Below, piece after piece: positions 1 through 64,000 of a stretch of DNA of 64,000 nucleotides. The position numbers and the translations under genes are program-made. Under the pieces are notes generated by a model, which had not been told where the DNA came from, searched no databases, and worked only from the letters and a program-made list of their open reading frames with translations. Numbering within the stretch: the stretch's first letter is position 1; every line of letters begins with the position of its first letter. The DNA is from Thermoanaerobacterales bacterium (GTDB taxonomy: Bacteria; Bacillota; Thermosediminibacteria; Thermosediminibacterales; Tepidanaerobacteraceae), in the NCBI GenBank assembly GCA_012840135.1, contig DUMA01000022.1, positions 248,001 through 312,000 of the forward strand, in the 5' to 3' direction.

Positions 1-270
1 TATTCCTCTTTTATCAAGTTCCAGGTCCACGATCTCGCCAATAATTTCTTTAACATCGATAGAACGGACTTTGGAATAATTTTGCTGGGCTACACTTCTA
101 ATTCTCTCTCTTAACTCGGGCAGTTTGAGTTCCATTCTATCCAGTCTTATGGTCTGTATGCTGACCTGAAACCTTTCAGCGAGTTCTTCATCGTTTAAAA
201 AAGGGTCATCGCTTAGAATCTGCTTGAGGCGCTCCTGCCTTTCTTTTTTTGATAACCCTTTTTTTACCAA
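1..270 (-). CDS. fapR: Fatty-acid/phospholipid synthesis repressor FapR (C-terminus beyond the window)
   Basis: Only the N-terminal 90 codons are present; the frame runs off the left edge. The translation begins [18 protein letters not shown] and continues with a DeoR-type helix-turn-helix ([19 protein letters not shown]) and the linker [14 protein letters not shown], matching FapR. FapR is a malonyl-CoA-responsive repressor of fatty-acid and phospholipid genes; its ligand-binding hot-dog domain would lie outside. TTG at 270 is chosen because GAGGTG (277-282) lies 6 nt upstream; GTG at 273 and 279 are alternatives. The yceD-rpmF-fapR order is typical of Clostridia, and plsX/fab genes are expected beyond the edge. 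Confidence 0.9.
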
Positions 271-309
271 CACAATCACCTCAAAACATTACTTGCTTTT
301 AAGAGCAGC

Positions 310-336
310 TACTAAAAGTATATAATACTTTTAGTA
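310..336. promoter_or_regulatory. Perfect 11-bp palindrome overlapping the fapR promoter (candidate operator)
   Basis: Arms TACTAAAAGTA and TACTTTTAGTA are perfect inverted repeats separated by 5 bp. The palindrome covers most of the spacer and the whole -10 of the fapR promoter, so a bound repressor would block transcription. Autoregulation by FapR is the natural inference. However, the half-sites are in the opposite order from the Bacillus FapR box (TTAGTA to the left of TACTAA), so the binding protein is not certain. Confidence 0.5.
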
Positions 337-345
337 TAAAATCAA
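317..345 (-). promoter_or_regulatory. SigA-type promoter of fapR
   Basis: On the minus strand TTGATT (345-340), a 17-bp spacer and TATACT (322-317) precede the fapR start by about 45 bp. It lies just downstream of the rpmF terminator, so fapR can be transcribed independently of yceD-rpmF. Confidence 0.7.
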
Positions 346-370
346 TATCGCCCAAAAAGTTTTTTAAATA

Positions 371-400
371 AAAACCCCGCTTTCGTAAAAGCAGGGTTTT
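371..400 (-). terminator. Rho-independent terminator of rpmF
   Basis: GC-rich hairpin (AAAACCCTGCTTT / AAAGCGGGGTTTT on the minus strand) followed by a T-rich stretch, starting 5 nt after the rpmF stop codon. It separates yceD-rpmF from fapR. Confidence 0.8.
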
Positions 401-405
401 AAAAT

Positions 406-588
406 TTATTCGGCTTCGACTTTCAAAACCTCGCGATTCTTATAGTAACCGCAGTTAGGACACACCCTGTGTGGCAGCTTGGGCTGTCGGCACTGGGGGC
501 ACTCCGAAAAAGCAGGAGCTGTCAATTTCCACTGGCTCCTTCTCATATCTCTTCTGGATTTAGAAGTCCTGTGCTTTGGGTTGGCCAT
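406..588 (-). CDS. rpmF: 50S ribosomal protein L32
   Basis: 60 aa, full length for bacterial L32, a component of the large ribosomal subunit. It has the basic N-terminus [18 protein letters not shown] and two CxxC pairs (C30/C33 and C43/C46), i.e. the zinc-ribbon form of L32. A good Shine-Dalgarno (GGAGG) precedes the ATG. It follows yceD by 18 nt in the conserved yceD-rpmF pair and is closed by its own terminator. Confidence 0.97.
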
Positions 589-606
589 TCTTGCACCTCC
601 TCGATT

Positions 607-1113
607 CTAATCCCCTTTCAGCAACTGTTTTAAGACCGACAAACGAGGATCTATTTCCTCATCCTTGCAGTCGCACTCCGTTGTGTTCAAATTAGCACCG
701 CAGCGAGGACATATCCCCCTACAATCGGGCTTGCAGAGTATTTGACCCGGCCAGTTAAGTACAATCTCGTTTAATATATAAGGCCGAAGTTCAATTTCAT
801 CTCCTGAAAACAGGATTATTTCCTCTTCGTCGGATTCAATGGGAATATCGCTAAATTTAAGACAAAAACTTACATTAAGCTCTACCTGAGTTTTGGTAAG
901 GCATCTATAGCAGTAATCCTCTACACAGGTTTTTATTGAGCCCCGGACTTCCAATATTCTATCCCCGATATTTTCAACTTGACCTTCTACTACTACCGGA
1001 CCGGCAAAGTTCAGATCATCCCGCTTTACTCTGATCTGCTTTATATCTTCTTCAAACCTGAAGTCCAGAACATTACCCTCAGATTGCTTTACCCTTGCTA
1101 AAGATAGCCTCAA
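607..1113 (-). CDS. yceD: DUF177 family protein (YceD)
   Basis: 168 aa DUF177/YceD protein, the usual partner of rpmF. In E. coli and plants this family is linked to 23S rRNA accumulation; the molecular mechanism here is inferred. Cysteines cluster at C63/C68/C71 and C127/C131/C135/C138/C147/C149 (CRGICPRCG), suggesting a metal-binding fold. The start is TTG at 1113 with GAGGTG 7 nt upstream. It is transcribed from a near-perfect SigA promoter in the ackA-yceD gap. Confidence 0.92.
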   Translation of the reverse strand: MRLSLARVKQSEGNVLDFRFEEDIKQIRVKRDDLNFAGPVVVEGQVENIGDRILEVRGSIKTCVEDYCYRCLTKTQVELNVSFCLKFSDIPIESDEEEIILFSGDEIELRPYILNEIVLNWPGQILCKPDCRGICPRCGANLNTTECDCKDEEIDPRLSVLKQLLKGD

Positions 1114-1141
1114 TTGGATTCACCTCAAAACACTAACAACT

Positions 1142-1170
1142 ATTATATATATACATCTTCTTTGTGTCAA
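1142..1170 (-). promoter_or_regulatory. Consensus SigA promoter of yceD-rpmF
   Basis: TTGACA (1170-1165), exactly 17 bp, then TATAAT (1147-1142) on the minus strand, about 28 bp before the yceD start. Both hexamers are perfect, as expected for ribosomal-protein expression. Confidence 0.9.
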
Positions 1171-1192
1171 GAAAATTTGTGCGAGGTTAATT

Positions 1193-2383
1193 CTATATTA
1201 GAGATACTGTATCGAGCGCTATCATCAATTCTTCATTGGTGGGGATCACAAGTATACGGGTTTTGCTGCCATCTGCAGAAATATCCGCTTCTTTTCCCCT
1301 TACATTGTTTTTTGTTTCATCAATTTTTATACCAAAATAGTCCATTTCATCACAAATCATTTTCCGAATGCTGATGGAATTTTCTCCGATGCCCCCGGTA
1401 AACACAATGGCATCAAGCCCATTCATGGCTGCGGCATAGGAACCAATATATTTTTTAGCCTGATAGGCAAATACCTCCAATGCTAATTTTGCCCTTGAAT
1501 TTCCTTTCCCTGCAGCCTCTTCTATATCCCGAAAATCGCTGCTGACACCTGAAATACCCAGCACCCCGCACTTTTTATTCAAATAATCATTTACCTTTTC
1601 GGCTGTTATTCCTTCCTTTTCCATGATGAAAGCCACAATAGCCGGGTCAATACTCCCGCATCGGGTCCCCATGACTATGCCTTCCAGAGGTGTAAAGCCC
1701 ATGCTGTTGTCTACAGATTTGCCATTTTTGACCGCTGTGATACTTGAACCGTTGCCTAAATGTAAAGTGACCATTTTTAAATCTTCTACAGGCTTGTTCA
1801 AGAATTTGGCAGCCCGCATTGAAACATACCGGTGTGAAGTGCCGTGAAATCCGTACCTTCTGATAGAATACTTTTTGTACATCTCATACGGAACACCATA
1901 AATGTAAGCATATTCCGGCATGGTCTGATGAAAAGCCGTATCAAACACACCCACCATAGGGACATCGGGAAGTAGTTCCCGGGCTGCCTCTATGCCTATA
2001 ATATTAGGAGGATTATGCAGCGGTGCAATTGAAATGCATTCTTTTAGAACATCCATGACTTCATCGGTAATCTTTACGGAACCAGAGAACTTCTCGGCTC
2101 CGTGCACTACCCTGTGACCCACCGCTGAAATTTCGGACATATCGCCAATCACACCGTGATTTTTATCCGTCAGGGCATCTAGCATCATTTTAACTGCAAC
2201 CCTGTGATTGGGAATATTTTCGGATATCTCAACCTTGGCCTTATCGGCAGGCTGATGCTTCAGCATACCGCCTTCCAGTCCTATTCTCTCAACGATGCCT
2301 TTTGCCAGCACAGATTGATTTTCCATATTGAACAGCTGGTATTTTAGTGATGAACTACCGCAGTTTATAACCAGAACCTTCAA
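1193..2383 (-). CDS. ackA: Acetate kinase
   Basis: 396 aa, normal length. Converts acetyl phosphate and ADP to acetate and ATP, the substrate-level ATP step of fermentation. The family's key residues are at their usual positions: N7 ([12 protein letters not shown]), R91 (GHRVVHG), D148 (GVFDTAF), H180 ([10 protein letters not shown]) and R241 (GTRCGSIDP), plus FTGGIGENS near the C-terminus. It lies 26 nt downstream of pta, so the two form an operon. No convincing terminator follows; yceD-rpmF has its own promoter in the gap. Confidence 0.97.
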
Positions 2384-2409
2384 GTGAAAACCTCCCTTTT
2401 TGTAATTAA

Positions 2410-3405
2410 TTACATATTGCTTGCCTGTAGCGCTGTAATTGCAACCACATTCACAATATCTTCAGCACTGCATCCGCGGGATAGATCATTTATTGGCATG
2501 GCCAATCCCTGGCTGATAGGACCTACCGCTTCAGCTTTGGCTAAGCGCTGAACCAGTTTATATCCGATATTTCCTGCTTCCAGTTCAGGGAAAATGAGAA
2601 TATTTGCATGGCCTGCTATTTTACTGTCTGGAGCCTTGGTTTTGGCTACTTTGGGAACCAGAGCCGCATCTGCCTGCAGTTCACCGTCTACCATCAAATC
2701 GGGTGCCTGTTCTTTAACAATGCGTGTTGCTTCCACCACCTTGTCCACCATTTCATGCTGGGCACTGCCCTTTGTGGAGAACGACAGCATGGCAATCCTG
2801 GGCTCATCGTCCATCAGGGCCGTCCATGTCTTGGCCGAAGAAATAGCGATTTCGGCAAGCTGCTGCGCATCAGGGTTGGGATTTATGGCGCAGTCAGCAA
2901 AGAGAATTATGCCATTGGAGCCGTATTCACAGTTTGGCACTATCATTATAAACGCGCTGGATACCACGCCTATTCCCGGAGCCGTCTTTATAATCTGAAA
3001 GGCCGGCCTGAATAAGTCTGCAGTGGCTGTTATGGCACCCGCTACCATGCCATCAACATCCTTGCTCTTAACCATCAATGTGCCATACCATATAGGGTCT
3101 TTGGCCAATTCGGTCGCTTTTTCAATAGTCATACCTTTTTGTTTTCTCAGTTCATATAAAAGGGAAGCATATTCCTGCGTTTTGGGAGATGTTTGAGGGT
3201 CTATTATTTCAATACCCGAGATGTCGTATTTCCCTTCTGCCAGCTCCTTTATCTTCTTCTCATTACCCAGCAGAATGGTCTTTGCTATACCTTCCTTCTT
3301 GATCACTTCAGCTGCTTTTAAGGTTCGCTCATCGATACCTTCTGCAAGAACAATGGTTTTATTGGTGCCCCTGGCACGCTCCCTGATTTTTTCAATAAGA
3401 TCCAT
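2410..3405 (-). CDS. pta: Phosphate acetyltransferase
   Basis: 331 aa PTA_PTB-type enzyme making acetyl phosphate from acetyl-CoA and phosphate; it feeds ackA directly downstream. Family stretches include [15 protein letters not shown], the substrate region [30 protein letters not shown] and the C-terminal [18 protein letters not shown] block. The open frame extends 9 codons further upstream, but ATG at 3405 has GAGGAG at proper spacing and gives the usual start [12 protein letters not shown] weak promoter (TTCTTG, 18 bp, TATAAA) may lie in the pta/tmcAL gap. Confidence 0.96.
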
Positions 3406-3616
3406 GTTTAATCTCCTCTCTTTAAAAATCATTTTTTTTTGAGTTCTTTTGTTAGTTTTTATCTCCCGCTTTTATTTATACGATGCAAAATACCTCCCCA
3501 AGAACCAGTTGCGTATAGCACAAAAATAGAATTTCGATACAAAATACAAATTTCCTTCTTAATAAAAAATTTTTTTTGTTATATAATAGATTATATTTAA
3601 GTTCGGAGGATAATAT

Positions 3617-4864
3617 ATGAATATTGTTGGAGTAATCGCTGAATACAATCCTCTTCACGGCGGGCATTTATACCATCTCAATCAAATAAAAACGCACTTG
3701 AATCCAGATGGCATTGTATGCGTTATGAGCGGAAATTTTGTACAGAGAGGTGAACCCGCCATCTTTGATAAGTGGGCCAGGGCTGAAATGGCGCTAAATG
3801 CTGGTGCAGACCTTGTTATAGAACTGCCCGTATGCTTTGCAACAGCCACCGCGGAAATTTTTGCAGAGAGCGCCGTAAGACTTCTTTATAAAACTGGAAT
3901 TGTGAATACCCTAAGTTTTGGTATGGAAAACTACCATGAAAAGGAATTTTTCGCTCTGGGCGAACTTTTGGCTCAGGAGCCCGTTCTTCTAAAAGAGATG
4001 ATAAAAAATAATCTCAAACAGGGCGTATCTTTCCCTCTGGCAAGGCAAAAAGCAATAGAAGAATATTTATTATCAAAAAGCTGCAATTATGATATTAAAA
4101 CCATAGCGCATATGCTGAAGATGCCCAATTCCATACTTGCCCTGGAGTATTTAAAAGCCATCATCAGAACAAAAGCAGGCTTTTCTGTATTTCCTGTCTT
4201 AAGAAAAGGAGCAGGTTACCATGACCAGAATCTTACCGGGTATTATTCCAGCGCGTCTGCCATCAGAAAAGCCTTCCGGCACTATGATTCGCAGAGCTTG
4301 TCCGTAATCGAAAAAAATATTCCCGACTTTTGTTTCAGAATCATAAGGAAAGAAATGGACATAGGCCGAGGGCCTGTGTTCCTGAAAGATTTTGAAACAA
4401 TGATTCTTTGCATTCTGCGCCGCATGACAAAGAAAGATTTGACAGCCTTTTTCGATATCGGCGAGGGCTTAGAAAATAGACTAATAAATGCTGCAAAAAA
4501 CAGCGCAAATATTGAACAACTAATACTTCAAACAAAAACCAGACGGTATCCCGAAACCAGAATTAATAGAATCCTGATTCATGTATTGCTAAATATAAAA
4601 AAAGACATTGTTTCTTCCAGAGATCCGCTTTATTTTAGAGTCCTCGGCTTTACTTCAAAGGGCTCATATATATTAAGACAAATAAAAGCCAGGTCCTCAA
4701 ATCCTGTTATCACCAGGGCTTCGGATTATAAAGACCTGGAGTCTCGTGCAAAGCAGATGTTTGAAATAGATCTTCTTTCATCGGATATTTATGCCCTTGC
4801 CTTTAAAAACCATGCTCTCAGAGAAGGTGGCTCGGATTTTACCAGAAGGGTTGTTTCATTCTAG
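3617..4864 (+). CDS. tmcAL: tRNA(Met) cytidine acetate ligase (YlbM/TmcAL)
   Basis: 415 aa. The TmcAL family uses ATP and acetate to make N4-acetylcytidine at the wobble base of elongator tRNA-Met. The N-terminal nucleotidyltransferase-like signature VIAEYNPLHGGHLYHL (residues 6-21, with H14 and H17) and MSGNFVQRGEPA are clear. GGAGG precedes ATG, with TATAAT-like sequence just upstream. It is divergent from pta-ackA, which govern cellular acetate. Its 3' end overlaps the convergent PDZ/Lon gene by 9 bp. Confidence 0.92.
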   Translation: MNIVGVIAEYNPLHGGHLYHLNQIKTHLNPDGIVCVMSGNFVQRGEPAIFDKWARAEMALNAGADLVIELPVCFATATAEIFAESAVRLLYKTGIVNTLSFGMENYHEKEFFALGELLAQEPVLLKEMIKNNLKQGVSFPLARQKAIEEYLLSKSCNYDIKTIAHMLKMPNSILALEYLKAIIRTKAGFSVFPVLRKGAGYHDQNLTGYYSSASAIRKAFRHYDSQSLSVIEKNIPDFCFRIIRKEMDIGRGPVFLKDFETMILCILRRMTKKDLTAFFDIGEGLENRLINAAKNSANIEQLILQTKTRRYPETRINRILIHVLLNIKKDIVSSRDPLYFRVLGFTSKGSYILRQIKARSSNPVITRASDYKDLESRAKQMFEIDLLSSDIYALAFKNHALREGGSDFTRRVVSF

Positions 4865-5863
4865 TTTCGAAAGATAATCCAGCATATCATTCAACTTTTT
4901 TACCGGAACCACTTTTATACCAAGCTTTTTGCCCACTTTCATGGCATCCTCCGCATTTTTTTCGGGAACAAAAAATATCTCGGCACCGTCCCGGTAAGCG
5001 GCTACAACTTTTTGCTCAACTCCACCTATCTCTCCTATCTCACCGTTAAGACTGATGGTGCCTGTCCCGGCTATCTTGTGTCCTTTTGTCAGGTCCTGCG
5101 GGGACAGCTGATTTAATATCTCCAATGCAAACATGCTTCCTGCCGAAGGGCCTCCTATTTCTCCCGTATTAATCTGGATTTTAACGGGTAAAATCGGTTT
5201 CCAATTTAAAGTGGTTATATATACTCCGATCACAGCCTTGCCTCTTTCGGTGCTGCTTTCCATTGTAGGTACAGTTATCTCCAGAACTTTATCCTTTCTT
5301 TGAACCTCAAGGGTAACAGTTTCACCTATTTTATGACTCGTAACCTTTTTTACCATTTCATCGGCCAGGTTAACCTGCTCACCATCAACTTTTTTTATTA
5401 TATCTCCAGGAAAAAGTTTATTTTTAGCAGGACTTTCGGGCATTATCTCCAAAACCTGCGCCCCATCTCCATGTATTTCAGGATTATAGCCCGCCTTTTT
5501 CAAGGCTACAACCTCTGCGATTTTCTGACTTTCTTCCATCCATCTCTTCATATACTCCATATACTCTCTCATACCCCATCCGGGTGGTATCATCTGCTCT
5601 TTTTTTTCAATATTTATATAAGGGTTCACGGCAGCAATCATTAAAAGAGGCAAATCCAACGACCTGCTGGAAACTGTCGTCAAAAAAAAAGAACCCTTCT
5701 CATTTTTTGAACCGTTTTCCACTGTAACAATATTTTTTAAGTCTATAGTTATACCGGGAGCAATAATAGTATAATTCTGGTTCAAATAATAATTTAACAT
5801 TATGAGTGCTATTGTTATGACAATAATCGCTCGTATATGCCGTTTTATGAAACTACTCCTCAC
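4856..5863 (-). CDS. PDZ and Lon-type protease domain membrane protein (SepM/YlbL-like)
   Basis: About 335 aa. One N-terminal membrane anchor (AIIVITIALIMLNYYL), a PDZ domain in the middle (LEIMPESPAKNKLFPGDIIKKVDG) and a C-terminal Lon (S16) protease domain with catalytic Ser in GGPSAGS (about residue 240) and Lys in EQKVVAAY (about residue 285). Related to B. subtilis YlbL and streptococcal SepM, surface-facing proteases. GTG at 5863 is preferred (AGAAGG 9 nt upstream); the longest frame starts at TTG 5872. It overlaps the end of the upstream patatin gene, so the two are translationally coupled. Confidence 0.85.
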   Translation of the reverse strand: MRSSFIKRHIRAIIVITIALIMLNYYLNQNYTIIAPGITIDLKNIVTVENGSKNEKGSFFLTTVSSRSLDLPLLMIAAVNPYINIEKKEQMIPPGWGMREYMEYMKRWMEESQKIAEVVALKKAGYNPEIHGDGAQVLEIMPESPAKNKLFPGDIIKKVDGEQVNLADEMVKKVTSHKIGETVTLEVQRKDKVLEITVPTMESSTERGKAVIGVYITTLNWKPILPVKIQINTGEIGGPSAGSMFALEILNQLSPQDLTKGHKIAGTGTISLNGEIGEIGGVEQKVVAAYRDGAEIFFVPEKNAEDAMKVGKKLGIKVVPVKKLNDMLDYLSKLE

Positions 5864-6641
5864 GGGCTTCAACCTTCTTTCTCAAATTTTCCATGATCTG
5901 GGGCAAGGCTTTTTCTGCAGCTTTTCGGCCTTCATAAATGCACTTTTCAACCTGATTAAAAGCAAGACCGTCTACATCGGAAAGATCAGGCGTGATTAAA
6001 ACATCACAATCATACTGTTTGAGCGCCTGTATTTCCCTTCCCATCACATCAAAAGTTTGAATGAGAATATCGTAGATATTATTTGGAAATGAATAGTTAC
6101 TAAAACCAAGTTCAACTCCTATCACCACATCAGCTCCCATCATCCTGGCCTGGCTACCTGGAACTCTTTCCAGCACGCCGCCATCCACCAGAATTTTACC
6201 TTCCAACTCCACCGGGCAGAATATACCCGGTATGGCTATGCTGGCTTTCACTGCCAGTGCCACATTTCCTTCCCTTATCAATATGCTTTTTTTGGAGCAA
6301 AGATCTGTGGCAATTACACCTAGCGGAATTTCAAGCTGTTCAAAATCAACATTTTTTGTCAGCAGCCTTAAAATCGTCTCGATCTTATTGCCGGCAATAA
6401 GTCCTTTTTTGGGAACTGAAAGATCCACCCAATGTCTTCTCCGAATTTGATATGCCAATCGCTCCAGCATAACAGAACTTATACCTGCCGCATAAAGAGC
6501 TCCTATCAAACTTCCTATGCTTGATCCTACTATAATATCAACAGGTATTTTCTCCCTCTCTAGCACCTGCAAGACCCCTATATGGGCATAACCCTTTGCG
6601 GCCCCGGAGCCAAGCGCCAAACCCACTACTGGTCTTTCCAT
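5853..6641 (-). CDS. Patatin-like phospholipase family protein (RssA/YlbK-like)
   Basis: 262 aa. The glycine-rich oxyanion loop GSGAAKGYAHIGVL (residues 11-24), the nucleophile elbow GSSIG with Ser41, and the catalytic Asp of the DGG motif (LVDGGVLERVP, D153) are all present, so an active Ser-Asp lipid acyl hydrolase is expected. The natural substrate is unknown. ATG at 6641 has GTGAGG 6 nt upstream; a GTG 12 nt earlier is less likely. It is in an operon with the PDZ/Lon protease and divergent from ylbJ, the same neighbourhood (ylbJ-ylbK-ylbL) as in Bacillus. Confidence 0.88.
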   Translation of the reverse strand: MERPVVGLALGSGAAKGYAHIGVLQVLEREKIPVDIIVGSSIGSLIGALYAAGISSVMLERLAYQIRRRHWVDLSVPKKGLIAGNKIETILRLLTKNVDFEQLEIPLGVIATDLCSKKSILIREGNVALAVKASIAIPGIFCPVELEGKILVDGGVLERVPGSQARMMGADVVIGVELGFSNYSFPNNIYDILIQTFDVMGREIQALKQYDCDVLITPDLSDVDGLAFNQVEKCIYEGRKAAEKALPQIMENLRKKVEAREE

Positions 6642-6733
6642 AAGGAGCCTCACCTCATAAGAATATTAATTCCGCTTCGACAATATATATTATATATGAA
6701 AATTAAAGAAAATTACACTTGGGAGGCCTAAAT

Positions 6734-7996
6734 ATGAGCTTAAAAATATCCAGGAAAAAAATTTCCAAGCTGTACCAATTATTGCTGCCAGCCATCGCTG
6801 TTATTATAACCGTATCTATTGTTAAATACCCCGATGATGCTTTTGATGCTGCCGTCGAGGGCCTTGATGTATGGTTCAATGTGGTTCTCCCGGCCTTGCT
6901 GCCTTTTTTTATAGGTTCTCAGCTCTTGATGGGACTTGGTGTAGTCCATTTTATGGGAGTTCTTTTGGAACCTTTCATGCGTCCGCTCTTTAACGTGCCA
7001 GGAGTCGGCTCTTTTGTCATGGCCATGGGACTTGCCAGCGGATATCCGGTAGGTGCCATGCTCACAGGCAAGCTGGTCAAAAGAAAACTATGCAATGTCC
7101 GGGAAGCGGAACGCCTCATGTCTTTCTCAAACACCGCCGATCCCCTGTTCATGGTAGGAGCGGTGGCTGTGGGTATGTTCAAGGATGTAAGGCTCGGTTC
7201 TATTATCGCCATCTCTCATTATATTTCGGCAATACTGCTGGGTATAATAATGCGTTTTTATGCTCCGAAGGCGGAAAAAACCCCTTCTGTAGCGTCTAAA
7301 AATGTTCGCGAAAGCATTATATTAAAAGCCACTCGAGAACTTTTAAGAGCTCGAAAAGAAGATAACAGGCCTTTCGGACAATTGCTGGGTGATTGTATAA
7401 AAGACTCCATAAACTCCATGCTCTTAATTCTTGGATTCATCATACTTTTTTCTGTAATAATTAGAATAATTACTGTAGCAGGTTTTATCGGCATGATATG
7501 TCCCGTAATAAACATAGTTCTAAACATTCTGGGGTTGAACGTAAGTCTTTCCCCTGCCATATTAAGCGGTATCTTCGAAATTACCCTTGGTACAAAACTG
7601 GCCAGCAGCGCCGGTGCACCTTTGATCCAGAGAGTGATTATTGCCAGCAGCATCATCGCCTGGAGCGGTCTGTCGGTTCATTTTCAGGTCATCAGTATGG
7701 TCAGCGATACCGATATCCGAATAGCACCATATGTTTTTGCCAGGTTTTTACATGCCATTCTTGCAGGAGCAATAACTTATATTTTAATGGTAGTTCCTAT
7801 AAATAATAATTATAATTCACTGGTTATGCCGGTTTTTGCCACCGTACCCCAACCCAATCTTGAAAGCTGGATTTCCATTTTCAAGATTTCTACTGAGCTT
7901 TTCCTCTTGCTGTTTATCTTTATTCTATTTATATCGGTCATCGTTCACCTATTAAAAGGTTTCGAGGTAGTAGGTTTCAAAGTGATTAAAAAATAA
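6734..7996 (+). CDS. ylbJ: Sporulation integral membrane protein YlbJ
   Basis: 420 aa multi-pass membrane protein of the nucleoside-transporter/YlbJ type. Hydrophobic helices span nearly the whole length, with GYPVGAMLTGKLV and NTADPLFMVGAVAVGMF as conserved loops. In B. subtilis ylbJ is SigE-dependent and needed for robust spores; transport substrate unknown. ATG at 6734 follows GGGAGG; the frame could extend 5 codons to a TTG. It converges on the coiled-coil gene with no gap (stop 7996, next stop 7997). Confidence 0.9.
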   Translation: MSLKISRKKISKLYQLLLPAIAVIITVSIVKYPDDAFDAAVEGLDVWFNVVLPALLPFFIGSQLLMGLGVVHFMGVLLEPFMRPLFNVPGVGSFVMAMGLASGYPVGAMLTGKLVKRKLCNVREAERLMSFSNTADPLFMVGAVAVGMFKDVRLGSIIAISHYISAILLGIIMRFYAPKAEKTPSVASKNVRESIILKATRELLRARKEDNRPFGQLLGDCIKDSINSMLLILGFIILFSVIIRIITVAGFIGMICPVINIVLNILGLNVSLSPAILSGIFEITLGTKLASSAGAPLIQRVIIASSIIAWSGLSVHFQVISMVSDTDIRIAPYVFARFLHAILAGAITYILMVVPINNNYNSLVMPVFATVPQPNLESWISIFKISTELFLLLFIFILFISVIVHLLKGFEVVGFKVIKK

Positions 7997-8443
7997 TTAT
8001 CTTTTTTGATTCAATTCCTCCCTTCCCTTTCTTACGGTTTCCAGCACCTTTTCCAGATGCTGTTCCATCTGGCCCAGGACTTCATCGGCATAGTTATTGG
8101 CTCCTGCCCGTATCTCCCGGGCCGTTTGTTTTGCATATGAGAGTATCTGTTCCGACTTTTCTTTGGCCAGCCTGACTATTTCTTCCTGATTCACCATTTT
8201 TTCAATATGACTTTTAGCTTCTTTAATTACCATTTCACCTTCTCTTTGGGCTTCTATTAAAATCTGCTGTCGTTCTTCAATTATTCGCCGGGCTTTTTTC
8301 AAATCATCTGGCAATAACCTCAAAAGCTCGTCAATCAAATCCAGCATTTGTGTCTGGTCAATGACAACTTTGTTTGAAAATGGAATTTTGGAACCTGAGC
8401 TGATGAGTTCCTGGATTTGCTCAATTATCTTATAGCATTCCAT
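7997..8443 (-). CDS. Coiled-coil protein, often annotated as ATPase, downstream of coaD
   Basis: 148 aa, highly charged, with a long predicted coiled coil from about residue 45 to the end (KKARRIIEERQQILIEAQ, EIVRLAKEKSEQILSYAK). It resembles the small proteins next to coaD in Clostridia that carry automatic labels such as ATPase or V-type ATPase subunit H, but I see no Walker motif, so no enzymatic function is supported. It is directly abutted to coaD (no intergenic bases), so it is cotranscribed with rsmD-coaD. Confidence 0.75.
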   Translation of the reverse strand: MECYKIIEQIQELISSGSKIPFSNKVVIDQTQMLDLIDELLRLLPDDLKKARRIIEERQQILIEAQREGEMVIKEAKSHIEKMVNQEEIVRLAKEKSEQILSYAKQTAREIRAGANNYADEVLGQMEQHLEKVLETVRKGREELNQKR

Positions 8444-8947
8444 TTAAAAACCCCCATTATTTATTTTTTTTGCTAAAAATTTTTTCCTCAATCGATTTTC
8501 TACCGCCGAAGGCACGAGATCGCGAATACATCCTCCAAAGCTTGCCACTTCCTTGACGACGCTGGAAGAAAGATATGAATATTTCGCACTTGTCATCATA
8601 AAAAAGGTTTCGATATCATTATCAAGTTTTTTATTCATAAGTGCCATTTGAAGTTCATATTCGAAATCCGATACCGCCCTCAATCCTTTTATTATAATCC
8701 TCGCCTTTTTGATTCTTGCAAAATCTACCAGAAGCCCCTGAAAACTTTCAACTTCTATATTGGGAATATGTTTTACGGAATCGCGAATCATATCAACCCT
8801 TTCTTCAGCAGTGAAAAGGGGTTGTTTCTGCGGGTTTGATAAAACCGCAACAATCAGCCTGTCAAAAAACCTTGCGCTCCTTTCAATAATATCCAAATGG
8901 CCATAAGTTATCGGATCAAAACTTCCGGGGTATATAGCTGTATTCAC
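8444..8947 (-). CDS. coaD: Pantetheine-phosphate adenylyltransferase
   Basis: 167 aa. Adenylylates 4'-phosphopantetheine, the fourth step of CoA synthesis. [12 protein letters not shown] (residues 6-17) contains the TxGH nucleotide-binding motif; [20 protein letters not shown] and the [13 protein letters not shown] block follow. Start GTG at 8947 with AGGAGG upstream. It overlaps the rsmD stop by 4 nt (rsmD-coaD is a classic pair). Confidence 0.96.
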
Positions 8948-9498
8948 GTTTTTTCCTCCTTAATTAAAAAAGACAGAATGGTCTTGCCGTATTTTTTTTG
9001 TTTTACACATATAAATCCATCGTGTCTAATAGAAATATCCCATGGATGTTGAACAACAATTATGGAATCTGGCTTTAGGATACCGGAATTACGCAAATAT
9101 TCAAGACATGGATCCACTTCGTTTTTATAATAGGGTGGATCTAAAAAAATTATATCAAAAGATTTATCTTTTTTCTCCAGTTTTTTCATACCTTCTGTAG
9201 CATTAAAACATAGAACATCAGCTTTACCGAGCAAATCCAGACTTTCAAGATTTTCAGTGATTATTTTACAGGCGGTGCGATCTTTTTCTATAAAGGCTGC
9301 ATAATTTGCCCCCCTGCTCAAGGCTTCAAGTCCCACTGCACCCGTCCCGGCAAAGATGTCCAGAAAGTTGCAATGCACAACTTTAAGATTCAATATATTA
9401 AACAGCGCTTCCCTGACCATATCCGGAGTAGGTCTGGTGGTTCTTCCTCTAGGAGATTTTATTTTTCTGCCACGATGAATTCCGCCCACAACTCTCAT
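8944..9498 (-). CDS. rsmD: 16S rRNA (guanine(966)-N(2))-methyltransferase RsmD
   Basis: 184 aa. N-terminus [18 protein letters not shown], the conserved [15 protein letters not shown], the SAM-binding motif [17 protein letters not shown] and the catalytic DPPY motif ([11 protein letters not shown]) identify RsmD, which methylates G966 of 16S rRNA in the 30S subunit. It heads the rsmD-coaD operon. Only weak -35/-10 sequences are visible between 9499 and 9560. Confidence 0.95.
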
Positions 9499-9601
9499 AG
9501 CATATACCGCCCCATATCATGTCTGGATTATATAATATCACATTGTACAACTCTTTAAAATGAATTAAAAAAAATTTTTGGTTTTATTGTATAATATCTT
9601 T

Positions 9602-9707
9602 TTTTTTGTTGATAATATTAATGTAACAAGCTTTCCCCATAAGCTCTTCCTCCGGTTTCTCCTCTCCCAATGTCGGCAGTTCTGCTGCCGACATTTAAAT
9701 TTTTTTT
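9602..9707 (+). ncRNA. Candidate C-rich small regulatory RNA
   Basis: No open frame is present, but the plus strand has a TATAAT at 9590-9595 (poor -35), then a small hairpin AGCTT-TCCCCAT-AAGCT with UCCCC in its loop. A pyrimidine-rich stretch (9645-9668) with CUUCCUCC and CUCCUCUCCC follows, and the transcript would end at a strong terminator (9669-9695, 11-bp stem, then T8). Such C-rich segments can pair with Shine-Dalgarno sequences, as in Firmicutes sRNAs of the RsaE/RoxS or FsrA type. The transcript is inferred, not shown; homology to a named sRNA is not claimed. Confidence 0.45.
9669..9707 (+). terminator. Plus-strand intrinsic terminator of the sRNA candidate
   Basis: Perfect 11-bp stem AATGTCGGCAG / CTGCCGACATT with a 5-nt loop, followed on the plus strand by TTAAATTTTTTTT. 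On the minus strand the hairpin is followed by G/A-rich sequence, so it can only terminate plus-strand transcription, although both flanking genes are on the minus strand. Confidence 0.75.
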
Positions 9708-9725
9708 GAAAAATAGTGCCATGTT

Positions 9726-9762
9726 AAAAAGAACAGACTCATTTCTGAGTCTGTTCTTTTTT
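9726..9762 (-). terminator. Terminator of the SASP gene (bidirectional)
   Basis: Long near-perfect hairpin (AAAAAGAACAGACTCA paired with TGAGTCTGTTCTTTTT) ending in T-runs on both strands, 15 nt after the SASP stop codon. Confidence 0.85.
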
Positions 9763-9777
9763 AAAATCTATTTTATT

Positions 9778-10002
9778 TTATTGAGTTGTGCCTCCACCAC
9801 TCAAACGCCTTTCGTAGTCTTCAATCATCCTTCTTACCATGTGGCCGCCAACAGCACCACAATCTCTCGAGGAGTAATTGCCCCAGTAGCCGTCAGCAGG
9901 AGCAGTTATACCAACTTCCCTTGCAATTTCTGATTTAAACTGCTCCATTGCCTTATTGGCTTCAGGAATTACTAGCTTATTTCTCTTTTGACCCAATGCC
10001 AT
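9778..10002 (-). CDS. Alpha/beta-type small acid-soluble spore protein
   Basis: 74 aa, typical length. It contains both family blocks: the germination-protease site (FKSEIAREVGI) and the DNA-binding region GYWGNYSSRDCGAVGGHMV with MIEDYE. These proteins coat and protect spore DNA in the forespore and are degraded by GPR at germination. ATG at 10002 has AAAGGAGG 8 nt upstream; the GTG 9 nt earlier overlaps the ribosome-binding site. It is monocistronic with its own terminator. Confidence 0.95.
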   Translation of the reverse strand: MALGQKRNKLVIPEANKAMEQFKSEIAREVGITAPADGYWGNYSSRDCGAVGGHMVRRMIEDYERRLSGGGTTQ

Positions 10003-10031
10003 TTTTGTCACCTCCTTTACTATCGTACTTA

Positions 10032-10060
10032 TAATATAACCCGTGCAAAAGTCTATATAC
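10032..10060 (-). promoter_or_regulatory. Possible SigG-type promoter of the SASP gene
   Basis: On the minus strand GTATAT (10060-10055) and, 16 bp later, TATATTA (10038-10032) resemble the SigG pattern (GNATA and CATNNTA) at a suitable distance from the SASP start. The -10 lacks the usual C, so the call rests mainly on gene identity. Confidence 0.35.
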
Positions 10061-10102
10061 TAGAACAATATCCCTTTCAAGCCAATCAGTGCATTTAAAA
10101 TA

Positions 10103-12136
10103 TTATAAAATTTTTATTTTTTCATTAAGTTCTTCGGCAAGGTCTTTATACTCCGGAAGCAGCAGATAGCCTTTTTCTGTTATTTCTGAGGCAAGCTGCT
10201 TTATACTTTCAAGCATTTTAACATCCCTTACAAGATTTGCAAGCTTGAACTCAAAAAAGCCATGCTGCCTGACTCCAAGGAATTCTCCGGGACCCCTCAT
10301 CTCAAGATCCATTTGAGATATTTCAAAACCGTCATGGCTTTTCATCAAATATTTAAGGCGAGCTCTGGCATTTTCGTCTTTCGAATCGGATAATAGAATA
10401 CAGTAAGATTTTAATTGGCTCCTGCCAACCCGACCTCTTAGCTGGTGCAGTTGAGCCATGCCAAACCTTTCAGCGTTTTCCACAATAATTAGTGTGGCGC
10501 ATGGGACATCCACTCCCACTTCAACGACGGTAGTGGCGACCAGCACTTGAACTTTTCTTGAAAGAAATTCTTTTAAAATTCTATCTTTATCGTCACTTTT
10601 CATTTTTCCATGCAGAACCCCGATTTTTAATGCTGGGTATTCTTTTTTAAGCTGTGCACCCAGGTCTTCCACGTTTGAAACATTCAGATCGTTTTCTTCT
10701 ACAGCGGGGCACACAACAAATACCTGATGACCTTTTTCAACTTCCTGAGCCATAAAATCGTAAACTCGCTTCCTCATATCGTTTCCCGCTACATATGTAT
10801 CAACTTTTTGTCGCCCCGGAGGTACAGTATCTATAATAGAAATGTCCAGGTCGCTGTACAATACCATAGCCAGAGTTCTGGGAATGGGTGTGGCGCTCAT
10901 TACAAGTATATCGGGGTGATGTCCCTTTTTTATCAACTCCTGCCGTTGTTTTACGCCAAACCTGTGTTGTTCGTCGGTTATTACCATTCCTAGTTTATAA
11001 AACTCCACATCCTGCTGGATTATGGCATGAGTCCCTACAATAACATCAGTGCTGCCTTTTTTTAAATCCTCAAGGATTCGGTCCCTTTCGGCCCTGGGTA
11101 TCCCACCTTTTAATATGTCCACTTTTATTCCATGGTAACTCAAGAATTTTTTCAAAGTTCGAAAATGCTGCTCTGCCAGGATTTCGGTGGGGGCCATAAA
11201 AGCACCCTGCAGACCGTTTTTCACAGCCAAATACAATGCGATACCTGCAACTACGGTCTTGCCCGAACCCACATCGCCCTGTACGAGCCTGTTCATATTA
11301 TGCTCGCTTTTTAAATCGCTTATTATATCCCCGATAACCCTCTCCTGCCCTGATGTAAGTGTAAACGGCAAGGTAGATAAAAAAGGTTTTATATCAAAAT
11401 TGACATATGTATTTATTCTTTTGTCACCGATAAACTCTCGCCGGATTATTGCCATAGCCAGTTGAAACAGTAGGAGTTCCTCAAAAATAAGCCTGGTACG
11501 GGCTCTCTCAAGCATTTTAAAGCTTTCAGGAAAGTGTATATTATTCAAAGCCTCTTTTCTGGAAATCAAATTGAATCTTTTTATAATGTCTCCGGGTAAG
11601 ATTTCACGTATTTCTGAAATTTCAATTAGCGCATTTTTCACGACCTGCCTCAAGACTTTTTGAGAAAGCCCTTTTGTAAGAGGGTATATGGGACTTATTT
11701 TATCGATTACAATGGGATTATTTTTATCAAATTTTTGCCATTCGGGGCTTATTATTTCATATTCTCCATAATTCCTCCTAACTTTGCCTATCAATAGTAG
11801 CCTGTCTCCTCGACGAAAACTTCTGCTAATATACGGCTGGTTAAAAAAAACCGCATGGCCATTGTTTTTCCCGTCGAATACAGGAACCAGTGTAATTCTG
11901 ATTTGCGATTTTGCTCTTTTTTCTACGGCCGAGTCTTTTACTATACACGGAAAGACACCAATTTTTTCCTCGCTGCCCTGTGAAAATTTCAAAGGCGTAA
12001 GATCCAAATAGTCTCGGGGGAAAAAAAATAAAACATCCTCAATGGTTTTAATTCCTAGCCTGTTCAATAATTTGGCTCTTGCTGGTCCTACGCCTTTTAT
12101 ATTTTTTATCTCTGATGACAAATACAAAAGGACCAC
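10103..12136 (-). CDS. recG: ATP-dependent DNA helicase RecG
   Basis: 677 aa. N-terminal helix-hairpin-helix-like start (SSEIKNIKGVGPARAKLLNRLG), OB/wedge domain, Walker A GDVGSGKTVVAG, DEQHRFGV box, motif III SATPIPRTLAM, and motif VI QLRGRVGRS. RecG remodels stalled replication forks and Holliday junctions. Start at GTG 12136 is uncertain; a TTG at 12127 has GGGGTGG just upstream. Last gene of the yloU-fakA-recG operon. Confidence 0.95.
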   Translation of the reverse strand: MVLLYLSSEIKNIKGVGPARAKLLNRLGIKTIEDVLFFFPRDYLDLTPLKFSQGSEEKIGVFPCIVKDSAVEKRAKSQIRITLVPVFDGKNNGHAVFFNQPYISRSFRRGDRLLLIGKVRRNYGEYEIISPEWQKFDKNNPIVIDKISPIYPLTKGLSQKVLRQVVKNALIEISEIREILPGDIIKRFNLISRKEALNNIHFPESFKMLERARTRLIFEELLLFQLAMAIIRREFIGDKRINTYVNFDIKPFLSTLPFTLTSGQERVIGDIISDLKSEHNMNRLVQGDVGSGKTVVAGIALYLAVKNGLQGAFMAPTEILAEQHFRTLKKFLSYHGIKVDILKGGIPRAERDRILEDLKKGSTDVIVGTHAIIQQDVEFYKLGMVITDEQHRFGVKQRQELIKKGHHPDILVMSATPIPRTLAMVLYSDLDISIIDTVPPGRQKVDTYVAGNDMRKRVYDFMAQEVEKGHQVFVVCPAVEENDLNVSNVEDLGAQLKKEYPALKIGVLHGKMKSDDKDRILKEFLSRKVQVLVATTVVEVGVDVPCATLIIVENAERFGMAQLHQLRGRVGRSQLKSYCILLSDSKDENARARLKYLMKSHDGFEISQMDLEMRGPGEFLGVRQHGFFEFKLANLVRDVKMLESIKQLASEITEKGYLLLPEYKDLAEELNEKIKIL

Positions 12137-12145
12137 CCCGCCTAT

Positions 12146-13801
12146 CTACTCCACGGAAACAATATAAAAGTAAAGGCTCTGTCCTCCTTCATAGCTTTCG
12201 ACGTCAAAATTCGCATATTTTGCGGAAAGCTCAGCACTTATATCCTGCATGGAGGATGCATCTACACCCTGCCCGTAATATATAGTGATTATTCCGGATT
12301 CCCTACCTCTGACCATTTCGTCTATCAAGACCATCAATACTTTTTCTTTATCTTTTTCTACCACTGCCAGCTGGCCATCCTTCAGGCCGATTACATCCCC
12401 CTCCTTTATACTCGTCCCATTCCACTGTGAATCTCTAACGGCATAAGTGACTTCGCCAGTCACAACATTCTTAATGTTTTGACTCATGCCTGCCAGATTA
12501 TCTTCTATAGAAAGCATTGGGTTAAAAGCCAGAAGGGCCGCAATCCCCTGAGGTACCGATCTGGTGGGAAGCACATAAATGTTCTTTTTACTTATCAATT
12601 TTACCTGTTCGGCAGTCATAATGATATTTTTATTGTTGGGGAGTATTATAACATTTTCAAAGGGCTCTTTTTCTATGGCCGACAAAATATTTTCGGTGCT
12701 GGGATTCATGGTCTGTCCACCTTCAATCACATCATCGGCTCCGAGACTAATAAAAATGTCCTTTAACCCCTGACCCTGAGAAACTGCCACAATACCTGTT
12801 TTCTTTTCAATATTTTCAGCCCGGGGTAAATTCTCTACATTGTATGAAACATCTTTTGTCTGCTCTTTAATTAGCTCGCGGTGCTGAATTTTCATATTAT
12901 CCACCTTGATATTAGACAGTTCTCCCCATTTCAGGGCTGTTTCCATAACCTGCCCGGGATGATTTGAATGAATATGTATCTTTACTATATCATCCATTCC
13001 CGTAACTATAATAGAGTCGCCTAGCTCTGAAAGTTGCTTTTTGAGTAAATCCAGATCTATGTCCCTGCCTCTGACAAAAAGTTCGGTGCAATAAGTAAAT
13101 TTAATCGTATTTTCTTCATCGTTGAATTCAAACGCATCAGATCTTTCCTCTTTTTGTCCTGCAACACTTGTAATTATATCAGGATTTTCAAAGGCCTCCA
13201 GAAATCCCTGCATTAAATAAATGAGACCTTTTCCACCTGCATCCACGACCTTTGCTTCTTTCAATACCTTTAGCATTTCGGGGGTTTTAGCCAGAATCTT
13301 TTCGCTGTAACTCAATGCATCGCTTAAAACCTTTTCAATATCATCGATTTTTCTGGAATCGACCAGCATTTTATCGGCCATCTCTCTTGCCACCGTTAAA
13401 ATCGTCCCCTCTACGGGACGCATAACCGCCCTGTAAGCCGAATCCACGCCGTTTTTAAAAGCCTGGGCAAATTCAAGGGATGATATACTTTGTTTACTGG
13501 CAGATATGCTTTGAGAAAAACCCCTGAAAAGCTGTGAAAGGATGACTCCGGAGTTTCCCCTGGCTCCCATCAGCGAGCCCCAGGCCACTGCATCCACTAC
13601 CTTTTTTAACTCATCAGACTGAAGTTTTTGCAGTTCCTCAGAAGCCTGGTCCATAGTGAGGGACATATTTGTACCGGTGTCTCCATCGGGAACTGGAAAA
13701 ACATTCAATGCATCCACTACTTTTTTATTTTGTCTTAAAACATATGCTGCACGTAAAAACGCTTTTTTTAACAGGCTTCCATCTACTCTTTTATAGCTCA
13801 A
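12146..13801 (-). CDS. fakA: DAK2/DegV-fused fatty acid kinase-like protein (YloV/FakA)
   Basis: 551 aa. The N-terminal DhaL-type domain carries the ATP/Mg site NVFPVPDGDTGTNMSLT (about residues 34-50) and GARGNSGVILSQLFRGF. The C-terminal region (IIVTGMDDIVKIHIHSNHPG and later) matches the YloV/FakA family. FakA phosphorylates fatty acids bound to FakB (DegV) proteins for phospholipid synthesis; no fakB is seen here, so the substrate is inferred. Start TTG at 13801 with GGGAGG 9 nt upstream. It is directly downstream of yloU, as in most Firmicutes. Confidence 0.9.
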   Translation of the reverse strand: MSYKRVDGSLLKKAFLRAAYVLRQNKKVVDALNVFPVPDGDTGTNMSLTMDQASEELQKLQSDELKKVVDAVAWGSLMGARGNSGVILSQLFRGFSQSISASKQSISSLEFAQAFKNGVDSAYRAVMRPVEGTILTVAREMADKMLVDSRKIDDIEKVLSDALSYSEKILAKTPEMLKVLKEAKVVDAGGKGLIYLMQGFLEAFENPDIITSVAGQKEERSDAFEFNDEENTIKFTYCTELFVRGRDIDLDLLKKQLSELGDSIIVTGMDDIVKIHIHSNHPGQVMETALKWGELSNIKVDNMKIQHRELIKEQTKDVSYNVENLPRAENIEKKTGIVAVSQGQGLKDIFISLGADDVIEGGQTMNPSTENILSAIEKEPFENVIILPNNKNIIMTAEQVKLISKKNIYVLPTRSVPQGIAALLAFNPMLSIEDNLAGMSQNIKNVVTGEVTYAVRDSQWNGTSIKEGDVIGLKDGQLAVVEKDKEKVLMVLIDEMVRGRESGIITIYYGQGVDASSMQDISAELSAKYANFDVESYEGGQSLYFYIVSVE

Positions 13802-13819
13802 AACTAAAAACCTCCCAGT

Positions 13820-14173
13820 TTACTTAATCCTTATTCCCTGAACTACTACATTTATCTTATCGGGGCTGAAACCCAGTATGTTTCTCAAGTTAAAATGTAC
13901 CTTTTCAATGACATTACTGGCAACTTCACTTATTTTGGTACCATATTGAACTATTATATATAAATCAATTACCAGTATGTCATCGGTCAGTTGTACTTCT
14001 ACTCCTTTGCCCAGATTTTCCCTTCCCAAAAGCTCTGTTATACCGTCACTCATTTTGCGGGACACCATGCCAACAAGACCGTAACACTCCATGGCTGCAT
14101 TGCCTGCCAGGAGAGCAATTACTTCCTTTGATATCTCAATTTCTCCCAGATTATTTTTTATAATATTTTTCAA
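13820..14173 (-). CDS. yloU: Asp23/Gls24 family envelope stress protein (YloU)
   Basis: 117 aa Asp23-domain protein, beginning LGEIEISKEVIALLAGNAAMECYGLVGM and containing VIDLYIIVQYGTKISEVASNV. The family is membrane- or envelope-associated and stress-related; for the YloU subgroup the role is not established, but its coupling to fakA is highly conserved. Start TTG at 14173 with GGGAGG 7 nt upstream. First gene of the yloU-fakA-recG operon, divergent from rpmB. Confidence 0.9.
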   Translation of the reverse strand: MKNIIKNNLGEIEISKEVIALLAGNAAMECYGLVGMVSRKMSDGITELLGRENLGKGVEVQLTDDILVIDLYIIVQYGTKISEVASNVIEKVHFNLRNILGFSPDKINVVVQGIRIK

Positions 14174-14225
14174 GTTGGTACCTCCCTTCTTTTAAAAAAA
14201 TCGAAAACCTTGCTTTACACCTATT

Positions 14226-14254
14226 ATAATACATTATTAACTTTTTTTTAACAA
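14226..14254 (-). promoter_or_regulatory. SigA promoter of yloU-fakA-recG
   Basis: TTGTTA (14254-14249), 17 bp, TATTAT (14231-14226) on the minus strand, about 50 bp before yloU. It is back-to-back with the rpmB promoter. Confidence 0.65.
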
Positions 14255-14267
14255 CTTAATTCATTTA

Positions 14268-14296
14268 TTGCAGAGCTTTTATTTATATGGTAAAAT
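14268..14296 (+). promoter_or_regulatory. SigA promoter of rpmB
   Basis: TTGCAG (14268-14273), 17 bp, TAAAAT (14291-14296), about 28 bp before the rpmB start. Good match for a strong ribosomal-protein promoter. Confidence 0.75.
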
Positions 14297-14324
14297 AGCT
14301 TTGTATGTAAAGGAGGTGCAAAAA

Positions 14325-14513
14325 GTGGCAAAGTGCGAGATCTGCGGTAAACTACCCAGAAAAGGTATCCAGCTCAGCCATTCCCATATAAGGTCTAAGA
14401 GGGTTTGGGCCCCTAATATCCGCCGTGTAAAGGTAAATGTCAACGGCACCACTAAAAGAATAAATATCTGTACAAGATGTCTTCGGTCCGGAAAGGTCCA
14501 GAGAGCTCAATAA
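14325..14513 (+). CDS. rpmB: 50S ribosomal protein L28
   Basis: 62 aa. VAKCEICGKLPRKGIQLSHSH at the start and NICTRCLRSGKV at the end give two CxxC pairs (zinc-binding form of L28). GTG at 14325 is chosen because AAAGGAGGTG is properly spaced; the open frame extends upstream through the promoter, which rules out the longer version. It stands alone on the plus strand and shares a terminator with spoVM. Confidence 0.96.
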   Translation: MAKCEICGKLPRKGIQLSHSHIRSKRVWAPNIRRVKVNVNGTTKRINICTRCLRSGKVQRAQ

Positions 14514-14517
14514 AATT

Positions 14518-14547
14518 AGCGTGCATTTCCAGCACGCTTTATTTTTA
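14518..14547. terminator. Bidirectional terminator between rpmB and spoVM
   Basis: Stem AGCGTGC / GCACGCT with a 7-nt loop. On the plus strand TTTATTTTTATT follows; on the minus strand AATTTTATT follows. It closes rpmB and, from the other side, spoVM, whose stop codon (14545-14547) lies at its edge. Confidence 0.75.
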
Positions 14548-14628
14548 TTCTTTATGGCCGAACAAACCAAATATTTTTTTAATTACCCGACCTATGCCTT
14601 TGGGTAATTTCAAAACATAGATGCGCAT
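14545..14628 (-). CDS. spoVM: Stage V sporulation protein M (membrane-curvature peptide)
   Basis: 27 aa, very short. The peptide starts MRIYVLKLPKGIGR and ends IFGLFGHKE, closely paralleling B. subtilis SpoVM (26 aa, starts MKFYTIKLPKFLGG): an amphipathic helix with the KLPK element. SpoVM sits on the convex outer forespore membrane and anchors SpoIVA, whose gene is also in this window (41.5 kb). GGGGG lies 7 nt before ATG. Position next to rpmB matches Bacillus (rpmB-spoVM-thiN-rpe). Probably cotranscribed with the small membrane protein just upstream. Confidence 0.88.
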   Translation of the reverse strand: MRIYVLKLPKGIGRVIKKIFGLFGHKE

Positions 14629-14641
14629 ACGTCTTCCCCCT

Positions 14642-14788
14642 TTACCGATTGGTGGTAAAAAGCATCCATCCAAACCAAATCAAAAACCCGCCCAAAACCA
14701 TCATCCATATCCATGAAGGTAAGCTTAAAATCAGAATTGCCACTCCCGATACGGCCGCTACAATTGCCATTATCTTCTTAAAATCCAT
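14642..14788 (-). CDS. Small two-helix membrane protein upstream of spoVM
   Basis: 48 aa, not recognised. After MDFKK come two hydrophobic helices (IMAIVAAVSGVAILILSL and IWMMVLGGFLIWFGWMLF) separated by PSW, then a short TTNR tail. ATG at 14788 has GGAG 4 nt upstream; the frame could extend 14 codons to 14830, but that part is Gly-rich and unlike a signal. Its stop is 13 nt before the spoVM start, so the two are likely one transcript, after the rpe terminator. A SpoVM-related spore role is only an inference from position. Confidence 0.6.
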   Translation of the reverse strand: MDFKKIMAIVAAVSGVAILILSLPSWIWMMVLGGFLIWFGWMLFTTNR

Positions 14789-14863
14789 TCTTCTCCACAC
14801 ATCGCCACCCCCGATCCCGCAAATCCTCATATAATATTATATTCGCCATCATTTATTTCTGAC

Positions 14864-14889
14864 ACAAAAAAACCCCTCGAGGAGGGGTT
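14864..14889 (-). terminator. Terminator of the prkC-rpe operon end
   Basis: On the minus strand AACCCCTC-CTC-GAGGGGTT followed by seven T, beginning at the rpe stop codon. It ends the long yicC-to-rpe transcript. Confidence 0.85.
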
Positions 14890-15535
14890 ATTTTTCTTTC
14901 ATATGCCGTATAACTTGCGATGGATCCGGCGCGTTATATATAGCAGAACCTGCCACCAGAATATCAGCTCCGGCTTCTGCGATCTCTTTTGCATTTTTTT
15001 CGTTTATGCCCCCATCCACTTCCACAGGAATTGCGAGATTCATGGATTTCATCATGTTCTTCAGGGCTTTAATCTTTTCCTTCATTTGAGGAATAAATGC
15101 CTGGCCTCCAAATCCAGGGTTAACGCTCATTATCAGTACCATACCTGCCTGATCCAAAATATACTCCAGATTCTGCAGTGGCGTGCCAGGATTTAATGCA
15201 ACGCCAGGGATAACTCCTTTGCTTCTAATATAGCTCAACAGTCTATGAACATGAACGCTGGCCTCTATATGGACAGTGAGTATTTGGGCTCCGGCTTTTA
15301 TATATTCATCAATATAATTTTCCGGATTTTCAATCATCAGATGAACATCGAAGGGCAGAGAAGTCCTGCCTTTCAGGTGCGAGATAACAGGAGGCCCTAT
15401 GGTAAGATTCGGGACAAAATGGCCATCCATAACATCTATGTGTAAAAGATCCGCTCCTGCATCTTCTACCTTCTTGACCTCTTCACCTAAATTAGCAAAA
15501 TCCGCCGATAATATAGAAGGAGCAATTTGAATCAT
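14888..15535 (-). CDS. rpe: Ribulose-phosphate 3-epimerase
   Basis: 215 aa TIM-barrel enzyme interconverting ribulose 5-phosphate and xylulose 5-phosphate in the pentose phosphate pathway. Signatures: IAPSILSADFANLGEE, LHIDVMDGHFVPNLTIGP (metal-binding Asp/His), SVNPGFGGQAFIP and EVDGGINEKNA. It follows prkC after 110 bp. In Bacillus rsgA and thiN lie in this neighbourhood; both are missing here. The transcript ends at the terminator on its stop codon. Confidence 0.96.
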   Translation of the reverse strand: MIQIAPSILSADFANLGEEVKKVEDAGADLLHIDVMDGHFVPNLTIGPPVISHLKGRTSLPFDVHLMIENPENYIDEYIKAGAQILTVHIEASVHVHRLLSYIRSKGVIPGVALNPGTPLQNLEYILDQAGMVLIMSVNPGFGGQAFIPQMKEKIKALKNMMKSMNLAIPVEVDGGINEKNAKEIAEAGADILVAGSAIYNAPDPSQVIRHMKEK

Positions 15536-15645
15536 GGTAAACTGACATCTCCCTTATAAAAATATAAACAAAAAAATTTTTTCAGCTTAAACTCGTCCGC
15601 TGACGGAGCAACCTAAAAGAATAGTGACTTTCTCGATCCGATAAA

Positions 15646-17526
15646 TTAATAGGTTTCTTTTAGCAGCGGTTTATCGTCCAGCCAAACCTCCACATCCATA
15701 ACCCCTGCTCCTTCAACGGGAATTATTAAGGGGCTATCCTCAGGGGTGTGCTTTTTGCTGTATACCAGTCGGTTTTCGCCCCGGTCATCCGATATTATGA
15801 CCTTAATGGTAAACTCGGAGGGCTGTGAAGGCAGTGGTATGTTTAGATTAAACTTTTTTATCTTTAAAGGACCGCTGCTCACAACGAGATCTACGGTCCC
15901 CTCCGGGCCTATGAGATCTCCGGGCTTGGGGTTCTGTTCCATAACCGTGTTCTCAGGAACTGCATCACTTGCTTTTTTGGTTATGGTTCCTATCTGCAGT
16001 TTCTGTTCTTCCAGCAGTTTTTTGGCATCATCAAGGGTCTTACCTATCAATACAGGTGTATTTGACTGTTTTATTTCGGGTCCGAGGCTCACGGTGAAAT
16101 TTATGGCGGTTTTCTCAGGAAGCAGAAGGTCCGCCCTGGGGTTTTGATCGATTATAACGCCTTCCGGATACTCTTCGGAATATTCTCTGGTAATGCTTCC
16201 CACTGTAAACCCACTATTTGTAAGCGCAGCAACGCCCTCCTGTTCGCTGAAGCCTATTATTCTGGGAACCCTGTTGGTCTTCGGACCCTGGCTAATTACT
16301 AGATTTATGGGAGGATGATTCACCTTGATGGTTTCTCCACCCTTTGGGTCCTGGTCGATTACCTGACCCGCAGGCGCTTTGTCAAATACCCTGTCTGCTG
16401 TATATTTGAGATTCTGTTGTACAAGTTTATTTATAGCATCTTCTTCATTTAAGCCCACGACATTGGGAACGGTGACTTCAGGCACCTCAAAGTATTTTCG
16501 GGCCAGGGCGGCACCGAGGTAAGAAAAAGCGCCAAACAATGTTACTGTTAATAAAACTACGGCTAAATTTCTCAATATGGATGGTTTCCTGGTTTTCCGT
16601 GCAGCGGAGCCGGGATTTTTGGGGAAAGTTTTTGAAAATTGCTCTTTTTGAATATTGTTCAGAACCATCGTCCGCTCTAGTTCATACGGCTTAAAGTTTA
16701 CAATATTGGAGTGGCGGGAAATGTCGTTTAACTCTTGCTTCAGTTCTGAAGCGCTCTGAAATCTTTCCTCCGGTGCTTTTGCCATGCATTTTTCTACAAT
16801 GTTTTCCAATTCCTCGGGAAAACCTGGTATTATATCAGAAATAGGCACGGGTCTTTCCTGTATTTGCTTTAATGCCACGGCTACAGGGGTCTGACCCTCA
16901 AAGGGAAGCCTGCCGGTCAGGGCTTCGTACATCACAACACCCAGGGAGTATATATCGGAGCGTTCATCCACCTCATCGCTTCTTGCCTGTTCTGGTGAAA
17001 AATAATGAACGGAACCGAACACGCTGCCTGTATTTGTGATCGTAGTGTCAGTAGCTGCCCTGGCAATGCCAAAATCAGCCACCTTTACTCTTCCCTCCGG
17101 CGTAATAATTATGTTGTGTGATTTTATATCCCGATGTATTATCTTGTTTTTATGGGCACACTCTAGTGCATCGCAAATCTGCTTTCCTATCTCGATGACT
17201 TCCATGGGTGGTACGGGGGCTTTCAATCTAATAAGTTCCTTCAATGTCTTCCCTTCGATGTATTCCATTACGATATAGTAAAGCCCATCTTGCTGACCCA
17301 CATCATAAATATTTACGATATTTGGATGAGATAGGCTGGCTGCAGCCTGAGCCTCCCTTCTAAACCTCCTGACGAAATCGGCATCTCCCGCAAACTCGGG
17401 ACGCAAAACCTTTATGGATACTATTCGATTCAGCAGAGTATCGCGGGCTTTATATACTACCGCCATCCCTCCGCCACCAATTTCTTCAAGAATTGTATAT
17501 CTATTCCCAAGGGTTTTTTCAATCAT
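15646..17526 (-). CDS. prkC: PASTA-domain Ser/Thr protein kinase PrkC
   Basis: 626 aa. N-terminal Hanks-type kinase: glycine loop GGGGMAVVYKA, catalytic HRDIKSHNIII, DFGIARA and the SPEQARSDEVDERSDIYSLG region. One transmembrane helix near residue 325 (LAVVLLTVTLFGAFSYLG) is followed by three extracellular PASTA repeats (about 355-550), each beginning with a VPNVVG- or VPRIIG-like element, and a C-terminal beta-rich tail. PrkC senses muropeptides and controls germination and wall metabolism. ATG at 17526 has GGGGTG 6 nt upstream; longer GTG start possible. It pairs with the upstream PP2C phosphatase. Confidence 0.95.
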   Translation of the reverse strand: MIEKTLGNRYTILEEIGGGGMAVVYKARDTLLNRIVSIKVLRPEFAGDADFVRRFRREAQAAASLSHPNIVNIYDVGQQDGLYYIVMEYIEGKTLKELIRLKAPVPPMEVIEIGKQICDALECAHKNKIIHRDIKSHNIIITPEGRVKVADFGIARAATDTTITNTGSVFGSVHYFSPEQARSDEVDERSDIYSLGVVMYEALTGRLPFEGQTPVAVALKQIQERPVPISDIIPGFPEELENIVEKCMAKAPEERFQSASELKQELNDISRHSNIVNFKPYELERTMVLNNIQKEQFSKTFPKNPGSAARKTRKPSILRNLAVVLLTVTLFGAFSYLGAALARKYFEVPEVTVPNVVGLNEEDAINKLVQQNLKYTADRVFDKAPAGQVIDQDPKGGETIKVNHPPINLVISQGPKTNRVPRIIGFSEQEGVAALTNSGFTVGSITREYSEEYPEGVIIDQNPRADLLLPEKTAINFTVSLGPEIKQSNTPVLIGKTLDDAKKLLEEQKLQIGTITKKASDAVPENTVMEQNPKPGDLIGPEGTVDLVVSSGPLKIKKFNLNIPLPSQPSEFTIKVIISDDRGENRLVYSKKHTPEDSPLIIPVEGAGVMDVEVWLDDKPLLKETY

Positions 17527-17541
17527 GTTCATCACCCCATG

Positions 17542-18276
17542 CTAATCTGCTTTGATTAACTCTACTGTAATATTGTCTATTCCACCATGCAGATTTGCCT
17601 TATTTATCAACATTTCTGCTGCCGCATCGAGTTCCTGACAGCATACAATACTTTTAATTTCTTCATCCTCCAACATGTTTGTAAGACCATCACTGCACAG
17701 AACAATTATATCATTCTTTTTTATATCGTATTCTAAAAAGTCAGGTGCTATCTCCCTATCGGTGCCCAGGGCTCTTGTGATGATATTTTTCATAGGATGA
17801 GTCTTTGTCTCCTCCATCGTAAGTCTTCCTTCCTCCATAAGCTGCCACACCAGCGAATGATCTCTTGTCAGTTGCGTAATATTACTATTTCTAATTATGT
17901 ATGCCCTGCTGTCCCCCACATGACCTATAAATATTTTTTCTCCAAAGAAAAGAACCATTGTAAGAGTCGTCCCCATCCCGGCCCATTCTTCATGTTCCAT
18001 GGCTGCCCTCAGAATTTTTTTATTCGCTTCCATTATAGAGTTACGTATCATGGCTCTTACCAGGTCTTCATTAAAGTCTCTCGAAAAACGCGCATTTATA
18101 TAATCCGAGACCTCTTTAATCGCCATTTGACTTGCTATTTCGCCACCGCAGTGACCTCCCATGCCGTCGGCTACAATAAAAAGTTCAGGATAATTCCCAT
18201 TTTTTGGAGGAACATAAAAAGCGTCTTCATTGTTGGCTCTTACCCTGCCAACGCATGTCTTTGCAGAGAATATCAT
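17542..18276 (-). CDS. stp: PP2C-family Ser/Thr phosphatase (Stp/PrpC)
   Basis: 244 aa. Metal-binding motifs of PPM phosphatases are in order: RANNEDAF, DGMGGHCGGEIAS, GHVGDSRAYII, LCSDGLTNML and GGIDNITVELI. It reverses phosphorylation by the adjacent PASTA kinase. ATG at 18276 overlaps the rlmN stop by 4 nt, and prkC starts 15 nt downstream, so kinase and phosphatase are made together. Confidence 0.95.
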   Translation of the reverse strand: MIFSAKTCVGRVRANNEDAFYVPPKNGNYPELFIVADGMGGHCGGEIASQMAIKEVSDYINARFSRDFNEDLVRAMIRNSIMEANKKILRAAMEHEEWAGMGTTLTMVLFFGEKIFIGHVGDSRAYIIRNSNITQLTRDHSLVWQLMEEGRLTMEETKTHPMKNIITRALGTDREIAPDFLEYDIKKNDIIVLCSDGLTNMLEDEEIKSIVCCQELDAAAEMLINKANLHGGIDNITVELIKAD

Positions 18277-19313
18277 TCTTTCACCTCGTCCAAAATACTT
18301 CTTCGGAGTTGACCGCAGGCGGCTTCAATATCGGCACCCATTTCTCTTCTTACAGTAGTGGAAATCCCGCTGCTTGACAATATTTTTTCAAAAGCGGCAA
18401 CCCGATCGGGCTTGCTCTTTTCAAAACCTTTCTCTCTTATGGGGTTTAAAGGTATGAGATTTACATGGCACAGCAATCCTTTTAATAGCATTGAAAGCTT
18501 CCGGGCACACTCTTGGGTATCATTTACCTGAGAGATCAGAGCATATTCAAAAGTTATCCGGCGCCTTGTCTTTATTATATAATATTTGCATGCATCTAAC
18601 AATTGTAAAATTGGGTAAATGCGATTTACAGGCATTAGCCTGTTGCGCAGGACATCATCGGGGGCGTGGAGGGAAACCGCCAGTGTTACCGGAATCCCTT
18701 CATCGGCAAGCCTTATTATTTCAGGCACGATACCACATGTGGATACGGTTATTCGCCTGAAACTTATATTAAAAGCCAGAGGTGAATTGAGCAAACTTAG
18801 AAATCTGATGAGTTCATCATAATTTAAAAGGGGCTCCCCGCTGCCCATTATCACAACCCTACTTACTTTCTTCCCGGTGTCTTTTTCGATAGCCAGAACT
18901 TCATCAGCCATTTCTCCACCGCTGAGATTTCTTACCATCCCCCCGATGGTAGAAGCGCAGAAGGCACACCCCATACGGCATCCGACTTGACTTGAAACGC
19001 ATGCACTCACCCCAAAAGAATACTCCATTTTTACTCCTTCCACCATATTGCCATCTTCCAATAAAAAAACATACTTGACAGTTTTATCCAGAGCAGATTC
19101 AAATTTCTTATATATTTTTATCATACTTATGCAGGCTTTATCATTCAGGATTTTTATAAGGCTCTTGGGTAAATCGGTCATAGAATCGAATTGGGTTACG
19201 CCTTTATAAATCCATTTAAAAACCTGCCTGGCTCTGTACGCCGGCTCTCCGAGCGTTGCCATAAATTCTTCCAGTTCCTGCAGCGTTAAACCTTTGAGAT
19301 TTTTCTTAACCAT
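18273..19313 (-). CDS. rlmN: 23S rRNA (adenine(2503)-C(2))-methyltransferase RlmN
   Basis: 346 aa radical-SAM enzyme. The cluster motif is GCRMGCAFCAST (CxxxCxxC), preceded by the methyl-carrying region ACVSSQ, with the catalytic Cys of AACGQLRRS near the C-terminus. It methylates C2 of A2503 in 23S rRNA and A37 of some tRNAs. ATG at 19313 with AAGGAG upstream. Lies 34 nt after rsmB in the long rRNA-modification operon. Confidence 0.96.
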   Translation of the reverse strand: MVKKNLKGLTLQELEEFMATLGEPAYRARQVFKWIYKGVTQFDSMTDLPKSLIKILNDKACISMIKIYKKFESALDKTVKYVFLLEDGNMVEGVKMEYSFGVSACVSSQVGCRMGCAFCASTIGGMVRNLSGGEMADEVLAIEKDTGKKVSRVVIMGSGEPLLNYDELIRFLSLLNSPLAFNISFRRITVSTCGIVPEIIRLADEGIPVTLAVSLHAPDDVLRNRLMPVNRIYPILQLLDACKYYIIKTRRRITFEYALISQVNDTQECARKLSMLLKGLLCHVNLIPLNPIREKGFEKSKPDRVAAFEKILSSSGISTTVRREMGADIEAACGQLRRSILDEVKE

Positions 19314-19347
19314 ATCAGTCTCCTTAAAAAATATTTCTACCTTTTTG

Positions 19348-20700
19348 TTATTTGATTCTTTTCAATCTGGCCACAAAAAATCCGTCGACTCTGTGGGTGT
19401 TGGGATAAAGTTGTATCCATCCGTAGGGCGCTTTCATCTCTTTTGCGAGTTTTTCAGGGAGATATGGTCTCATATCATCATATACGAATTTGTCGTTATC
19501 TTCAAGAAATGTCTTCACAATTTGTTGATTCTCTTCGGGTTCAATGCTACATGTGCTGTAGATCAATATTCCATTCAATTTAACGTATTGCGAACAAGTC
19601 CGCAATATCCTCTGCTGTTCGACAGTTAAGGATTTTATGTCAGTGGGTTTTTTTGACCACTTGATGTCAGGCTTTCTGCGGATTACGCCCATACCTGAAC
19701 AAGGGGCATCTACCAGAACTTTATCGTATCTGTTTTTTTGGGCTTCATCCAACACTCGGGAATCCCTTGCCTGAGCATCCACGATGGAAACTCCCAGGCG
19801 TTTACATGTTTGTTTGATGAGTTCGACACGATGGGGGTGAACATCCCATGCGGTTATACTGCCAATATTTTTCATTATCTGGGCAATATGGGTGGTCTTA
19901 CCTCCCGGGGCGGCAGCTACATCCAGCACCATATCCCCGCTCTGGGCTCCTAGAGCCCTTGAGGCGATCATGGAGCTTTCATCCTGGGGCTGAAAAAGCC
20001 CATCTCTGAAACTTTTCAACCGTTTTAACCTTTGAACGTCTTCTATGTAAAGAGCTTCTTCCAGCATTATGCCGGGTTGTACTTTAATACCTTCACCTTC
20101 AAGAATTGACTTTAATTCTTCTTTATTTGTTTTTAAGGTATTAACCCTGATACATACCTGTGGTTTTTGATTAAAAGCCTCACACAGATCCCGTGTAAAA
20201 TCGAAACCGTACAAATTTATCCATCTTTCTACCATCCACTTTGGAAAGGAATAGTATTTTTCGAGAAACTCCAGAGGCTGGCTGACGGGGTCCGGATATG
20301 CGATGTCCTTCATATTTCTGACTATGTTTCTGAGCACAGCATTTACAAACTTTGCAGCCCCCGGATTTTCCATTTTTTTTGCCAGAGTAACCGACTCGTT
20401 GACCGCTGCAAATTCAGGTATCTTATCCAGGAAAATCAACTGATAAACCCCAATCCTGAGGATGTTTATAACAGGCAGGGTCATCTTTGAAAGTTCAATT
20501 TTTGAAAATTGTGATATTATATAGTCCAGCCTTATCCTGTACTTTAACACGCCATATACCAGTTCGGTCACAAAAGCCCTATCCAGTGCAGGGACGTCAA
20601 AAGTCAAATACTTATTCAGTGCAAGATTGCTGTAAGAGCCTTGCTGGGAATCCATTAATATTCTAATGGCCAATTCTCTGGCATTTTTCAAATTCTTCAA
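19348..20700 (-). CDS. rsmB: 16S rRNA (cytosine(967)-C(5))-methyltransferase RsmB
   Basis: 450 aa. N-terminal NusB-like RNA-binding domain (about 1-140) and C-terminal SAM methyltransferase with VLDVAAAPGGKTTHIAQ, the PCSGMGVIRRKPDIKW motif and the catalytic Cys in IYSTCSIEPEEN. Start TTG at 20700 has AGGAAGGAG very close; TTG at 20691 is an alternative. It overlaps the end of the DUF116 gene by 38 nt at the longest start, indicating coupling. Confidence 0.95.
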   Translation of the reverse strand: MKNLKNARELAIRILMDSQQGSYSNLALNKYLTFDVPALDRAFVTELVYGVLKYRIRLDYIISQFSKIELSKMTLPVINILRIGVYQLIFLDKIPEFAAVNESVTLAKKMENPGAAKFVNAVLRNIVRNMKDIAYPDPVSQPLEFLEKYYSFPKWMVERWINLYGFDFTRDLCEAFNQKPQVCIRVNTLKTNKEELKSILEGEGIKVQPGIMLEEALYIEDVQRLKRLKSFRDGLFQPQDESSMIASRALGAQSGDMVLDVAAAPGGKTTHIAQIMKNIGSITAWDVHPHRVELIKQTCKRLGVSIVDAQARDSRVLDEAQKNRYDKVLVDAPCSGMGVIRRKPDIKWSKKPTDIKSLTVEQQRILRTCSQYVKLNGILIYSTCSIEPEENQQIVKTFLEDNDKFVYDDMRPYLPEKLAKEMKAPYGWIQLYPNTHRVDGFFVARLKRIK

Positions 20701-21493
20701 TACTCCTTCCTGCTTTGCCTTTTAAGAAAAAATCCACCGCTTCAGAAACTCTGTCTACATCCACGCAGGTGTTTTTACACGGACCCTCGGGCCTTACATT
20801 TAATATTCCTATCACAGGCAGGGGATTTGTATCCAGAATGCCTTCGGTCAAATCCCTCTCACATGCAATGGCTACAATAGCCCTCGGTTTATACTCGACT
20901 ACCATCTTGCGTGCAAGAGTCCCGCCGGTAACCACCGCGAGATTTACACCTTTTTGCTGGCTCAGCTTCCATAGCCTGTCTATATCGCAGCGGCCGCAAT
21001 GATGGCAATTTGAAACATCAGTAGTCACTTTATAGGGGCAATCCCATTTTTGGAGGCAGTGGGGTGCCAGTATCAAAATCTTCTTGGAGTCTATATTAAA
21101 AACCCTGCTTTGAGTTAGTTTATTGTTGACCTCAATGTATGAACTTTTTATTATATCCTTTGGTATATGAAGAATTTTACCAATAACCAGCGCCATAGGA
21201 AACAATATATTTATCGACGTATTCATCAGACCCTGCAGTCCGAAAAAAGTCTTTACATGCCAGAGGGTCATAACGACCCCTGTAAGACCAATGCTTACAA
21301 TAAATATAAGTACGCTCAAAAAAGCTACTATAAATAATAGTATATACCTGTACCAGTTTCCGAATTTATTCAAATATATGAATACGCCGACCAGAAGCAT
21401 TAAAACTATAAATGCAATACTGGCGGTAAGCAGCCCGATAAATATCCTTTTTTTAATTCTTATATTCCCTTCCGCAGGTTTAGGCATCTGCAA
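20663..21493 (-). CDS. DUF116 domain-containing membrane protein
   Basis: 276 aa. Two to three N-terminal membrane helices (IFIGLLTASIAFIVLMLLVG, YRYILLFIVAFLSVLIFIVS) followed by a cytosolic DUF116 domain with a cysteine cluster CPYKVTTDVSNCHHCGRCDI and later single Cys residues (ACERDL, GPCKNTCVD), consistent with a metal or Fe-S site. Function is unknown; the gene is consistently found between fmt and rsmB in Clostridia. Start TTG at 21493 has GGGAGA 5 nt upstream; it overlaps the fmt stop by 14 nt. Confidence 0.85.
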   Translation of the reverse strand: MQMPKPAEGNIRIKKRIFIGLLTASIAFIVLMLLVGVFIYLNKFGNWYRYILLFIVAFLSVLIFIVSIGLTGVVMTLWHVKTFFGLQGLMNTSINILFPMALVIGKILHIPKDIIKSSYIEVNNKLTQSRVFNIDSKKILILAPHCLQKWDCPYKVTTDVSNCHHCGRCDIDRLWKLSQQKGVNLAVVTGGTLARKMVVEYKPRAIVAIACERDLTEGILDTNPLPVIGILNVRPEGPCKNTCVDVDRVSEAVDFFLKGKAGRSIEEFEKCQRIGH

Positions 21494-22415
21494 AATTATC
21501 TCCCTCGTTCATGGAGTGTCCTGCTAAATATTCCACAGCAGTCATTCTTTTTTTCCCGGATTCCTGTAAAACTTTTACGAGAAGGCAACCTTCCGAGCAG
21601 CCAACAAGGAAACCTTTTCCTCTTACCGTTCCGCAGTACTTGCCAGGAGAAACCTCAGTTTCCTGAGGAACTGCTTCAGCTTCCCATATCTTAATTTCCT
21701 GGCCTTTTCTTATGGTATACGCTCCCGGCCAGGGGTAAAGTCCTCTTACGAGATTATATATATCTACAGCCCTTTTATTCCAGTCTATCCTGCCATGCTC
21801 CTTTTTGAGTATTGGAGCATAAGTGGCTTTACTGGAGTCCTGGGGGACACGCATGATATTTCCGGCTTTTATCATCTCTATAGACTTCTTCAGCACTTTA
21901 GCGCCAAGCATTGACATTTCTCCGGCCAGATCTTCATAAGTCCATTTACTTTTTATCTCCAGTTGCTCCTGAAGAAATATATCTCCGGTATCGAGGCCCT
22001 CATCCATCCACATAGTTGTAATACCGGTAACATGCTCACCATTTATAATAGACCATTGCATGGGAGCTGCCCCACGGTACTTCGGCAAAAGTGATGCATG
22101 CACGTTTATGCATCCTATAGAAGGAATTTTGAGGACTTGTGGTGGTAGTATTTGACCAAAAGCGGCGACGACAATCAAATCCGGTTTAATAGATGAAAGG
22201 ATCTTTATAAAATGTTCATCCTTGATCTTTTCAGGCTGCAATACCTGAAGTCCTTTTTCAACGGCTATTTTTTTAATCGGTGGAGGAGTAATAATTCGCT
22301 TTCTTCCTACCGGCCTATCGGGCTGTGTAACTACTGCCTGAACATTTACTGTATCTATAAGGGTTTTGAGTGAGGGCACCGCAAACTCAGGCGTTCCCAT
22401 AAAAACTACATTCAT
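21480..22415 (-). CDS. fmt: Methionyl-tRNA formyltransferase
   Basis: 311 aa. MNVVFMGTPEFAVPSL at the start, VVAAFGQILPPQVL, and the folate-binding/catalytic SLLPKYRGAAPMQWSIING (Asn/His/Asp triad region) identify Fmt, which formylates initiator Met-tRNA. The C-terminal OB-like domain is present. It starts 3 nt after def, the usual def-fmt pairing of translation-initiation processing. Confidence 0.97.
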   Translation of the reverse strand: MNVVFMGTPEFAVPSLKTLIDTVNVQAVVTQPDRPVGRKRIITPPPIKKIAVEKGLQVLQPEKIKDEHFIKILSSIKPDLIVVAAFGQILPPQVLKIPSIGCINVHASLLPKYRGAAPMQWSIINGEHVTGITTMWMDEGLDTGDIFLQEQLEIKSKWTYEDLAGEMSMLGAKVLKKSIEMIKAGNIMRVPQDSSKATYAPILKKEHGRIDWNKRAVDIYNLVRGLYPWPGAYTIRKGQEIKIWEAEAVPQETEVSPGKYCGTVRGKGFLVGCSEGCLLVKVLQESGKKRMTAVEYLAGHSMNEGDNFADA

Positions 22416-22417
22416 TG

Positions 22418-22882
22418 TTATCCCTCACTATCAGGTTTTACAAATTTTATTACCTTATCTATAAAAAGTATTCCGTTGAGATGATCTATCTCATGACATA
22501 ATGCCCGGGCCAGCCAATCTTCACCTTCTACCTCGATCCTGTTTCCATTTCTATCAAAAGCTTTTACTTTTACTTTCTTAGGACGTGCAACTTCACCGTT
22601 TACTCCAGGAATGCTGAGGCACCCCTCAACTTCAACAACTTCGCCTTCTTCAAATACTATTTCTGGATTGATAAGTTCTATCAAACCATCACCCACGTCG
22701 ATTACCACTGCTCTTTTCAATATGCCCACCTGAGGTGCTGCAAGACCTACCCCTTTGGCATCCTTCATGGTTTCTGCCATATCCTCGAGCAGTATTTTCA
22801 AATTATCATCAAAAACTGTAACTTCCCGGGCTTTTTTTCTCAATATTTCGTCCCCATATTTGCGTATGTTTCGTATCGCCAT
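22418..22882 (-). CDS. def: Peptide deformylase
   Basis: 154 aa. All three catalytic motifs are intact: [18 protein letters not shown] and [13 protein letters not shown] (Cys and two His ligands of the Fe/Zn). It removes the formyl group from nascent peptides. ATG at 22882 follows AAGGAGA; the frame is open 18 codons further, but that extension overlaps priA and is unlike the family. Confidence 0.97.
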
Positions 22883-22905
22883 TGGTCTTTTCTCCTTTTC
22901 GCTGT

Positions 22906-25095
22906 TTATAATAAATCTTGCGGGTCCATATCCCATGCGACTTTAATGCCCCGCTTTTTTTTCATGGATTTCAAACAATCTTCTACTTTAATTAATGTTT
23001 CTACTTTCTTGCTTTTTAATAACACATGATATCGGTAATTGTCTTTCACGCGATATCGCGGTGCCGGAGCAGGGCCATATATGTCAAGCCCATCATTTGT
23101 AATTCCGCACAGCATATTTTTAATTTCCGCAGCATTTTCCTCCACCATGTCTTTTTCCGAACCGGTCAGTATTATATTTAACAGATGGCAGAAAGGTGGA
23201 TAATTGGATTTTCGCCGGTTTTTCAATTCTTCCTGGTAAAATTTTGTTATGTCCTTTTCACACGCTGCTTTAACGGCAAAAGATTCGGGGCAGTACGTTT
23301 GAACCAAAACTTTTCCGGGCAATTCCGCCCTACCAGCCCTGCCTGCCACCTGAGTGATCAATTGAAAAGTCCTTTCCCCGGCCCTGAAGTCGGGCATATT
23401 AAGAGCCGTGTCGGCAGTTATAACCCCCACAAGAGACACTTTTGGAAAATCAAGTCCTTTGGCCACAACCTGAGTCCCTATTAATATCTGGGCGTCTCCT
23501 TTTCTGAAGCTAGATAATATATGCTCCAGAGATCCTTTTTTTGAAATTGTGTCTGCATCTATGCGCAGAGCCTTAACCCCCGGAAAAAGCCGGTACACTT
23601 CCTGCTCTACCTTTTCAGTCCCGGCGCCAAAATAGCGTATATTACTGCTGCCGCAGAGAGGACAGATATCCGGAGCTTTTATATGGTATCCGCAGTAATG
23701 GCATTTTACACTCCTGTCATCAAAATGATATGTGAGCGATATATCGCAGTGAGGACATTTCATCACAAATCCGCAATCGCGGCATATTACAAAAGTGGAA
23801 TGTCCCCGCCGGTTCAAAAAAAGTATGGCCTGCCGTCCGGAAGAAAGAATCTGTTTTATGCTTGCTACGAGTTTTCGACTAAAGATATGGCGGTTTCCAG
23901 CCTTTAATTCTTCCCTCATGTCTACGACTTCCAGTTTTGGAAGAGGCATTCCCGAGGCTCTCCTGGTCATTTTTACAAGCATGTACTCGCCAGAGGCCAC
24001 CTTGTAGTAAGATTCCACCGAAGGGGTAGCACTTCCAAATATAATTTGCGCCTTTTGCATTCTGGCCCTCAGAATGGCCGCAGTTCTTGCATCATAGTAG
24101 GGATGTTCCGCCTGTTTATAAGACGATTCATGCTCCTCATCCACTATAATAAGGCCCAGGTTTTTTACTGGTGCAAAAATTGCGGATCGAGCTCCTATAA
24201 CCACATCCGCCTGACCGTCATATATCCTGTGCCATTCATCAAATCTTTCTCCTGCAGATAGCCTGCTGTGGATGACAGCCACCCTCCCGGGAAATCTCGT
24301 CTGAAAGATCGCCAGCATCTGAGGTGTCAGAGATATTTCTGGAACCAGTATGATGGCTTTTTTGCCCTGATTTATAACCTTTTCTATGGTTCTAATATAC
24401 ACTTCTGTTTTACCACTGCCGGTTACTCCATATAAGAGTACAGGTTTTTTTTGATTATCAAAATTTGCAAATATCTTTTTTAAGGCTAGAGCCTGTTCCT
24501 CTGTAAGGTTCAGCGGTGTCATCAATCTTTCTCCTGCAGGCATCTCTTGTTTCCGGTCTATGATCCTATTACTTTTAATAAGCAATTTTTTTTTAACAAG
24601 CGCAGTTAATGCTGCTTGCACCGAAGAGATAGGCAGGCCGGTTCTTTGAGATATTTCCCGTGCAGAAAGCGCCCCTGATGTCAAAACAAGCTCCCATACC
24701 TTTTTTTGATTTGTTGCCTTATCAGGCAGATTATCTCGAGCAAGGGCTGCGGCGTATATTATTTCCCGTTTCTTGCTTGCCGGGGGTGGAAGCATTAATT
24801 TTAAAAAATCTATCAAAGATGAACCGTAATACACGGCCAGATTCCTGCAAAAACCTATAAACTCTGGAGAAAGTGTTATGGATTCTTTTTTTAATATGTA
24901 TTTCATCTTTACATTTTCTAAAACTTCGCTTCCGTCAGATAAGCCGGTAATTACACCATTTACTCTGGAGCTATTAAAATTTACCTGCACTACATCTCCT
25001 ACATTAACTGCAATATCGTCAGGTATAAGATAACTGTATTCTTTTCTGGCGTCGGGGTGCTTTACATCAACCGCAACCAGTGCTACACCTGGCAA
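22906..25095 (-). CDS. priA: Primosomal protein N' (replication restart helicase PriA)
   Basis: 729 aa. N-terminal DNA-binding domain, Walker [19 protein letters not shown] box ([13 protein letters not shown]) and a zinc-binding insert with eight cysteines ([23 protein letters not shown]). PriA reloads the replisome at collapsed forks. Start TTG at 25095 with GGGGAGGAG upstream. Lies between coaBC and def. Confidence 0.96.
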
Positions 25096-25140
25096 AAAAC
25101 TCCTCCCCCTTCAAAAACAAAGGACCGTTCCCTACCGATT

Positions 25141-26337
25141 TCAATTCAAATACGGTAAAACACGGTCAAGGATAGCGTCCGCTACATCCCTTTTTAACAT
25201 CTTGGGCAAAATTTCAGTTCTCCCATCTCTATATATGATCTTGACTATGTTTGTATCCGAGCCGAAACCTGCTCCTTCCTGCGTTACATCATTCAACACT
25301 ATAAAGTCCAGATTTTTTCTTTCCAACTTTTCTTTAGCGTTTTTCTCCGGCTCATCGGTTTCGGCAGCAAACCCTACCAGTACCTGGTGCTGTTTTTTCT
25401 CTCCCAATTCCTGCAGAATATCCGGATTCTTTACCAGTTCAATTACCATCCCGCCGCCTTGTTTTTTAATTTTTCCCGGATTATAATTTTTAGGCCTGAA
25501 ATCAGCCACCGCTGCGGCTTTAATTACGACATGCGCCTGAGTGAAATTTTCCAGAACTGCTTTTTCCATTTCAAGCGCCGTCTCCACGGGTATAAATTTA
25601 TAAAGCCCGGCAGGGGGGTCGATACTTGTCGGACCGGAAATCAACACAACCCGGGCTCCCCTTAAAACAGCTTGCCGGGCCAGAGCATATCCCATTTTGC
25701 CTGATGAATGGTTCGATATGAACCTGACGGGATCCACAGGCTCTCTGGTCGGACCTGCTGTTATCAATACTGTCTTCCCTTTTAAATCCTGTGCCCTGCC
25801 TACAATGCTGTCTACAAACTTTACAATATCCGCCGGCTCTGGAAACCTTCCCTTACCGGTGTAACCGCATGCAAGGAATCCCTCGGCCGGTTTCATAACT
25901 TCAATTCCTGATTCTTTCAGTCTTTGGATGTTCCTTTGGGTGATGGGATGTTCATACATGTGAACATTCATGGCCGGCACCACCACCACTTTTGCCCTGG
26001 TGGCGAGAATCGTGGTAGTTAACATATCATCGGCTATACCGGCGGCAATTTTGGCTATAATATTGGCAGTGGCCGGTGCGATAAGAACCAGATCCGCACG
26101 ATCGGCCAGGGCCACATGTTCTACTTCCCATTTAGATGGTTCCCTAAACATGTCGGTAATAACCTGGTTCTGGGAAAGGACCTGAAAGGTCAGGGGTTTT
26201 ATAAACTCACAGGCAGATTCTGTCATTATGACCTGGACTAAGGCTCCCTGTTTTTTCAATAATCTAACCAGTTCGGCAGATTTATAAGCGGCTATGCTTC
26301 CCGTTACCCCTAAAACCACAAATTTGCCTTCTAACAT
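25141..26337 (-). CDS. coaBC: Bifunctional phosphopantothenoylcysteine decarboxylase/phosphopantothenate-cysteine ligase
   Basis: 398 aa. The CoaC half has the flavodoxin-like start LGVTGSIAAYKSAELV, PAMNVHMYEHP and the catalytic Cys region LACGYTGKGRFPEP. The CoaB half begins near residue 185 with TAGPTREPVDPVRFISNHSSGKMGYALA. Together they carry out two steps of CoA synthesis; coaD, two steps later, is at 8.4 kb. Starts ATG with GAGGTG upstream. Confidence 0.96.
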   Translation of the reverse strand: MLEGKFVVLGVTGSIAAYKSAELVRLLKKQGALVQVIMTESACEFIKPLTFQVLSQNQVITDMFREPSKWEVEHVALADRADLVLIAPATANIIAKIAAGIADDMLTTTILATRAKVVVVPAMNVHMYEHPITQRNIQRLKESGIEVMKPAEGFLACGYTGKGRFPEPADIVKFVDSIVGRAQDLKGKTVLITAGPTREPVDPVRFISNHSSGKMGYALARQAVLRGARVVLISGPTSIDPPAGLYKFIPVETALEMEKAVLENFTQAHVVIKAAAVADFRPKNYNPGKIKKQGGGMVIELVKNPDILQELGEKKQHQVLVGFAAETDEPEKNAKEKLERKNLDFIVLNDVTQEGAGFGSDTNIVKIIYRDGRTEILPKMLKRDVADAILDRVLPYLN

Positions 26338-26349
26338 GAAAACACCTCA

Positions 26350-26556
26350 TCACTTAATTCCGGCTTTAGGTCTTTCTATTTTTATTTTTTCTGCATCTAG
26401 CTCAAACAAAGCGATAGATACGGGCTTCGTGGTTTTTACATCCACAAGTTTCTGAGCCCCCTCTACCAGTTGACGGGCTCTTTTTGCCGCCACCACTGCA
26501 ATGGTGTACCTGCTGTCATATTTACTGCTAAGGGAATCTATAGATGGATACATCAT
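26350..26556 (-). CDS. rpoZ: DNA-directed RNA polymerase subunit omega
   Basis: 68 aa, usual length for Firmicutes omega. MMYPSIDSLSSKYDSRYTIAV followed by AAKRARQLVEGAQ matches the omega core. It aids beta' folding and RNA polymerase assembly. It overlaps the gmk stop by 4 nt and is followed by coaBC, the standard gmk-rpoZ-coaBC order. Confidence 0.94.
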   Translation of the reverse strand: MMYPSIDSLSSKYDSRYTIAVVAAKRARQLVEGAQKLVDVKTTKPVSIALFELDAEKIKIERPKAGIK

Positions 26557-27173
26557 ATATTCTCTTCCCTCCCATTGATAAATTCTAGCAAATCTTTATT
26601 ACGGGACACCCTGCATCTTTCTGCACAAACTATCGACTGCATCGCAAGCAGTGCATTCTCCAGGTTGTCATTGATCACGGTATAATCATACATAAAAATC
26701 GCCTTTAACTCTTCCCGGGCGCTTTTCATGCGGAGATTGACGGAATCTGCAGTTTCGCTACCGCGTTTTACTATGCGGTTCTTCAATTCTTCAAGGTCTG
26801 GGGGAAGGATAAATATAAACACGGCTTCAGGGTAATTCTTTTTAACCTGTGCAGCACCCTGTATGTCTATTTCCAGAATGACATCCCTGCCATCGTTCAT
26901 CTGTTTTTCCACAAACTCTCTGGGCGTGCCGTAATAATTATTATAAACCATTGCCCATTCAAGGAATTCGTTATTTTTTATTCTCTTCTGGAAATCATCG
27001 ACACTGGTGAAAAAATAATTTATCCCCTCTTTTTCCCCTTCCCTAGGAAGCCTTGTAGTAACAGATACAGACAGTGTAAGGTTTTTATCCCTCTTTAATA
27101 AAAGGTTGCATAATGTTCCTTTCCCAGCACCGGATGGACCAGAAACAACTATAAGCATGCCCTGATGTTTCAT
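26553..27173 (-). CDS. gmk: Guanylate kinase
   Basis: 206 aa. P-loop GPSGAGKGTL (residues 11-20), SVTTRLPREGEKEGINYFF (GMP-binding) and EIDIQGAAQVKK are diagnostic. Converts GMP to GDP. It follows remA by 10 nt. Confidence 0.97.
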   Translation of the reverse strand: MKHQGMLIVVSGPSGAGKGTLCNLLLKRDKNLTLSVSVTTRLPREGEKEGINYFFTSVDDFQKRIKNNEFLEWAMVYNNYYGTPREFVEKQMNDGRDVILEIDIQGAAQVKKNYPEAVFIFILPPDLEELKNRIVKRGSETADSVNLRMKSAREELKAIFMYDYTVINDNLENALLAMQSIVCAERCRVSRNKDLLEFINGREENI

Positions 27174-27183
27174 AAAAACCTTC

Positions 27184-27483
27184 CTATTCCTCTACAAATT
27201 CTTCTTCCTCTGCATCGCTTTCTCTTTCAATTTCGTCGCGATCAGCTTCGTCCAGACGGTGCGCCACCGTTTCGGGCTGTACAGCCGACAGGATAACATG
27301 ATCACTATCGGTTATGATTACAGCGCGGGTCCTCCTGCCGTAAGTGGCATCAATGAGCATCCCCCTGTCCCTGGCTTCCTGAATAATCCTTTTAATTGGA
27401 GCCGATTCGGGACTTACAATGGCTATTATACGATTTGCTGAAACAATATTGCCAAATCCAATGTTTACAAGTTTAATCTCCAC
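27184..27483 (-). CDS. remA: Extracellular matrix regulator RemA family (DUF370)
   Basis: 99 aa. The DUF370/RemA core is intact: [29 protein letters not shown] and [23 protein letters not shown]. RemA is a DNA-binding oligomer that activates matrix and osmoprotection genes in B. subtilis. An acidic tail ([19 protein letters not shown]) extends it beyond the usual length of just under 90 aa. Start GTG at 27483 with GGAGG 7 nt upstream. Conserved yicC-remA-gmk order. Confidence 0.92.
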
Positions 27484-27502
27484 ACAATTCCCTCCTGATT
27501 TT

Positions 27503-28375
27503 TTACTCTATGTTCTGTACCTGCTCTCTGATTTTTTCAAGTTCGCTTTTTATCTCTATTATTCTCATGGATATGTCATAATCCGGGGACTTTGAAGCTA
27601 TTGTATTGGCCTCACGATACATTTCCTGAATTATAAAATCAGCTTTTTTGCCTACGGAATCATCAACCTGTTCAAGGTTCCTCATCTGCCCGATATGGCT
27701 CTTTAATCTCACAAGCTCCTCGGTTATATTTGACCTTTCCGCAAAAAGTACTACTTCAGCCTCTATTCTATCCCGTTCCAGGGAAATATCCTTTAAAACC
27801 CGCTCAACATTTTGAACAAGCCTTTTTCTATATTCCTCTATCACCGCATCTGTTCTTTTGCTGATGAAATCAACCTTTTCATCTATGATATCCAGCCTGG
27901 CGATGATATCATTCCACAGGGTCTGTCCTTCCATCTCTCTCATAATTATCAAGTTTTTAACCGCCTGATCCAGAGCAGGTTTTAACATCTCCCACAGTTC
28001 CTGTTCCTGTGGCATTTCTTCTTCTATGGAAAAAAGATCCGGCATCATTGATAACAGAGGAAGCGAAACAGGACCTTCAAACCCCGTCTCCTGTTTTATT
28101 TCCATCAATTTATTATAATAGTTCCTGACGGCGGATTTGTCAAATTTTATGTTCATGGGAAGATTTTCACAGGACATATTCACGAAAACATCTACTCTGC
28201 CCCTTGATATTCTCCCCTTAATGAAACTTTTTATTTTTTCTTCCATGAGTAGCCATGCTCTGGGCAGCTTCACAAAAATCTCGAGAAACCTGTGATTTAC
28301 AGATCTAATCTCAACCACCCAGGAAATCTTTCCCGACTGCTCTCCGCGGCCATAACCGGTCATGCTTCTTATCAT
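27503..28375 (-). CDS. yicC: YicC family endoribonuclease-like protein
   Basis: 290 aa. [32 protein letters not shown] and the C-terminal [22 protein letters not shown] with SDYD-like ending are the two conserved ends of YicC/YloC. The E. coli member is an RNase; the activity here is inferred. First gene of the long operon to rpe, about 100 nt after its promoter. Confidence 0.93.
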
Positions 28376-28487
28376 AAAAATTCCTTTCCTTTAAATTAAC
28401 TAGAAAAATAGTCATTCGGTTTATTCATTCATGTAAACTTCATATTTCAAGACCACCCTCGCATTTTCTTCCAAAATCGTTAAAAAT

Positions 28488-28516
28488 ATTATACCACCTA
28501 AATGTATTTTAAACAA
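28488..28516 (-). promoter_or_regulatory. SigA promoter of the yicC-to-rpe operon
   Basis: TTGTTT (28516-28511), 17 bp, TATAAT (28493-28488) on the minus strand. It leaves a leader of roughly 105 nt before yicC. Confidence 0.65.
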
Positions 28517-28563
28517 CAAATTTATCAACTTATCATATATCCTTCAATTACCTGGCTGGTTTA

Positions 28564-28572
28564 TGATATACT
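28564..28572 (+). promoter_or_regulatory. Extended -10 promoter of rqcH
   Basis: TGATATACT (TGn plus TATACT) lies about 30 bp before the rqcH start; the -35 is poor. Divergent from the yicC promoter. Confidence 0.5.
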
Positions 28573-28602
28573 AATAACATAAATTTATCGGGAGGACTTA
28601 AA

Positions 28603-30891
<2,289 letters not shown>

Positions 30892-31812
30892 TCACTCCCT
30901 CGCCCTTAATAATTCCAGGATTGATGTAAAGTCTTCAGGCATCGCTGCCGTAAACTCCATGAAATCCCCGGTTCTGGGATGGAAAAACCCAAGCTTATAT
31001 GCGTGCAGTGCCTGTCCTTTTATGGCAAATGGATTTTTTCGGTTGGAATATACCGGGTCCCCCACCACTGGATGGCCGATAAATTTCATATGTACTCTTA
31101 TCTGATGGGTCCTGCCAGTTTCCAAGTATATTTCTAATAAAGTGTATTCGGAAAATCTTTCAAGCACCTTAAAATGAGTTACCGCTTCCTTCGCACCCCT
31201 AGTCGTCACCGCCATTTCCTTGCGCTTAATCGGATGTCGGCCAATGGGAGCATTGATAGTAGCTTTATCCTCCTGTATCTGGCCCCATACCAGAGCACGG
31301 TATACCTTTTTCATCTGCTTATTTTTAAGCTGTTTTGCCAGAGCCATATGGGCCGCATCGTTTTTTGCCACCACCATGACACCCGAAGTATCTTTGTCGA
31401 GGCGATGGACAATGCCCGGCCGCATTACACCACCAATGCCCGATAGACCTCCGGTATGATATAGCAGAGAATTCACCAGGGTACCGGAATAATTCCCCGG
31501 TGCAGGATGGACTACAAGGCCCCGGGGTTTGTCAATAACCACAATATCTTCATCTTCATATATAATGTTTAATGGTATATCTTCCGGCTCCAGAGAAGGT
31601 TTAACCGGCGGAGGAATGGATACCGTTATTCTGTCCCCGGCTTTTATTTTATAATTGGGTTTTACTTTTTTACCATTTACCTCTACCCATCCTTCTTCCA
31701 GACCTTTCTTTAAATAACTCCGGGAATAGTTGTTAATTTTCTCAGCAAGATAAATGTCTATCCTCTTTTTTTCGTCGGCACTGTCGACAGAAAAGCAAAA
31801 CTCCTCTGTCAA
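30892..31812 (-). CDS. rluD: RluA/RluD family 23S rRNA pseudouridine synthase
   Basis: 306 aa. An S4 RNA-binding domain at the N-terminus (RIDIYLAEKINNYSRSYLKKGLE) precedes the synthase domain with the catalytic Asp motif HRLDKDTSGVMVVAKN and ETGRTHQIRVHM. The exact target (E. coli RluD modifies helix 69 of 23S rRNA) is inferred. Start TTG at 31812 with GGGAGG 8 nt upstream. lspA-rluD-pyrR is a conserved Firmicutes operon. Confidence 0.93.
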   Translation of the reverse strand: MTEEFCFSVDSADEKKRIDIYLAEKINNYSRSYLKKGLEEGWVEVNGKKVKPNYKIKAGDRITVSIPPPVKPSLEPEDIPLNIIYEDEDIVVIDKPRGLVVHPAPGNYSGTLVNSLLYHTGGLSGIGGVMRPGIVHRLDKDTSGVMVVAKNDAAHMALAKQLKNKQMKKVYRALVWGQIQEDKATINAPIGRHPIKRKEMAVTTRGAKEAVTHFKVLERFSEYTLLEIYLETGRTHQIRVHMKFIGHPVVGDPVYSNRKNPFAIKGQALHAYKLGFFHPRTGDFMEFTAAMPEDFTSILELLRARE

Positions 31813-31817
31813 ATCGT

Positions 31818-32282
31818 TTACCTCCCGCTCTTTCCGTATTGCCCGGAAAATCCGGCATCGAAAGCAATTATATAGGCCAGAATAATCACTCCCACCACGA
31901 TAGCTGAATCTGCAATATTGAAAACCGGCCAGATTCTAAAATCAAAAAAATCCACCACATACCCGAATCTCAAGCGGTCCACCAGATTTCCGGCAGCTCC
32001 ACCCAGCACCAGTGCCATGACAAACCTCAGGAGTCTTTTTTCCGGAGATATTTTTCTAATAAAGAAAATTATGGCCAAAATAATGGCAAAGGAAACTATG
32101 GTGAAAAAATAAGTTTTCCCCCGCAATATACTGAAGGCCGCTCCGGTATTCTGGACATACGTTATGTGAAAGATGCCTTTAAGTATAGGTAGAGATTCAT
32201 AAGGTTCCATGTTCATCTGGATAATATATTTTGATAGCTGATCCGCTGCAAAAACCAGGAGTCCGTATAATAACACATCCAA
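31818..32282 (-). CDS. lspA: Lipoprotein signal peptidase (signal peptidase II)
   Basis: 154 aa, four membrane helices. The conserved blocks VQNTGAAFSI, GGAAGNLVDRLRFGYVVDFFDF and the catalytic Asp-containing FNIADSAIVVG are intact. It cleaves signal peptides of lipid-modified prolipoproteins. TTG at 32282 has GGGAGG 8 nt upstream; the frame's first GTG (32291) overlaps that ribosome-binding site. Confidence 0.95.
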   Translation of the reverse strand: MDVLLYGLLVFAADQLSKYIIQMNMEPYESLPILKGIFHITYVQNTGAAFSILRGKTYFFTIVSFAIILAIIFFIRKISPEKRLLRFVMALVLGGAAGNLVDRLRFGYVVDFFDFRIWPVFNIADSAIVVGVIILAYIIAFDAGFSGQYGKSGR

Positions 32283-32353
32283 AATCTGCACCTCCCGTAT
32301 AAATTTTTCGAAACCTCGAATGTTCCGCTGCCTTTCAAAGCTATTTACATCCT

Positions 32354-32491
32354 GGACGTCCCTCCGCCTACCCTATATCGGAAGCCAGATGTCAGAAGTC
32401 GGAAGTCGGAATAGAAGGATTTGCCTCTTCGGCAAATCCAACTTAATCTCACCTCTGAACTCCGACCTCCTCTACAAGGAGGTGCGTCCCC
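32354..32491. repeat. Degenerate MITE-like repeat, copy 1
   Basis: The left end GGACGTCCCTCCGCCTACC (32354-32372) and right end AAGGAGGTGCGTCCCC (32476-32491) are imperfect inverted repeats. Inside are a perfect 9-bp hairpin (32417-32425 with 32431-32439) and a GAAGTCGGAAGTCGG stretch. No coding content. With copy 2 it fills the 343-bp gap between lspA and the TraR/DksA gene. Confidence 0.6.
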
Positions 32492-32504
32492 TTACCATTC
32501 CAAT

Positions 32505-32560
32505 GGGGACGTTCCTCCGCCTACCACAGAGGAATACCCTTGAAAAGGAGGTGCGTCCCC
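32505..32560. repeat. Degenerate MITE-like repeat, copy 2
   Basis: GGGGACGTTCCTCCGCCTACC (32505-32525) and GAAAAGGAGGTGCGTCCCC (32542-32560) form inverted ends around only 16 bp, a minimal form of copy 1. It is separated from copy 1 by 13 bp; the right end of copy 1 and the left end of copy 2 also form a GTCCCC/GGGGAC hairpin. Confidence 0.6.
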
Positions 32561-32587
32561 TTACCTATTATACCAGAATACTTCTAT

Positions 32588-32617
32588 TAAAAAAATGCCT
32601 TTTTTAAAAGGCATTTT
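32588..32617. terminator. Terminator after the TraR/DksA gene
   Basis: Stem AAATGCCTTTT / AAAAGGCATTT followed on the minus strand by seven T; the plus strand also has a short T-run. Sits 9 bp after the stop codon at 32626. Confidence 0.8.
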
Positions 32618-32625
32618 TAGCATTT

Positions 32626-33267
32626 TTATTCTCCAAGCTCGTTTTTATCATCCTCATCGGGGTCCTCTTCATCAATAATCATATCCCCCCGCTCCACAAT
32701 ACCCCTCTTTTCATTACCATCCACATCGGTTTCGGTATAATCCACAGCTCCGGGTTCATCCTGCGGAGTATTGGCAGTTCCATACCGGGCTACATCCTGC
32801 CATGCATCTTCACCATCATACAGGTTCTGATCGGATTCATCCAGAAAACTTCTGCCGAAGGGATATTTCAGTATATCTTCTTCCAGTGGCCTTGAGCGCG
32901 GATCATCGGGTTTTTCTTCTTCCTTTTTGCATTCTATACAAAGAGTAGTATACGGGACTGCTTCCAGCCTTTCTTCATCTATTGGTTTCCCGCACCTTTC
33001 ACATATTCCGTAGGAACCATCCCTGATTTTATCCAGAGCGTGATTGACCTTCATCATCAGAATTTTTGTATTATCCTTTAAGCCCAGGTCTTTCTCCCTT
33101 TCGAAGGTTTCCGCTCCCAGGTCTGACGTATGATTGTCATAACTGGAAAGCTCACCTACGGATTCTTTTAAAGGTTCTGAACCTCTCTGAATCAATACAC
33201 GCATCTCATCTTCCAATTGCTTTTTCATTTCTTCCAGCCTGGTTTTAAAATATTGGGTGTCCTTCAA
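32626..33267 (-). CDS. TraR/DksA C4-type zinc finger protein (YteA-like)
   Basis: 213 aa. N-terminal coiled coil (FKTRLEEMKKQLEDEMRVLI), NHTSDLGAETFEREKDLGL, and a DksA-type zinc finger CERCGKPIDEERLEAVPYTTLCIEC (four Cys). The acidic C-terminal half (EEDILKYPFGRSF; DEEDPDEDDKNE) is typical of the YteA family in spore-formers; the target is unknown. TTG at 33267 has GGAGG 8 nt upstream, better than TTG at 33273. Confidence 0.85.
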   Translation of the reverse strand: MKDTQYFKTRLEEMKKQLEDEMRVLIQRGSEPLKESVGELSSYDNHTSDLGAETFEREKDLGLKDNTKILMMKVNHALDKIRDGSYGICERCGKPIDEERLEAVPYTTLCIECKKEEEKPDDPRSRPLEEDILKYPFGRSFLDESDQNLYDGEDAWQDVARYGTANTPQDEPGAVDYTETDVDGNEKRGIVERGDMIIDEEDPDEDDKNELGE

Positions 33268-33304
33268 AGGCAAAGCCTCCTTAAAATGCTTTCCGCTCCA
33301 TTTA

Positions 33305-33601
33305 TCATTTTGTTGCCAGTTCCTTTTGAACTATTCTTATAATGTCTGCTATAAAATCTCCTATAATCGGAAGCCTCAGAATCACCAGGCGCTGCAGTAT
33401 ATACAACGCCAGCGCCCCCAGGAGGGTAAAACCAATGGCCATGCCAAATCCGCGGGCCACGCCACTCAAAAAATTGACGTATAACAGGCGTTTGGGATTC
33501 CGGAGGAGTTCCAGATATTCGGCTAGATTCAGTTTTTCTATCTGTATCGAAAGATCATCAAGCTTTTGATACAGGTGATGCATCAATTTTTCTTCACTCA
33601 T
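33305..33601 (-). CDS. DUF5665 domain-containing membrane protein
   Basis: 98 aa. A charged N-terminal half (LYQKLDDLSIQIEKLNLAEY) precedes LLYVNFLSGVARGFGMAIG and a hydrophobic helix FTLLGALALYILQRLVIL, ending with a possible amphipathic helix. Matches the DUF5665 family of Firmicutes; function unknown. Located between the TraR/DksA and TM1266-type genes. Confidence 0.8.
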   Translation of the reverse strand: MSEEKLMHHLYQKLDDLSIQIEKLNLAEYLELLRNPKRLLYVNFLSGVARGFGMAIGFTLLGALALYILQRLVILRLPIIGDFIADIIRIVQKELATK

Positions 33602-33662
33602 TTTTTTCCCCCAGAATTAATGTATCCACCAGGCTTTTATTTATTCTTCAAGAATTTTTTTG

Positions 33663-33914
33663 TCATACAGTGACTGCAGATTTTACCTTAACTCCCGGTA
33701 TGCTTCCCAGCTGGCCCGTAAGAGCTCCCAGCTCATCGGTGGAAGCATCAACAATCAAAGCCATTACCGATATGCCCTTTTCACGATAAGGAATTCCCAT
33801 CCTTCCAATTATGTAATGCCCGTACCTGGAAAGTATTTCATTGACCTTATCCGCCGATTCTTCGCGGTTGGTCACGATAATTCCAACCACAGATATGCGT
33901 CTTTCTTTCGGCAT
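33663..33914 (-). CDS. TM1266 family iron-only hydrogenase system putative regulator
   Basis: 83 aa, small NikR-like/ACT-like ferredoxin fold: RISVVGIIVTNREESADKVNEIL, HYIIGRMGIPYREKGISVMALIV and the C-terminal LGSIPGVKVKSAVTV. The family is linked to [FeFe]-hydrogenase maturation genes, but none are nearby, so the role is inferred from the family name only. It directly follows divIVA (18 nt). Confidence 0.85.
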   Translation of the reverse strand: MPKERRISVVGIIVTNREESADKVNEILSRYGHYIIGRMGIPYREKGISVMALIVDASTDELGALTGQLGSIPGVKVKSAVTV

Positions 33915-33932
33915 GTTTGCAAAGCTCCCTTT

Positions 33933-34607
33933 CTACTCCAACTCATTGGCCTTTGAATTTTTTTCTTCCGGGGTGTCCTGAGTTACCGCATTATCCGAAT
34001 TATTACCCGGATTGTTATCCAGATTTTCATCAGTTTCTTCACCTACATGAGTATCATCTTCGTTTTTCACTTCTGAATCATATTCTTCTTTAATTTTTTC
34101 ATCACAGCCGGCGGCAGCCTGTACAAAAGCATCAAGCAAATGTCGGTCTTCATCCATCTCATTTAGTTCACAGGAATCTACGATCTCTATCTGAGATTGC
34201 AAAAAGTTGGAAAACCTTGTCTTGAATAAACTGAAATGTCTTCTAAGTTCTTCATACTGTTTGTTCAACGACATATATCTTTGTTCCGCCCTATCTATCA
34301 ATTTGCTGGCTTTAGCCAGCGCTTCTTTAAGGATCATTTCTTTTTCTTTCAATGCATTTTTTTTGGTATCCTCTGCTGTCTTTTCTGCCAGTACCAGGGC
34401 ATTTCTCAAAGTGATTTCCATATCCCGGTATTCCTGTAATTTTTCCTGCAAGTGCTTTACTTCTTCTTTTAAATCCTGATTCTGTTTATATATTTTTTCA
34501 TAATCCATTGAAATCTTTTCAAGAAAGCTCTTCACTTCTTCTTCATTGTATCCTCGAAAAGAACGGCGAAATTCCTTTTTTTGAATCTCAATAGGAGCCA
34601 GGGTCAT
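33933..34607 (-). CDS. divIVA: DivIVA domain-containing protein
   Basis: 224 aa. Membrane-binding N-terminus (LAPIEIQKKEFRRSFRGYNEEEVKSFLEKI) followed by long coiled coils (DLKEEVKHLQEKLQEYRDM, MILKEALAKASKLIDRAEQ) and an acidic, low-complexity tail rich in D/E/N. DivIVA marks negatively curved membranes at poles and septa and recruits Min and sporulation factors. ATG at 34607 has GGAG 9 nt upstream; the ATG at 34616 abuts that site. Conserved sepF-yggT-divIVA order. Confidence 0.93.
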   Translation of the reverse strand: MTLAPIEIQKKEFRRSFRGYNEEEVKSFLEKISMDYEKIYKQNQDLKEEVKHLQEKLQEYRDMEITLRNALVLAEKTAEDTKKNALKEKEMILKEALAKASKLIDRAEQRYMSLNKQYEELRRHFSLFKTRFSNFLQSQIEIVDSCELNEMDEDRHLLDAFVQAAAGCDEKIKEEYDSEVKNEDDTHVGEETDENLDNNPGNNSDNAVTQDTPEEKNSKANELE

Positions 34608-34620
34608 AATGCTCATCTCC

Positions 34621-34902
34621 TTAAAATGTCATTCTAATAAGAATATTCAATATGAAATGTCTTGCCACTTCCAGTACAAACAGTGCAGCTATAGGAGAAA
34701 GGTCCAGGTATAGCCCCGGCCCTTTCGGCATAAACCTGGAAAAAATCTCCCTAAAAGGTTCCAATATGGGTTCGGTTACCTGGTAAATAAACCTGGCAAT
34801 ACTTGAATTGTTGGCTGCGGGTACCCACGATAAAAAAACCCTTGCCAGGATCATTAAATACAGAAATTGAAAAAAAAGGTCTACGGCTCTGATTAAAGCC
34901 AA
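34621..34902 (-). CDS. yggT: YggT family membrane protein (YlmG)
   Basis: About 93 aa with two hydrophobic hairpins: FFQFLYLMILARVFLSWVP and LYLDLSPIAALFVLEVARHFIL around the conserved VTEPILEPFREIFSRFMP. Associated with septum and membrane organisation in bacteria and plastids. TTG at 34902 has AAAGGAG 8 nt upstream; the frame's GTG codons at 34911 and 34908 overlap that site. Confidence 0.9.
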   Translation of the reverse strand: MALIRAVDLFFQFLYLMILARVFLSWVPAANNSSIARFIYQVTEPILEPFREIFSRFMPKGPGLYLDLSPIAALFVLEVARHFILNILIRMTF

Positions 34903-34915
34903 AAACACCACTCCT

Positions 34916-35350
34916 TTATTTCAACAAAGATGGTTTTTCTTGAAAACTTTCTTCCACCGCCGCTCCGGAAATATCCACATTGTCCGGGGCAAAAATAAAA
35001 ATTCCCGGACCTATTTTTTTAACCGTACCGTTGAGCGCATATATACTTCCGCTCATAAAGTCCAGTACGCGCTTGGCGCTATCCTTGTCAAGTCTTTCCA
35101 TGTTAACTATTACAGCCCTTCGGCTCTTAATTTCATCGGATATTTCCCTCACTTCATCAAAGGAAGCCGGTTTATAAATCACCATTTTATTTTTTGATGT
35201 CTGGTGAATATTAATGATCCTGCCCTTCGATTTTATATCGGGACGGTTAACATAAGGTTCAAAATCCATCCTGTCTTCTTCAGGAACCGGATTTTCATCT
35301 TCAATACCTAAAAAATAAAGAATCCTGTTAAAGATATTTTTCCCAGCCAT
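34916..35350 (-). CDS. sepF: Cell division protein SepF
   Basis: 144 aa. An N-terminal amphipathic helix (IFNRILYFLGIED) binds membrane; the SepF core (KMVIYKPASFDEVREISDEI, RAVIVNMERLDKDSAKRVLDFMSG, YALNGTVKKIGPGIFIFAP) follows. SepF forms rings that bundle FtsZ (encoded at 62 kb) and anchor it to the septal membrane. Confidence 0.95.
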   Translation of the reverse strand: MAGKNIFNRILYFLGIEDENPVPEEDRMDFEPYVNRPDIKSKGRIINIHQTSKNKMVIYKPASFDEVREISDEIKSRRAVIVNMERLDKDSAKRVLDFMSGSIYALNGTVKKIGPGIFIFAPDNVDISGAAVEESFQEKPSLLK

Positions 35351-35378
35351 GTTTCTCTCCTTTCCTGTTTTATACTAT

Positions 35379-36068
35379 CTATTTTCGTTTACCAAAAATT
35401 CCTGTACCTATTCTCACCATGTTAGAACCTTCTTCGATAGCAACACTAAAATCATTAGTCATGCCCATCGACAAAAAAATCATCTCCACATTTTTTAATT
35501 GCATCGTCTTTATATCCTGGAATATTTCATTCATTTTTCTAAAATATGGCCTTACTTCCTCCGGGTCTTCTTTAAAAGGTGGTATAGCCATTAATCCCTT
35601 GATTCTCAAATGGGGCAATTGAGACACCTTTTTAATAAAATCAACCGCATCACCTGCATCTATACCGGACTTGGTTTCCTCCCTTCCTATATTTATCTGA
35701 ACCAGGACATCCATAACCTTAAAGATTTCCGCCGCTCTTTTTTCTATTTCTTCAGCAAGGCTCAGACTATCCAGAGACTGTATCATGGAAAAAAGTCTTA
35801 CTGCAGCTTTAACCTTGTTTTTTTGAAGGTGTCCTATGAGATGCCACTCAATATTTCCCTTAACCGTATCAACTTTTTTACCGGCTTCCTGTACCCTGTT
35901 TTCACCGAGCAGGGTTATGCCAAGGTCTACAGCTTTTTGAATGGTTTCTGGCGGAACGGTTTTGGTTACCGCCACCAGATGTATTTCTTCCGGCGACCTT
36001 CCGGATCTGGCGGCAGCTTCAACTATCTTCGTTTTCACAACAGCTAAGTTTTTTTCTAATGTTTCCAT
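35379..36068 (-). CDS. yggS: YggS family pyridoxal phosphate homeostasis protein (YlmE)
   Basis: 229 aa. PLP-binding Lys in VAVTKTVPPETI, GENRVQE, WHLIGHLQKNK and the phosphate-binding SMGMTNDFSVAIEEGSNMVRIG motif. These proteins bind PLP without clear enzymatic activity and affect amino-acid homeostasis. Overlaps the stop of the HlyD-like gene by 13 nt. Confidence 0.94.
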   Translation of the reverse strand: METLEKNLAVVKTKIVEAAARSGRSPEEIHLVAVTKTVPPETIQKAVDLGITLLGENRVQEAGKKVDTVKGNIEWHLIGHLQKNKVKAAVRLFSMIQSLDSLSLAEEIEKRAAEIFKVMDVLVQINIGREETKSGIDAGDAVDFIKKVSQLPHLRIKGLMAIPPFKEDPEEVRPYFRKMNEIFQDIKTMQLKNVEMIFLSMGMTNDFSVAIEEGSNMVRIGTGIFGKRK

Positions 36069-37270
36069 GTCAAACCCTTCTTGTCTATAAGTATTCTATC
36101 TCCCAATTTCAAACCTTCCACTACAGCATTAGAACCGTCGCTGGCAATAATCTTAACAGCTCTGAAAACCCTATTTCTTCCATCCAGCAGATACACTCCT
36201 TCACTGCCATCAACGTTTACTATGCCGGACAGTGGTATTATACTGCCGGTGGCCGTCTGGGTAATGATCTCAACATCAACTCTACGAAAATTAATAATCT
36301 CAGGCAAGTCTTTTTCTATCAAGAAAATGCCCACCCTGTCATTCTCATGGATGTCCACAAGCTCTGCCGGAATCTTTTTGCTGAAATCGGATGTTTTAAT
36401 CACGATATTGTAGTTTTTTCCCTCTTTTAATGTGGCATTTTTAATGTCAACAGCCATATAATATGAAAAGTTGTCCACTATTTTTAAAACAGGCCTGCGG
36501 ACAGTCGCATATGACGGTATCACTTGCTCCGGCTCCTGCCCTTTTATTGATTGCAATTGGGAAGAGGATATATTTTTTACACAATCGACAGTTAAAACAT
36601 TTTCATAACCGTCTATATTGAAACTTACCATTCCGGCTTCGGGAGCATTTACCAGCAATTCTACAGAACTTAGCTTTTTCTTCAATTCATCGACAGTCTT
36701 TTCCATAGCCTTGATATTGGTTTGGCCCGACTGGATTTGCTTTTGCTTTTCTTTCATCAATCGAGCAAGTTCGCTTTTCAGATCCCTCACCTTGTCAAAC
36801 TGGCCCTGGGCAATAGCTTCCTTCAATTTTTTTGTGGTATCATCTATAGATTTATTTATGACGTTCAGCGGTATATGTGAGTTTAAATCATTTTGCAGGT
36901 CCTTTATGCTGCCTTGAAGTTCTGAAATCTGCTTTTCATATTTTTCTTTTTGATCCAAATCGGTGATAACCATAAAAAGCGGTGTGCCTACCCTTACTCT
37001 CTCGCCGGGCTTTACCAATAATTGAAGCTTGCCATCAGCCGGTGAAGTGATAACCGTCTCTTTTTTTATAATCAGGGCATCGGCGTAAAGTGATTTTTGG
37101 ACGGTCCCTTCCACGACCGTATATGTATTGAAATAATAACGGTTAAATAATAACATCAGCGTCAGTACTACCGCTGCCATTGCACCGGCTAGCAAATATT
37201 TTGAAGAAATACGTTTTTTAGGCCTGAGGGGCACCACTTTACTGTTGATTTGACGGTGCATTTTCTCCAC
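36056..37270 (-). CDS. HlyD-like membrane-fusion adaptor protein
   Basis: 404 aa. Cytoplasmic basic N-terminus, one membrane helix (YLLAGAMAAVVLTLMLLF), a lipoyl-like half (ITSPADGKLQLLVKPGERVRVGTPLF), a coiled-coil hairpin (about 100-215: KYEKQISELQGSIKDLQND, LKSELARLMKEKQKQIQSG) and the second barrel half plus C-terminal beta domain. This is the periplasmic-adaptor architecture, in a predicted single-membrane cell and without a neighbouring ABC transporter or TolC. Located upstream of yggS-sepF-yggT-divIVA, suggesting an envelope or division link (inference). Confidence 0.8.
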   Translation of the reverse strand: MEKMHRQINSKVVPLRPKKRISSKYLLAGAMAAVVLTLMLLFNRYYFNTYTVVEGTVQKSLYADALIIKKETVITSPADGKLQLLVKPGERVRVGTPLFMVITDLDQKEKYEKQISELQGSIKDLQNDLNSHIPLNVINKSIDDTTKKLKEAIAQGQFDKVRDLKSELARLMKEKQKQIQSGQTNIKAMEKTVDELKKKLSSVELLVNAPEAGMVSFNIDGYENVLTVDCVKNISSSQLQSIKGQEPEQVIPSYATVRRPVLKIVDNFSYYMAVDIKNATLKEGKNYNIVIKTSDFSKKIPAELVDIHENDRVGIFLIEKDLPEIINFRRVDVEIITQTATGSIIPLSGIVNVDGSEGVYLLDGRNRVFRAVKIIASDGSNAVVEGLKLGDRILIDKKGLTWKH

Positions 37271-37502
37271 CTTTTAGAGTTTATTTTATATTTTCTCCAA
37301 AAACAGGAATAATCCTCTTTTTTGCGGTATATTTTTTTGTCACCATTCAACATCAAGTGTTCATGCTAACGTCCCAATATTTATACTTATATCGATTTGA
37401 AGAATTAAAAAAACTATCAACCTTATCCAATTAAATTTTTTGTTGGCTGCTTGTCAGCTAACCGCGAATTTTTAACATCAAGAAGAAGTTCATAAAAGTA
37501 AT

Positions 37503-37530
37503 AAAAAACGCCTGTCCCTTAAGACAAGCG
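37503..37530 (-). terminator. Terminator of tRNA-Pro
   Basis: Stem CGCTTGTC / GACAGGCG (one G-T pair) and T6 on the minus strand, immediately after the tRNA CCA end. Confidence 0.75.
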
Positions 37531-37538
37531 GTTTTTTC

Positions 37539-37615
37539 TGGTCTGAGTGGGGGGACTTGAACCCCCGACCTCTTGAACCCCATTCAAGCGCGCTACCAAA
37601 CTGCGCCACACCCAG
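37539..37615 (-). tRNA. tRNA-Pro (anticodon GGG)
   Basis: 77 nt including an encoded CCA. Acceptor CTGGGTG pairs with CACTCAG; D-stem GCGC/GCGC; anticodon stem CTTGA/TCAAG with loop ATGGGGT (anticodon GGG, U33, G37); T-stem GGGGG/CCCCC with TTCAAGT loop. GGG decodes CCC/CCU proline codons. It is a single-gene unit with its own promoter and terminator. Confidence 0.95.
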
Positions 37616-37637
37616 ACAGCTTTTCAGTTCGTTATTT

Positions 37638-37666
37638 ATTATAAAGGATAAATGAATTATTTTCAA
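37638..37666 (-). promoter_or_regulatory. SigA promoter of tRNA-Pro
   Basis: TTGAAA (37666-37661), 17 bp, TATAAT (37643-37638) on the minus strand, 22 bp before the tRNA 5' end. Confidence 0.8.
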
Positions 37667-37684
37667 GTCCTGAAAAACATTTTT

Positions 37685-38575
37685 TTATAAGAACTTTGTT
37701 CCTTCTCCATCGGGAGTCAATATCCTGTATTCAGATTCGATCCCTTCATCCAAGAAAACTTCAACCATGCTTTTACCCAGAATCGGAGCCTGTTTCTCAT
37801 ACGCAAGACAGATGACGGCAGGACCCGCACCGCTTAAAAAACAGCCCAGAGCTCCTTTTTGAGGAGCCATTTTTATGACCTTTTCCATTCCCGGAATTAG
37901 TCGACTTCTGTACGGCTGATGTAATCTATCCTGGCAAAAAACATCTATATCGGTAAAATCTCCCTTGCAAAAAGCGGCCACCATCAAAGCAGACCGGCTA
38001 AGGTTAAACACGGCATCCGATAAAGGAACTTCCCGGGGGAGTACTTTTCTCGCCTTTACAGTTTCAAGATGAAAGTGCGGTATTGCAGCTACAAATCTCA
38101 GGTTGTCAGGCATGGGGAAACTCCTGTAGATTACCTTGTCTTCATATAATATGGAAACGGAAAACCCCCCAATTAAGGCCGGCACCACATTATCGGGGTG
38201 ACCTTCCATCTCGGTAGCTAGATTAATTATTCTATCAAAGGAAACACGGTTATCTATCAGCCTGTTGGCAGCCATCATTCCTCCTGCAATGCATGCTGCG
38301 CTGCTTCCGAGGCCCCGGGCCAGGGGAATATTGTTTTCAAGCCTTATTCTCAGAGCTTTGTTTACCCCTGCCTCGGAGAGAATCCTGGATGCCGCCCTAT
38401 AAACAAGGTTGGATTCATCCCTTATGATCTCATGCTCCCCTTCTCCTATTACTTCTATTACCGGCTTTGGCCAGAACTCCATTTCTATATAATTATAAAG
38501 TCCGAGAGCAGCACCTATACAATCGAAGCCCGACCCGAAATTAGCCGTAGTGGCCGGGACTCTTACCCGAACCAT
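37685..38575 (-). CDS. thrB: Homoserine kinase
   Basis: 296 aa GHMP kinase. VRVPATTANFGSGFDCIGAALGLY at the N-terminus, the ATP-loop PLARGLGSSAACIAGG and the C-terminal GALGCFLSGAGPAVICL are all present. Phosphorylates homoserine for threonine synthase. ATG at 38575 has GAGGTG at correct spacing; the frame extends 11 codons into thrC. Last gene of hom-thrC-thrB. Confidence 0.96.
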   Translation of the reverse strand: MVRVRVPATTANFGSGFDCIGAALGLYNYIEMEFWPKPVIEVIGEGEHEIIRDESNLVYRAASRILSEAGVNKALRIRLENNIPLARGLGSSAACIAGGMMAANRLIDNRVSFDRIINLATEMEGHPDNVVPALIGGFSVSILYEDKVIYRSFPMPDNLRFVAAIPHFHLETVKARKVLPREVPLSDAVFNLSRSALMVAAFCKGDFTDIDVFCQDRLHQPYRSRLIPGMEKVIKMAPQKGALGCFLSGAGPAVICLAYEKQAPILGKSMVEVFLDEGIESEYRILTPDGEGTKFL

Positions 38576-38585
38576 AAGATCACCT

Positions 38586-39641
38586 CTATCCGAATATTTC
38601 CCTTTCAAGATAACTTATATTGGCTTCAACAACCGCAGGTGAAGTGCCGTTTTTTATGGCAGTGTTCGGGTCTTTAAGTCCGTGGCCTGTCAGAACGCAA
38701 ACTATTTTTTCTCCTTCTTTAAATACATTTTCCTTGCTGCCCTTTATTACTCCCGCTACCGATGCTGCAGAAGCCGGTTCTACAAATACCCCTTCCACTT
38801 TTGCAAGCAACGAGTAAGCTTCGAGGATTTCTTGATCGGTAACCTTATCTATTTTCCCGCCGGATTCGTTAGCGGCTTCCACCGCAAACTTCCAGCTGGC
38901 AGGATTGCCGATGCGTATTGCTGTAGCTATGGTAGTTGGATTTTCAATTATTCTGTTTTCCACTATGGGTGCCGCTCCGGCAGCCTGGAATCCAAGCATT
39001 TTGGGTAGCTTCGAAGATTTTTTGAGGGAATAGTATTCTTTAAAACCTTTCCAGTAAGCCGTTATGTTTCCGGCATTTCCCACCGGAATGGCCAGATAAT
39101 CCGGAGCATCCGATAAATGGTCGCATATTTCGAAAGCTGCTGTCTTTTGACCTTCTATCCGATGGGGATTTATGGAATTTACAAGGGTAATGGGATGTTT
39201 TTGGGCAAGTTCCCTCACCATTTTTAAAGCCACATCAAAGTTCCCTTTTACAGCAATCACCTTGGCACCGTAGGCTATCGCCTGAGCCAGTTTCCCCATG
39301 GCTATGGCACCGTCGGGAATAAGCACCACGCATTTTAAGGAAGCCTTTGCTGCATAGGCTGCCGCTGATGCTGAAGTATTGCCGGTAGATGCGCAGATGA
39401 CAGCAGAAGATCCGTCTTCCACAGCCTTCGAAACGGCCACAGTCATTCCTCTATCCTTGAAAGAACCCGTGGGGTTCATTCCCTCGTATTTTAGATAAAT
39501 CTCCGCTCTTATTCCCAGATGATTTTCAAGGTTCCTGGCCCTGATAAGGGGCGTAGAACCTTCGCATAGAGTAATTATATTCTTTGGATCCTTTACCGGA
39601 AGATATGAAAAATATCTTTCAATAACACCGATTCTTTTCAC
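38586..39641 (-). CDS. thrC: Threonine synthase
   Basis: 351 aa PLP enzyme of the short Firmicutes type. PLP-lysine motif [18 protein letters not shown], phosphate-binding [18 protein letters not shown] and [16 protein letters not shown]. Converts phosphohomoserine to threonine. Start GTG at 39641 with GGGGGA 8 nt upstream, 2 nt after the hom stop. Confidence 0.96.
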
Positions 39642-39642
39642 T

Positions 39643-40914
39643 TCAAGATTCCCCCTCTACTCTTATGACGCTAGATATTTCTTCCACCTGTCTGTAAGCT
39701 TTTATCTCATCCAGTGCGTTTTGAAGGTTTTTAAAAGGTACTTCATATGTTACCATAACGATTTCTGCTGTCCCATTCATGGTATTCTTTTGAAATACTT
39801 GAGAAAGACTTATCTGATTTTCACCCATGGCACCGGAGATTTTCGAAAGTACGCCGGGCTTGTCCGTAGCTTTCAGCCGCAAATAAAATCTTGCGGTGGA
39901 TAACCCCGGATCCATGACATTCAATTCATCATAGCAGGTACAGTATATTTTACTTCCGTTCTTGCTTCTGACAGCATCGATGATATCTGCCACCACTGCA
40001 CTGGCAGTAGGCATTTTCCCGGCTCCCTGTCCGTAAAACATGACCCTGCCTACCGCATTTCCTTCCACAAGAATCGCATTAAAGACACCATTTACCCCTG
40101 CCAGCGGATGTCCTTCTTTTAATAACATAGGCGTCACCACAACCTCCACTTCACCGCCGTGCCTTTTGCCCATAGCTACCAGCTTTATCCTATAACCCAG
40201 TTCTCTGGCATAATTTATGTCTACAATACTTATGGAATCAATGCCTTCCGTGTAGACAAGATCAGGGGTGATGCGCGTGTTAAAGCCAATGGAAGAAAGA
40301 ATCGAAAGTTTCCGGGCGGCATCCGAACCTTTAATATCTGCTGTAGGATCGCTTTCAGCATAACCTTCCTTCTGCGCTTCCAGCAGGGCTTCCTCAAAGC
40401 TTTTATTCTTTTCCGTCATTTGAGTCAAAATATAATTGGTCGTACCGTTTAATATCCCCATTATCTTTATTATTTCATTGGCAGCGAGGCACTGTTTCAT
40501 AGGCCGGATTATAGGGATTCCTCCACCTACGCTGGCTTCAAAAAAGAGGTTTACTCCCTTCTTCTGGGCCAGGTCCAAAAGCTCCTTGCCATGTTTTGAT
40601 ATCACTTCTTTGTTGGCGGTAACCACGTGCTTGCCTGATTCCAGCGCCTGACGGATATATGTAAGGGCAGGTTCCTCACCGCCCATTAACTCCACCACGA
40701 TAGGTATATCACCGTCGTTCAAGATTTCTTGCGGGTTATCCGTCAATTTACTTTCTGCCATGAAAGACCTTTTTTTGGTTAGATCTCTCACCAGGACCTT
40801 TTTTATTTCAATACTCTGACCCAGTCTTTTGGCAATGGTTTCCTGATTTTTTTGTATCAGTTCCGCAACTCCCGAGCCCACAGTACCAAAACCTAAAATT
40901 CCCAGTTGTATCAA
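39643..40914 (-). CDS. hom: Homoserine dehydrogenase with C-terminal ACT domain
   Basis: 423 aa. NAD(P)-binding [18 protein letters not shown], catalytic region [13 protein letters not shown] with [24 protein letters not shown], and a C-terminal ACT domain ([33 protein letters not shown]) for threonine feedback. First committed step to threonine. Start TTG at 40914 with AGAGG 6 nt upstream. Immediately downstream of the ACT regulator. Confidence 0.96.
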
Positions 40915-40942
40915 TACAATCCTCTCCCAAAAACGATATTTA

Positions 40943-41386
40943 TTATTCCCTAGCTATTATATCAACCTTTTGCACGCCGTTCTTGCTCTGTATGTCTTCT
41001 ATCAATTCTTCGATATTTTTTATCAGCCCTCCTGTTTCAAAGGAAATAGTAACATTGGCAAGACCCTGAATTGGAATGTTCTGATTGATAGTCAGGACAT
41101 TACCATGGGCCCTGGCAATCTCATCTAGAATCCCCGACAAAACCCCTGGTTGATGTTCCAGCACCAGGGAAATGGTTATTATTTTTCCCAGGCTTGCCTC
41201 GTAAAGAGGAAAAATGAAATCTTTGTACTTGTAAAAGGCACTCCTGCTCATGCCTACCCTTTCCGTGGCTTCATTTATAGTGCGGACTTTTCCGCTTTTT
41301 AGAAGTTCTTTTGCCTTCACCGTCTTTCTCACAATATCGGGCAGGATCTCATCTTTTATAATATAAAATCCTCTTTTATCGGTCAC
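40943..41386 (-). CDS. ACT domain protein PheB/ThrR family, likely threonine-operon regulator
   Basis: 147 aa, UPF0735/PheB family. Residues about 35-60 (RTINEATERVGMSRSAFYKYK) form a helix-turn-helix; residues about 70-145 are an ACT domain (TISLVLEHQPGVLSGILDEIARAHGNVLTINQ). An ACT-domain DNA-binding regulator of hom-thrCB (ThrR) has been reported in B. subtilis; placement directly before hom-thrC-thrB here supports that role, but the effector is inferred. Start GTG at 41386. A 20-bp dyad sits just upstream of its ribosome-binding site. Confidence 0.88.
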   Translation of the reverse strand: MTDKRGFYIIKDEILPDIVRKTVKAKELLKSGKVRTINEATERVGMSRSAFYKYKDFIFPLYEASLGKIITISLVLEHQPGVLSGILDEIARAHGNVLTINQNIPIQGLANVTISFETGGLIKNIEELIEDIQSKNGVQKVDIIARE

Positions 41387-41398
41387 AATTATCCCCCC

Positions 41399-41418
41399 TT
41401 ACTGTTCACGAACGGTAA
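41399..41418. promoter_or_regulatory. Candidate operator of the ACT-domain regulator (8/9 dyad)
   Basis: Half-sites TTACTGTTC and GAACGGTAA flank AC; one mismatch in 9 pairs. It lies roughly 15-35 nt downstream of the predicted transcription start and touches the Shine-Dalgarno side of the leader. The nearest DNA-binding protein is the HTH-ACT protein it precedes, so autoregulation of the whole thr operon is the simplest reading. Confidence 0.5.
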
Positions 41419-41441
41419 ACAAGTATTTTTTTATGGCAGAC

Positions 41442-41470
41442 ATTATAGCATAAGAAAATAAAAAAAGCAA
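41442..41470 (-). promoter_or_regulatory. SigA promoter of the ACT regulator-hom-thrC-thrB operon
   Basis: TTGCTT (41470-41465), 17 bp, TATAAT (41447-41442), with TGC just before the -10 (extended -10). The -35 is built from the last bases of the spoIVA terminator stem. Confidence 0.75.
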
Positions 41471-41499
41471 GACCGTCATTCTCCCGACTAAGTCTTGCT
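41459..41499 (-). terminator. Terminator of spoIVA
   Basis: AGCAAGAC / GTCTTGCT stem (41492-41499 with 41466-41473) and a T7 run on the minus strand, 30 nt after the spoIVA stop. Overlaps the -35 of the next operon. Confidence 0.75.
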
Positions 41500-41529
41500 A
41501 TAAAGCGAAAATAGCTTCAGATGGTCCTC

Positions 41530-43008
41530 TTATAGTATTATGCAGATCAGCCCTCCGCTTCCTTCATTGACTATGCGCTGCAGGGTTTCCTGCAGTTTGG
41601 ATTGAGCGGACTCGGGCATGCTGAACAACTTGTTTTGAATGCCTTCTCGCACCAGGTCGTTCAAAGATTTGCCAAATATATTGGTCTCCCATATTTTGGC
41701 CGGATTGTTTTCAAATTCGTTTATAAGATAATTTATAAGTTCCTCGCTCTGCTTTTCGGTGCCTATGATCGGGGAAACTTCCGCCTGGATATCTGCTCTA
41801 ATCATGTGGATGGAGGGAGCCACTGCTTTCAATTTAACTCCGAATTTCGAACCATGTCGTATAATCTCCGGTTCTTTCAGAGTCAACTCATTAAGCTGCG
41901 GAGGAACTATACCGTAACCAACTTTTTGAACGTCCTCAAGGGCCTTTGCAACTTTGTCATACGCCTTTTTGGCCACAGTCAGTTCCTTCATCAGTTTCAT
42001 CAGCTGGTGATCTCCGGCTATTGAAATACCCGCCATTTCACTGAGTACTTTATAGAATAGATCTTTCCGTGCTTCCATTTCAATTTCAGCAGTTCCAAGG
42101 CCAAGGTTCATTTCCTTCAATTTTACATTATCTAAAAAATCAAATGTATTAAAGACCGCCAGGGTTTTTTCCATATCCCGCAGCCGGTATACATCTTTAA
42201 TTGTATTTTTTATAGTTTCTTCAAACTGTTTCCTGAGCCAGTGGTCTTTTTCCAGCACTTCTATCCATTTTGGTAATCGTATGTTAATCTCCATCAGCGG
42301 GAACTCGTAGAGCACCTCTTCCAGAATGGCATAAATGTCTTCAATGGTCAAATCCTGACAATTCATTGGCATAACCGGCACATCGTATTTAGACTCGAGT
42401 ATTTCCTTCAGGTCCATTGTCCTTTCATCCATCGGCCTTGCGGTATTCAGGATTATTACAAAGGGCTTGCCAATAGCCTTTAGCTGTTCTACTACTCTTT
42501 CTTCCGCCTGCACATAGCTTTCTCTGGGTATCTCCGTTATGGACCCATCTGTCGTTACCACAAGACCAATGGTCGAATGTTCTTCGATAACTTTCCTGGT
42601 GCCGATTTCTGCAGCTTCCTGGAAAGGGATTTCTTTTTCAAACCATGGGGTTGATACCATGCGCGGACCGTTTTCATCTTCATACCCCAGGGCACCTCTC
42701 ACCGTAAAACCCACATTATCTACCAGCCTCACTCTGAATTTGATGTTTTCTTTGAAAGTTATTTCTACAGCTTCACTGGGAATAAACTTGGGCTCGGCTG
42801 TAGTTATGGTCCTTCCGGCACCGGCCTGCGGAAGTTCATCTTTTGCTCTAATTTTATCATTCGTATCCTGAATATTGGGTATTACCATCAATTCCATGAA
42901 TTTTTTTACAAATGTGGACTTACCGGCTCTTACAGGGCCTACTACTCCTATATAAATATCCCCTCCGGTACGTTCGGCAATATCTCTAAACATGTCAAAC
43001 TTTTCCAT
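41530..43008 (-). CDS. spoIVA: Stage IV sporulation protein A (SpoIVA)
   Basis: 492 aa, full length. The N-terminal GTPase-like domain has Walker A GVVGPVRAGKSTFVKKFMEL and a DNVGFTVRGALGYEDENG region; the C-terminus ends GSGGLICIIL. SpoIVA is an ATPase that polymerises on the forespore outer membrane as the coat basement layer, anchored by SpoVM (14.5 kb). ATG at 43008 with GGAGG; the frame extends 12 codons through the leader. Monocistronic with a SigE-like promoter and a terminator. Confidence 0.96.
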   Translation of the reverse strand: MEKFDMFRDIAERTGGDIYIGVVGPVRAGKSTFVKKFMELMVIPNIQDTNDKIRAKDELPQAGAGRTITTAEPKFIPSEAVEITFKENIKFRVRLVDNVGFTVRGALGYEDENGPRMVSTPWFEKEIPFQEAAEIGTRKVIEEHSTIGLVVTTDGSITEIPRESYVQAEERVVEQLKAIGKPFVIILNTARPMDERTMDLKEILESKYDVPVMPMNCQDLTIEDIYAILEEVLYEFPLMEINIRLPKWIEVLEKDHWLRKQFEETIKNTIKDVYRLRDMEKTLAVFNTFDFLDNVKLKEMNLGLGTAEIEMEARKDLFYKVLSEMAGISIAGDHQLMKLMKELTVAKKAYDKVAKALEDVQKVGYGIVPPQLNELTLKEPEIIRHGSKFGVKLKAVAPSIHMIRADIQAEVSPIIGTEKQSEELINYLINEFENNPAKIWETNIFGKSLNDLVREGIQNKLFSMPESAQSKLQETLQRIVNEGSGGLICIIL

Positions 43009-43098
43009 TATTTTCCCTCCTTTATATTTTCCCCCCCTTTCCATATTTTTTTATAATTTTTTCCAGAGGAGGGGTAGTTCACTTTTATATACAGTATA

Positions 43099-43126
43099 TA
43101 TATATGACATGGCCTTATGAATATTA
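43099..43126 (-). promoter_or_regulatory. SigE-type promoter of spoIVA
   Basis: TAATATT (43126-43120), 13 bp, CATATATA (43106-43099) on the minus strand resembles the SigE pattern (ATATT, 13-14 bp, CATACA-T) and is placed about 90 bp before spoIVA. In Bacillus spoIVA is SigE-dependent. Confidence 0.5.
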
Positions 43127-43130
43127 CTTA

Positions 43131-43160
43131 AAAAAGAAAAAAACGTGGAAAACCACGTTT
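43131..43160 (-). terminator. Terminator of the der-plsY-gpsA transcript
   Basis: AAACGTGG / CCACGTTT hairpin directly after the gpsA stop, followed by TTTTCTTTTTT on the minus strand. Confidence 0.85.
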
Positions 43161-44192
43161 TTACCATTCTAAAGATTTTTCAAAAACCATCTCTTCTATT
43201 TCATGTTTTCCCTGCCGCCTCATGAGAGTTGAAACGGCCTCCAGCGGATTCTTATTCTCAAAAAGCACCGCATATGCCTGTTCTGTGATGGGCATTTCTA
43301 TATTAAGATTATTGGCCAGTATGTAAGCGGCTTTTGTCGTATTTATGCCTTCGATGACCATTTTTGTCGACTCTATAACTTCTTTTACGGTTTTGCCGCG
43401 GCCAATTTCAATGCCTGCTCTTCTGTTTCTGCTATATGAGCTGCTGCATGTAACAATCAGGTCACCTATCCCCGACAGCCCTCCAAAGGTTGCGGGATTT
43501 GCCCCCAGTTTGACTCCAAGTCTAGTTATCTCCACTATACCTCGCGTCATCAGGGCGGCACGGGTATTGTCTCCGAAGCCGAGCCCGTCGGAAATGCCCG
43601 AACAGATGGCAATGATATTTTTCAGCGCTCCGCCCAGTTCAACACCTATCACATCGGGATTGGTATATACCCTGAAGTATGCATTCATGAATATATCCTG
43701 TAGCTGTTCTGCCACATGCCTTCTGGTCGAAGCAGCCACCACAGTGGTGGGAAGCTTCTTTGATACTTCCTCCGCATGGCTGGGCCCGGAAAGAACGGCT
43801 ATGCGTTCAGAAAAGTGTGAAGGTAACTCGTCCGACAGGATCTGGGACATCCTTCTTAATGTGTCAATTTCCAGTCCTTTAGAAGCACTGATGATTATCG
43901 CTTCATCTTTTATGTATTTGCCGATCTGTCTGCATATGGCGCTCATGGAATGAGATGGAACCACCATCACCACAAAATCGGAACCATATATTACTTTCTC
44001 CAGATCGGACGAGACGTCTATACTGTCTGATATTTCAACTCCCGGAAGATAGGTCTTGTTTTCCCTGTAAATTCTTATTTCCTCAGCCAGTTCGGGCCTG
44101 CGCGCCCATAATGCAACTTCCATACCATTTTGGGCAAGTACATTCGCAAGGGTTGTGCCCCAGCTACCTGCGCCCACAACTGCAGCTTTCAT
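43161..44192 (-). CDS. gpsA: NAD(P)H-dependent glycerol-3-phosphate dehydrogenase
   Basis: 343 aa. Rossmann start VVGAGSWGTTLANVLAQNG, LSGPSHAEEVSKKLPT, catalytic Lys region LGGALKNIIAI and GFGDNTRAALMTRGI. Makes sn-glycerol 3-phosphate for phospholipids, used next by PlsY. Conserved der-plsY-gpsA(-spoIVA) order. Confidence 0.97.
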   Translation of the reverse strand: MKAAVVGAGSWGTTLANVLAQNGMEVALWARRPELAEEIRIYRENKTYLPGVEISDSIDVSSDLEKVIYGSDFVVMVVPSHSMSAICRQIGKYIKDEAIIISASKGLEIDTLRRMSQILSDELPSHFSERIAVLSGPSHAEEVSKKLPTTVVAASTRRHVAEQLQDIFMNAYFRVYTNPDVIGVELGGALKNIIAICSGISDGLGFGDNTRAALMTRGIVEITRLGVKLGANPATFGGLSGIGDLIVTCSSSYSRNRRAGIEIGRGKTVKEVIESTKMVIEGINTTKAAYILANNLNIEMPITEQAYAVLFENKNPLEAVSTLMRRQGKHEIEEMVFEKSLEW

Positions 44193-44204
44193 ATGTATCC
44201 TCCC

Positions 44205-44801
44205 TTACTTTACCCTTTTTACCTTTTGCCCCAGGCGGGATTCCCTTCCTTCCAGCAATCTCACTATATTTTCCCGGTGCCTGCAAAGTGTCATTGACAT
44301 TAAAACAAAGGCAAAGATTATATAATACCAGGATTTGCCCGTAATTATCACCAGAATAAGAAGAAGCGGTGCAGCCACTATGGACCCCAGAGAAACATAC
44401 TTCGTGGCGGCAATGACAGCAAAACCCACCATCGTAATAATCAGTGCGATGTTGGGCATGGTCGCCCACAGTACTCCGAAGGTGGTAGCCGTCCCCTTTC
44501 CGCCGCGCAATCCGAAAAACAAGGGCCAATTGTGTCCCACTACTGCCGCTATGCCGCACCAGAGCGAAACAATTGGGCCTCCTGCAAGCCTGCCTATCAT
44601 TACCGCCAGAACTCCCTTTAATGCATCGAGAATAAATACCAGCAGTGCTGGACCGGTTCCCAAGACCCTCTGGACATTTGTTGCCCCCGCATTCTTGCTT
44701 CCCACAGTCCTTATATCAATACCCTTCATCAATTTCACCAGGACATATGCAGTAGAAATGGAACCCAGAAAATAGCTTGCAATCAGGCCCAATACTATCA
44801 T
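44205..44801 (-). CDS. plsY: Acyl-phosphate glycerol-3-phosphate acyltransferase PlsY
   Basis: 198 aa, about five membrane helices. Conserved loops GSKNAGATNVQRVLG, GHNWPLFFGLRGGKGTATTFG and the third loop near RHRENI. Transfers acyl from acyl-phosphate to glycerol 3-phosphate. Its start overlaps the der stop by 4 nt. Confidence 0.96.
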   Translation of the reverse strand: MIVLGLIASYFLGSISTAYVLVKLMKGIDIRTVGSKNAGATNVQRVLGTGPALLVFILDALKGVLAVMIGRLAGGPIVSLWCGIAAVVGHNWPLFFGLRGGKGTATTFGVLWATMPNIALIITMVGFAVIAATKYVSLGSIVAAPLLLILVIITGKSWYYIIFAFVLMSMTLCRHRENIVRLLEGRESRLGQKVKRVK

Positions 44802-46120
44802 TGTTCTTTCTCTCCCTTCTCCTTGCCCTTTATTACCACAGGAGTGCCCTCCAGGCCAAAAGTTTCCCTGAGCTTGTTTTCAAGGTATCTGGCATATGAA
44901 AAATGAAAAAGCTTTATATCATTTATGAAGAACACAAAGGTAGGGGGTTTTATACCGGTCTGAACCGCATAGTATATTTTCAATTTTTTACCCTTTATGC
45001 TGGGAGGTTCCACAATAGCGGTTGCTTCCCGCACCAGGTCATTCAACATTGAAGTCTTTACTCTAAAAGTGTACTGGTCCATTACAAAATTTATGAGTTC
45101 AATTATGCGGTGCACTCTCTGCCCGGTTTTAGCGGAAATGAAAATTGTAGGTGCATACTGTATGAACGCAAATTCATTTTTAATATTTTCCCTGAATTTA
45201 TTCATGGTATGTTCGTCTTTTTCTACAAGGTCCCATTTGTTCACAACGATTATAATGGCTTTCCCTGCCTCATGGGCAATGCCTGCTATTCTTTTATCCT
45301 GCTCGGATATATCCTGGGTAGCATCCAGGACCATCAGCACCACATCAGACCTTTCTATGGCTCCCAGGGCTCTCACATTACTGTAAAATTCCACATCTTC
45401 CTTTACCTTGCTCTTTCTTCTCATCCCCGCAGTATCTATAAATACCATCTTTTTGCCATCCACCTCAAAAAAAGTATCGATGGCATCACGGGTGGTCCCG
45501 GGTATATCGCTGACAATAACCCTCTCTTCGCCCAGAATGGCATTAACGAGGGACGACTTGCCCACATTGGGTTTGCCGACCACCGCAACTTTCGTTATAT
45601 TTTCATCCTCGAGAGCCTCGGGCACATCTTTTATATAATCAGTCAATCTGTCCAGCAGATCTCCTATCGCCAGGCCATGGGATGCAGATATAAAAATAGG
45701 ATCATCAAAACCCAGACTATAGAATTCATAATTTTCGGGCACATTTTTAAAATTATCTACTTTGTTGACCACCAGTAAAACAGGTTTTCTGCTTTTTCTC
45801 AAAATGTTGGCCACATCTTCATCGGCAGGAGTAAGGCCCTCTTTGCCATCCACCAGAAAAAGTATAACATCGGCAGTATCAATGGCAAAATCCACCTGTC
45901 TCTTCATTTGACTGAGGATAACATCTGTAGAAGCAGGCTCCAATCCTCCAGTATCAATCACGGTAAACTTTTTCCCGTTCCATTCTATTTGACCGTATAT
46001 TCTATCCCTGGTAACTCCGGGTTTATCATCAACTATCGAAATCCTCTTCCCGATCAACCTGTTGAAAAGAGTAGACTTTCCCACATTCGGGCGTCCCACT
46101 ATGGCGACGGTAAAACTCAT
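44798..46120 (-). CDS. der: Ribosome biogenesis GTPase Der (EngA)
   Basis: 440 aa. Tandem GTPase domains with P-loops GRPNVGKSTLFN (residue 9) and GKPNVGKSSLVN (about 185) and a C-terminal KH-like domain. Needed for 50S maturation. ATG at 46120 has GGGGGATG upstream; the longer frame (7 codons) overlaps the DUF512 stop. Confidence 0.97.
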   Translation of the reverse strand: MSFTVAIVGRPNVGKSTLFNRLIGKRISIVDDKPGVTRDRIYGQIEWNGKKFTVIDTGGLEPASTDVILSQMKRQVDFAIDTADVILFLVDGKEGLTPADEDVANILRKSRKPVLLVVNKVDNFKNVPENYEFYSLGFDDPIFISASHGLAIGDLLDRLTDYIKDVPEALEDENITKVAVVGKPNVGKSSLVNAILGEERVIVSDIPGTTRDAIDTFFEVDGKKMVFIDTAGMRRKSKVKEDVEFYSNVRALGAIERSDVVLMVLDATQDISEQDKRIAGIAHEAGKAIIIVVNKWDLVEKDEHTMNKFRENIKNEFAFIQYAPTIFISAKTGQRVHRIIELINFVMDQYTFRVKTSMLNDLVREATAIVEPPSIKGKKLKIYYAVQTGIKPPTFVFFINDIKLFHFSYARYLENKLRETFGLEGTPVVIKGKEKGEKEQ

Positions 46121-46121
46121 T

Positions 46122-47441
46122 CTACATCCCCCATTTCCCACCGAGTATGGCGTTTAAAAAATCTTTCCCATTCACTTTAACTACCTCAAGTTTAGTTTCA
46201 AGAAAATCTTCTACATCTTTCACTTTTAAATCATCCAAAAAAATGTCTCCATCTTTCAACATTACATCGGGTATCAGCAAAGCATCTCCCGTTTCCCTAC
46301 CTTTCAACTGTTCCATAAGGTCCGAACCTGTAATTAAACCTGCCACCGTTACCGAATTGCCGAAAAAATTATTAGTAATAGGGTGAACCGTAAACTCAAG
46401 ACCCTTTACATTCCGCATAGGCTTTAAAATTTGCTGCAAAAACCTGTGCGCAGAAACACCAGTGGCTATGGTTACTTTCCGTTTTCTATGCAGCGTCGAT
46501 GGAAGTTTTGCCATGTTTTGTTCTATTTGTCTTTTCAACAATGCCATCATGCCCACACCGTTTTCAAGCTGATAGAACTCTTCATAGGTTTCATAAGCTG
46601 GAACCGGCCTTTGTGCTATGCAATAAAACTCATCGGCGGCAAACACCAGGCGAGTCTTGTGTTTTTTGAGGCACTGCTTTTGAAAATTCTCCACAAAATT
46701 TATCACGTCATCGGCTTCATCTCTCGTAAAAGCCCTCAAAGGATAAAGATTTTGCCTGAACTTTGTAAGACCCACAGGCACTACTGCAACAGATAAAATT
46801 TGAGGCCATAAGTCTGCCAGATCCTTTAATGTCTGTTCCAGTATCACACCGTCATTTATTTCAGGACATAATACAATCTGACAGTGTATCAGAATGTGGT
46901 GCGAGGTTAAAAACTTTAGCATATCTAAAACTTCACCGGAACGGGGATTCTTCATCATAAAATTTCTAATCTCCGGAGAAGTGGCATGAACAGAAACATA
47001 CATTGGGCTCAAACCGAGTTTTACGATTCTGTTTAGCTCTTGCTGCGAAAGATTTGTAAGGGTGATAAAAGTCCCAAAAGCCGTGGATAGCCTGTAATCA
47101 TCATCCTTTACGTAAAGAGATTGACGAAGACCCGGCGGCATCTGATCCACGAAGCAGAAAATACATTTGTTTTTACATCTTTTTATATCATCCATCAGCG
47201 GATTTGCAAACTCTACTCCAAGGCCCTCGTCGAAACTTTTATATATAGTGAATTCCCTTATACTGCCATCTGTTGCTTTAATCTTTAATTTTATTTTTTC
47301 ATCGGTCATTAAAAACTTATAATCAAGGAAATCCTGAAAACTCTGCCCGTTTATGCTTAATATCTCATCTCCCGGCAAAAGTCCTATTTTTTCTGCAATA
47401 CCATCCCTGTCGACAGCCTTTATAATAGCTTTTTCCCCCAT
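46122..47441 (-). CDS. DUF512 radical-SAM/PDZ protein
   Basis: 439 aa. N-terminal PDZ-like domain (about 5-60, KIGLLPGDEILSINGQSF), then a radical-SAM cluster motif CKNKCIFCF (about residues 90-98), and the C-terminal DUF512 region (ATGVSAHRFLQQIL; NNFFGNSVTVAGLITGSDL). Function unknown; almost always upstream of der in Clostridia. ATG at 47441 has GAGGG at correct spacing; the frame extends 18 codons further. Confidence 0.85.
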   Translation of the reverse strand: MGEKAIIKAVDRDGIAEKIGLLPGDEILSINGQSFQDFLDYKFLMTDEKIKLKIKATDGSIREFTIYKSFDEGLGVEFANPLMDDIKRCKNKCIFCFVDQMPPGLRQSLYVKDDDYRLSTAFGTFITLTNLSQQELNRIVKLGLSPMYVSVHATSPEIRNFMMKNPRSGEVLDMLKFLTSHHILIHCQIVLCPEINDGVILEQTLKDLADLWPQILSVAVVPVGLTKFRQNLYPLRAFTRDEADDVINFVENFQKQCLKKHKTRLVFAADEFYCIAQRPVPAYETYEEFYQLENGVGMMALLKRQIEQNMAKLPSTLHRKRKVTIATGVSAHRFLQQILKPMRNVKGLEFTVHPITNNFFGNSVTVAGLITGSDLMEQLKGRETGDALLIPDVMLKDGDIFLDDLKVKDVEDFLETKLEVVKVNGKDFLNAILGGKWGM

Positions 47442-47509
47442 GTTTACCCTCTTTTTATAGTTACTTATATTACCTGCTACTAATATTATTGCCAAAAAAC
47501 AATATCAAG

Positions 47510-47983
47510 TCAAGTTTTATTTAAACGGTTTCTTTCTCCCCGTTTTGTATTCTCCACGAGTTTTACAAATTCAGTATATTTTTCCTGTATTCCTTTTATG
47601 GTAAGAGGCCTGCCTATCATGACGAGGCCCATGCGTCTTGACATAAAGCCTCCTATCTTTGTTTTCAAATTAACACTTTTCAGGGCATTTACCATCATCA
47701 GATCGGTTACATCTACCCCGCAATTTTTTAAAAAACTGTATATGGCTTTTTTAACCAGCTGTCTTTCACCGGTCATCCCCGTTATAAAAATCTCCGCTCC
47801 GTATTCATCTATACCCATAAAAAAAGGTTTCCCTATCTCGTAGGAATCTGTTTTATCATAATGTGGGAGGTTCTTAAATTCCTCTGCAGAAGGAAGCCTG
47901 TCGGCAGGTAGCATTCCGAGATGGATGCTGGCAGCCACCACCGAAGAATGGGCACTGCCGTAACAGTAATAGAAAATCTTCAT
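47510..47983 (-). CDS. DUF3189 family protein (first of a tandem pair)
   Basis: 157 aa. N-terminus MKIFYYCYGSAHSSVVAASIHLGMLP is the DUF3189 signature; later MTGERQLVKKAIYSFL. Function unknown, family restricted to spore-forming Clostridia. The next gene upstream is a paralogue sharing the YCY...SSVVAASIHLG pattern. Cotranscribed with the spoIIP-YIEGIA cluster. Confidence 0.8.
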   Translation of the reverse strand: MKIFYYCYGSAHSSVVAASIHLGMLPADRLPSAEEFKNLPHYDKTDSYEIGKPFFMGIDEYGAEIFITGMTGERQLVKKAIYSFLKNCGVDVTDLMMVNALKSVNLKTKIGGFMSRRMGLVMIGRPLTIKGIQEKYTEFVKLVENTKRGERNRLNKT

Positions 47984-47997
47984 AAAAACCTTCTCTC

Positions 47998-48459
47998 CTA
48001 TAAATATGCGGGCTCGTTCAAGACCTTTATTACCAGATTTCGCAACCGGCTAAAACTTTTCTTTATTCCCCATATAAGCACTGTCATACCGGCATTTCTA
48101 AAACCTAATTTATGAATCATAAATGTGCCCAAACTCGTATAAAAATTATTGCAATTTATCAAATCAATAAAATCCACTTTTTGCTTTTCCATACCGTATA
48201 TTTGCGCAAAACCGTTGAGAGACCTTTCTATTATACGCCCAGATTTCTTTGACCCCATCACATACACTTCACGACCCCGGTTATCTGTACCTACCAGTAT
48301 CATTTCCCCGAGATCTTCTTTTTTTATTATCCCAAAAAAGGGCAGATTTAATATTTTTTCCTTTGATAAACCGTCATCCCATTTTAAAAGTCCAAGATGC
48401 AATGAAGCAGCTACCACCGCCAGGTAGCTGCCCCAGTAACATGAATATATGACTTTCAA
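47998..48459 (-). CDS. DUF3189 family protein (second of a tandem pair)
   Basis: 153 aa. MKVIYSCYWGSYLAVVAASLHLGLL parallels the downstream paralogue; also VMGSKKSGRIIERSLNGFA. Divergence is high, so the duplication is old. Start TTG at 48459 with GGAGG 7 nt upstream. Function unknown. Confidence 0.8.
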   Translation of the reverse strand: MKVIYSCYWGSYLAVVAASLHLGLLKWDDGLSKEKILNLPFFGIIKKEDLGEMILVGTDNRGREVYVMGSKKSGRIIERSLNGFAQIYGMEKQKVDFIDLINCNNFYTSLGTFMIHKLGFRNAGMTVLIWGIKKSFSRLRNLVIKVLNEPAYL

Positions 48460-48487
48460 AACAACTCCTCCAATTAGTCACCTAACT

Positions 48488-48682
48488 TTAATGTCTTACT
48501 ATTATATAAGTTCCGTTTTCGAGGTCATGAGTCATGGCTGAAAGAATTTTAGAAAGATACATGGCTATTTTATCTCGTTCCTTTTCATCTCTCGCATAAA
48601 AGACGGGTACCCCTGATGCGGGTTGCTGCTTATCTAGAGTTACGATGGCCAGAATGGCCTCTTTTATTCCGATATTGTCCAT
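48488..48682 (-). CDS. Capping complex subunit for YIEGIA
   Basis: 64 aa. IKEAILAIVTLDKQQPASGVPVFYARDEKERDKIAMYLSKIL and the ending GTYIIVRH match the small protein found beside YIEGIA proteins, a putative partner in spore-former genomes. Function not established. ATG at 48682 has AGGTG 6 nt upstream; GTG at 48691 is the longest start. It directly follows the YIEGIA gene. Confidence 0.8.
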   Translation of the reverse strand: MDNIGIKEAILAIVTLDKQQPASGVPVFYARDEKERDKIAMYLSKILSAMTHDLENGTYIIVRH

Positions 48683-48691
48683 AACCATCAC

Positions 48692-49585
48692 CTAATCGGC
48701 AGCTTGTTTCCCGGCAAAGGACTCAAGAGGTTTGCGCCTGGAACTTTCCAGTACAGGGACTCTTTTGACCGCTTCCATAAGGCTTTCCATGTCGCGCTCC
48801 ATGGGCACTATGACGAGACCTACCCGGCCTGTGTCAAGGTCAAGCCTCGCCAGGGGCATAAAGTCTACGTCCGTCACATCTCTCTTTACACCAAGAAGTG
48901 ATGCCACATCATGTACTATTGCCTGACGCTGTCCCGCATTGGAAAGAGTTGCCCTGGCATTGTCGTCTTTGGGCTCTATCATTACGGCCAGACCCTGTTC
49001 TTTAATAATTTTTCTGGAATCGGGATGGCCCACATTCATTATCGCGATATTGTCCACGCACAGGAGAGAATTTTCAAAGCGAATTCTTGCAGGTCTCACT
49101 ACCGCAATGTCATTTATTTTCTTCCTCCTGGCCATCAGGCTTAAAACCAGTATAATTGCCATTCCAGACAGAATCGTAACCGGAATATTATTGGAAAACT
49201 GCAAAACCAGGCTGGTAAAAAGCGAAGTCAAGATGGCAAGATAATTCCTTGACTCAAAAGCTTTGGCAATGTCTTCTATATAAGCCGATCCCCGGGGAAC
49301 CAGTTCGGTATCTTCTATGTTTTCAAGACTCTTACGTTCCATTTCCCGTATATCTCTGAACTGCTGTGCAGCCAGCGCCAGGAAGGTTACGGCGGTGTAC
49401 TCTCGGGCAATCAGTGCAGGCATGGCCACCGCACCTAAGAATGACGCTATCAATCCCAATGATAAATGTATCAAATATCCCTGAGGGTAGCTTGGATATT
49501 GTCTGTAATCGACCCGCAGCATAAACAATCGAGCCATTACTCCCATTGCTACTCCGACAGCCACAACCACCAGGTACTTTGACAT
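48692..49585 (-). CDS. YIEGIA domain-containing membrane protein
   Basis: 297 aa. Four or more membrane helices (VVVAVGVAMGVMARLF, LIHLSLGLIASFLGAVAM, NIPVTILSGMAIILVLSL) and the signature segment GSAYIEDIAKAFESRNYLAI, a Asp variant of the eponymous YIEGIA motif. A cytoplasmic C-terminal half ends with VKRVPVLESSRRKP. A sporulation role is inferred from phylogenetic pattern and the adjacent spoIIP. Confidence 0.82.
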   Translation of the reverse strand: MSKYLVVVAVGVAMGVMARLFMLRVDYRQYPSYPQGYLIHLSLGLIASFLGAVAMPALIAREYTAVTFLALAAQQFRDIREMERKSLENIEDTELVPRGSAYIEDIAKAFESRNYLAILTSLFTSLVLQFSNNIPVTILSGMAIILVLSLMARRKKINDIAVVRPARIRFENSLLCVDNIAIMNVGHPDSRKIIKEQGLAVMIEPKDDNARATLSNAGQRQAIVHDVASLLGVKRDVTDVDFMPLARLDLDTGRVGLVIVPMERDMESLMEAVKRVPVLESSRRKPLESFAGKQAAD

Positions 49586-49598
49586 AAGAATCCCTCAT

Positions 49599-50801
49599 TT
49601 ATTGCTTGCTATCTTCGTCATTTTCTCCAGGATCCTCTTCTTTTTTGCCGCGTGTTTTCTTTATATTTCCCAGGAAATTGGCAAATTCCGTTCCTACAAA
49701 ACGTTTCACTTTAGATGAAAGCTCGTTCCATCCACCGGTACTTATAAGTGCATAAGCTCCCAATCCAACCACGGCAATACCCACAATCCATCCCAGGGCT
49801 CTGGCGGCTCCACCACCTTCGCCGGGAATCTGCGTCGTGGCACCTCCGCCCGGTGTAACCTTCTTTTGATAGTCGGCACCGTATATGGTTGTCGCTAAAA
49901 CATCGGCCATGATATCGGCTCCATCTTCAGCCCTGTATCGCGGGTTGGTATAAGTTCCCGCTTCAATTAATATGGTGCGGGGATAAAGATCCTGATTGTA
50001 TCCCCCTTTCCCGTAAAAAATACCTTTAACCAGTCCCGGGTACTTTTTGTCAGCATTGGCTTTCAGTTGCCATGCAAAGTTACTGATGGTGCTCACCTGC
50101 GGGTTTTGGCGCCCAATTACCATTCTGATTTTAGCTAGCGGGCGACCATTTACATTTCCCTGGTACTCCTCGGCAGGAACCGCATCCCTGTGGACATCAA
50201 TCAGCGCATCGGGCATGTTTTTCAAAAGCTCCATGGCGGTACGGCGCGACCTTTGATATGCCATTGAATCATGCGGATCATGCGGGTTCATGGAATGAAG
50301 GACTTTTATGCCTTTTCTTTCCAAAGCCGCCGTCAGCGAATCCCCGACCTTAAATATCCCTCCTTTGTAAGGAATGCTGGCCGCGCCATCGGTGGGTATA
50401 TATGATTCATCACTGTGGGTGTGGTATATGGCAATAACCCTATCTTTTTTGAGCTCTGCAGATTTTAAAGTATTATAATCGCTCTGTGCAGCCGCAGCCA
50501 TGGCTTTAGCCTCGGGATAATCCAGCGAACGTTCGATGTCTATTTTTTGTTTGAACCTAGCGTAGGCTTTATTTCCGGAAACTTTTACTACTTCATAGAA
50601 ATTGTTTTCTTCATCCAGATACTGGTCACCGATGTTCACAACCATGCTGGTGGCAAATATCTTTTTATTCGTTCCTTCTTCATATACGGAAAAATAACCA
50701 TCTTCCATCTCTTCTTCGGCAAAAGTCAATGAGCAAAACGCACATAAGGTTAATGTAAAAATCATGCTTGCAGCTATTGTTTTAATTATCCCCTTCATCA
50801 T
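49599..50801 (-). CDS. spoIIP: Stage II sporulation protein P (peptidoglycan amidase/endopeptidase)
   Basis: About 400 aa. Signal peptide (IIKTIAASMIFTLTLCAFCSLTFA), central domain with VIAIYHTHSDESYIP, DVHRDAVPAEEY and ILIEAGTYTNPRY (His/Glu/His metal site of SpoIIP), and a C-terminal membrane helix (GWIVGIAVVGLGAYALIS) with a charged tail. SpoIIP degrades septal wall during engulfment with SpoIID and SpoIIM, which are not here. The C-terminal anchor is unusual relative to the N-terminally anchored Bacillus protein. ATG at 50801 has AAGGTG 9 nt upstream; the frame extends 48 codons into the previous gene. Confidence 0.85.
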   Translation of the reverse strand: MMKGIIKTIAASMIFTLTLCAFCSLTFAEEEMEDGYFSVYEEGTNKKIFATSMVVNIGDQYLDEENNFYEVVKVSGNKAYARFKQKIDIERSLDYPEAKAMAAAAQSDYNTLKSAELKKDRVIAIYHTHSDESYIPTDGAASIPYKGGIFKVGDSLTAALERKGIKVLHSMNPHDPHDSMAYQRSRRTAMELLKNMPDALIDVHRDAVPAEEYQGNVNGRPLAKIRMVIGRQNPQVSTISNFAWQLKANADKKYPGLVKGIFYGKGGYNQDLYPRTILIEAGTYTNPRYRAEDGADIMADVLATTIYGADYQKKVTPGGGATTQIPGEGGGAARALGWIVGIAVVGLGAYALISTGGWNELSSKVKRFVGTEFANFLGNIKKTRGKKEEDPGENDEDSKQ

Positions 50802-51489
50802 CACTTCGTTCACCTTCTTTCGATGGATTTTCCTCATTTGCCAGCATACTGGCCATTTCCGGATTTTCTGCCGCCTTTTTGACCGCTTTAGTTGTGCCCC
50901 CCTGCAGCCTTTCACGGACTTCTCCCACGATCTCACACAATGCAACTCCTATAACTCCTGCAATTATGGCCGCATCAAAGACTCCCGCTCCGCCTATCAC
51001 CGTGCCGATCGGTCTTGCAGTTACTCCCAGAGCATAAATTATATCGCTTATAACTACCCCGAATATGCCGGCAATAAAAGCTCCCCGACGGGAACGACCA
51101 AATAAATACGCCACTATGCCTGCCAGGATGGAAAAAGCTATCATGGGATCTATAAACATAGTTCCCGGTTCCGCCGGCAGCAGCCTTCCTGCTGCATATA
51201 TCACTATTCCCGTAATGATGGAAGCCGCAATGGCTCTCATTTTTTCCTGGCCCGTATCCGAGGTGGCAATAAGATAAATGGATACAACTATGGGCACCAC
51301 CCCTCCTCCCAGGTTTATCGACAATCCAAGACCTAAGGGAATATTGGGTAAAAAGGTGCCCACAAGCATGGCTCCTATAAATATAAAAGCCAGTTTGTCC
51401 GACATATGCATTCTGTCAAGAACCCTCTGTAAAAGGCCGAAATAAATAAGCACTGCTATTACCAGCAATAAAATAACTCCCAGGGGCAT
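50782..51489 (-). CDS. DUF1614 domain-containing membrane protein
   Basis: 235 aa with about six membrane helices (PLGVILLLVIAVLIYFGLLQ, KLAFIFIGAMLVGTFLPNIP and others) and a charged cytoplasmic tail (ERLQGGTTKAVKKAAENPE). DUF1614 of unknown function; recurrent next to spoIIP/YIEGIA genes. ATG at 51489 has GAGGTG 6 nt upstream. First gene of the DUF1614-spoIIP-to-gpsA run. Confidence 0.82.
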   Translation of the reverse strand: MPLGVILLLVIAVLIYFGLLQRVLDRMHMSDKLAFIFIGAMLVGTFLPNIPLGLGLSINLGGGVVPIVVSIYLIATSDTGQEKMRAIAASIITGIVIYAAGRLLPAEPGTMFIDPMIAFSILAGIVAYLFGRSRRGAFIAGIFGVVISDIIYALGVTARPIGTVIGGAGVFDAAIIAGVIGVALCEIVGEVRERLQGGTTKAVKKAAENPEMASMLANEENPSKEGERSDDEGDN

Positions 51490-51560
51490 GGAGATCACCT
51501 CGTCTTTTTGAATAAATTCTACTTTTATGTTGCCCTGGGATTTTTTAATTTATTCTGGAC

Positions 51561-51591
51561 AAAAAAAGAAAAGCAGCCGATTTACGACTGC
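51561..51591 (-). terminator. Terminator of pstB-phoU
   Basis: GCAGTCG / CGGCTGC stem with one G-T pair, then TTTTCTTTTTTT on the minus strand, within a few bases of the phoU stop codon. Confidence 0.8.
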
Positions 51592-51594
51592 ATC

Positions 51595-52257
51595 TTAATT
51601 GTTCAGTTCTTTCTTTACACCGGTCACGAGGTATATTATCCATTCACCAAGGTTCGTAGCATGATCCGCAATACGTTCCAAATACCTGCCCACAAAAAGC
51701 AGTTGAGTCGCCTGGGAAATGGTTTTTGGGTCTTCCATCATAATGACCAGAAGTTCCCTGAAAATCTGTGAATACAGGTGGTCTATTTCATCGTCGGAAT
51801 CACATACCTTCTGTGCCGCTGCCACGTCCTGGTTTATATATGCATCCAGAGCTGTCCTCACCATCTCCCTGGTCAAATATGCCATCCTGGGAATATCGAT
51901 TAAAGGTTTGATGTACTGCTGCCCCAGCAACCTTATAGTGGTCCTGGCAATGTCTATGGAATTATCGGACATTCTTTCAAGGTCCGTGGCAATCTTAACT
52001 CCTGTAAAAATTACCCGCAAATCCTTTGCCAGCGGATGCTGCCTTGCAATTAGCTTCACACACTTGTCTTCGATCTGATGTTCCATTTCATCCACAATAT
52101 CATCGTCTTCGATGACCTTATTGGCCAGTTTTTCATCTTTTTTCACCAGAGACTCCACCGCATTGTATATCTGCTGTTCCACCATACTCCCCATTCTGAG
52201 TATATCCTGCTGAAGTTCCTGAAGTTCCCTGTCAAAAGAAGGCCTTGCTGAAATCAT
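51595..52257 (-). CDS. phoU: Phosphate signalling protein PhoU
   Basis: 220 aa, two PhoU helical repeats: first block (FDRELQELQQDILRMGSMVEQQIYNAV) and second (MAYLTREMVRTALDAYIN) each followed by conserved E/D metal-ligand motifs (EHQIEDKCVKL; DEIDHLYSQIFREL). PhoU restrains PhoR/PstB signalling under phosphate excess. Preceded by pstB after 154 bp containing a MITE-like repeat, so it may depend on read-through. Confidence 0.95.
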   Translation of the reverse strand: MISARPSFDRELQELQQDILRMGSMVEQQIYNAVESLVKKDEKLANKVIEDDDIVDEMEHQIEDKCVKLIARQHPLAKDLRVIFTGVKIATDLERMSDNSIDIARTTIRLLGQQYIKPLIDIPRMAYLTREMVRTALDAYINQDVAAAQKVCDSDDEIDHLYSQIFRELLVIMMEDPKTISQATQLLFVGRYLERIADHATNLGEWIIYLVTGVKKELNN

Positions 52258-52281
52258 TTTTCATTACCTCCTTTAATATTG

Positions 52282-52403
52282 TGAGACGAACCTCCTTTTC
52301 CAGGGGCGAATACAGGGGAAACTCATCCTTTATTTAAACACAAAAAAGTGTTTGAAGCGGATGAGATCCCAAATCAAGCCGGGAGAGGTGGAGGAACGTC
52401 CCC
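52282..52403. repeat. Degenerate MITE-like repeat, copy 3
   Basis: Ends GAGACGAACCTCCTTTTCC (from 52283) and GGAGGAACGTCCCC (52390-52403) are the same terminal sequences as at 32.4-32.6 kb, in the opposite orientation. Inside lies a hairpin with outer arms CTCATCC/GGATGAG (52322-52328 with 52359-52365) and inner arms AAACAC/GTGTTT around A6. Non-coding; lies between pstB and phoU. Confidence 0.6.
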
Positions 52404-52411
52404 AGTATGAA

Positions 52412-53167
52412 TCAACCGAAGCGGCCGGTAATATAATCTTCCGTCTTTTTATTTTTAGGATTGTAAAAAAGATCTTCAGTCAACCCGAATTCCACAATTT
52501 CACCGGTCAGGAAAAAAGCCGTATAGTCAGATATTCTGCCAGCCTGCTGCATGTTATGGGTAACAATTACTATTGTATAATTCTCCTTGAGCTGTTCTAT
52601 CAATTCTTCGATTTTCATGGTAGAAATTGGGTCCAAGGCGGAACATGGTTCATCCATCAAGACAACCTCGGGCTCTACTGCCAACACTCTTGCAATGCAC
52701 AGCCTCTGCTGCTGGCCTCCCGACAATCCTAGTGCCGAATCTCGCAGTCTATCCTTCACCTCATCCCACAGCGCCGCCCCTTGAAGACTTTTTTCGACTA
52801 TTTCATCCAGTTTCTTCTTATCCCTGTTGCCGTGGATTCTTGGGCCATATGCGATGTTATCATATATGGACATGGGAAAAGGATTCGGTCTTTGAAACAC
52901 CATCCCTATACGTTTTCTGAGATCAACCACATCTACATCCGGGTCATAAATATTCTTATTGTCCAGAATAATCTTACCTTCTATGCGCGCATCTTCTATC
53001 AGGTCATTCATACGGTTAAGAGTTCTTAAAAAGGTGGATTTTCCGCACCCGGACGGTCCTATAAGGGCTGTAACCTTGTTCTTTTTCACCTCCATATTGA
53101 TGCCCTTGAGAGCTTGAAACTTTCCGTAATAAAGGTTTAGACCTTCAGTATAAATCTTATTTTCTAT
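52412..53167 (-). CDS. pstB: Phosphate ABC transporter ATP-binding protein PstB (apparent ATA start)
   Basis: About 251 aa. Walker [34 protein letters not shown] signature and [11 protein letters not shown] Walker B. The first ATG in frame (53095) lies inside the conserved N-terminus; the frame continues upstream with [20 protein letters not shown], the expected family start, without any ATG/GTG/TTG. ATA at 53167 has GGAGG (53176-53180) 8 nt upstream and gives the normal family length. Neither pstS, pstC nor pstA is present between phoR and pstB. PhoP-box-like repeats precede it. Confidence 0.85.
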
Positions 53168-53202
53168 CTTCCTCGCCTCCCCAATTAATATTAAAACATT
53201 TA

Positions 53203-53241
53203 TGTTAATTATTGTTTAATTTTATTTTAATAAAATGTTAA
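53203..53241 (-). promoter_or_regulatory. Four tandem PhoP-box-like hexamers upstream of pstB
   Basis: On the minus strand TTAACA-N5-TTAAAA-N5-TTAAAC-N5-TTAACA: hexamers at exact 11-bp spacing, the pattern of Bacillus PhoP boxes (TTAACA-like direct repeats). The first overlaps the phoR stop codon; an AT-rich -10 (TAATAT) follows about 10 bp after the last, and the pstB ribosome-binding site lies just beyond. Direct repeats plus AT-richness make chance possible, but the spacing is exact. Confidence 0.55.
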
Positions 53242-54986
53242 ACAGCTTTTTGCAATAAAAGGATAAACTTGCTCCCTTCACCGACTTTGCTTTCCACTCT
53301 TATTTCTCCTCCCAGGGATTTAATAATATGTTTCACGATCGATAGCCCCAGCCCTGTTCCCCCTATCTGCCGGGATCTGGCTTTATCTACTCGATAAAAT
53401 CTTTCAAAAAGTCTTGGTATATCCTGCTTCGGAATGCCTATACCCGTGTCGCAAACACGTATTTCTATAAAATTATTATTTTTCTCCTCAGCTTCGATCC
53501 ATATTTTGCCATTATTTGGAGTGTATTTGACCGCATTATCCACAAGATTTATGAATACCTGCCGCAGCCAATCCGGATCCGCTTTTACTCCAGGAAGATT
53601 CTCGGGAAATTGGGTGGAAAAACTCAAGTCTTTTTCCCTTAATCGCGCTTCAAATATCATCATTATTTCTTCTATTATACCGGGCAATTTGACAATCTCC
53701 ATGTTAAGCTTTATCTGATTTGTTTCCAGTTGTGACAGGTCCAGAAGATCATTTATAAGTCTGCAGAGCCTTCCCGTTTCAAAATCGATTATATTAAGAA
53801 ACCTTTTGGCAAGATGCGGATCTTTATAAGCTCCGTCCAGTAGGGTTTCCACAAAGCCTTTTATGGAAGTCAGAGGCGTCCTCAGTTCGTGGGATACATT
53901 GGCCACAAAATCGGATCGGATTTTTTCAAGCCTTCGAAGTTCTGTTATATCTCTTATTACCGCCACAATGCCGAAGGTTTTGCCGGAATAGTCCCTGAAG
54001 GGGCTTACATGAACCCTTAAAATTTGCTCACCAGGCAATAAAATCAACTCTTTAACTGAAGTTATTCCTTGTTTTAAACACGTATTTATAAATTCATTCA
54101 GTTCATAATTCCTTATGACTTCAATCAGATGCCTGCCCGATGCATTTCTTGCGCTGATATTAAATATTTTTTCAGCCATGGGATTCACCAGCAGTATCCT
54201 GCCGGTGTTATCCACGGCAATAACTCCGTCCACCATTCCACTAAGAATGGCTTCCATCTTGGTAGTCCTGTCATCCAGCTCCTGCACCGACTTTTCGAGT
54301 CTTGCAGCCATAAAATTTAGGGCATCCCCCAGCTGTCCCAATTCATCATTGAATCCAGTATGAATCAATCTGGTGAAATTTCCCTTCGAGAATTCTTTTG
54401 TCACCCGTATCATTTCTCTTATTGGTGCCACTATTCTGCTTGAAAACCGTATGGATAAAAATAAAGCAGCAATTGCGCTGAGTATAGCTGCAATTACTAT
54501 AACCGTGCTGATCTTAAGAATAGTTTCTTTGACCTGAACAAGTGGCGTCGATATGCGAATTATAAAAGGAACACCGGGCGATTTTACTGGCACCTCAATA
54601 AAAAACATCTGTCTTTCCCATATATCGCGAAAAGTCGGAAAATCAAACGACTGGTTTAACGAACTGGAAATTACCGTTTCCTTTGACCCGCGGCGCATCG
54701 GATCTTGAGAATCAGCGATTATAATGCCATTTTGTATAACGGTTATGTTTTTATTTATCTGGGAAGTAATAAATTCAACCTTATTCTGTAAGCTTTGCCG
54801 ATTTCCATCGACAAGATACGGTTCTATTATGTCTCTTACCAGCAGCGCATCGGACTGTAGGTCAGCTTTTACGCTTTTCAGGTAATAATTCTCCAAAACC
54901 ATAAAAGAAAAAAATCCAACTATGCTTACAGAAAAAATGATTAATAATATAAGGGCTTTTGAAAGCTGTTTTTGCAAAAAAATCAC
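53238..54986 (-). CDS. phoR: Phosphate regulon sensor histidine kinase PhoR (PnpS)
   Basis: 582 aa. Two membrane helices (about 8-30 and 160-185) bracket an extracellular sensor; then HAMP, a PAS domain (LSGMVDGVIAVDNTGRILLVN), the phospho-acceptor His in DFVANVSHELRTPLTSIKGF, and the ATPase boxes NLVDNAVKYTPNNG and GGTGLGLSIVKHII. GTG start at 54986 overlaps the phoP stop by 4 nt. Senses phosphate status with PstB/PhoU. Confidence 0.93.
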   Translation of the reverse strand: MIFLQKQLSKALILLIIFSVSIVGFFSFMVLENYYLKSVKADLQSDALLVRDIIEPYLVDGNRQSLQNKVEFITSQINKNITVIQNGIIIADSQDPMRRGSKETVISSSLNQSFDFPTFRDIWERQMFFIEVPVKSPGVPFIIRISTPLVQVKETILKISTVIVIAAILSAIAALFLSIRFSSRIVAPIREMIRVTKEFSKGNFTRLIHTGFNDELGQLGDALNFMAARLEKSVQELDDRTTKMEAILSGMVDGVIAVDNTGRILLVNPMAEKIFNISARNASGRHLIEVIRNYELNEFINTCLKQGITSVKELILLPGEQILRVHVSPFRDYSGKTFGIVAVIRDITELRRLEKIRSDFVANVSHELRTPLTSIKGFVETLLDGAYKDPHLAKRFLNIIDFETGRLCRLINDLLDLSQLETNQIKLNMEIVKLPGIIEEIMMIFEARLREKDLSFSTQFPENLPGVKADPDWLRQVFINLVDNAVKYTPNNGKIWIEAEEKNNNFIEIRVCDTGIGIPKQDIPRLFERFYRVDKARSRQIGGTGLGLSIVKHIIKSLGGEIRVESKVGEGSKFILLLQKAV

Positions 54987-55681
54987 TCCGGCTTATTGAA
55001 CTTGTACCCGATACCCCTGACGGTTTCTATATAAACAGGCCTGTCTGAATCTTTTTCAATTTTTTGGCGAAGATGCCGTATATGGACATCCACAGTCCTG
55101 GTATCTCCAAGATAATCATAGCCCCAGATATTCTCAAGGAGATATTCCCTTGAAAAAACCTTGCCGGGATTGGAAGCTAAAAGCTTTAACAAATCAAACT
55201 CCTTGGGAGTAAACTCCTGCTTTTCTCCATCCACGAGCACCTCGTGCTTTTCGACATCTATTACCAGATTTCCTACTTTTATATTGTTTTCGTTTTTTTC
55301 TGAACCGACGGACCTCCGAAGCACCGCTTTCACCCTGGCCGTCAACTCTCGAGGACTAAAAGGTTTTGTTATATAATCATCGGCTCCGATTTCAAGCCCC
55401 AGCACCTTGTCTATCTCCTCGCTCTTGGCCGTCAGCATGATAATAGGTATTTCCCGGGTTGCCTTTTGCTGACGCAAAATCCTGCAGACCTCCAACCCGT
55501 CGATTCCAGGAAGCATCAAATCCAGTAGAATCAAATCGGGATTTTCTGTCTGGGCAAGCTCAATAGCTTTTTGACCATCGAGAGCTTCTATCACTTTAAA
55601 TCCGCTTGCTTCCAGATTAAATCGCACCAGTTCCAGTATGTGCGGTTCATCGTCGACTATGAGAATTTTTTCCTTTGACAT
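54983..55681 (-). CDS. phoP: Phosphate regulon response regulator PhoP
   Basis: 232 aa OmpR family. Receiver with IVDDEPHILELVRF, phosphorylated Asp in LILLDLMLPGIDGLEV, and the switch Lys in DDYITKPFSPREL; C-terminal winged helix (EFDLLKLLASNPGKVFSREYLLENIWGYDYLGDTRTVDVHI). ATG at 55681 has GGAGG; the frame extends 6 codons further. Proximity to phoR, pstB and phoU supports the phosphate assignment. Confidence 0.93.
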   Translation of the reverse strand: MSKEKILIVDDEPHILELVRFNLEASGFKVIEALDGQKAIELAQTENPDLILLDLMLPGIDGLEVCRILRQQKATREIPIIMLTAKSEEIDKVLGLEIGADDYITKPFSPRELTARVKAVLRRSVGSEKNENNIKVGNLVIDVEKHEVLVDGEKQEFTPKEFDLLKLLASNPGKVFSREYLLENIWGYDYLGDTRTVDVHIRHLRQKIEKDSDRPVYIETVRGIGYKFNKPE

Positions 55682-55711
55682 AAATTTTCCTCCGTGCATA
55701 CATTTTATGAA

Positions 55712-56524
55712 TTAAACCAGCTCTATTACAGCTGCCAGGCTCCCGGTTTTCCCGTGGTCAGCTCTATATGAAAAAAACATGTCGCTGCTGCAGCAAGTGC
55801 AATAATGGCTCACCGTGATATTCTCGGGTTTTATACCGATTTCTTCTAATTGTTTCTTATTGGCTTTTACCAGGTCAAGCATCCAGTGGTCGGCTCCTCT
55901 TTCTTCAATCAATTCTTTCAGGCAACTGAAGGCTTTTTTAAATTCTTCCACCACCGGATTATCCACTTCATAACAGCAGCTTTTTATGCAAGGGCCTATA
56001 CCAACAAGGATATCTTCTGGCTTCGATCCATATTTTTTCATCATTTGAATTACCGTCTTCTGGCCTATCTTCTTTACGGTGCCCCGCCATCCGGCATGGG
56101 CCAGGGCAATAGCCGGAGTTCTGACATCCAGAAAGAACAGGGGCACGCAGTCTGCATAAAACGTCACCAGAGCTACGCCTTTTTGCCCTGTCATCAGAGC
56201 ATCCTTACTTATTATATCAGATTCTCTATTTATACCCTTCCCACGGTCCTGAAGAAAAGCTTCATATATGTCATCGCCGTGGACCTGATCTGATGCCACC
56301 AAATCATTCATATCTACACCGATGGCATCACAGAAGCGTCTGTAATTCTCCAAAACCATCTCTTTTTCATCGGTCTTTTTCAGGCCCAGATTTAAGGATT
56401 CAAATGCTCCCCGGCTAACTCCTCCCAAGCGGGTGGAAAAGCCGTGTTTTACAAGGCCTGTCTTTTCAAAAGAGGGGATGACAAGAAATTTCAAGGCCCC
56501 CTTTTGTCTCAACTCAAAATCCAA
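55712..56524 (-). CDS. pgeF: Peptidoglycan editing factor PgeF (YfiH/YlmD)
   Basis: 270 aa. Metal-site motifs of the family: DQVHGDDIYE, FYADCVPLFFLD, LAHAGWRGTVKKIGQ, GIGPCIKSCCYEV and HYCTCCSSDMFFSYRADHG. Removes mis-incorporated residues from peptidoglycan precursors or acts on purines in some species. Start TTG at 56524. In Bacillus ylmD lies beside ylmE-sepF; here it is 20 kb away. Confidence 0.92.
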   Translation of the reverse strand: MDFELRQKGALKFLVIPSFEKTGLVKHGFSTRLGGVSRGAFESLNLGLKKTDEKEMVLENYRRFCDAIGVDMNDLVASDQVHGDDIYEAFLQDRGKGINRESDIISKDALMTGQKGVALVTFYADCVPLFFLDVRTPAIALAHAGWRGTVKKIGQKTVIQMMKKYGSKPEDILVGIGPCIKSCCYEVDNPVVEEFKKAFSCLKELIEERGADHWMLDLVKANKKQLEEIGIKPENITVSHYCTCCSSDMFFSYRADHGKTGSLAAVIELV

Positions 56525-56527
56525 GAT

Positions 56528-58255
56528 TTATTCCCCTCCCCCTTTATGCTGGCAAATACTGCATGTACTGCATATTTCATCGGTGCATCTTCGGGTAAAT
56601 TTCCCTTGAAGAGCCCGTTTATATTCATTAATAAAGTACTCTTTTTTAAGGCCTATATCCATATGGTCCCACGGTAGTATATCTTCAAAATCTAAAGATC
56701 TGTGGGCATAATGCTCTAAATTTTTTCCTTCTATCTCGACTTTTTTATAGGAAGAAGTCTTTCCTCCCAGTTTATATACTTCATATAATAAAAATCCCAT
56801 GAGTCTGTCGCCTCTTGCCAGGGCCGCCTGAATCTCTGAAAGCCTGGGGCTTTCAGAGAGGACCCGGATGCCTCTGGGCTTCAAGGCGTTTTCGAGCCTG
56901 CTTATTTTTTTGTTCAGTATATCTGTGGATTCCATTCCAACCCATTGAAAAGGAGTCCATGGTTTTGGAATGAATGGGTTTACGCTGATGGATAGATTTC
57001 CCGTTTTATTGCCCATCTTTTTCATAAAATCTTTAATCTTTATTAAAAAATCGATCATCTCGTCTATATCGCCGTCAGTTTCTGTGGGAAGCCCGATAAT
57101 ATAATAAAGTTTGATGTTGCAAATACCATATTTATAGGCAAGGTTTATGGAATTTATTACATGGCTTTCATCAATGCCTTTATTTATTAAATTCCTTAAC
57201 CTCTGAGACCCGGCTTCTGGAGCTATGGTTAGAGTCCTGTGACCGCTCCTGGCTAGTCCCTCCATCAATGGTTCCCTCAATGTATCGGCTCTCAGTGAAG
57301 ATACGGAAAACTTTATCTGTTTTTTAATAAATTTTTCTGATATCTCATCTATATGGGAATAATCCGATATGGCTGCTCCCACCAGCCCTATCTTTTTTTT
57401 ATATTTCGAACCAAATTCGGCCCTTTCCAGCACACAGCCAAGAGACCTTTCCCTGGGGACTCTGTAACAATAACCTGCCATGCAAAACCTGCAGTTTCTT
57501 CCACAACCCCTGGACACTTCCAGCAGAAACATATCCTTGAATTCGGTGTTGGGAGTGAGAATGACCGATTCGGTTTTTATGTCGTCAAGCCTTTTAATCC
57601 ACCTTTTCCTGATGCGAGCAGGAACTTCAGTTTTTACAGAAAACTCCGAAACTCTACCTTTTCCATCATATTCCACCTTATAAAAGGCCGGCACGTAAAC
57701 TCCCTGTAATGCTGACAAGCCCTCCAGTATTTCCTGTTTTGACCGGTATTTTATATTTGCAAAAGTCTCAATGATTTCATGTATTACTTCCTCTCCTTCA
57801 CCGATCACAAAAGCATCAAAAAACGGAGCAAGGGGTTCGGGGTTAAAAGTTACCGAAGGGCCGCCGGCTATCACCAGCGGTCTTTCCCGGTCCTTTGCCA
57901 GCACCGGCAAACCCGACCTGTCAAGAATTTTAAGCACATTGATATAGTCCAGCTCAAAGGAAATGGAAAAAGCTATAATATCGTAGACATCCAGAGGTTG
58001 TCCCGATTCAAAAGCCCGGATTTTTGAAAAATCATTATCTCCCAAAGAAGCGAAAGCTCTGTGGCAGAGGGAATCTTCCCTGGAGTTTATCTGACTGTAT
58101 ATGGAATGAAAACCCAGGTTGGACATTCCCAAACTGTACGAATTGGGATATATGAGCACCACATTTGTCGGTACCGATTTAAAGTTCTTGAAAGGAACAA
58201 AAGATATTTCTTCCTCGGCAAGTTCTTTTATTTTTTTCGTATCTTCCCATGGCAT
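56528..58255 (-). CDS. TIGR03960 family B12-binding-like radical-SAM protein
   Basis: 575 aa. N-terminal B12-binding-like Rossmann domain (VVLIYPNSYSLGMSNLGFHSIY), radical-SAM core with CGRNCRFCMAGYC (about residues 250-262), and a C-terminus ending with the Cys-rich CTDEICSTCSICQHKG. Function unknown. Family members usually adjoin a DUF2344 gene, which is absent here. Cotranscribed with nrdR. Confidence 0.88.
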   Translation of the reverse strand: MPWEDTKKIKELAEEEISFVPFKNFKSVPTNVVLIYPNSYSLGMSNLGFHSIYSQINSREDSLCHRAFASLGDNDFSKIRAFESGQPLDVYDIIAFSISFELDYINVLKILDRSGLPVLAKDRERPLVIAGGPSVTFNPEPLAPFFDAFVIGEGEEVIHEIIETFANIKYRSKQEILEGLSALQGVYVPAFYKVEYDGKGRVSEFSVKTEVPARIRKRWIKRLDDIKTESVILTPNTEFKDMFLLEVSRGCGRNCRFCMAGYCYRVPRERSLGCVLERAEFGSKYKKKIGLVGAAISDYSHIDEISEKFIKKQIKFSVSSLRADTLREPLMEGLARSGHRTLTIAPEAGSQRLRNLINKGIDESHVINSINLAYKYGICNIKLYYIIGLPTETDGDIDEMIDFLIKIKDFMKKMGNKTGNLSISVNPFIPKPWTPFQWVGMESTDILNKKISRLENALKPRGIRVLSESPRLSEIQAALARGDRLMGFLLYEVYKLGGKTSSYKKVEIEGKNLEHYAHRSLDFEDILPWDHMDIGLKKEYFINEYKRALQGKFTRRCTDEICSTCSICQHKGGGE

Positions 58256-58280
58256 TTATGTTATATACCTCCGGAGGTAT

Positions 58281-58742
58281 CTACTTCTGCTTTTGCTTTT
58301 GCAGTTTCTTTATTTCTTCTATATACGAATTAATATCTTTAAACTGCCTGTATACTGATGCGAAGCGAACATATGCCACTTCATCCACGTTTTTCAGCCT
58401 TTTCATAACCATTTCGCCTATTTTCCCGCTCTCTACTTCCTGTTCCATAGAATTCTTCAATTCTTTTTCCACATCATATGCTATATTTTGTAATGTCTCC
58501 AGTGGGACGGGCCTTTTTTCGCATGCTTTTATAAGGCCGTTTATTATTTTATGCGGATCAAAGACCTCCCGGTTGCCACTTTTTTTAATAACCATTATGG
58601 GAAGTTCGTCTATGCGTTCGTACGTCGTAAACCTCTTCTTGCATGATGGGCATTCCCTGCGCCTTCTTATGATACTTCCCTCATCGGTGGGTCTCGAATC
58701 CAGCACTTTGCTGTCTAGAAAACCGCAAAAAGGGCATTTCAT
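58281..58742 (-). CDS. nrdR: Transcriptional repressor NrdR
   Basis: 153 aa. N-terminal zinc ribbon [17 protein letters not shown]...[11 protein letters not shown] and ATP-cone domain ([29 protein letters not shown]). Represses ribonucleotide reductase genes in response to dATP/ATP. No rnr genes are in the window, so its targets are elsewhere. Confidence 0.97.
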
Positions 58743-58797
58743 ATGCCACCCCTCCCATAATATTATAATGTTTTTTGGAACAAATTAAAAGCCGTAA

Positions 58798-59061
58798 TTA
58801 ATTTTCATTTTTCTTGGGGTTGATGAATTCTTTCAATTCCACTAAGATCACATCGGAACCTATTTTTTTAATCTGCTCCCACGGTATAATATAATCTCCC
58901 GGTCGGGCAAAAAGGCTGAAAAATTTGCCCTGGACCGGAATAATTATGGCATTTACACGACCTTCCTCCAGGTCTATGTCCAGATCGCTTACAAATCCCA
59001 GCCTTTTGCCATCCGTTATATTTATAACCTCCCGCTGCCGCAAGTCCGATGTTTTAATCAC
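58798..59061 (-). CDS. ylmC: YlmC/YmxH family sporulation protein (PRC-barrel)
   Basis: 87 aa. VIKTSDLRQREVINITDGKRLG and DLDIDLEEGRVNAIIIP, with PWEQIKKIGSDVILVE, match the short PRC-barrel YlmC/YmxH family, found after sigG in spore-formers. GTG at 59061 has GGGGGTG; the longer frame to 59247 runs through an intrinsic terminator and is rejected. A TATAAT (59158-59163) upstream and two tandem direct repeats suggest its own regulated promoter. Confidence 0.88.
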   Translation of the reverse strand: MIKTSDLRQREVINITDGKRLGFVSDLDIDLEEGRVNAIIIPVQGKFFSLFARPGDYIIPWEQIKKIGSDVILVELKEFINPKKNEN

Positions 59062-59157
59062 ATTGTTCACCCCCGCCTTACTGTATTTTTTTAAAAAACA
59101 GGACATTTCCCGAAAGGTTTTGACAGATGCCAACCCCTCTTTACGGTTACTATCATA

Positions 59158-59195
59158 ATTATATTCGGTTTGACCAAAAAAAGTGACCAAAAAAA
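59158..59195 (-). promoter_or_regulatory. ylmC promoter region with 12-bp tandem repeat
   Basis: TATAAT at 59163-59158 on the minus strand, about 95 bp before ylmC. Two direct copies of TGACCAAAAAAA (59171-59182 and 59184-59195, plus-strand reading) cover the -35 position, which itself is poor (TCACTT). They could be binding sites for an activator or repressor. Confidence 0.4.
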
Positions 59196-59211
59196 CCGTT
59201 TTGGTACAAAT

Positions 59212-59244
59212 AAAAAAGGCAAGCATTGTTTTATGCCTTGCCTT
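59212..59244 (-). terminator. Terminator after the small protein downstream of sigG
   Basis: Strong hairpin (AAGGCAAGGCAT with ATGCTTGCCTT, one bulge) and a T6 run on the minus strand. It ends the spoIIGA-sigE-sigG transcript before ylmC. Confidence 0.8.
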
Positions 59245-59290
59245 CATGGCTGGTCTGAAAACCCTGAAACCTATTTACTTTTAGAACTAT

Positions 59291-59455
59291 TTACTTTTCC
59301 TGCGCAACCTTTAAAACATCTTCCCTGACCGCTTCACTTACCGGCGTCAAATTTCTGGTATTATATGCCACAACGCTTTTTGGCAAAGAGTAAAAGCTTA
59401 ACAGCACAAATGCTGTTATTATTATCAAAACATACCTTTTTATAGCTTCATACAT
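59291..59455 (-). CDS. Small secreted or membrane-anchored protein downstream of sigG
   Basis: 54 aa, not recognised. MYEAIKR, one hydrophobic helix (YVLIIITAFVLLSFYSL), then PKSVVAYNTRN and a charged tail ending KVAQEK: signal-peptide or single-anchor topology. ATG at 59455 has GAGGTG 6 nt upstream. It lies 26 nt after the sigG stop and before a terminator, so it is cotranscribed with sigG. Forespore expression is inferred. Confidence 0.55.
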   Translation of the reverse strand: MYEAIKRYVLIIITAFVLLSFYSLPKSVVAYNTRNLTPVSEAVREDVLKVAQEK

Positions 59456-59480
59456 TTTTTCCACCTCAATTTATTCTCAA

Positions 59481-60254
59481 TTAAATATATTTCCTCATAT
59501 GCTTTAATGCAGCCTTTTCAAGTCTTGATACCTGAGCCTGGGATATGCCTATCTCTTGCGCAACTTCCATCTGAGTCTTTCCTTCAAAAAACCGCAGATT
59601 TAATATGCGCTTTTCTCTTTCATTCAGCTTCTGCATGGCTTCTTTAATGGAAATGCCCTGGAGCCAGCTTTCATCCTGATTTTTTTCATCGCTGATCTGG
59701 TCCATTACGAAAATCGGGTCACCACCATCGTGATATATAGGTTCAAAGAGAGAAATAGGCTCCTGAATGGCATCTAAGGCAAAAACTATTTCTTCCCTGG
59801 GCACATTCATTTCCGATGCTATTTCATTAATAGACGGCTCTCTTGAGTTTTTATTGACAAGTACATCTCTTACCTGCAGAGCTTTATACGCCACATCCCT
59901 TAAGGAACGGCTCACCCTTATAGGGTTGTTGTCCCGCAGATATCTTCTTATTTCTCCTATAATCATGGGGACGGCATAGGTTGAAAACTTGACATTCTGA
60001 TCCAAATCAAAATTATCGATAGCCTTCATAAGGCCTATACAACCCACTTGAAAAAGGTCATCCACGTATTCCCCGCGGTTATTGAACCTCTGTATTACAC
60101 TCAAAAAAAGGCGCAGATTACCATTTATCAGCTTTTCCCTGGCTTCCTTGTCTCCCTTTTTCATAAGCAAAAAGAGTTCCTTCATTTTGCTGTTGGAAAG
60201 CACTGGAAGCTTTGAAGTATTCACTCCGCATATTTCTACTTTGTTTAAAATCAT
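59481..60254 (-). CDS. sigG: RNA polymerase sporulation sigma factor SigG
   Basis: 257 aa. MILNKVEICGVNTSKLPVL at the N-terminus is typical of SigG; region 2 (FLSVIQRFNNRGEYVDDLFQVGCIGLMKAIDNFD), region 3 and the region 4 helix-turn-helix (MEVAQEIGISQAQVSRLEKAALKHMRKY) follow. SigG directs late forespore genes such as SASPs. ATG at 60254 abuts an SD (GGGGGAGG) that can pair with an upstream complementary arm; a SigF-like promoter lies between. Confidence 0.96.
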   Translation of the reverse strand: MILNKVEICGVNTSKLPVLSNSKMKELFLLMKKGDKEAREKLINGNLRLFLSVIQRFNNRGEYVDDLFQVGCIGLMKAIDNFDLDQNVKFSTYAVPMIIGEIRRYLRDNNPIRVSRSLRDVAYKALQVRDVLVNKNSREPSINEIASEMNVPREEIVFALDAIQEPISLFEPIYHDGGDPIFVMDQISDEKNQDESWLQGISIKEAMQKLNEREKRILNLRFFEGKTQMEVAQEIGISQAQVSRLEKAALKHMRKYI

Positions 60255-60311
60255 AAACCTCCCCCGTCTTCCTGAAACTATCATTTAAAGTCTTGCCAGA
60301 GGGGGAGGTTT
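60255..60311 (-). promoter_or_regulatory. Anti-Shine-Dalgarno hairpin controlling sigG translation
   Basis: On the minus-strand transcript AAACCTCCCCC (60311-60301) is perfectly complementary to GGGGGAGGTTT (60265-60255), which contains the sigG ribosome-binding site next to the ATG. The loop is 35 nt. Transcripts reading through from sigE would include both arms and be translated poorly. Occlusion of the sigG ribosome-binding site in read-through RNA has been described for B. subtilis. Confidence 0.75.
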
Positions 60312-60317
60312 TTATAC
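60288..60317 (-). promoter_or_regulatory. SigF-type promoter of sigG
   Basis: GTATA (60317-60313), 15 bp, GGCAAGACTT (60297-60288) on the minus strand matches the SigF pattern (GYATA; GGnnAnAnT). Transcription would start near 60282, after the anti-SD arm, which sits in the promoter spacer. Confidence 0.6.
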
Positions 60318-60331
60318 ATGTTTCTATTTCA

Positions 60332-61057
60332 TTACATCATTCTCACCATTTCTTTTTTTAGCCTTTTAATTATTCTTTTTTCCAGGCGGGAGATATAAGA
60401 TTGTGAGATTCCGAGCAGGTCCGCCACTTCCTTCTGAGTCTTTTCCACCCCATCATTCAATCCGAACCTAAGCTTTATAATACATCTTTCCCGCTTTGAA
60501 AGCCGCTTAATTGCGGCATCCAGCAGTTCTTTGTCCACTTCTTCTTCTATACACTTATATATCATGTCATTGTCCGTGCCGAGAATATCGGACAGCAAAA
60601 GTTCATTGCCATCCCAGTCAATGTTGAGAGGCTCATCGAAGGATACTTCAACTCTCGTCTTATTGTTCCTTCTCAGGTACATCAAGATTTCGTTTTCGAT
60701 GCACTTCGAGGCATAGGTGGCCAGTTTAATTTTTTTGTTGGGATCAAAAGTATTTATGGCTTTTATAAGGCCGATGGTTCCGATGGAAACCAGATCCTCT
60801 ATTCCAACCCCTGTATTTTCGAATTTTTTTGCTATATATACCACAAGGCGCAGATTTCTCTCAATCAGTATGCTCTTGACACCCATATCACCCATGACAA
60901 GCTTGTTGAGCAGACATATCTCTTCTTCGCCGCTGAGCGGTGGCGGCAGAGCCTCCGTTCCACCTATGTAATAAATGAGAGACCTTTTATGTATCCCCAG
61001 TCGTTTGAGCAGCCTGATGACTATCAGTTTTAAATTTATTTTTTTAACTTTAAACAT
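60332..61057 (-). CDS. sigE: RNA polymerase sporulation sigma factor SigE (pro-SigE)
   Basis: 241 aa. Basic amphipathic pro-sequence ([17 protein letters not shown]) then [15 protein letters not shown], the SpoIIGA cleavage region; region 2 ([17 protein letters not shown]), region 4 HTH ([21 protein letters not shown]). Active SigE governs the mother cell. Lies 22 nt after spoIIGA. Its stop is 15 nt before the SigF -35 of sigG. Confidence 0.97.
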
Positions 61058-61079
61058 ACTTTTCCCTCCAGCATTTTTT

Positions 61080-61982
61080 TTATTCGTTTAATAAATCGGG
61101 ATTTAGCAAAGCCCTGTACGTTCCATCGGGAGATAAAATCCTCTGGTGAATGCCGAGAATCACATCTTTTATTTCCAGGATTTTATTGTTAAAACTCAGA
61201 GTAATCATATCGGGCTTGAAACCAATCATCAGACCCTTGCTTTTCCCGATACTCTCAAAAGGTATCAATCTGAATCTTGTAGCCCATTTAGACCCGGAAA
61301 TTAGTTCTCCCATGTGCTTGAGATTTTCTTCAGTCTCCTTCATTAAAACTGCCTGTAAATCAGTGCTGAAGAAGTCTTTTACCGCATCAAACTCCACAAT
61401 GACCACGGGACAGTCCGATATGGGGTCGTGTAAGTCATTGCCGGTGTCAATCAATGCTTTCACTTCGAGGCTCTTTTCATCAAATGTGACGGTCATGGGC
61501 ACCAGCAGTACATCTTTTGATATAATACGGTAAACAAGAGGCCATAAATACTTAAAAAATAAAAACAGTGTGAGAGAGGAAACAAGTAATATCCACCACG
61601 GTACTGAAATATTATTTATTAAAAGCATACTATTCATAAAAGTGTCTTTTAAATTATAAAAGTAAAAAAGCGCAAAGGCACCTCCGCCCACCATGAAGGA
61701 AATCAGGTAGAAAAAACTCAATATTTTTATGAAGTCCTTAAAACATCGTGGTTGAAAGCTGGCCACTATCATCGCTGCAGACAGGGCTATTTTACAGAAA
61801 AGACTTTGAAAAACCGTAAAATTCGGCAAAGCAATGGAAAGCAGAAATAAGCATCCCCCGGCCGCTCCCAATAAGATTCTGAAGTAGTTTTTTTTAAGAT
61901 TTAATACAATTGCGACGAATAATAAAATCAAAAAGTTCATTATCAGGTTTATTAAAAACACTACATCCAGATATACGACCAT
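61080..61982 (-). CDS. spoIIGA: Sigma-E processing peptidase SpoIIGA
   Basis: 300 aa. Five to six N-terminal membrane helices and a C-terminal aspartic-protease-like domain with the catalytic Asp in [12 protein letters not shown] (DTGN). Cleaves pro-SigE at the septum, activated by SpoIIR. ATG at 61982 has GGAGG; the frame extends 4 codons to TTG. A clear Spo0A box was not found upstream. Confidence 0.95.
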
Positions 61983-62097
61983 ATTTTCCTCCAAAAAAAT
62001 TACCAGTCTATAAAAAAACTATATTCATTTTTCTTGTCCTTTATGATATATTCTAGCACCCTTCTCTTTAAAAAAATGTCAGATCATGATTTCAGGT

Positions 62098-62125
62098 ATA
62101 AAAAAAAGCGCTGATTTTGCGCTTT
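62098..62125 (-). terminator. Terminator of ftsA-ftsZ
   Basis: AAAGCGC / GCGCTTT hairpin followed by T8 on the minus strand, about 35 nt after the ftsZ stop. Isolates ftsZ from spoIIGA. Confidence 0.85.
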
Positions 62126-62159
62126 CAAAAACTTTAATTTTCCATTATTTTACTTTATT

Positions 62160-63212
62160 TTATTTTTTTCGGTTCCTCCTCAGAAAAGCCGGTATATCCA
62201 GGTCTTCGTCGGCAAAGGGGCCTACTTCAAATTCTTCCATTTCTACGGATTTTTCTTTGAATTGTTCAAACCCTGTTGCGATGACGGTGATCCTTATTTC
62301 ATCCTGCATTTTTTCATCTATAACCGCCCCGAAAATAATATTGGCTTCGGGGTCAGCCGCAGAAGAAATAAGCTCTGCCGCTTCATTCACTTCCAGCAAG
62401 CCCAGGTTGGAGCCTCCGGTTATGTTCATCAGCACGCCCTTTGCACCTTCTATGGAAGTCTCCAGCAAAGGACTGGAAATGGCCTGCTTTGCGGCTTCCA
62501 CAGCTCTGTTCTCGCCGGTTCCCTTTCCTATGCCCATGTGTGCCAATCCTGTACCCATCATGATGGTCCTGACGTCGGCAAAGTCGAGATTTATAAGTCC
62601 GGGAACGGCAATCAAATCCGAAATACCCTGGACACCCTGCCTCAAAACATCGTCGGCCATTCTGAAGGCATCGATCATAGACGTCTTTTTTTCGGCAATT
62701 GACAGCAATCTGTCATTTGGAATGGTTATCAAAGTATCCACGCTATTTTTTATATTGGCAATCCCCATCTCCGCATTGCTCATGCGCTTCTTGCCTTCAA
62801 ACGAAAATGGCTTTGTAACAACTCCCACAGTCAGGATTCCAAGACTTTTTGAAATCTCGGCTATAACCGGCGCTGCCCCGGTGCCGGTTCCTCCTCCCAT
62901 ACCGGCAGTGACAAAAATCATATCAGCACCTTTTAAGGCCTCTTCGATTTCATTTTTACTTTCTTCTGCAGCCTTTCTTCCGATTTCAGGATTGGCTCCG
63001 GCTCCCAAACCCTTTGTAAGCTTTTCTCCTATCTGTATCTTTTTATCCGCTTTAGATAGATACAATGCCTGAGCATCGGTATTGACCGAAATAAATTCCA
63101 CTCCCTTTAACCCGGAATCTATCATGCGGTTGATGGCATTGTTGCCTCCGCCACCTATTCCAATGACTTTTATGTTGGCAAATTGCTCTAAATCAACATC
63201 AAATTCCAGCAT
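62160..63212 (-). CDS. ftsZ: Cell division protein FtsZ
   Basis: 350 aa tubulin homologue. [19 protein letters not shown] at the N-terminus, GTP signature [17 protein letters not shown]7 loop [15 protein letters not shown], and the C-terminal [14 protein letters not shown] tail that contacts FtsA/SepF. ATG at 63212 is the family start; the frame extends 20 codons to 63272 with no support. Follows ftsA by 22 nt. Confidence 0.97.
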
Positions 63213-63234
63213 AAAATTTGGTAACCCCCTTGTG

Positions 63235-64000
63235 CTAAAAATATTCTTTAAGAATGCGCTTTGCTTTTTCAAAAAATCCGAATGCAGTTTTTTCTTTGGT
63301 CATTGTGCCGCTATTGAACATACCGTGCTTGAGGCCATAATACAGCAATCCCAGAGCCACGGTAAACGTCTGCTCCCGATCATAAGAGTCGATTACACCT
63401 AACCTCACCGGAAGCCCCAATACTTGATGAGCCGTCTCTGTAGAACCCTTGATATGTACCAGGCCGCCACCGGTCAAAACCACTCCGGCCGGCAGCAGCG
63501 ACCTTAAATTTGAGTTCTTTAAACAGTTCGACACATAAAAAAGTATTTCCTGTATTCTGGGTTCCACTATAGCCGTAAGTTCCTTTTGAGATATCTTTCT
63601 GCCGGAAGTCTCACCTATACTCTGTATTTCAATCTCTACCTTATCAGAAGCCAGAGCTGATCTTGCACAGGCATATTTGCGTTTAATTTCCTCAGCTCTG
63701 GAATAAGGCAATCTCAAACCTATGGCAATATCGTTAGTTATATGATCTCCTCCGAGCGGAATCAACTCGTAGTCTGCAATGCATCCTTCTTTAAAAATTG
63801 CGACTTCCGTAGTCCCTGCCCCGACATCGACCAAAACCGCACCCATGTCCATTTCGTCTTCGGTCAGGAGCATCTCTGCAGCAGCCAGGGGCTTCAAAAC
63901 CATGCCTTCAATATCAATGCCGGCTTTTTGAACGCATCTTGCAACATTTTGCACCACCGTCAAAAGACCTGTTATGATGCATGCCGATACCTCAAGCCTT
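63235..64000 (-). CDS. ftsA: Cell division protein FtsA (N-terminus beyond the window)
   Basis: Only the C-terminal 255 codons are present; the frame is open to the right edge and begins [19 protein letters not shown]. Actin-like ATPase parts: phosphate 2 [16 protein letters not shown], adenosine loop [16 protein letters not shown], and the C-terminal [13 protein letters not shown] amphipathic helix that binds membrane. Tethers FtsZ (22 nt downstream) to the membrane. Confidence 0.95.

Follow-up and report, generated by a model that had tools for sequence, protein, structure and literature searches.

The promoter of sigG, the gene for the forespore sigma factor, carries between its -35 and -10 elements a perfect 11-bp complement of the sigG Shine-Dalgarno (SD) region. 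The case comes from the window, a 64,000-nucleotide stretch of DNA from a Thermoanaerobacterales bacterium. Its best explanation, in which we place high confidence, is a silencer of sigG read-through, that is, a hairpin specific to read-through RNA that would occlude the ribosome-binding site (RBS). This reading draws on the sequence, its predicted folding, the conservation of the promoter, the coevolution of the two arms and their dependence on upstream context.

The proposed mechanism is as follows. RNA begun upstream of spoIIGA, the first gene of the operon, and running through sigE would carry the entire sigG promoter; its spacer strand AAAACCUCCCCCUC would pair with GGGGGAGGUUU and hide the sigG RBS, and it is this operon's read-through RNA that would be silenced. 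RNA from the forespore promoter would begin downstream of the arm, form no hairpin and be translated. One 29-bp element would then answer to two constraints, the -35 and -10 as DNA recognized by SigF/SigG, and the otherwise free spacer as an RNA clamp on the RBS. For this organism we infer the use of SigF/SigG, the start site and the translational silencing itself.

The locus and its predicted folding

The relevant features, in the order of transcription, are:

61080–61994, minus strand: spoIIGA, SigE-processing peptidase (TIGR02854, 231.7 bits against a cut-off of 209.6, NCBIfam equivalog)
60332–61057, minus strand: sigE (NF006158 and TIGR02835, both above the NCBIfam equivalog cut-off)
60313–60317, minus strand: -35 element GTATA of the sigG promoter (PWM score 18.1; GNATA near-invariant among relatives)
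60298–60312, minus strand: 15-bp promoter spacer AAAACCTCCCCCTCT, carrying the anti-RBS arm (duplex with its own RBS window, -23.3 kcal/mol)
60301–60311, minus strand: perfect 11-bp arm AAACCTCCCCC inside the spacer, complement of GGGGGAGGTTT
60289–60297, minus strand: -10 element GGCAAGACT (consensus GGNNATANT in 239 regions; G here, T usual)
60281, minus strand: transcription start as predicted from the B. subtilis case, 8 nt past the -10
60255–60265, minus strand: sigG SD region GGGGGAGGTTT, the 3' arm of the predicted read-through hairpin
59481–60254, minus strand: sigG, forespore sigma factor, start MILNKVEICGV (TIGR02850, 510.8 bits against a cut-off of 457, NCBIfam equivalog)

The gene order is of the B. 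subtilis type, with spoIIGA-sigE and then sigG directly downstream, all on one strand. Only 14 nt separate the sigE stop codon from the sigG -35, and the sigG ATG occupies 60254–60252. A terminator scan found no terminator-like site in 60255–60332, giving the sigE-sigG gap a terminator score of 0, and Rfam covariance models gave no match up to E = 1 over 60100–60500. The spacing from the SD core GGAGG to the ATG (60252–60259) is only 3 nt, which is below the usual; it is 5 nt in two relatives (L087, L094).

A matrix built from relatives was run on 251 non-redundant regions upstream of sigG and located a promoter of the form GNATA-N14/15-GGNNATANT in 239 of them; the window's copy scored 18.1, compared with 6.7 for the 99th percentile in shuffled regions. 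The -35/-10 pair whose conservation the original prediction had put at issue is thus almost universal upstream of sigG. As a sequence match, it is a promoter of the SigF/SigG type lying between sigE and sigG; analogy with B. subtilis and C. difficile (PMC5942855, PMC7438776) points to SigF/SigG dependence in the window as well. In the window's order, the -10 (60289–60297 here; the same site in L085–L102) has G or A where T stands in 91% of sigG promoters, reading GGCAAGACT or GGCAAAACT and not GGCAATACT (..ATA..). This departure from the consensus at a single position may weaken the promoter.

Among the relatives, locus L270 is one that we take to belong to the B. subtilis group, its SigG being 99% identical to the B. 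subtilis protein. Its spacer TTTTTCCCACCC pairs with GGGAGGGAAAAA (layout GCATA TTTTTCCCACCCGA GGAGATACT / GGGAGGGAAAAA), so that the arm occupies the spacer in B. subtilis as well. The window's start at 60281 was predicted by fitting to L270 the positions given by Mearls 2018, in which the leader hairpin spans +10 to +15 and the core RBS +19 to +23.

The 11-bp complement claimed by the original prediction is exact, AAACCTCCCCC (60311–60301) matching the sigG SD GGGGGAGGTTT (60265–60255) on the minus strand, and so is the position that it gave for the arm, between the GTATA -35 and the GGCAAGACT -10. The 3.18-Mb genome holds three copies of AAACCTCCCCC, two of which are these arms. The match is not a matter of chance: of 20,000 shuffles of the window's spacer, 16 gave a complement of 11 bp, and that length was attained in 0.04% of pairs when spacers were set against the RBS windows of other clusters. 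Complements of at least 9 bp were found in 6.7% of own spacer-RBS pairs, as opposed to 0.3% of pairs across clusters.

Predicted folding separates the two transcripts. RNA starting just past the -35 folds at -25.6 kcal/mol (z -3.6; none of 200 shuffles as good), whereas RNA begun close to the predicted start reaches -2.5 kcal/mol (z 0.1), no better than shuffles. Opening the SD is predicted to cost 18.9 kcal/mol in the read-through RNA and 2.3 kcal/mol in the promoter RNA. Thus, the long RBS-hiding arms that mark the B. subtilis-type hairpin are present here as a perfect 11-bp duplex of -23.3 kcal/mol, and by the predicted folds, which depend on where transcription is taken to start, the hairpin would be impossible in RNA from the sigG promoter.

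Spacer-RBS coevolution and upstream context

For 238 loci, every spacer was paired with every RBS window, and the own duplexes were compared with permuted ones. Own spacer-RBS duplexes averaged -9.73 kcal/mol, compared with -7.85 kcal/mol (sd 0.14) after permutation. The difference holds with one representative for each of 108 clusters (z -6.5, own versus foreign RBS), these clusters being defined by 80% identity over the first 84 coding bases, which groups genomes by sequence identity and not on a tree. When a 15-nt segment was moved along the loci having no terminator, starting 60 nt before the -35 and ending at the -10, the signal peaked on the spacer (-2.1 kcal/mol, z -7.2); some segments outside the promoter reached z -3.5 to -4.0, and base composition contributes a background to the own-versus-foreign signal. 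Swapping spacers between distant species generally weakened the pairing.

Individual loci illustrate how the arms have changed together. In L091 the exact match AAAACTTCCCCCTGT/ACAGGGGGAAGTTTT extends beyond the SD, as do those in L028 and L236; the Carboxydocella locus L028 pairs its spacer GGCTCCATTCC with GGGGTGGAGCC. Most relatives have the SD at the centre of the 3' arm, and in Thermoanaerobacter L055 (ATCCTGCC/GGCAGGAT) this arm lies over the bases between the SD and the start codon. Because a MAFFT alignment of the window's order placed gaps inconsistently beside the SD, per-pair covariation counts were set aside and the own-versus-foreign duplex tests used instead. By these tests, the arms coevolve across Bacillota with the peak on the -35/-10 spacer; the original prediction had staked itself on covariation of the arms among relatives, and it withstood this check.

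If the lock silences read-through, the arm is expected where read-through is possible. We located sigE upstream of sigG by tblastn and divided the loci by context. Among cluster representatives with sigE upstream and no terminator-like hairpin, own duplexes averaged -10.4 kcal/mol against a null of -8.3 kcal/mol (z -7.4); the own-versus-foreign z was -1.3 for representatives with sigE upstream and a terminator, and -1.4 where sigE is not adjacent. The SD opening cost tells the same story. Its rise over composition-matched shuffled spacers was 3.6 kcal/mol in the no-terminator class, 0.75 kcal/mol in the terminator class and 0.78 kcal/mol where sigE is not adjacent, and the cost in read-through RNA exceeded that in promoter RNA by 4 kcal/mol or more in 29 of 56, 7 of 34 and 6 of 30 clusters, respectively. 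Comparing the 29 of 56 with the pooled 13 of 64 gives a Fisher p of 0.0005, or 0.00026 after the window's own close relatives are removed. The specificity for read-through RNA that had been proposed for the window is thus supported at the level of clusters, the arm being found mainly where sigE read-through is possible.

The strength of this contrast varies with how it is drawn. In terms of duplex energy, the terminator contrast fades as terminator calls become stricter (p about 0.01 at scores 6–9, 0.27 at 10); in terms of opening cost, it is steadier over the terminator thresholds (p 0.0009 to 0.026). In genomes with a 14-bp spacer taken alone, which are mostly Bacilli and offer few contrast cases, the context effect is not significant (p = 0.37). 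The arm is not obligatory, since about half of the no-terminator clusters have no strong arm. The Carboxydocella locus is an exception: its spacer arm is among the strongest (-23.3 kcal/mol), yet no sigE was found within 2.4 kb upstream.

A variant layout came to light when a few loci (L044, L049, L050, L053, L065, L030) were inspected. In Desulfosporosinus, Acididesulfobacillus and a Dichloromethanomonas relative there is no spacer arm; the -10, together with the bases before the start site, would form the anti-RBS arm. In L065, for example, 12 pairs, including a single G-U, join GAATACTCTCCA to TGGAGGGTATTC. The predicted SD opening cost in Desulfosporosinus-like loci is 6–12 kcal/mol in read-through RNA, compared with 1–4 kcal/mol in promoter RNA. 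In most of these loci the -35 overlaps the sigE stop codon.

Putting these data together, we lean towards the view that the sigG promoter of Bacillota is under dual selection as DNA and as RNA. A stretch of it lying before the start site, in most cases the spacer and in Desulfosporosinus-like bacteria the -10, probably coevolves with the RBS as a lock specific to read-through RNA, and would be gained or lost according to the presence of a terminator between sigE and sigG.

Alternative explanations and significance

The hairpin could in principle act on transcription, terminating or attenuating sigE read-through, instead of hiding the RBS. The strong stem is indeed followed by UUU AUG AUUUU, and arms are commoner where a canonical terminator is missing. 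However, an intrinsic terminator consists of a short-loop, GC-rich stem with a U-tract, and the window has a loop of about 35 nt, no proper U-tract and no site called by the scan between the two genes (60255–60332). The placement of the 3' arm on the SD in most relatives, and on the SD-to-start bases in Thermoanaerobacter, fits a block of initiation, and we regard action on transcription as unlikely. Less likely still is that the complementarity is a by-product of pyrimidine-rich spacers matching purine-rich SDs. Foreign spacer-RBS pairs already average about -7.8 kcal/mol, and some neighbouring segments give own-versus-foreign z values of -3 to -4, as composition would have it; but own pairs outdo foreign ones and also shuffled ones of matched composition, the spacer is where the signal is greatest, upstream context alters it, and the exact matches of L091, L028 and L236 run past the SD.

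We give the least credence to the idea that sigG is dampened at all times by a leader hairpin within the promoter's own transcript, as in B. subtilis (Mearls 2018), the spacer arm being irrelevant. Hairpins of 5 bp were reported in all 15 Bacilli examined (PMC5942855). In the window, however, the SD stays accessible in the promoter RNA, whose fold is -2.5 kcal/mol and in which opening the SD costs 2.3 kcal/mol; a leader RBS hairpin of the Mearls kind, at about -6 kcal/mol, is not found, and the GGGGGAGG core takes no part in the best fold. Elsewhere, five Paenibacillus-type loci (L068, L069, L079, L160, L166) have almost the same leader, GTTTCTCCTTGGGAGGTAATCA, and its CTCC is able to base-pair with the SD within the promoter transcript, as in the Mearls 2018 leader hairpin; the spacer arms of the Paenibacillus-type loci inspected are weak.

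Occlusion specific to read-through RNA therefore remains the preferred reading. The mechanism first put forward for the window, with read-through RNA silenced and promoter RNA free, is supported by the gap in opening cost, by coevolution and by context. Its embedding of the arm in the spacer is real, although not peculiar to this genome, since the B. subtilis-group loci L270–L273 have it too.

A forespore sigma factor made too early or in the wrong cell would spoil sporulation. Our comparative data suggest that spore formers have two interchangeable guards against sigG expression from sigE read-through, one being a terminator and the other an RNA lock that the promoter itself encodes. With these data, what had been predicted in a single model species becomes a rule that can be tested throughout the phylum. 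They also indicate that the promoter spacer, usually viewed as free sequence, can hold coevolving RNA information. This comparative pattern is the part that deserves specialist attention.

Comparison with known systems

The sigG read-through hairpin itself is already known from B. subtilis, where it goes back to Masuda 1988 and Sun 1991 for sigG (spoIIIG); Figure 1D of Mearls 2018 (PMC5942855) marks it as belonging to read-through RNA only, and that paper holds that RNA made from the sigG promoter is unable to form it. Early sigG RNA in B. subtilis is untranslated read-through from sigE, according to the summary in a C. acetobutylicum paper (PMC2530871). In C. difficile, sigG is transcribed from two promoters, one of the SigA type ahead of spoIIGA and one for the forespore ahead of sigG itself (PMC7438776). 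In the literature searched, which took in few subscription journals, we found no description of phylum-wide coevolution or of a terminator trade-off. The new part thus appears to be the comparative evidence, namely these two patterns and the Desulfosporosinus-like variant with its arm in the -10. One candidate parallel (PMC12802891) was rejected, its subject being convergent promoters.

The window resembles B. subtilis in gene order, in the forespore promoter between sigE and sigG, and in an RBS-occluding hairpin confined to read-through RNA; the arm fills the promoter spacer in L270, and all of L270–L273 have a spacer arm. The two differ in spacer length (14 bp there, 15 bp here) and in the sequences of the arms, which have coevolved, and in B. 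subtilis sigG starts with GTG and its leader holds a small hairpin, neither of which is found here. That leader hairpin (Mearls 2018) likewise occludes the sigG SD and lowers translation, but it is part of the promoter transcript itself and so affects every sigG RNA, and it is absent from the window. A more distant likeness is offered by gene e and I-TevI of phage T4 (PMC3014915, PMC2988022), where a hairpin conceals the RBS of the long early transcripts, and a late promoter within the region of the hairpin's 5' strand gives rise to hairpin-free, translated RNA. The genes are unrelated and the promoters are phage late promoters, so that the likeness is one of convergent logic only.
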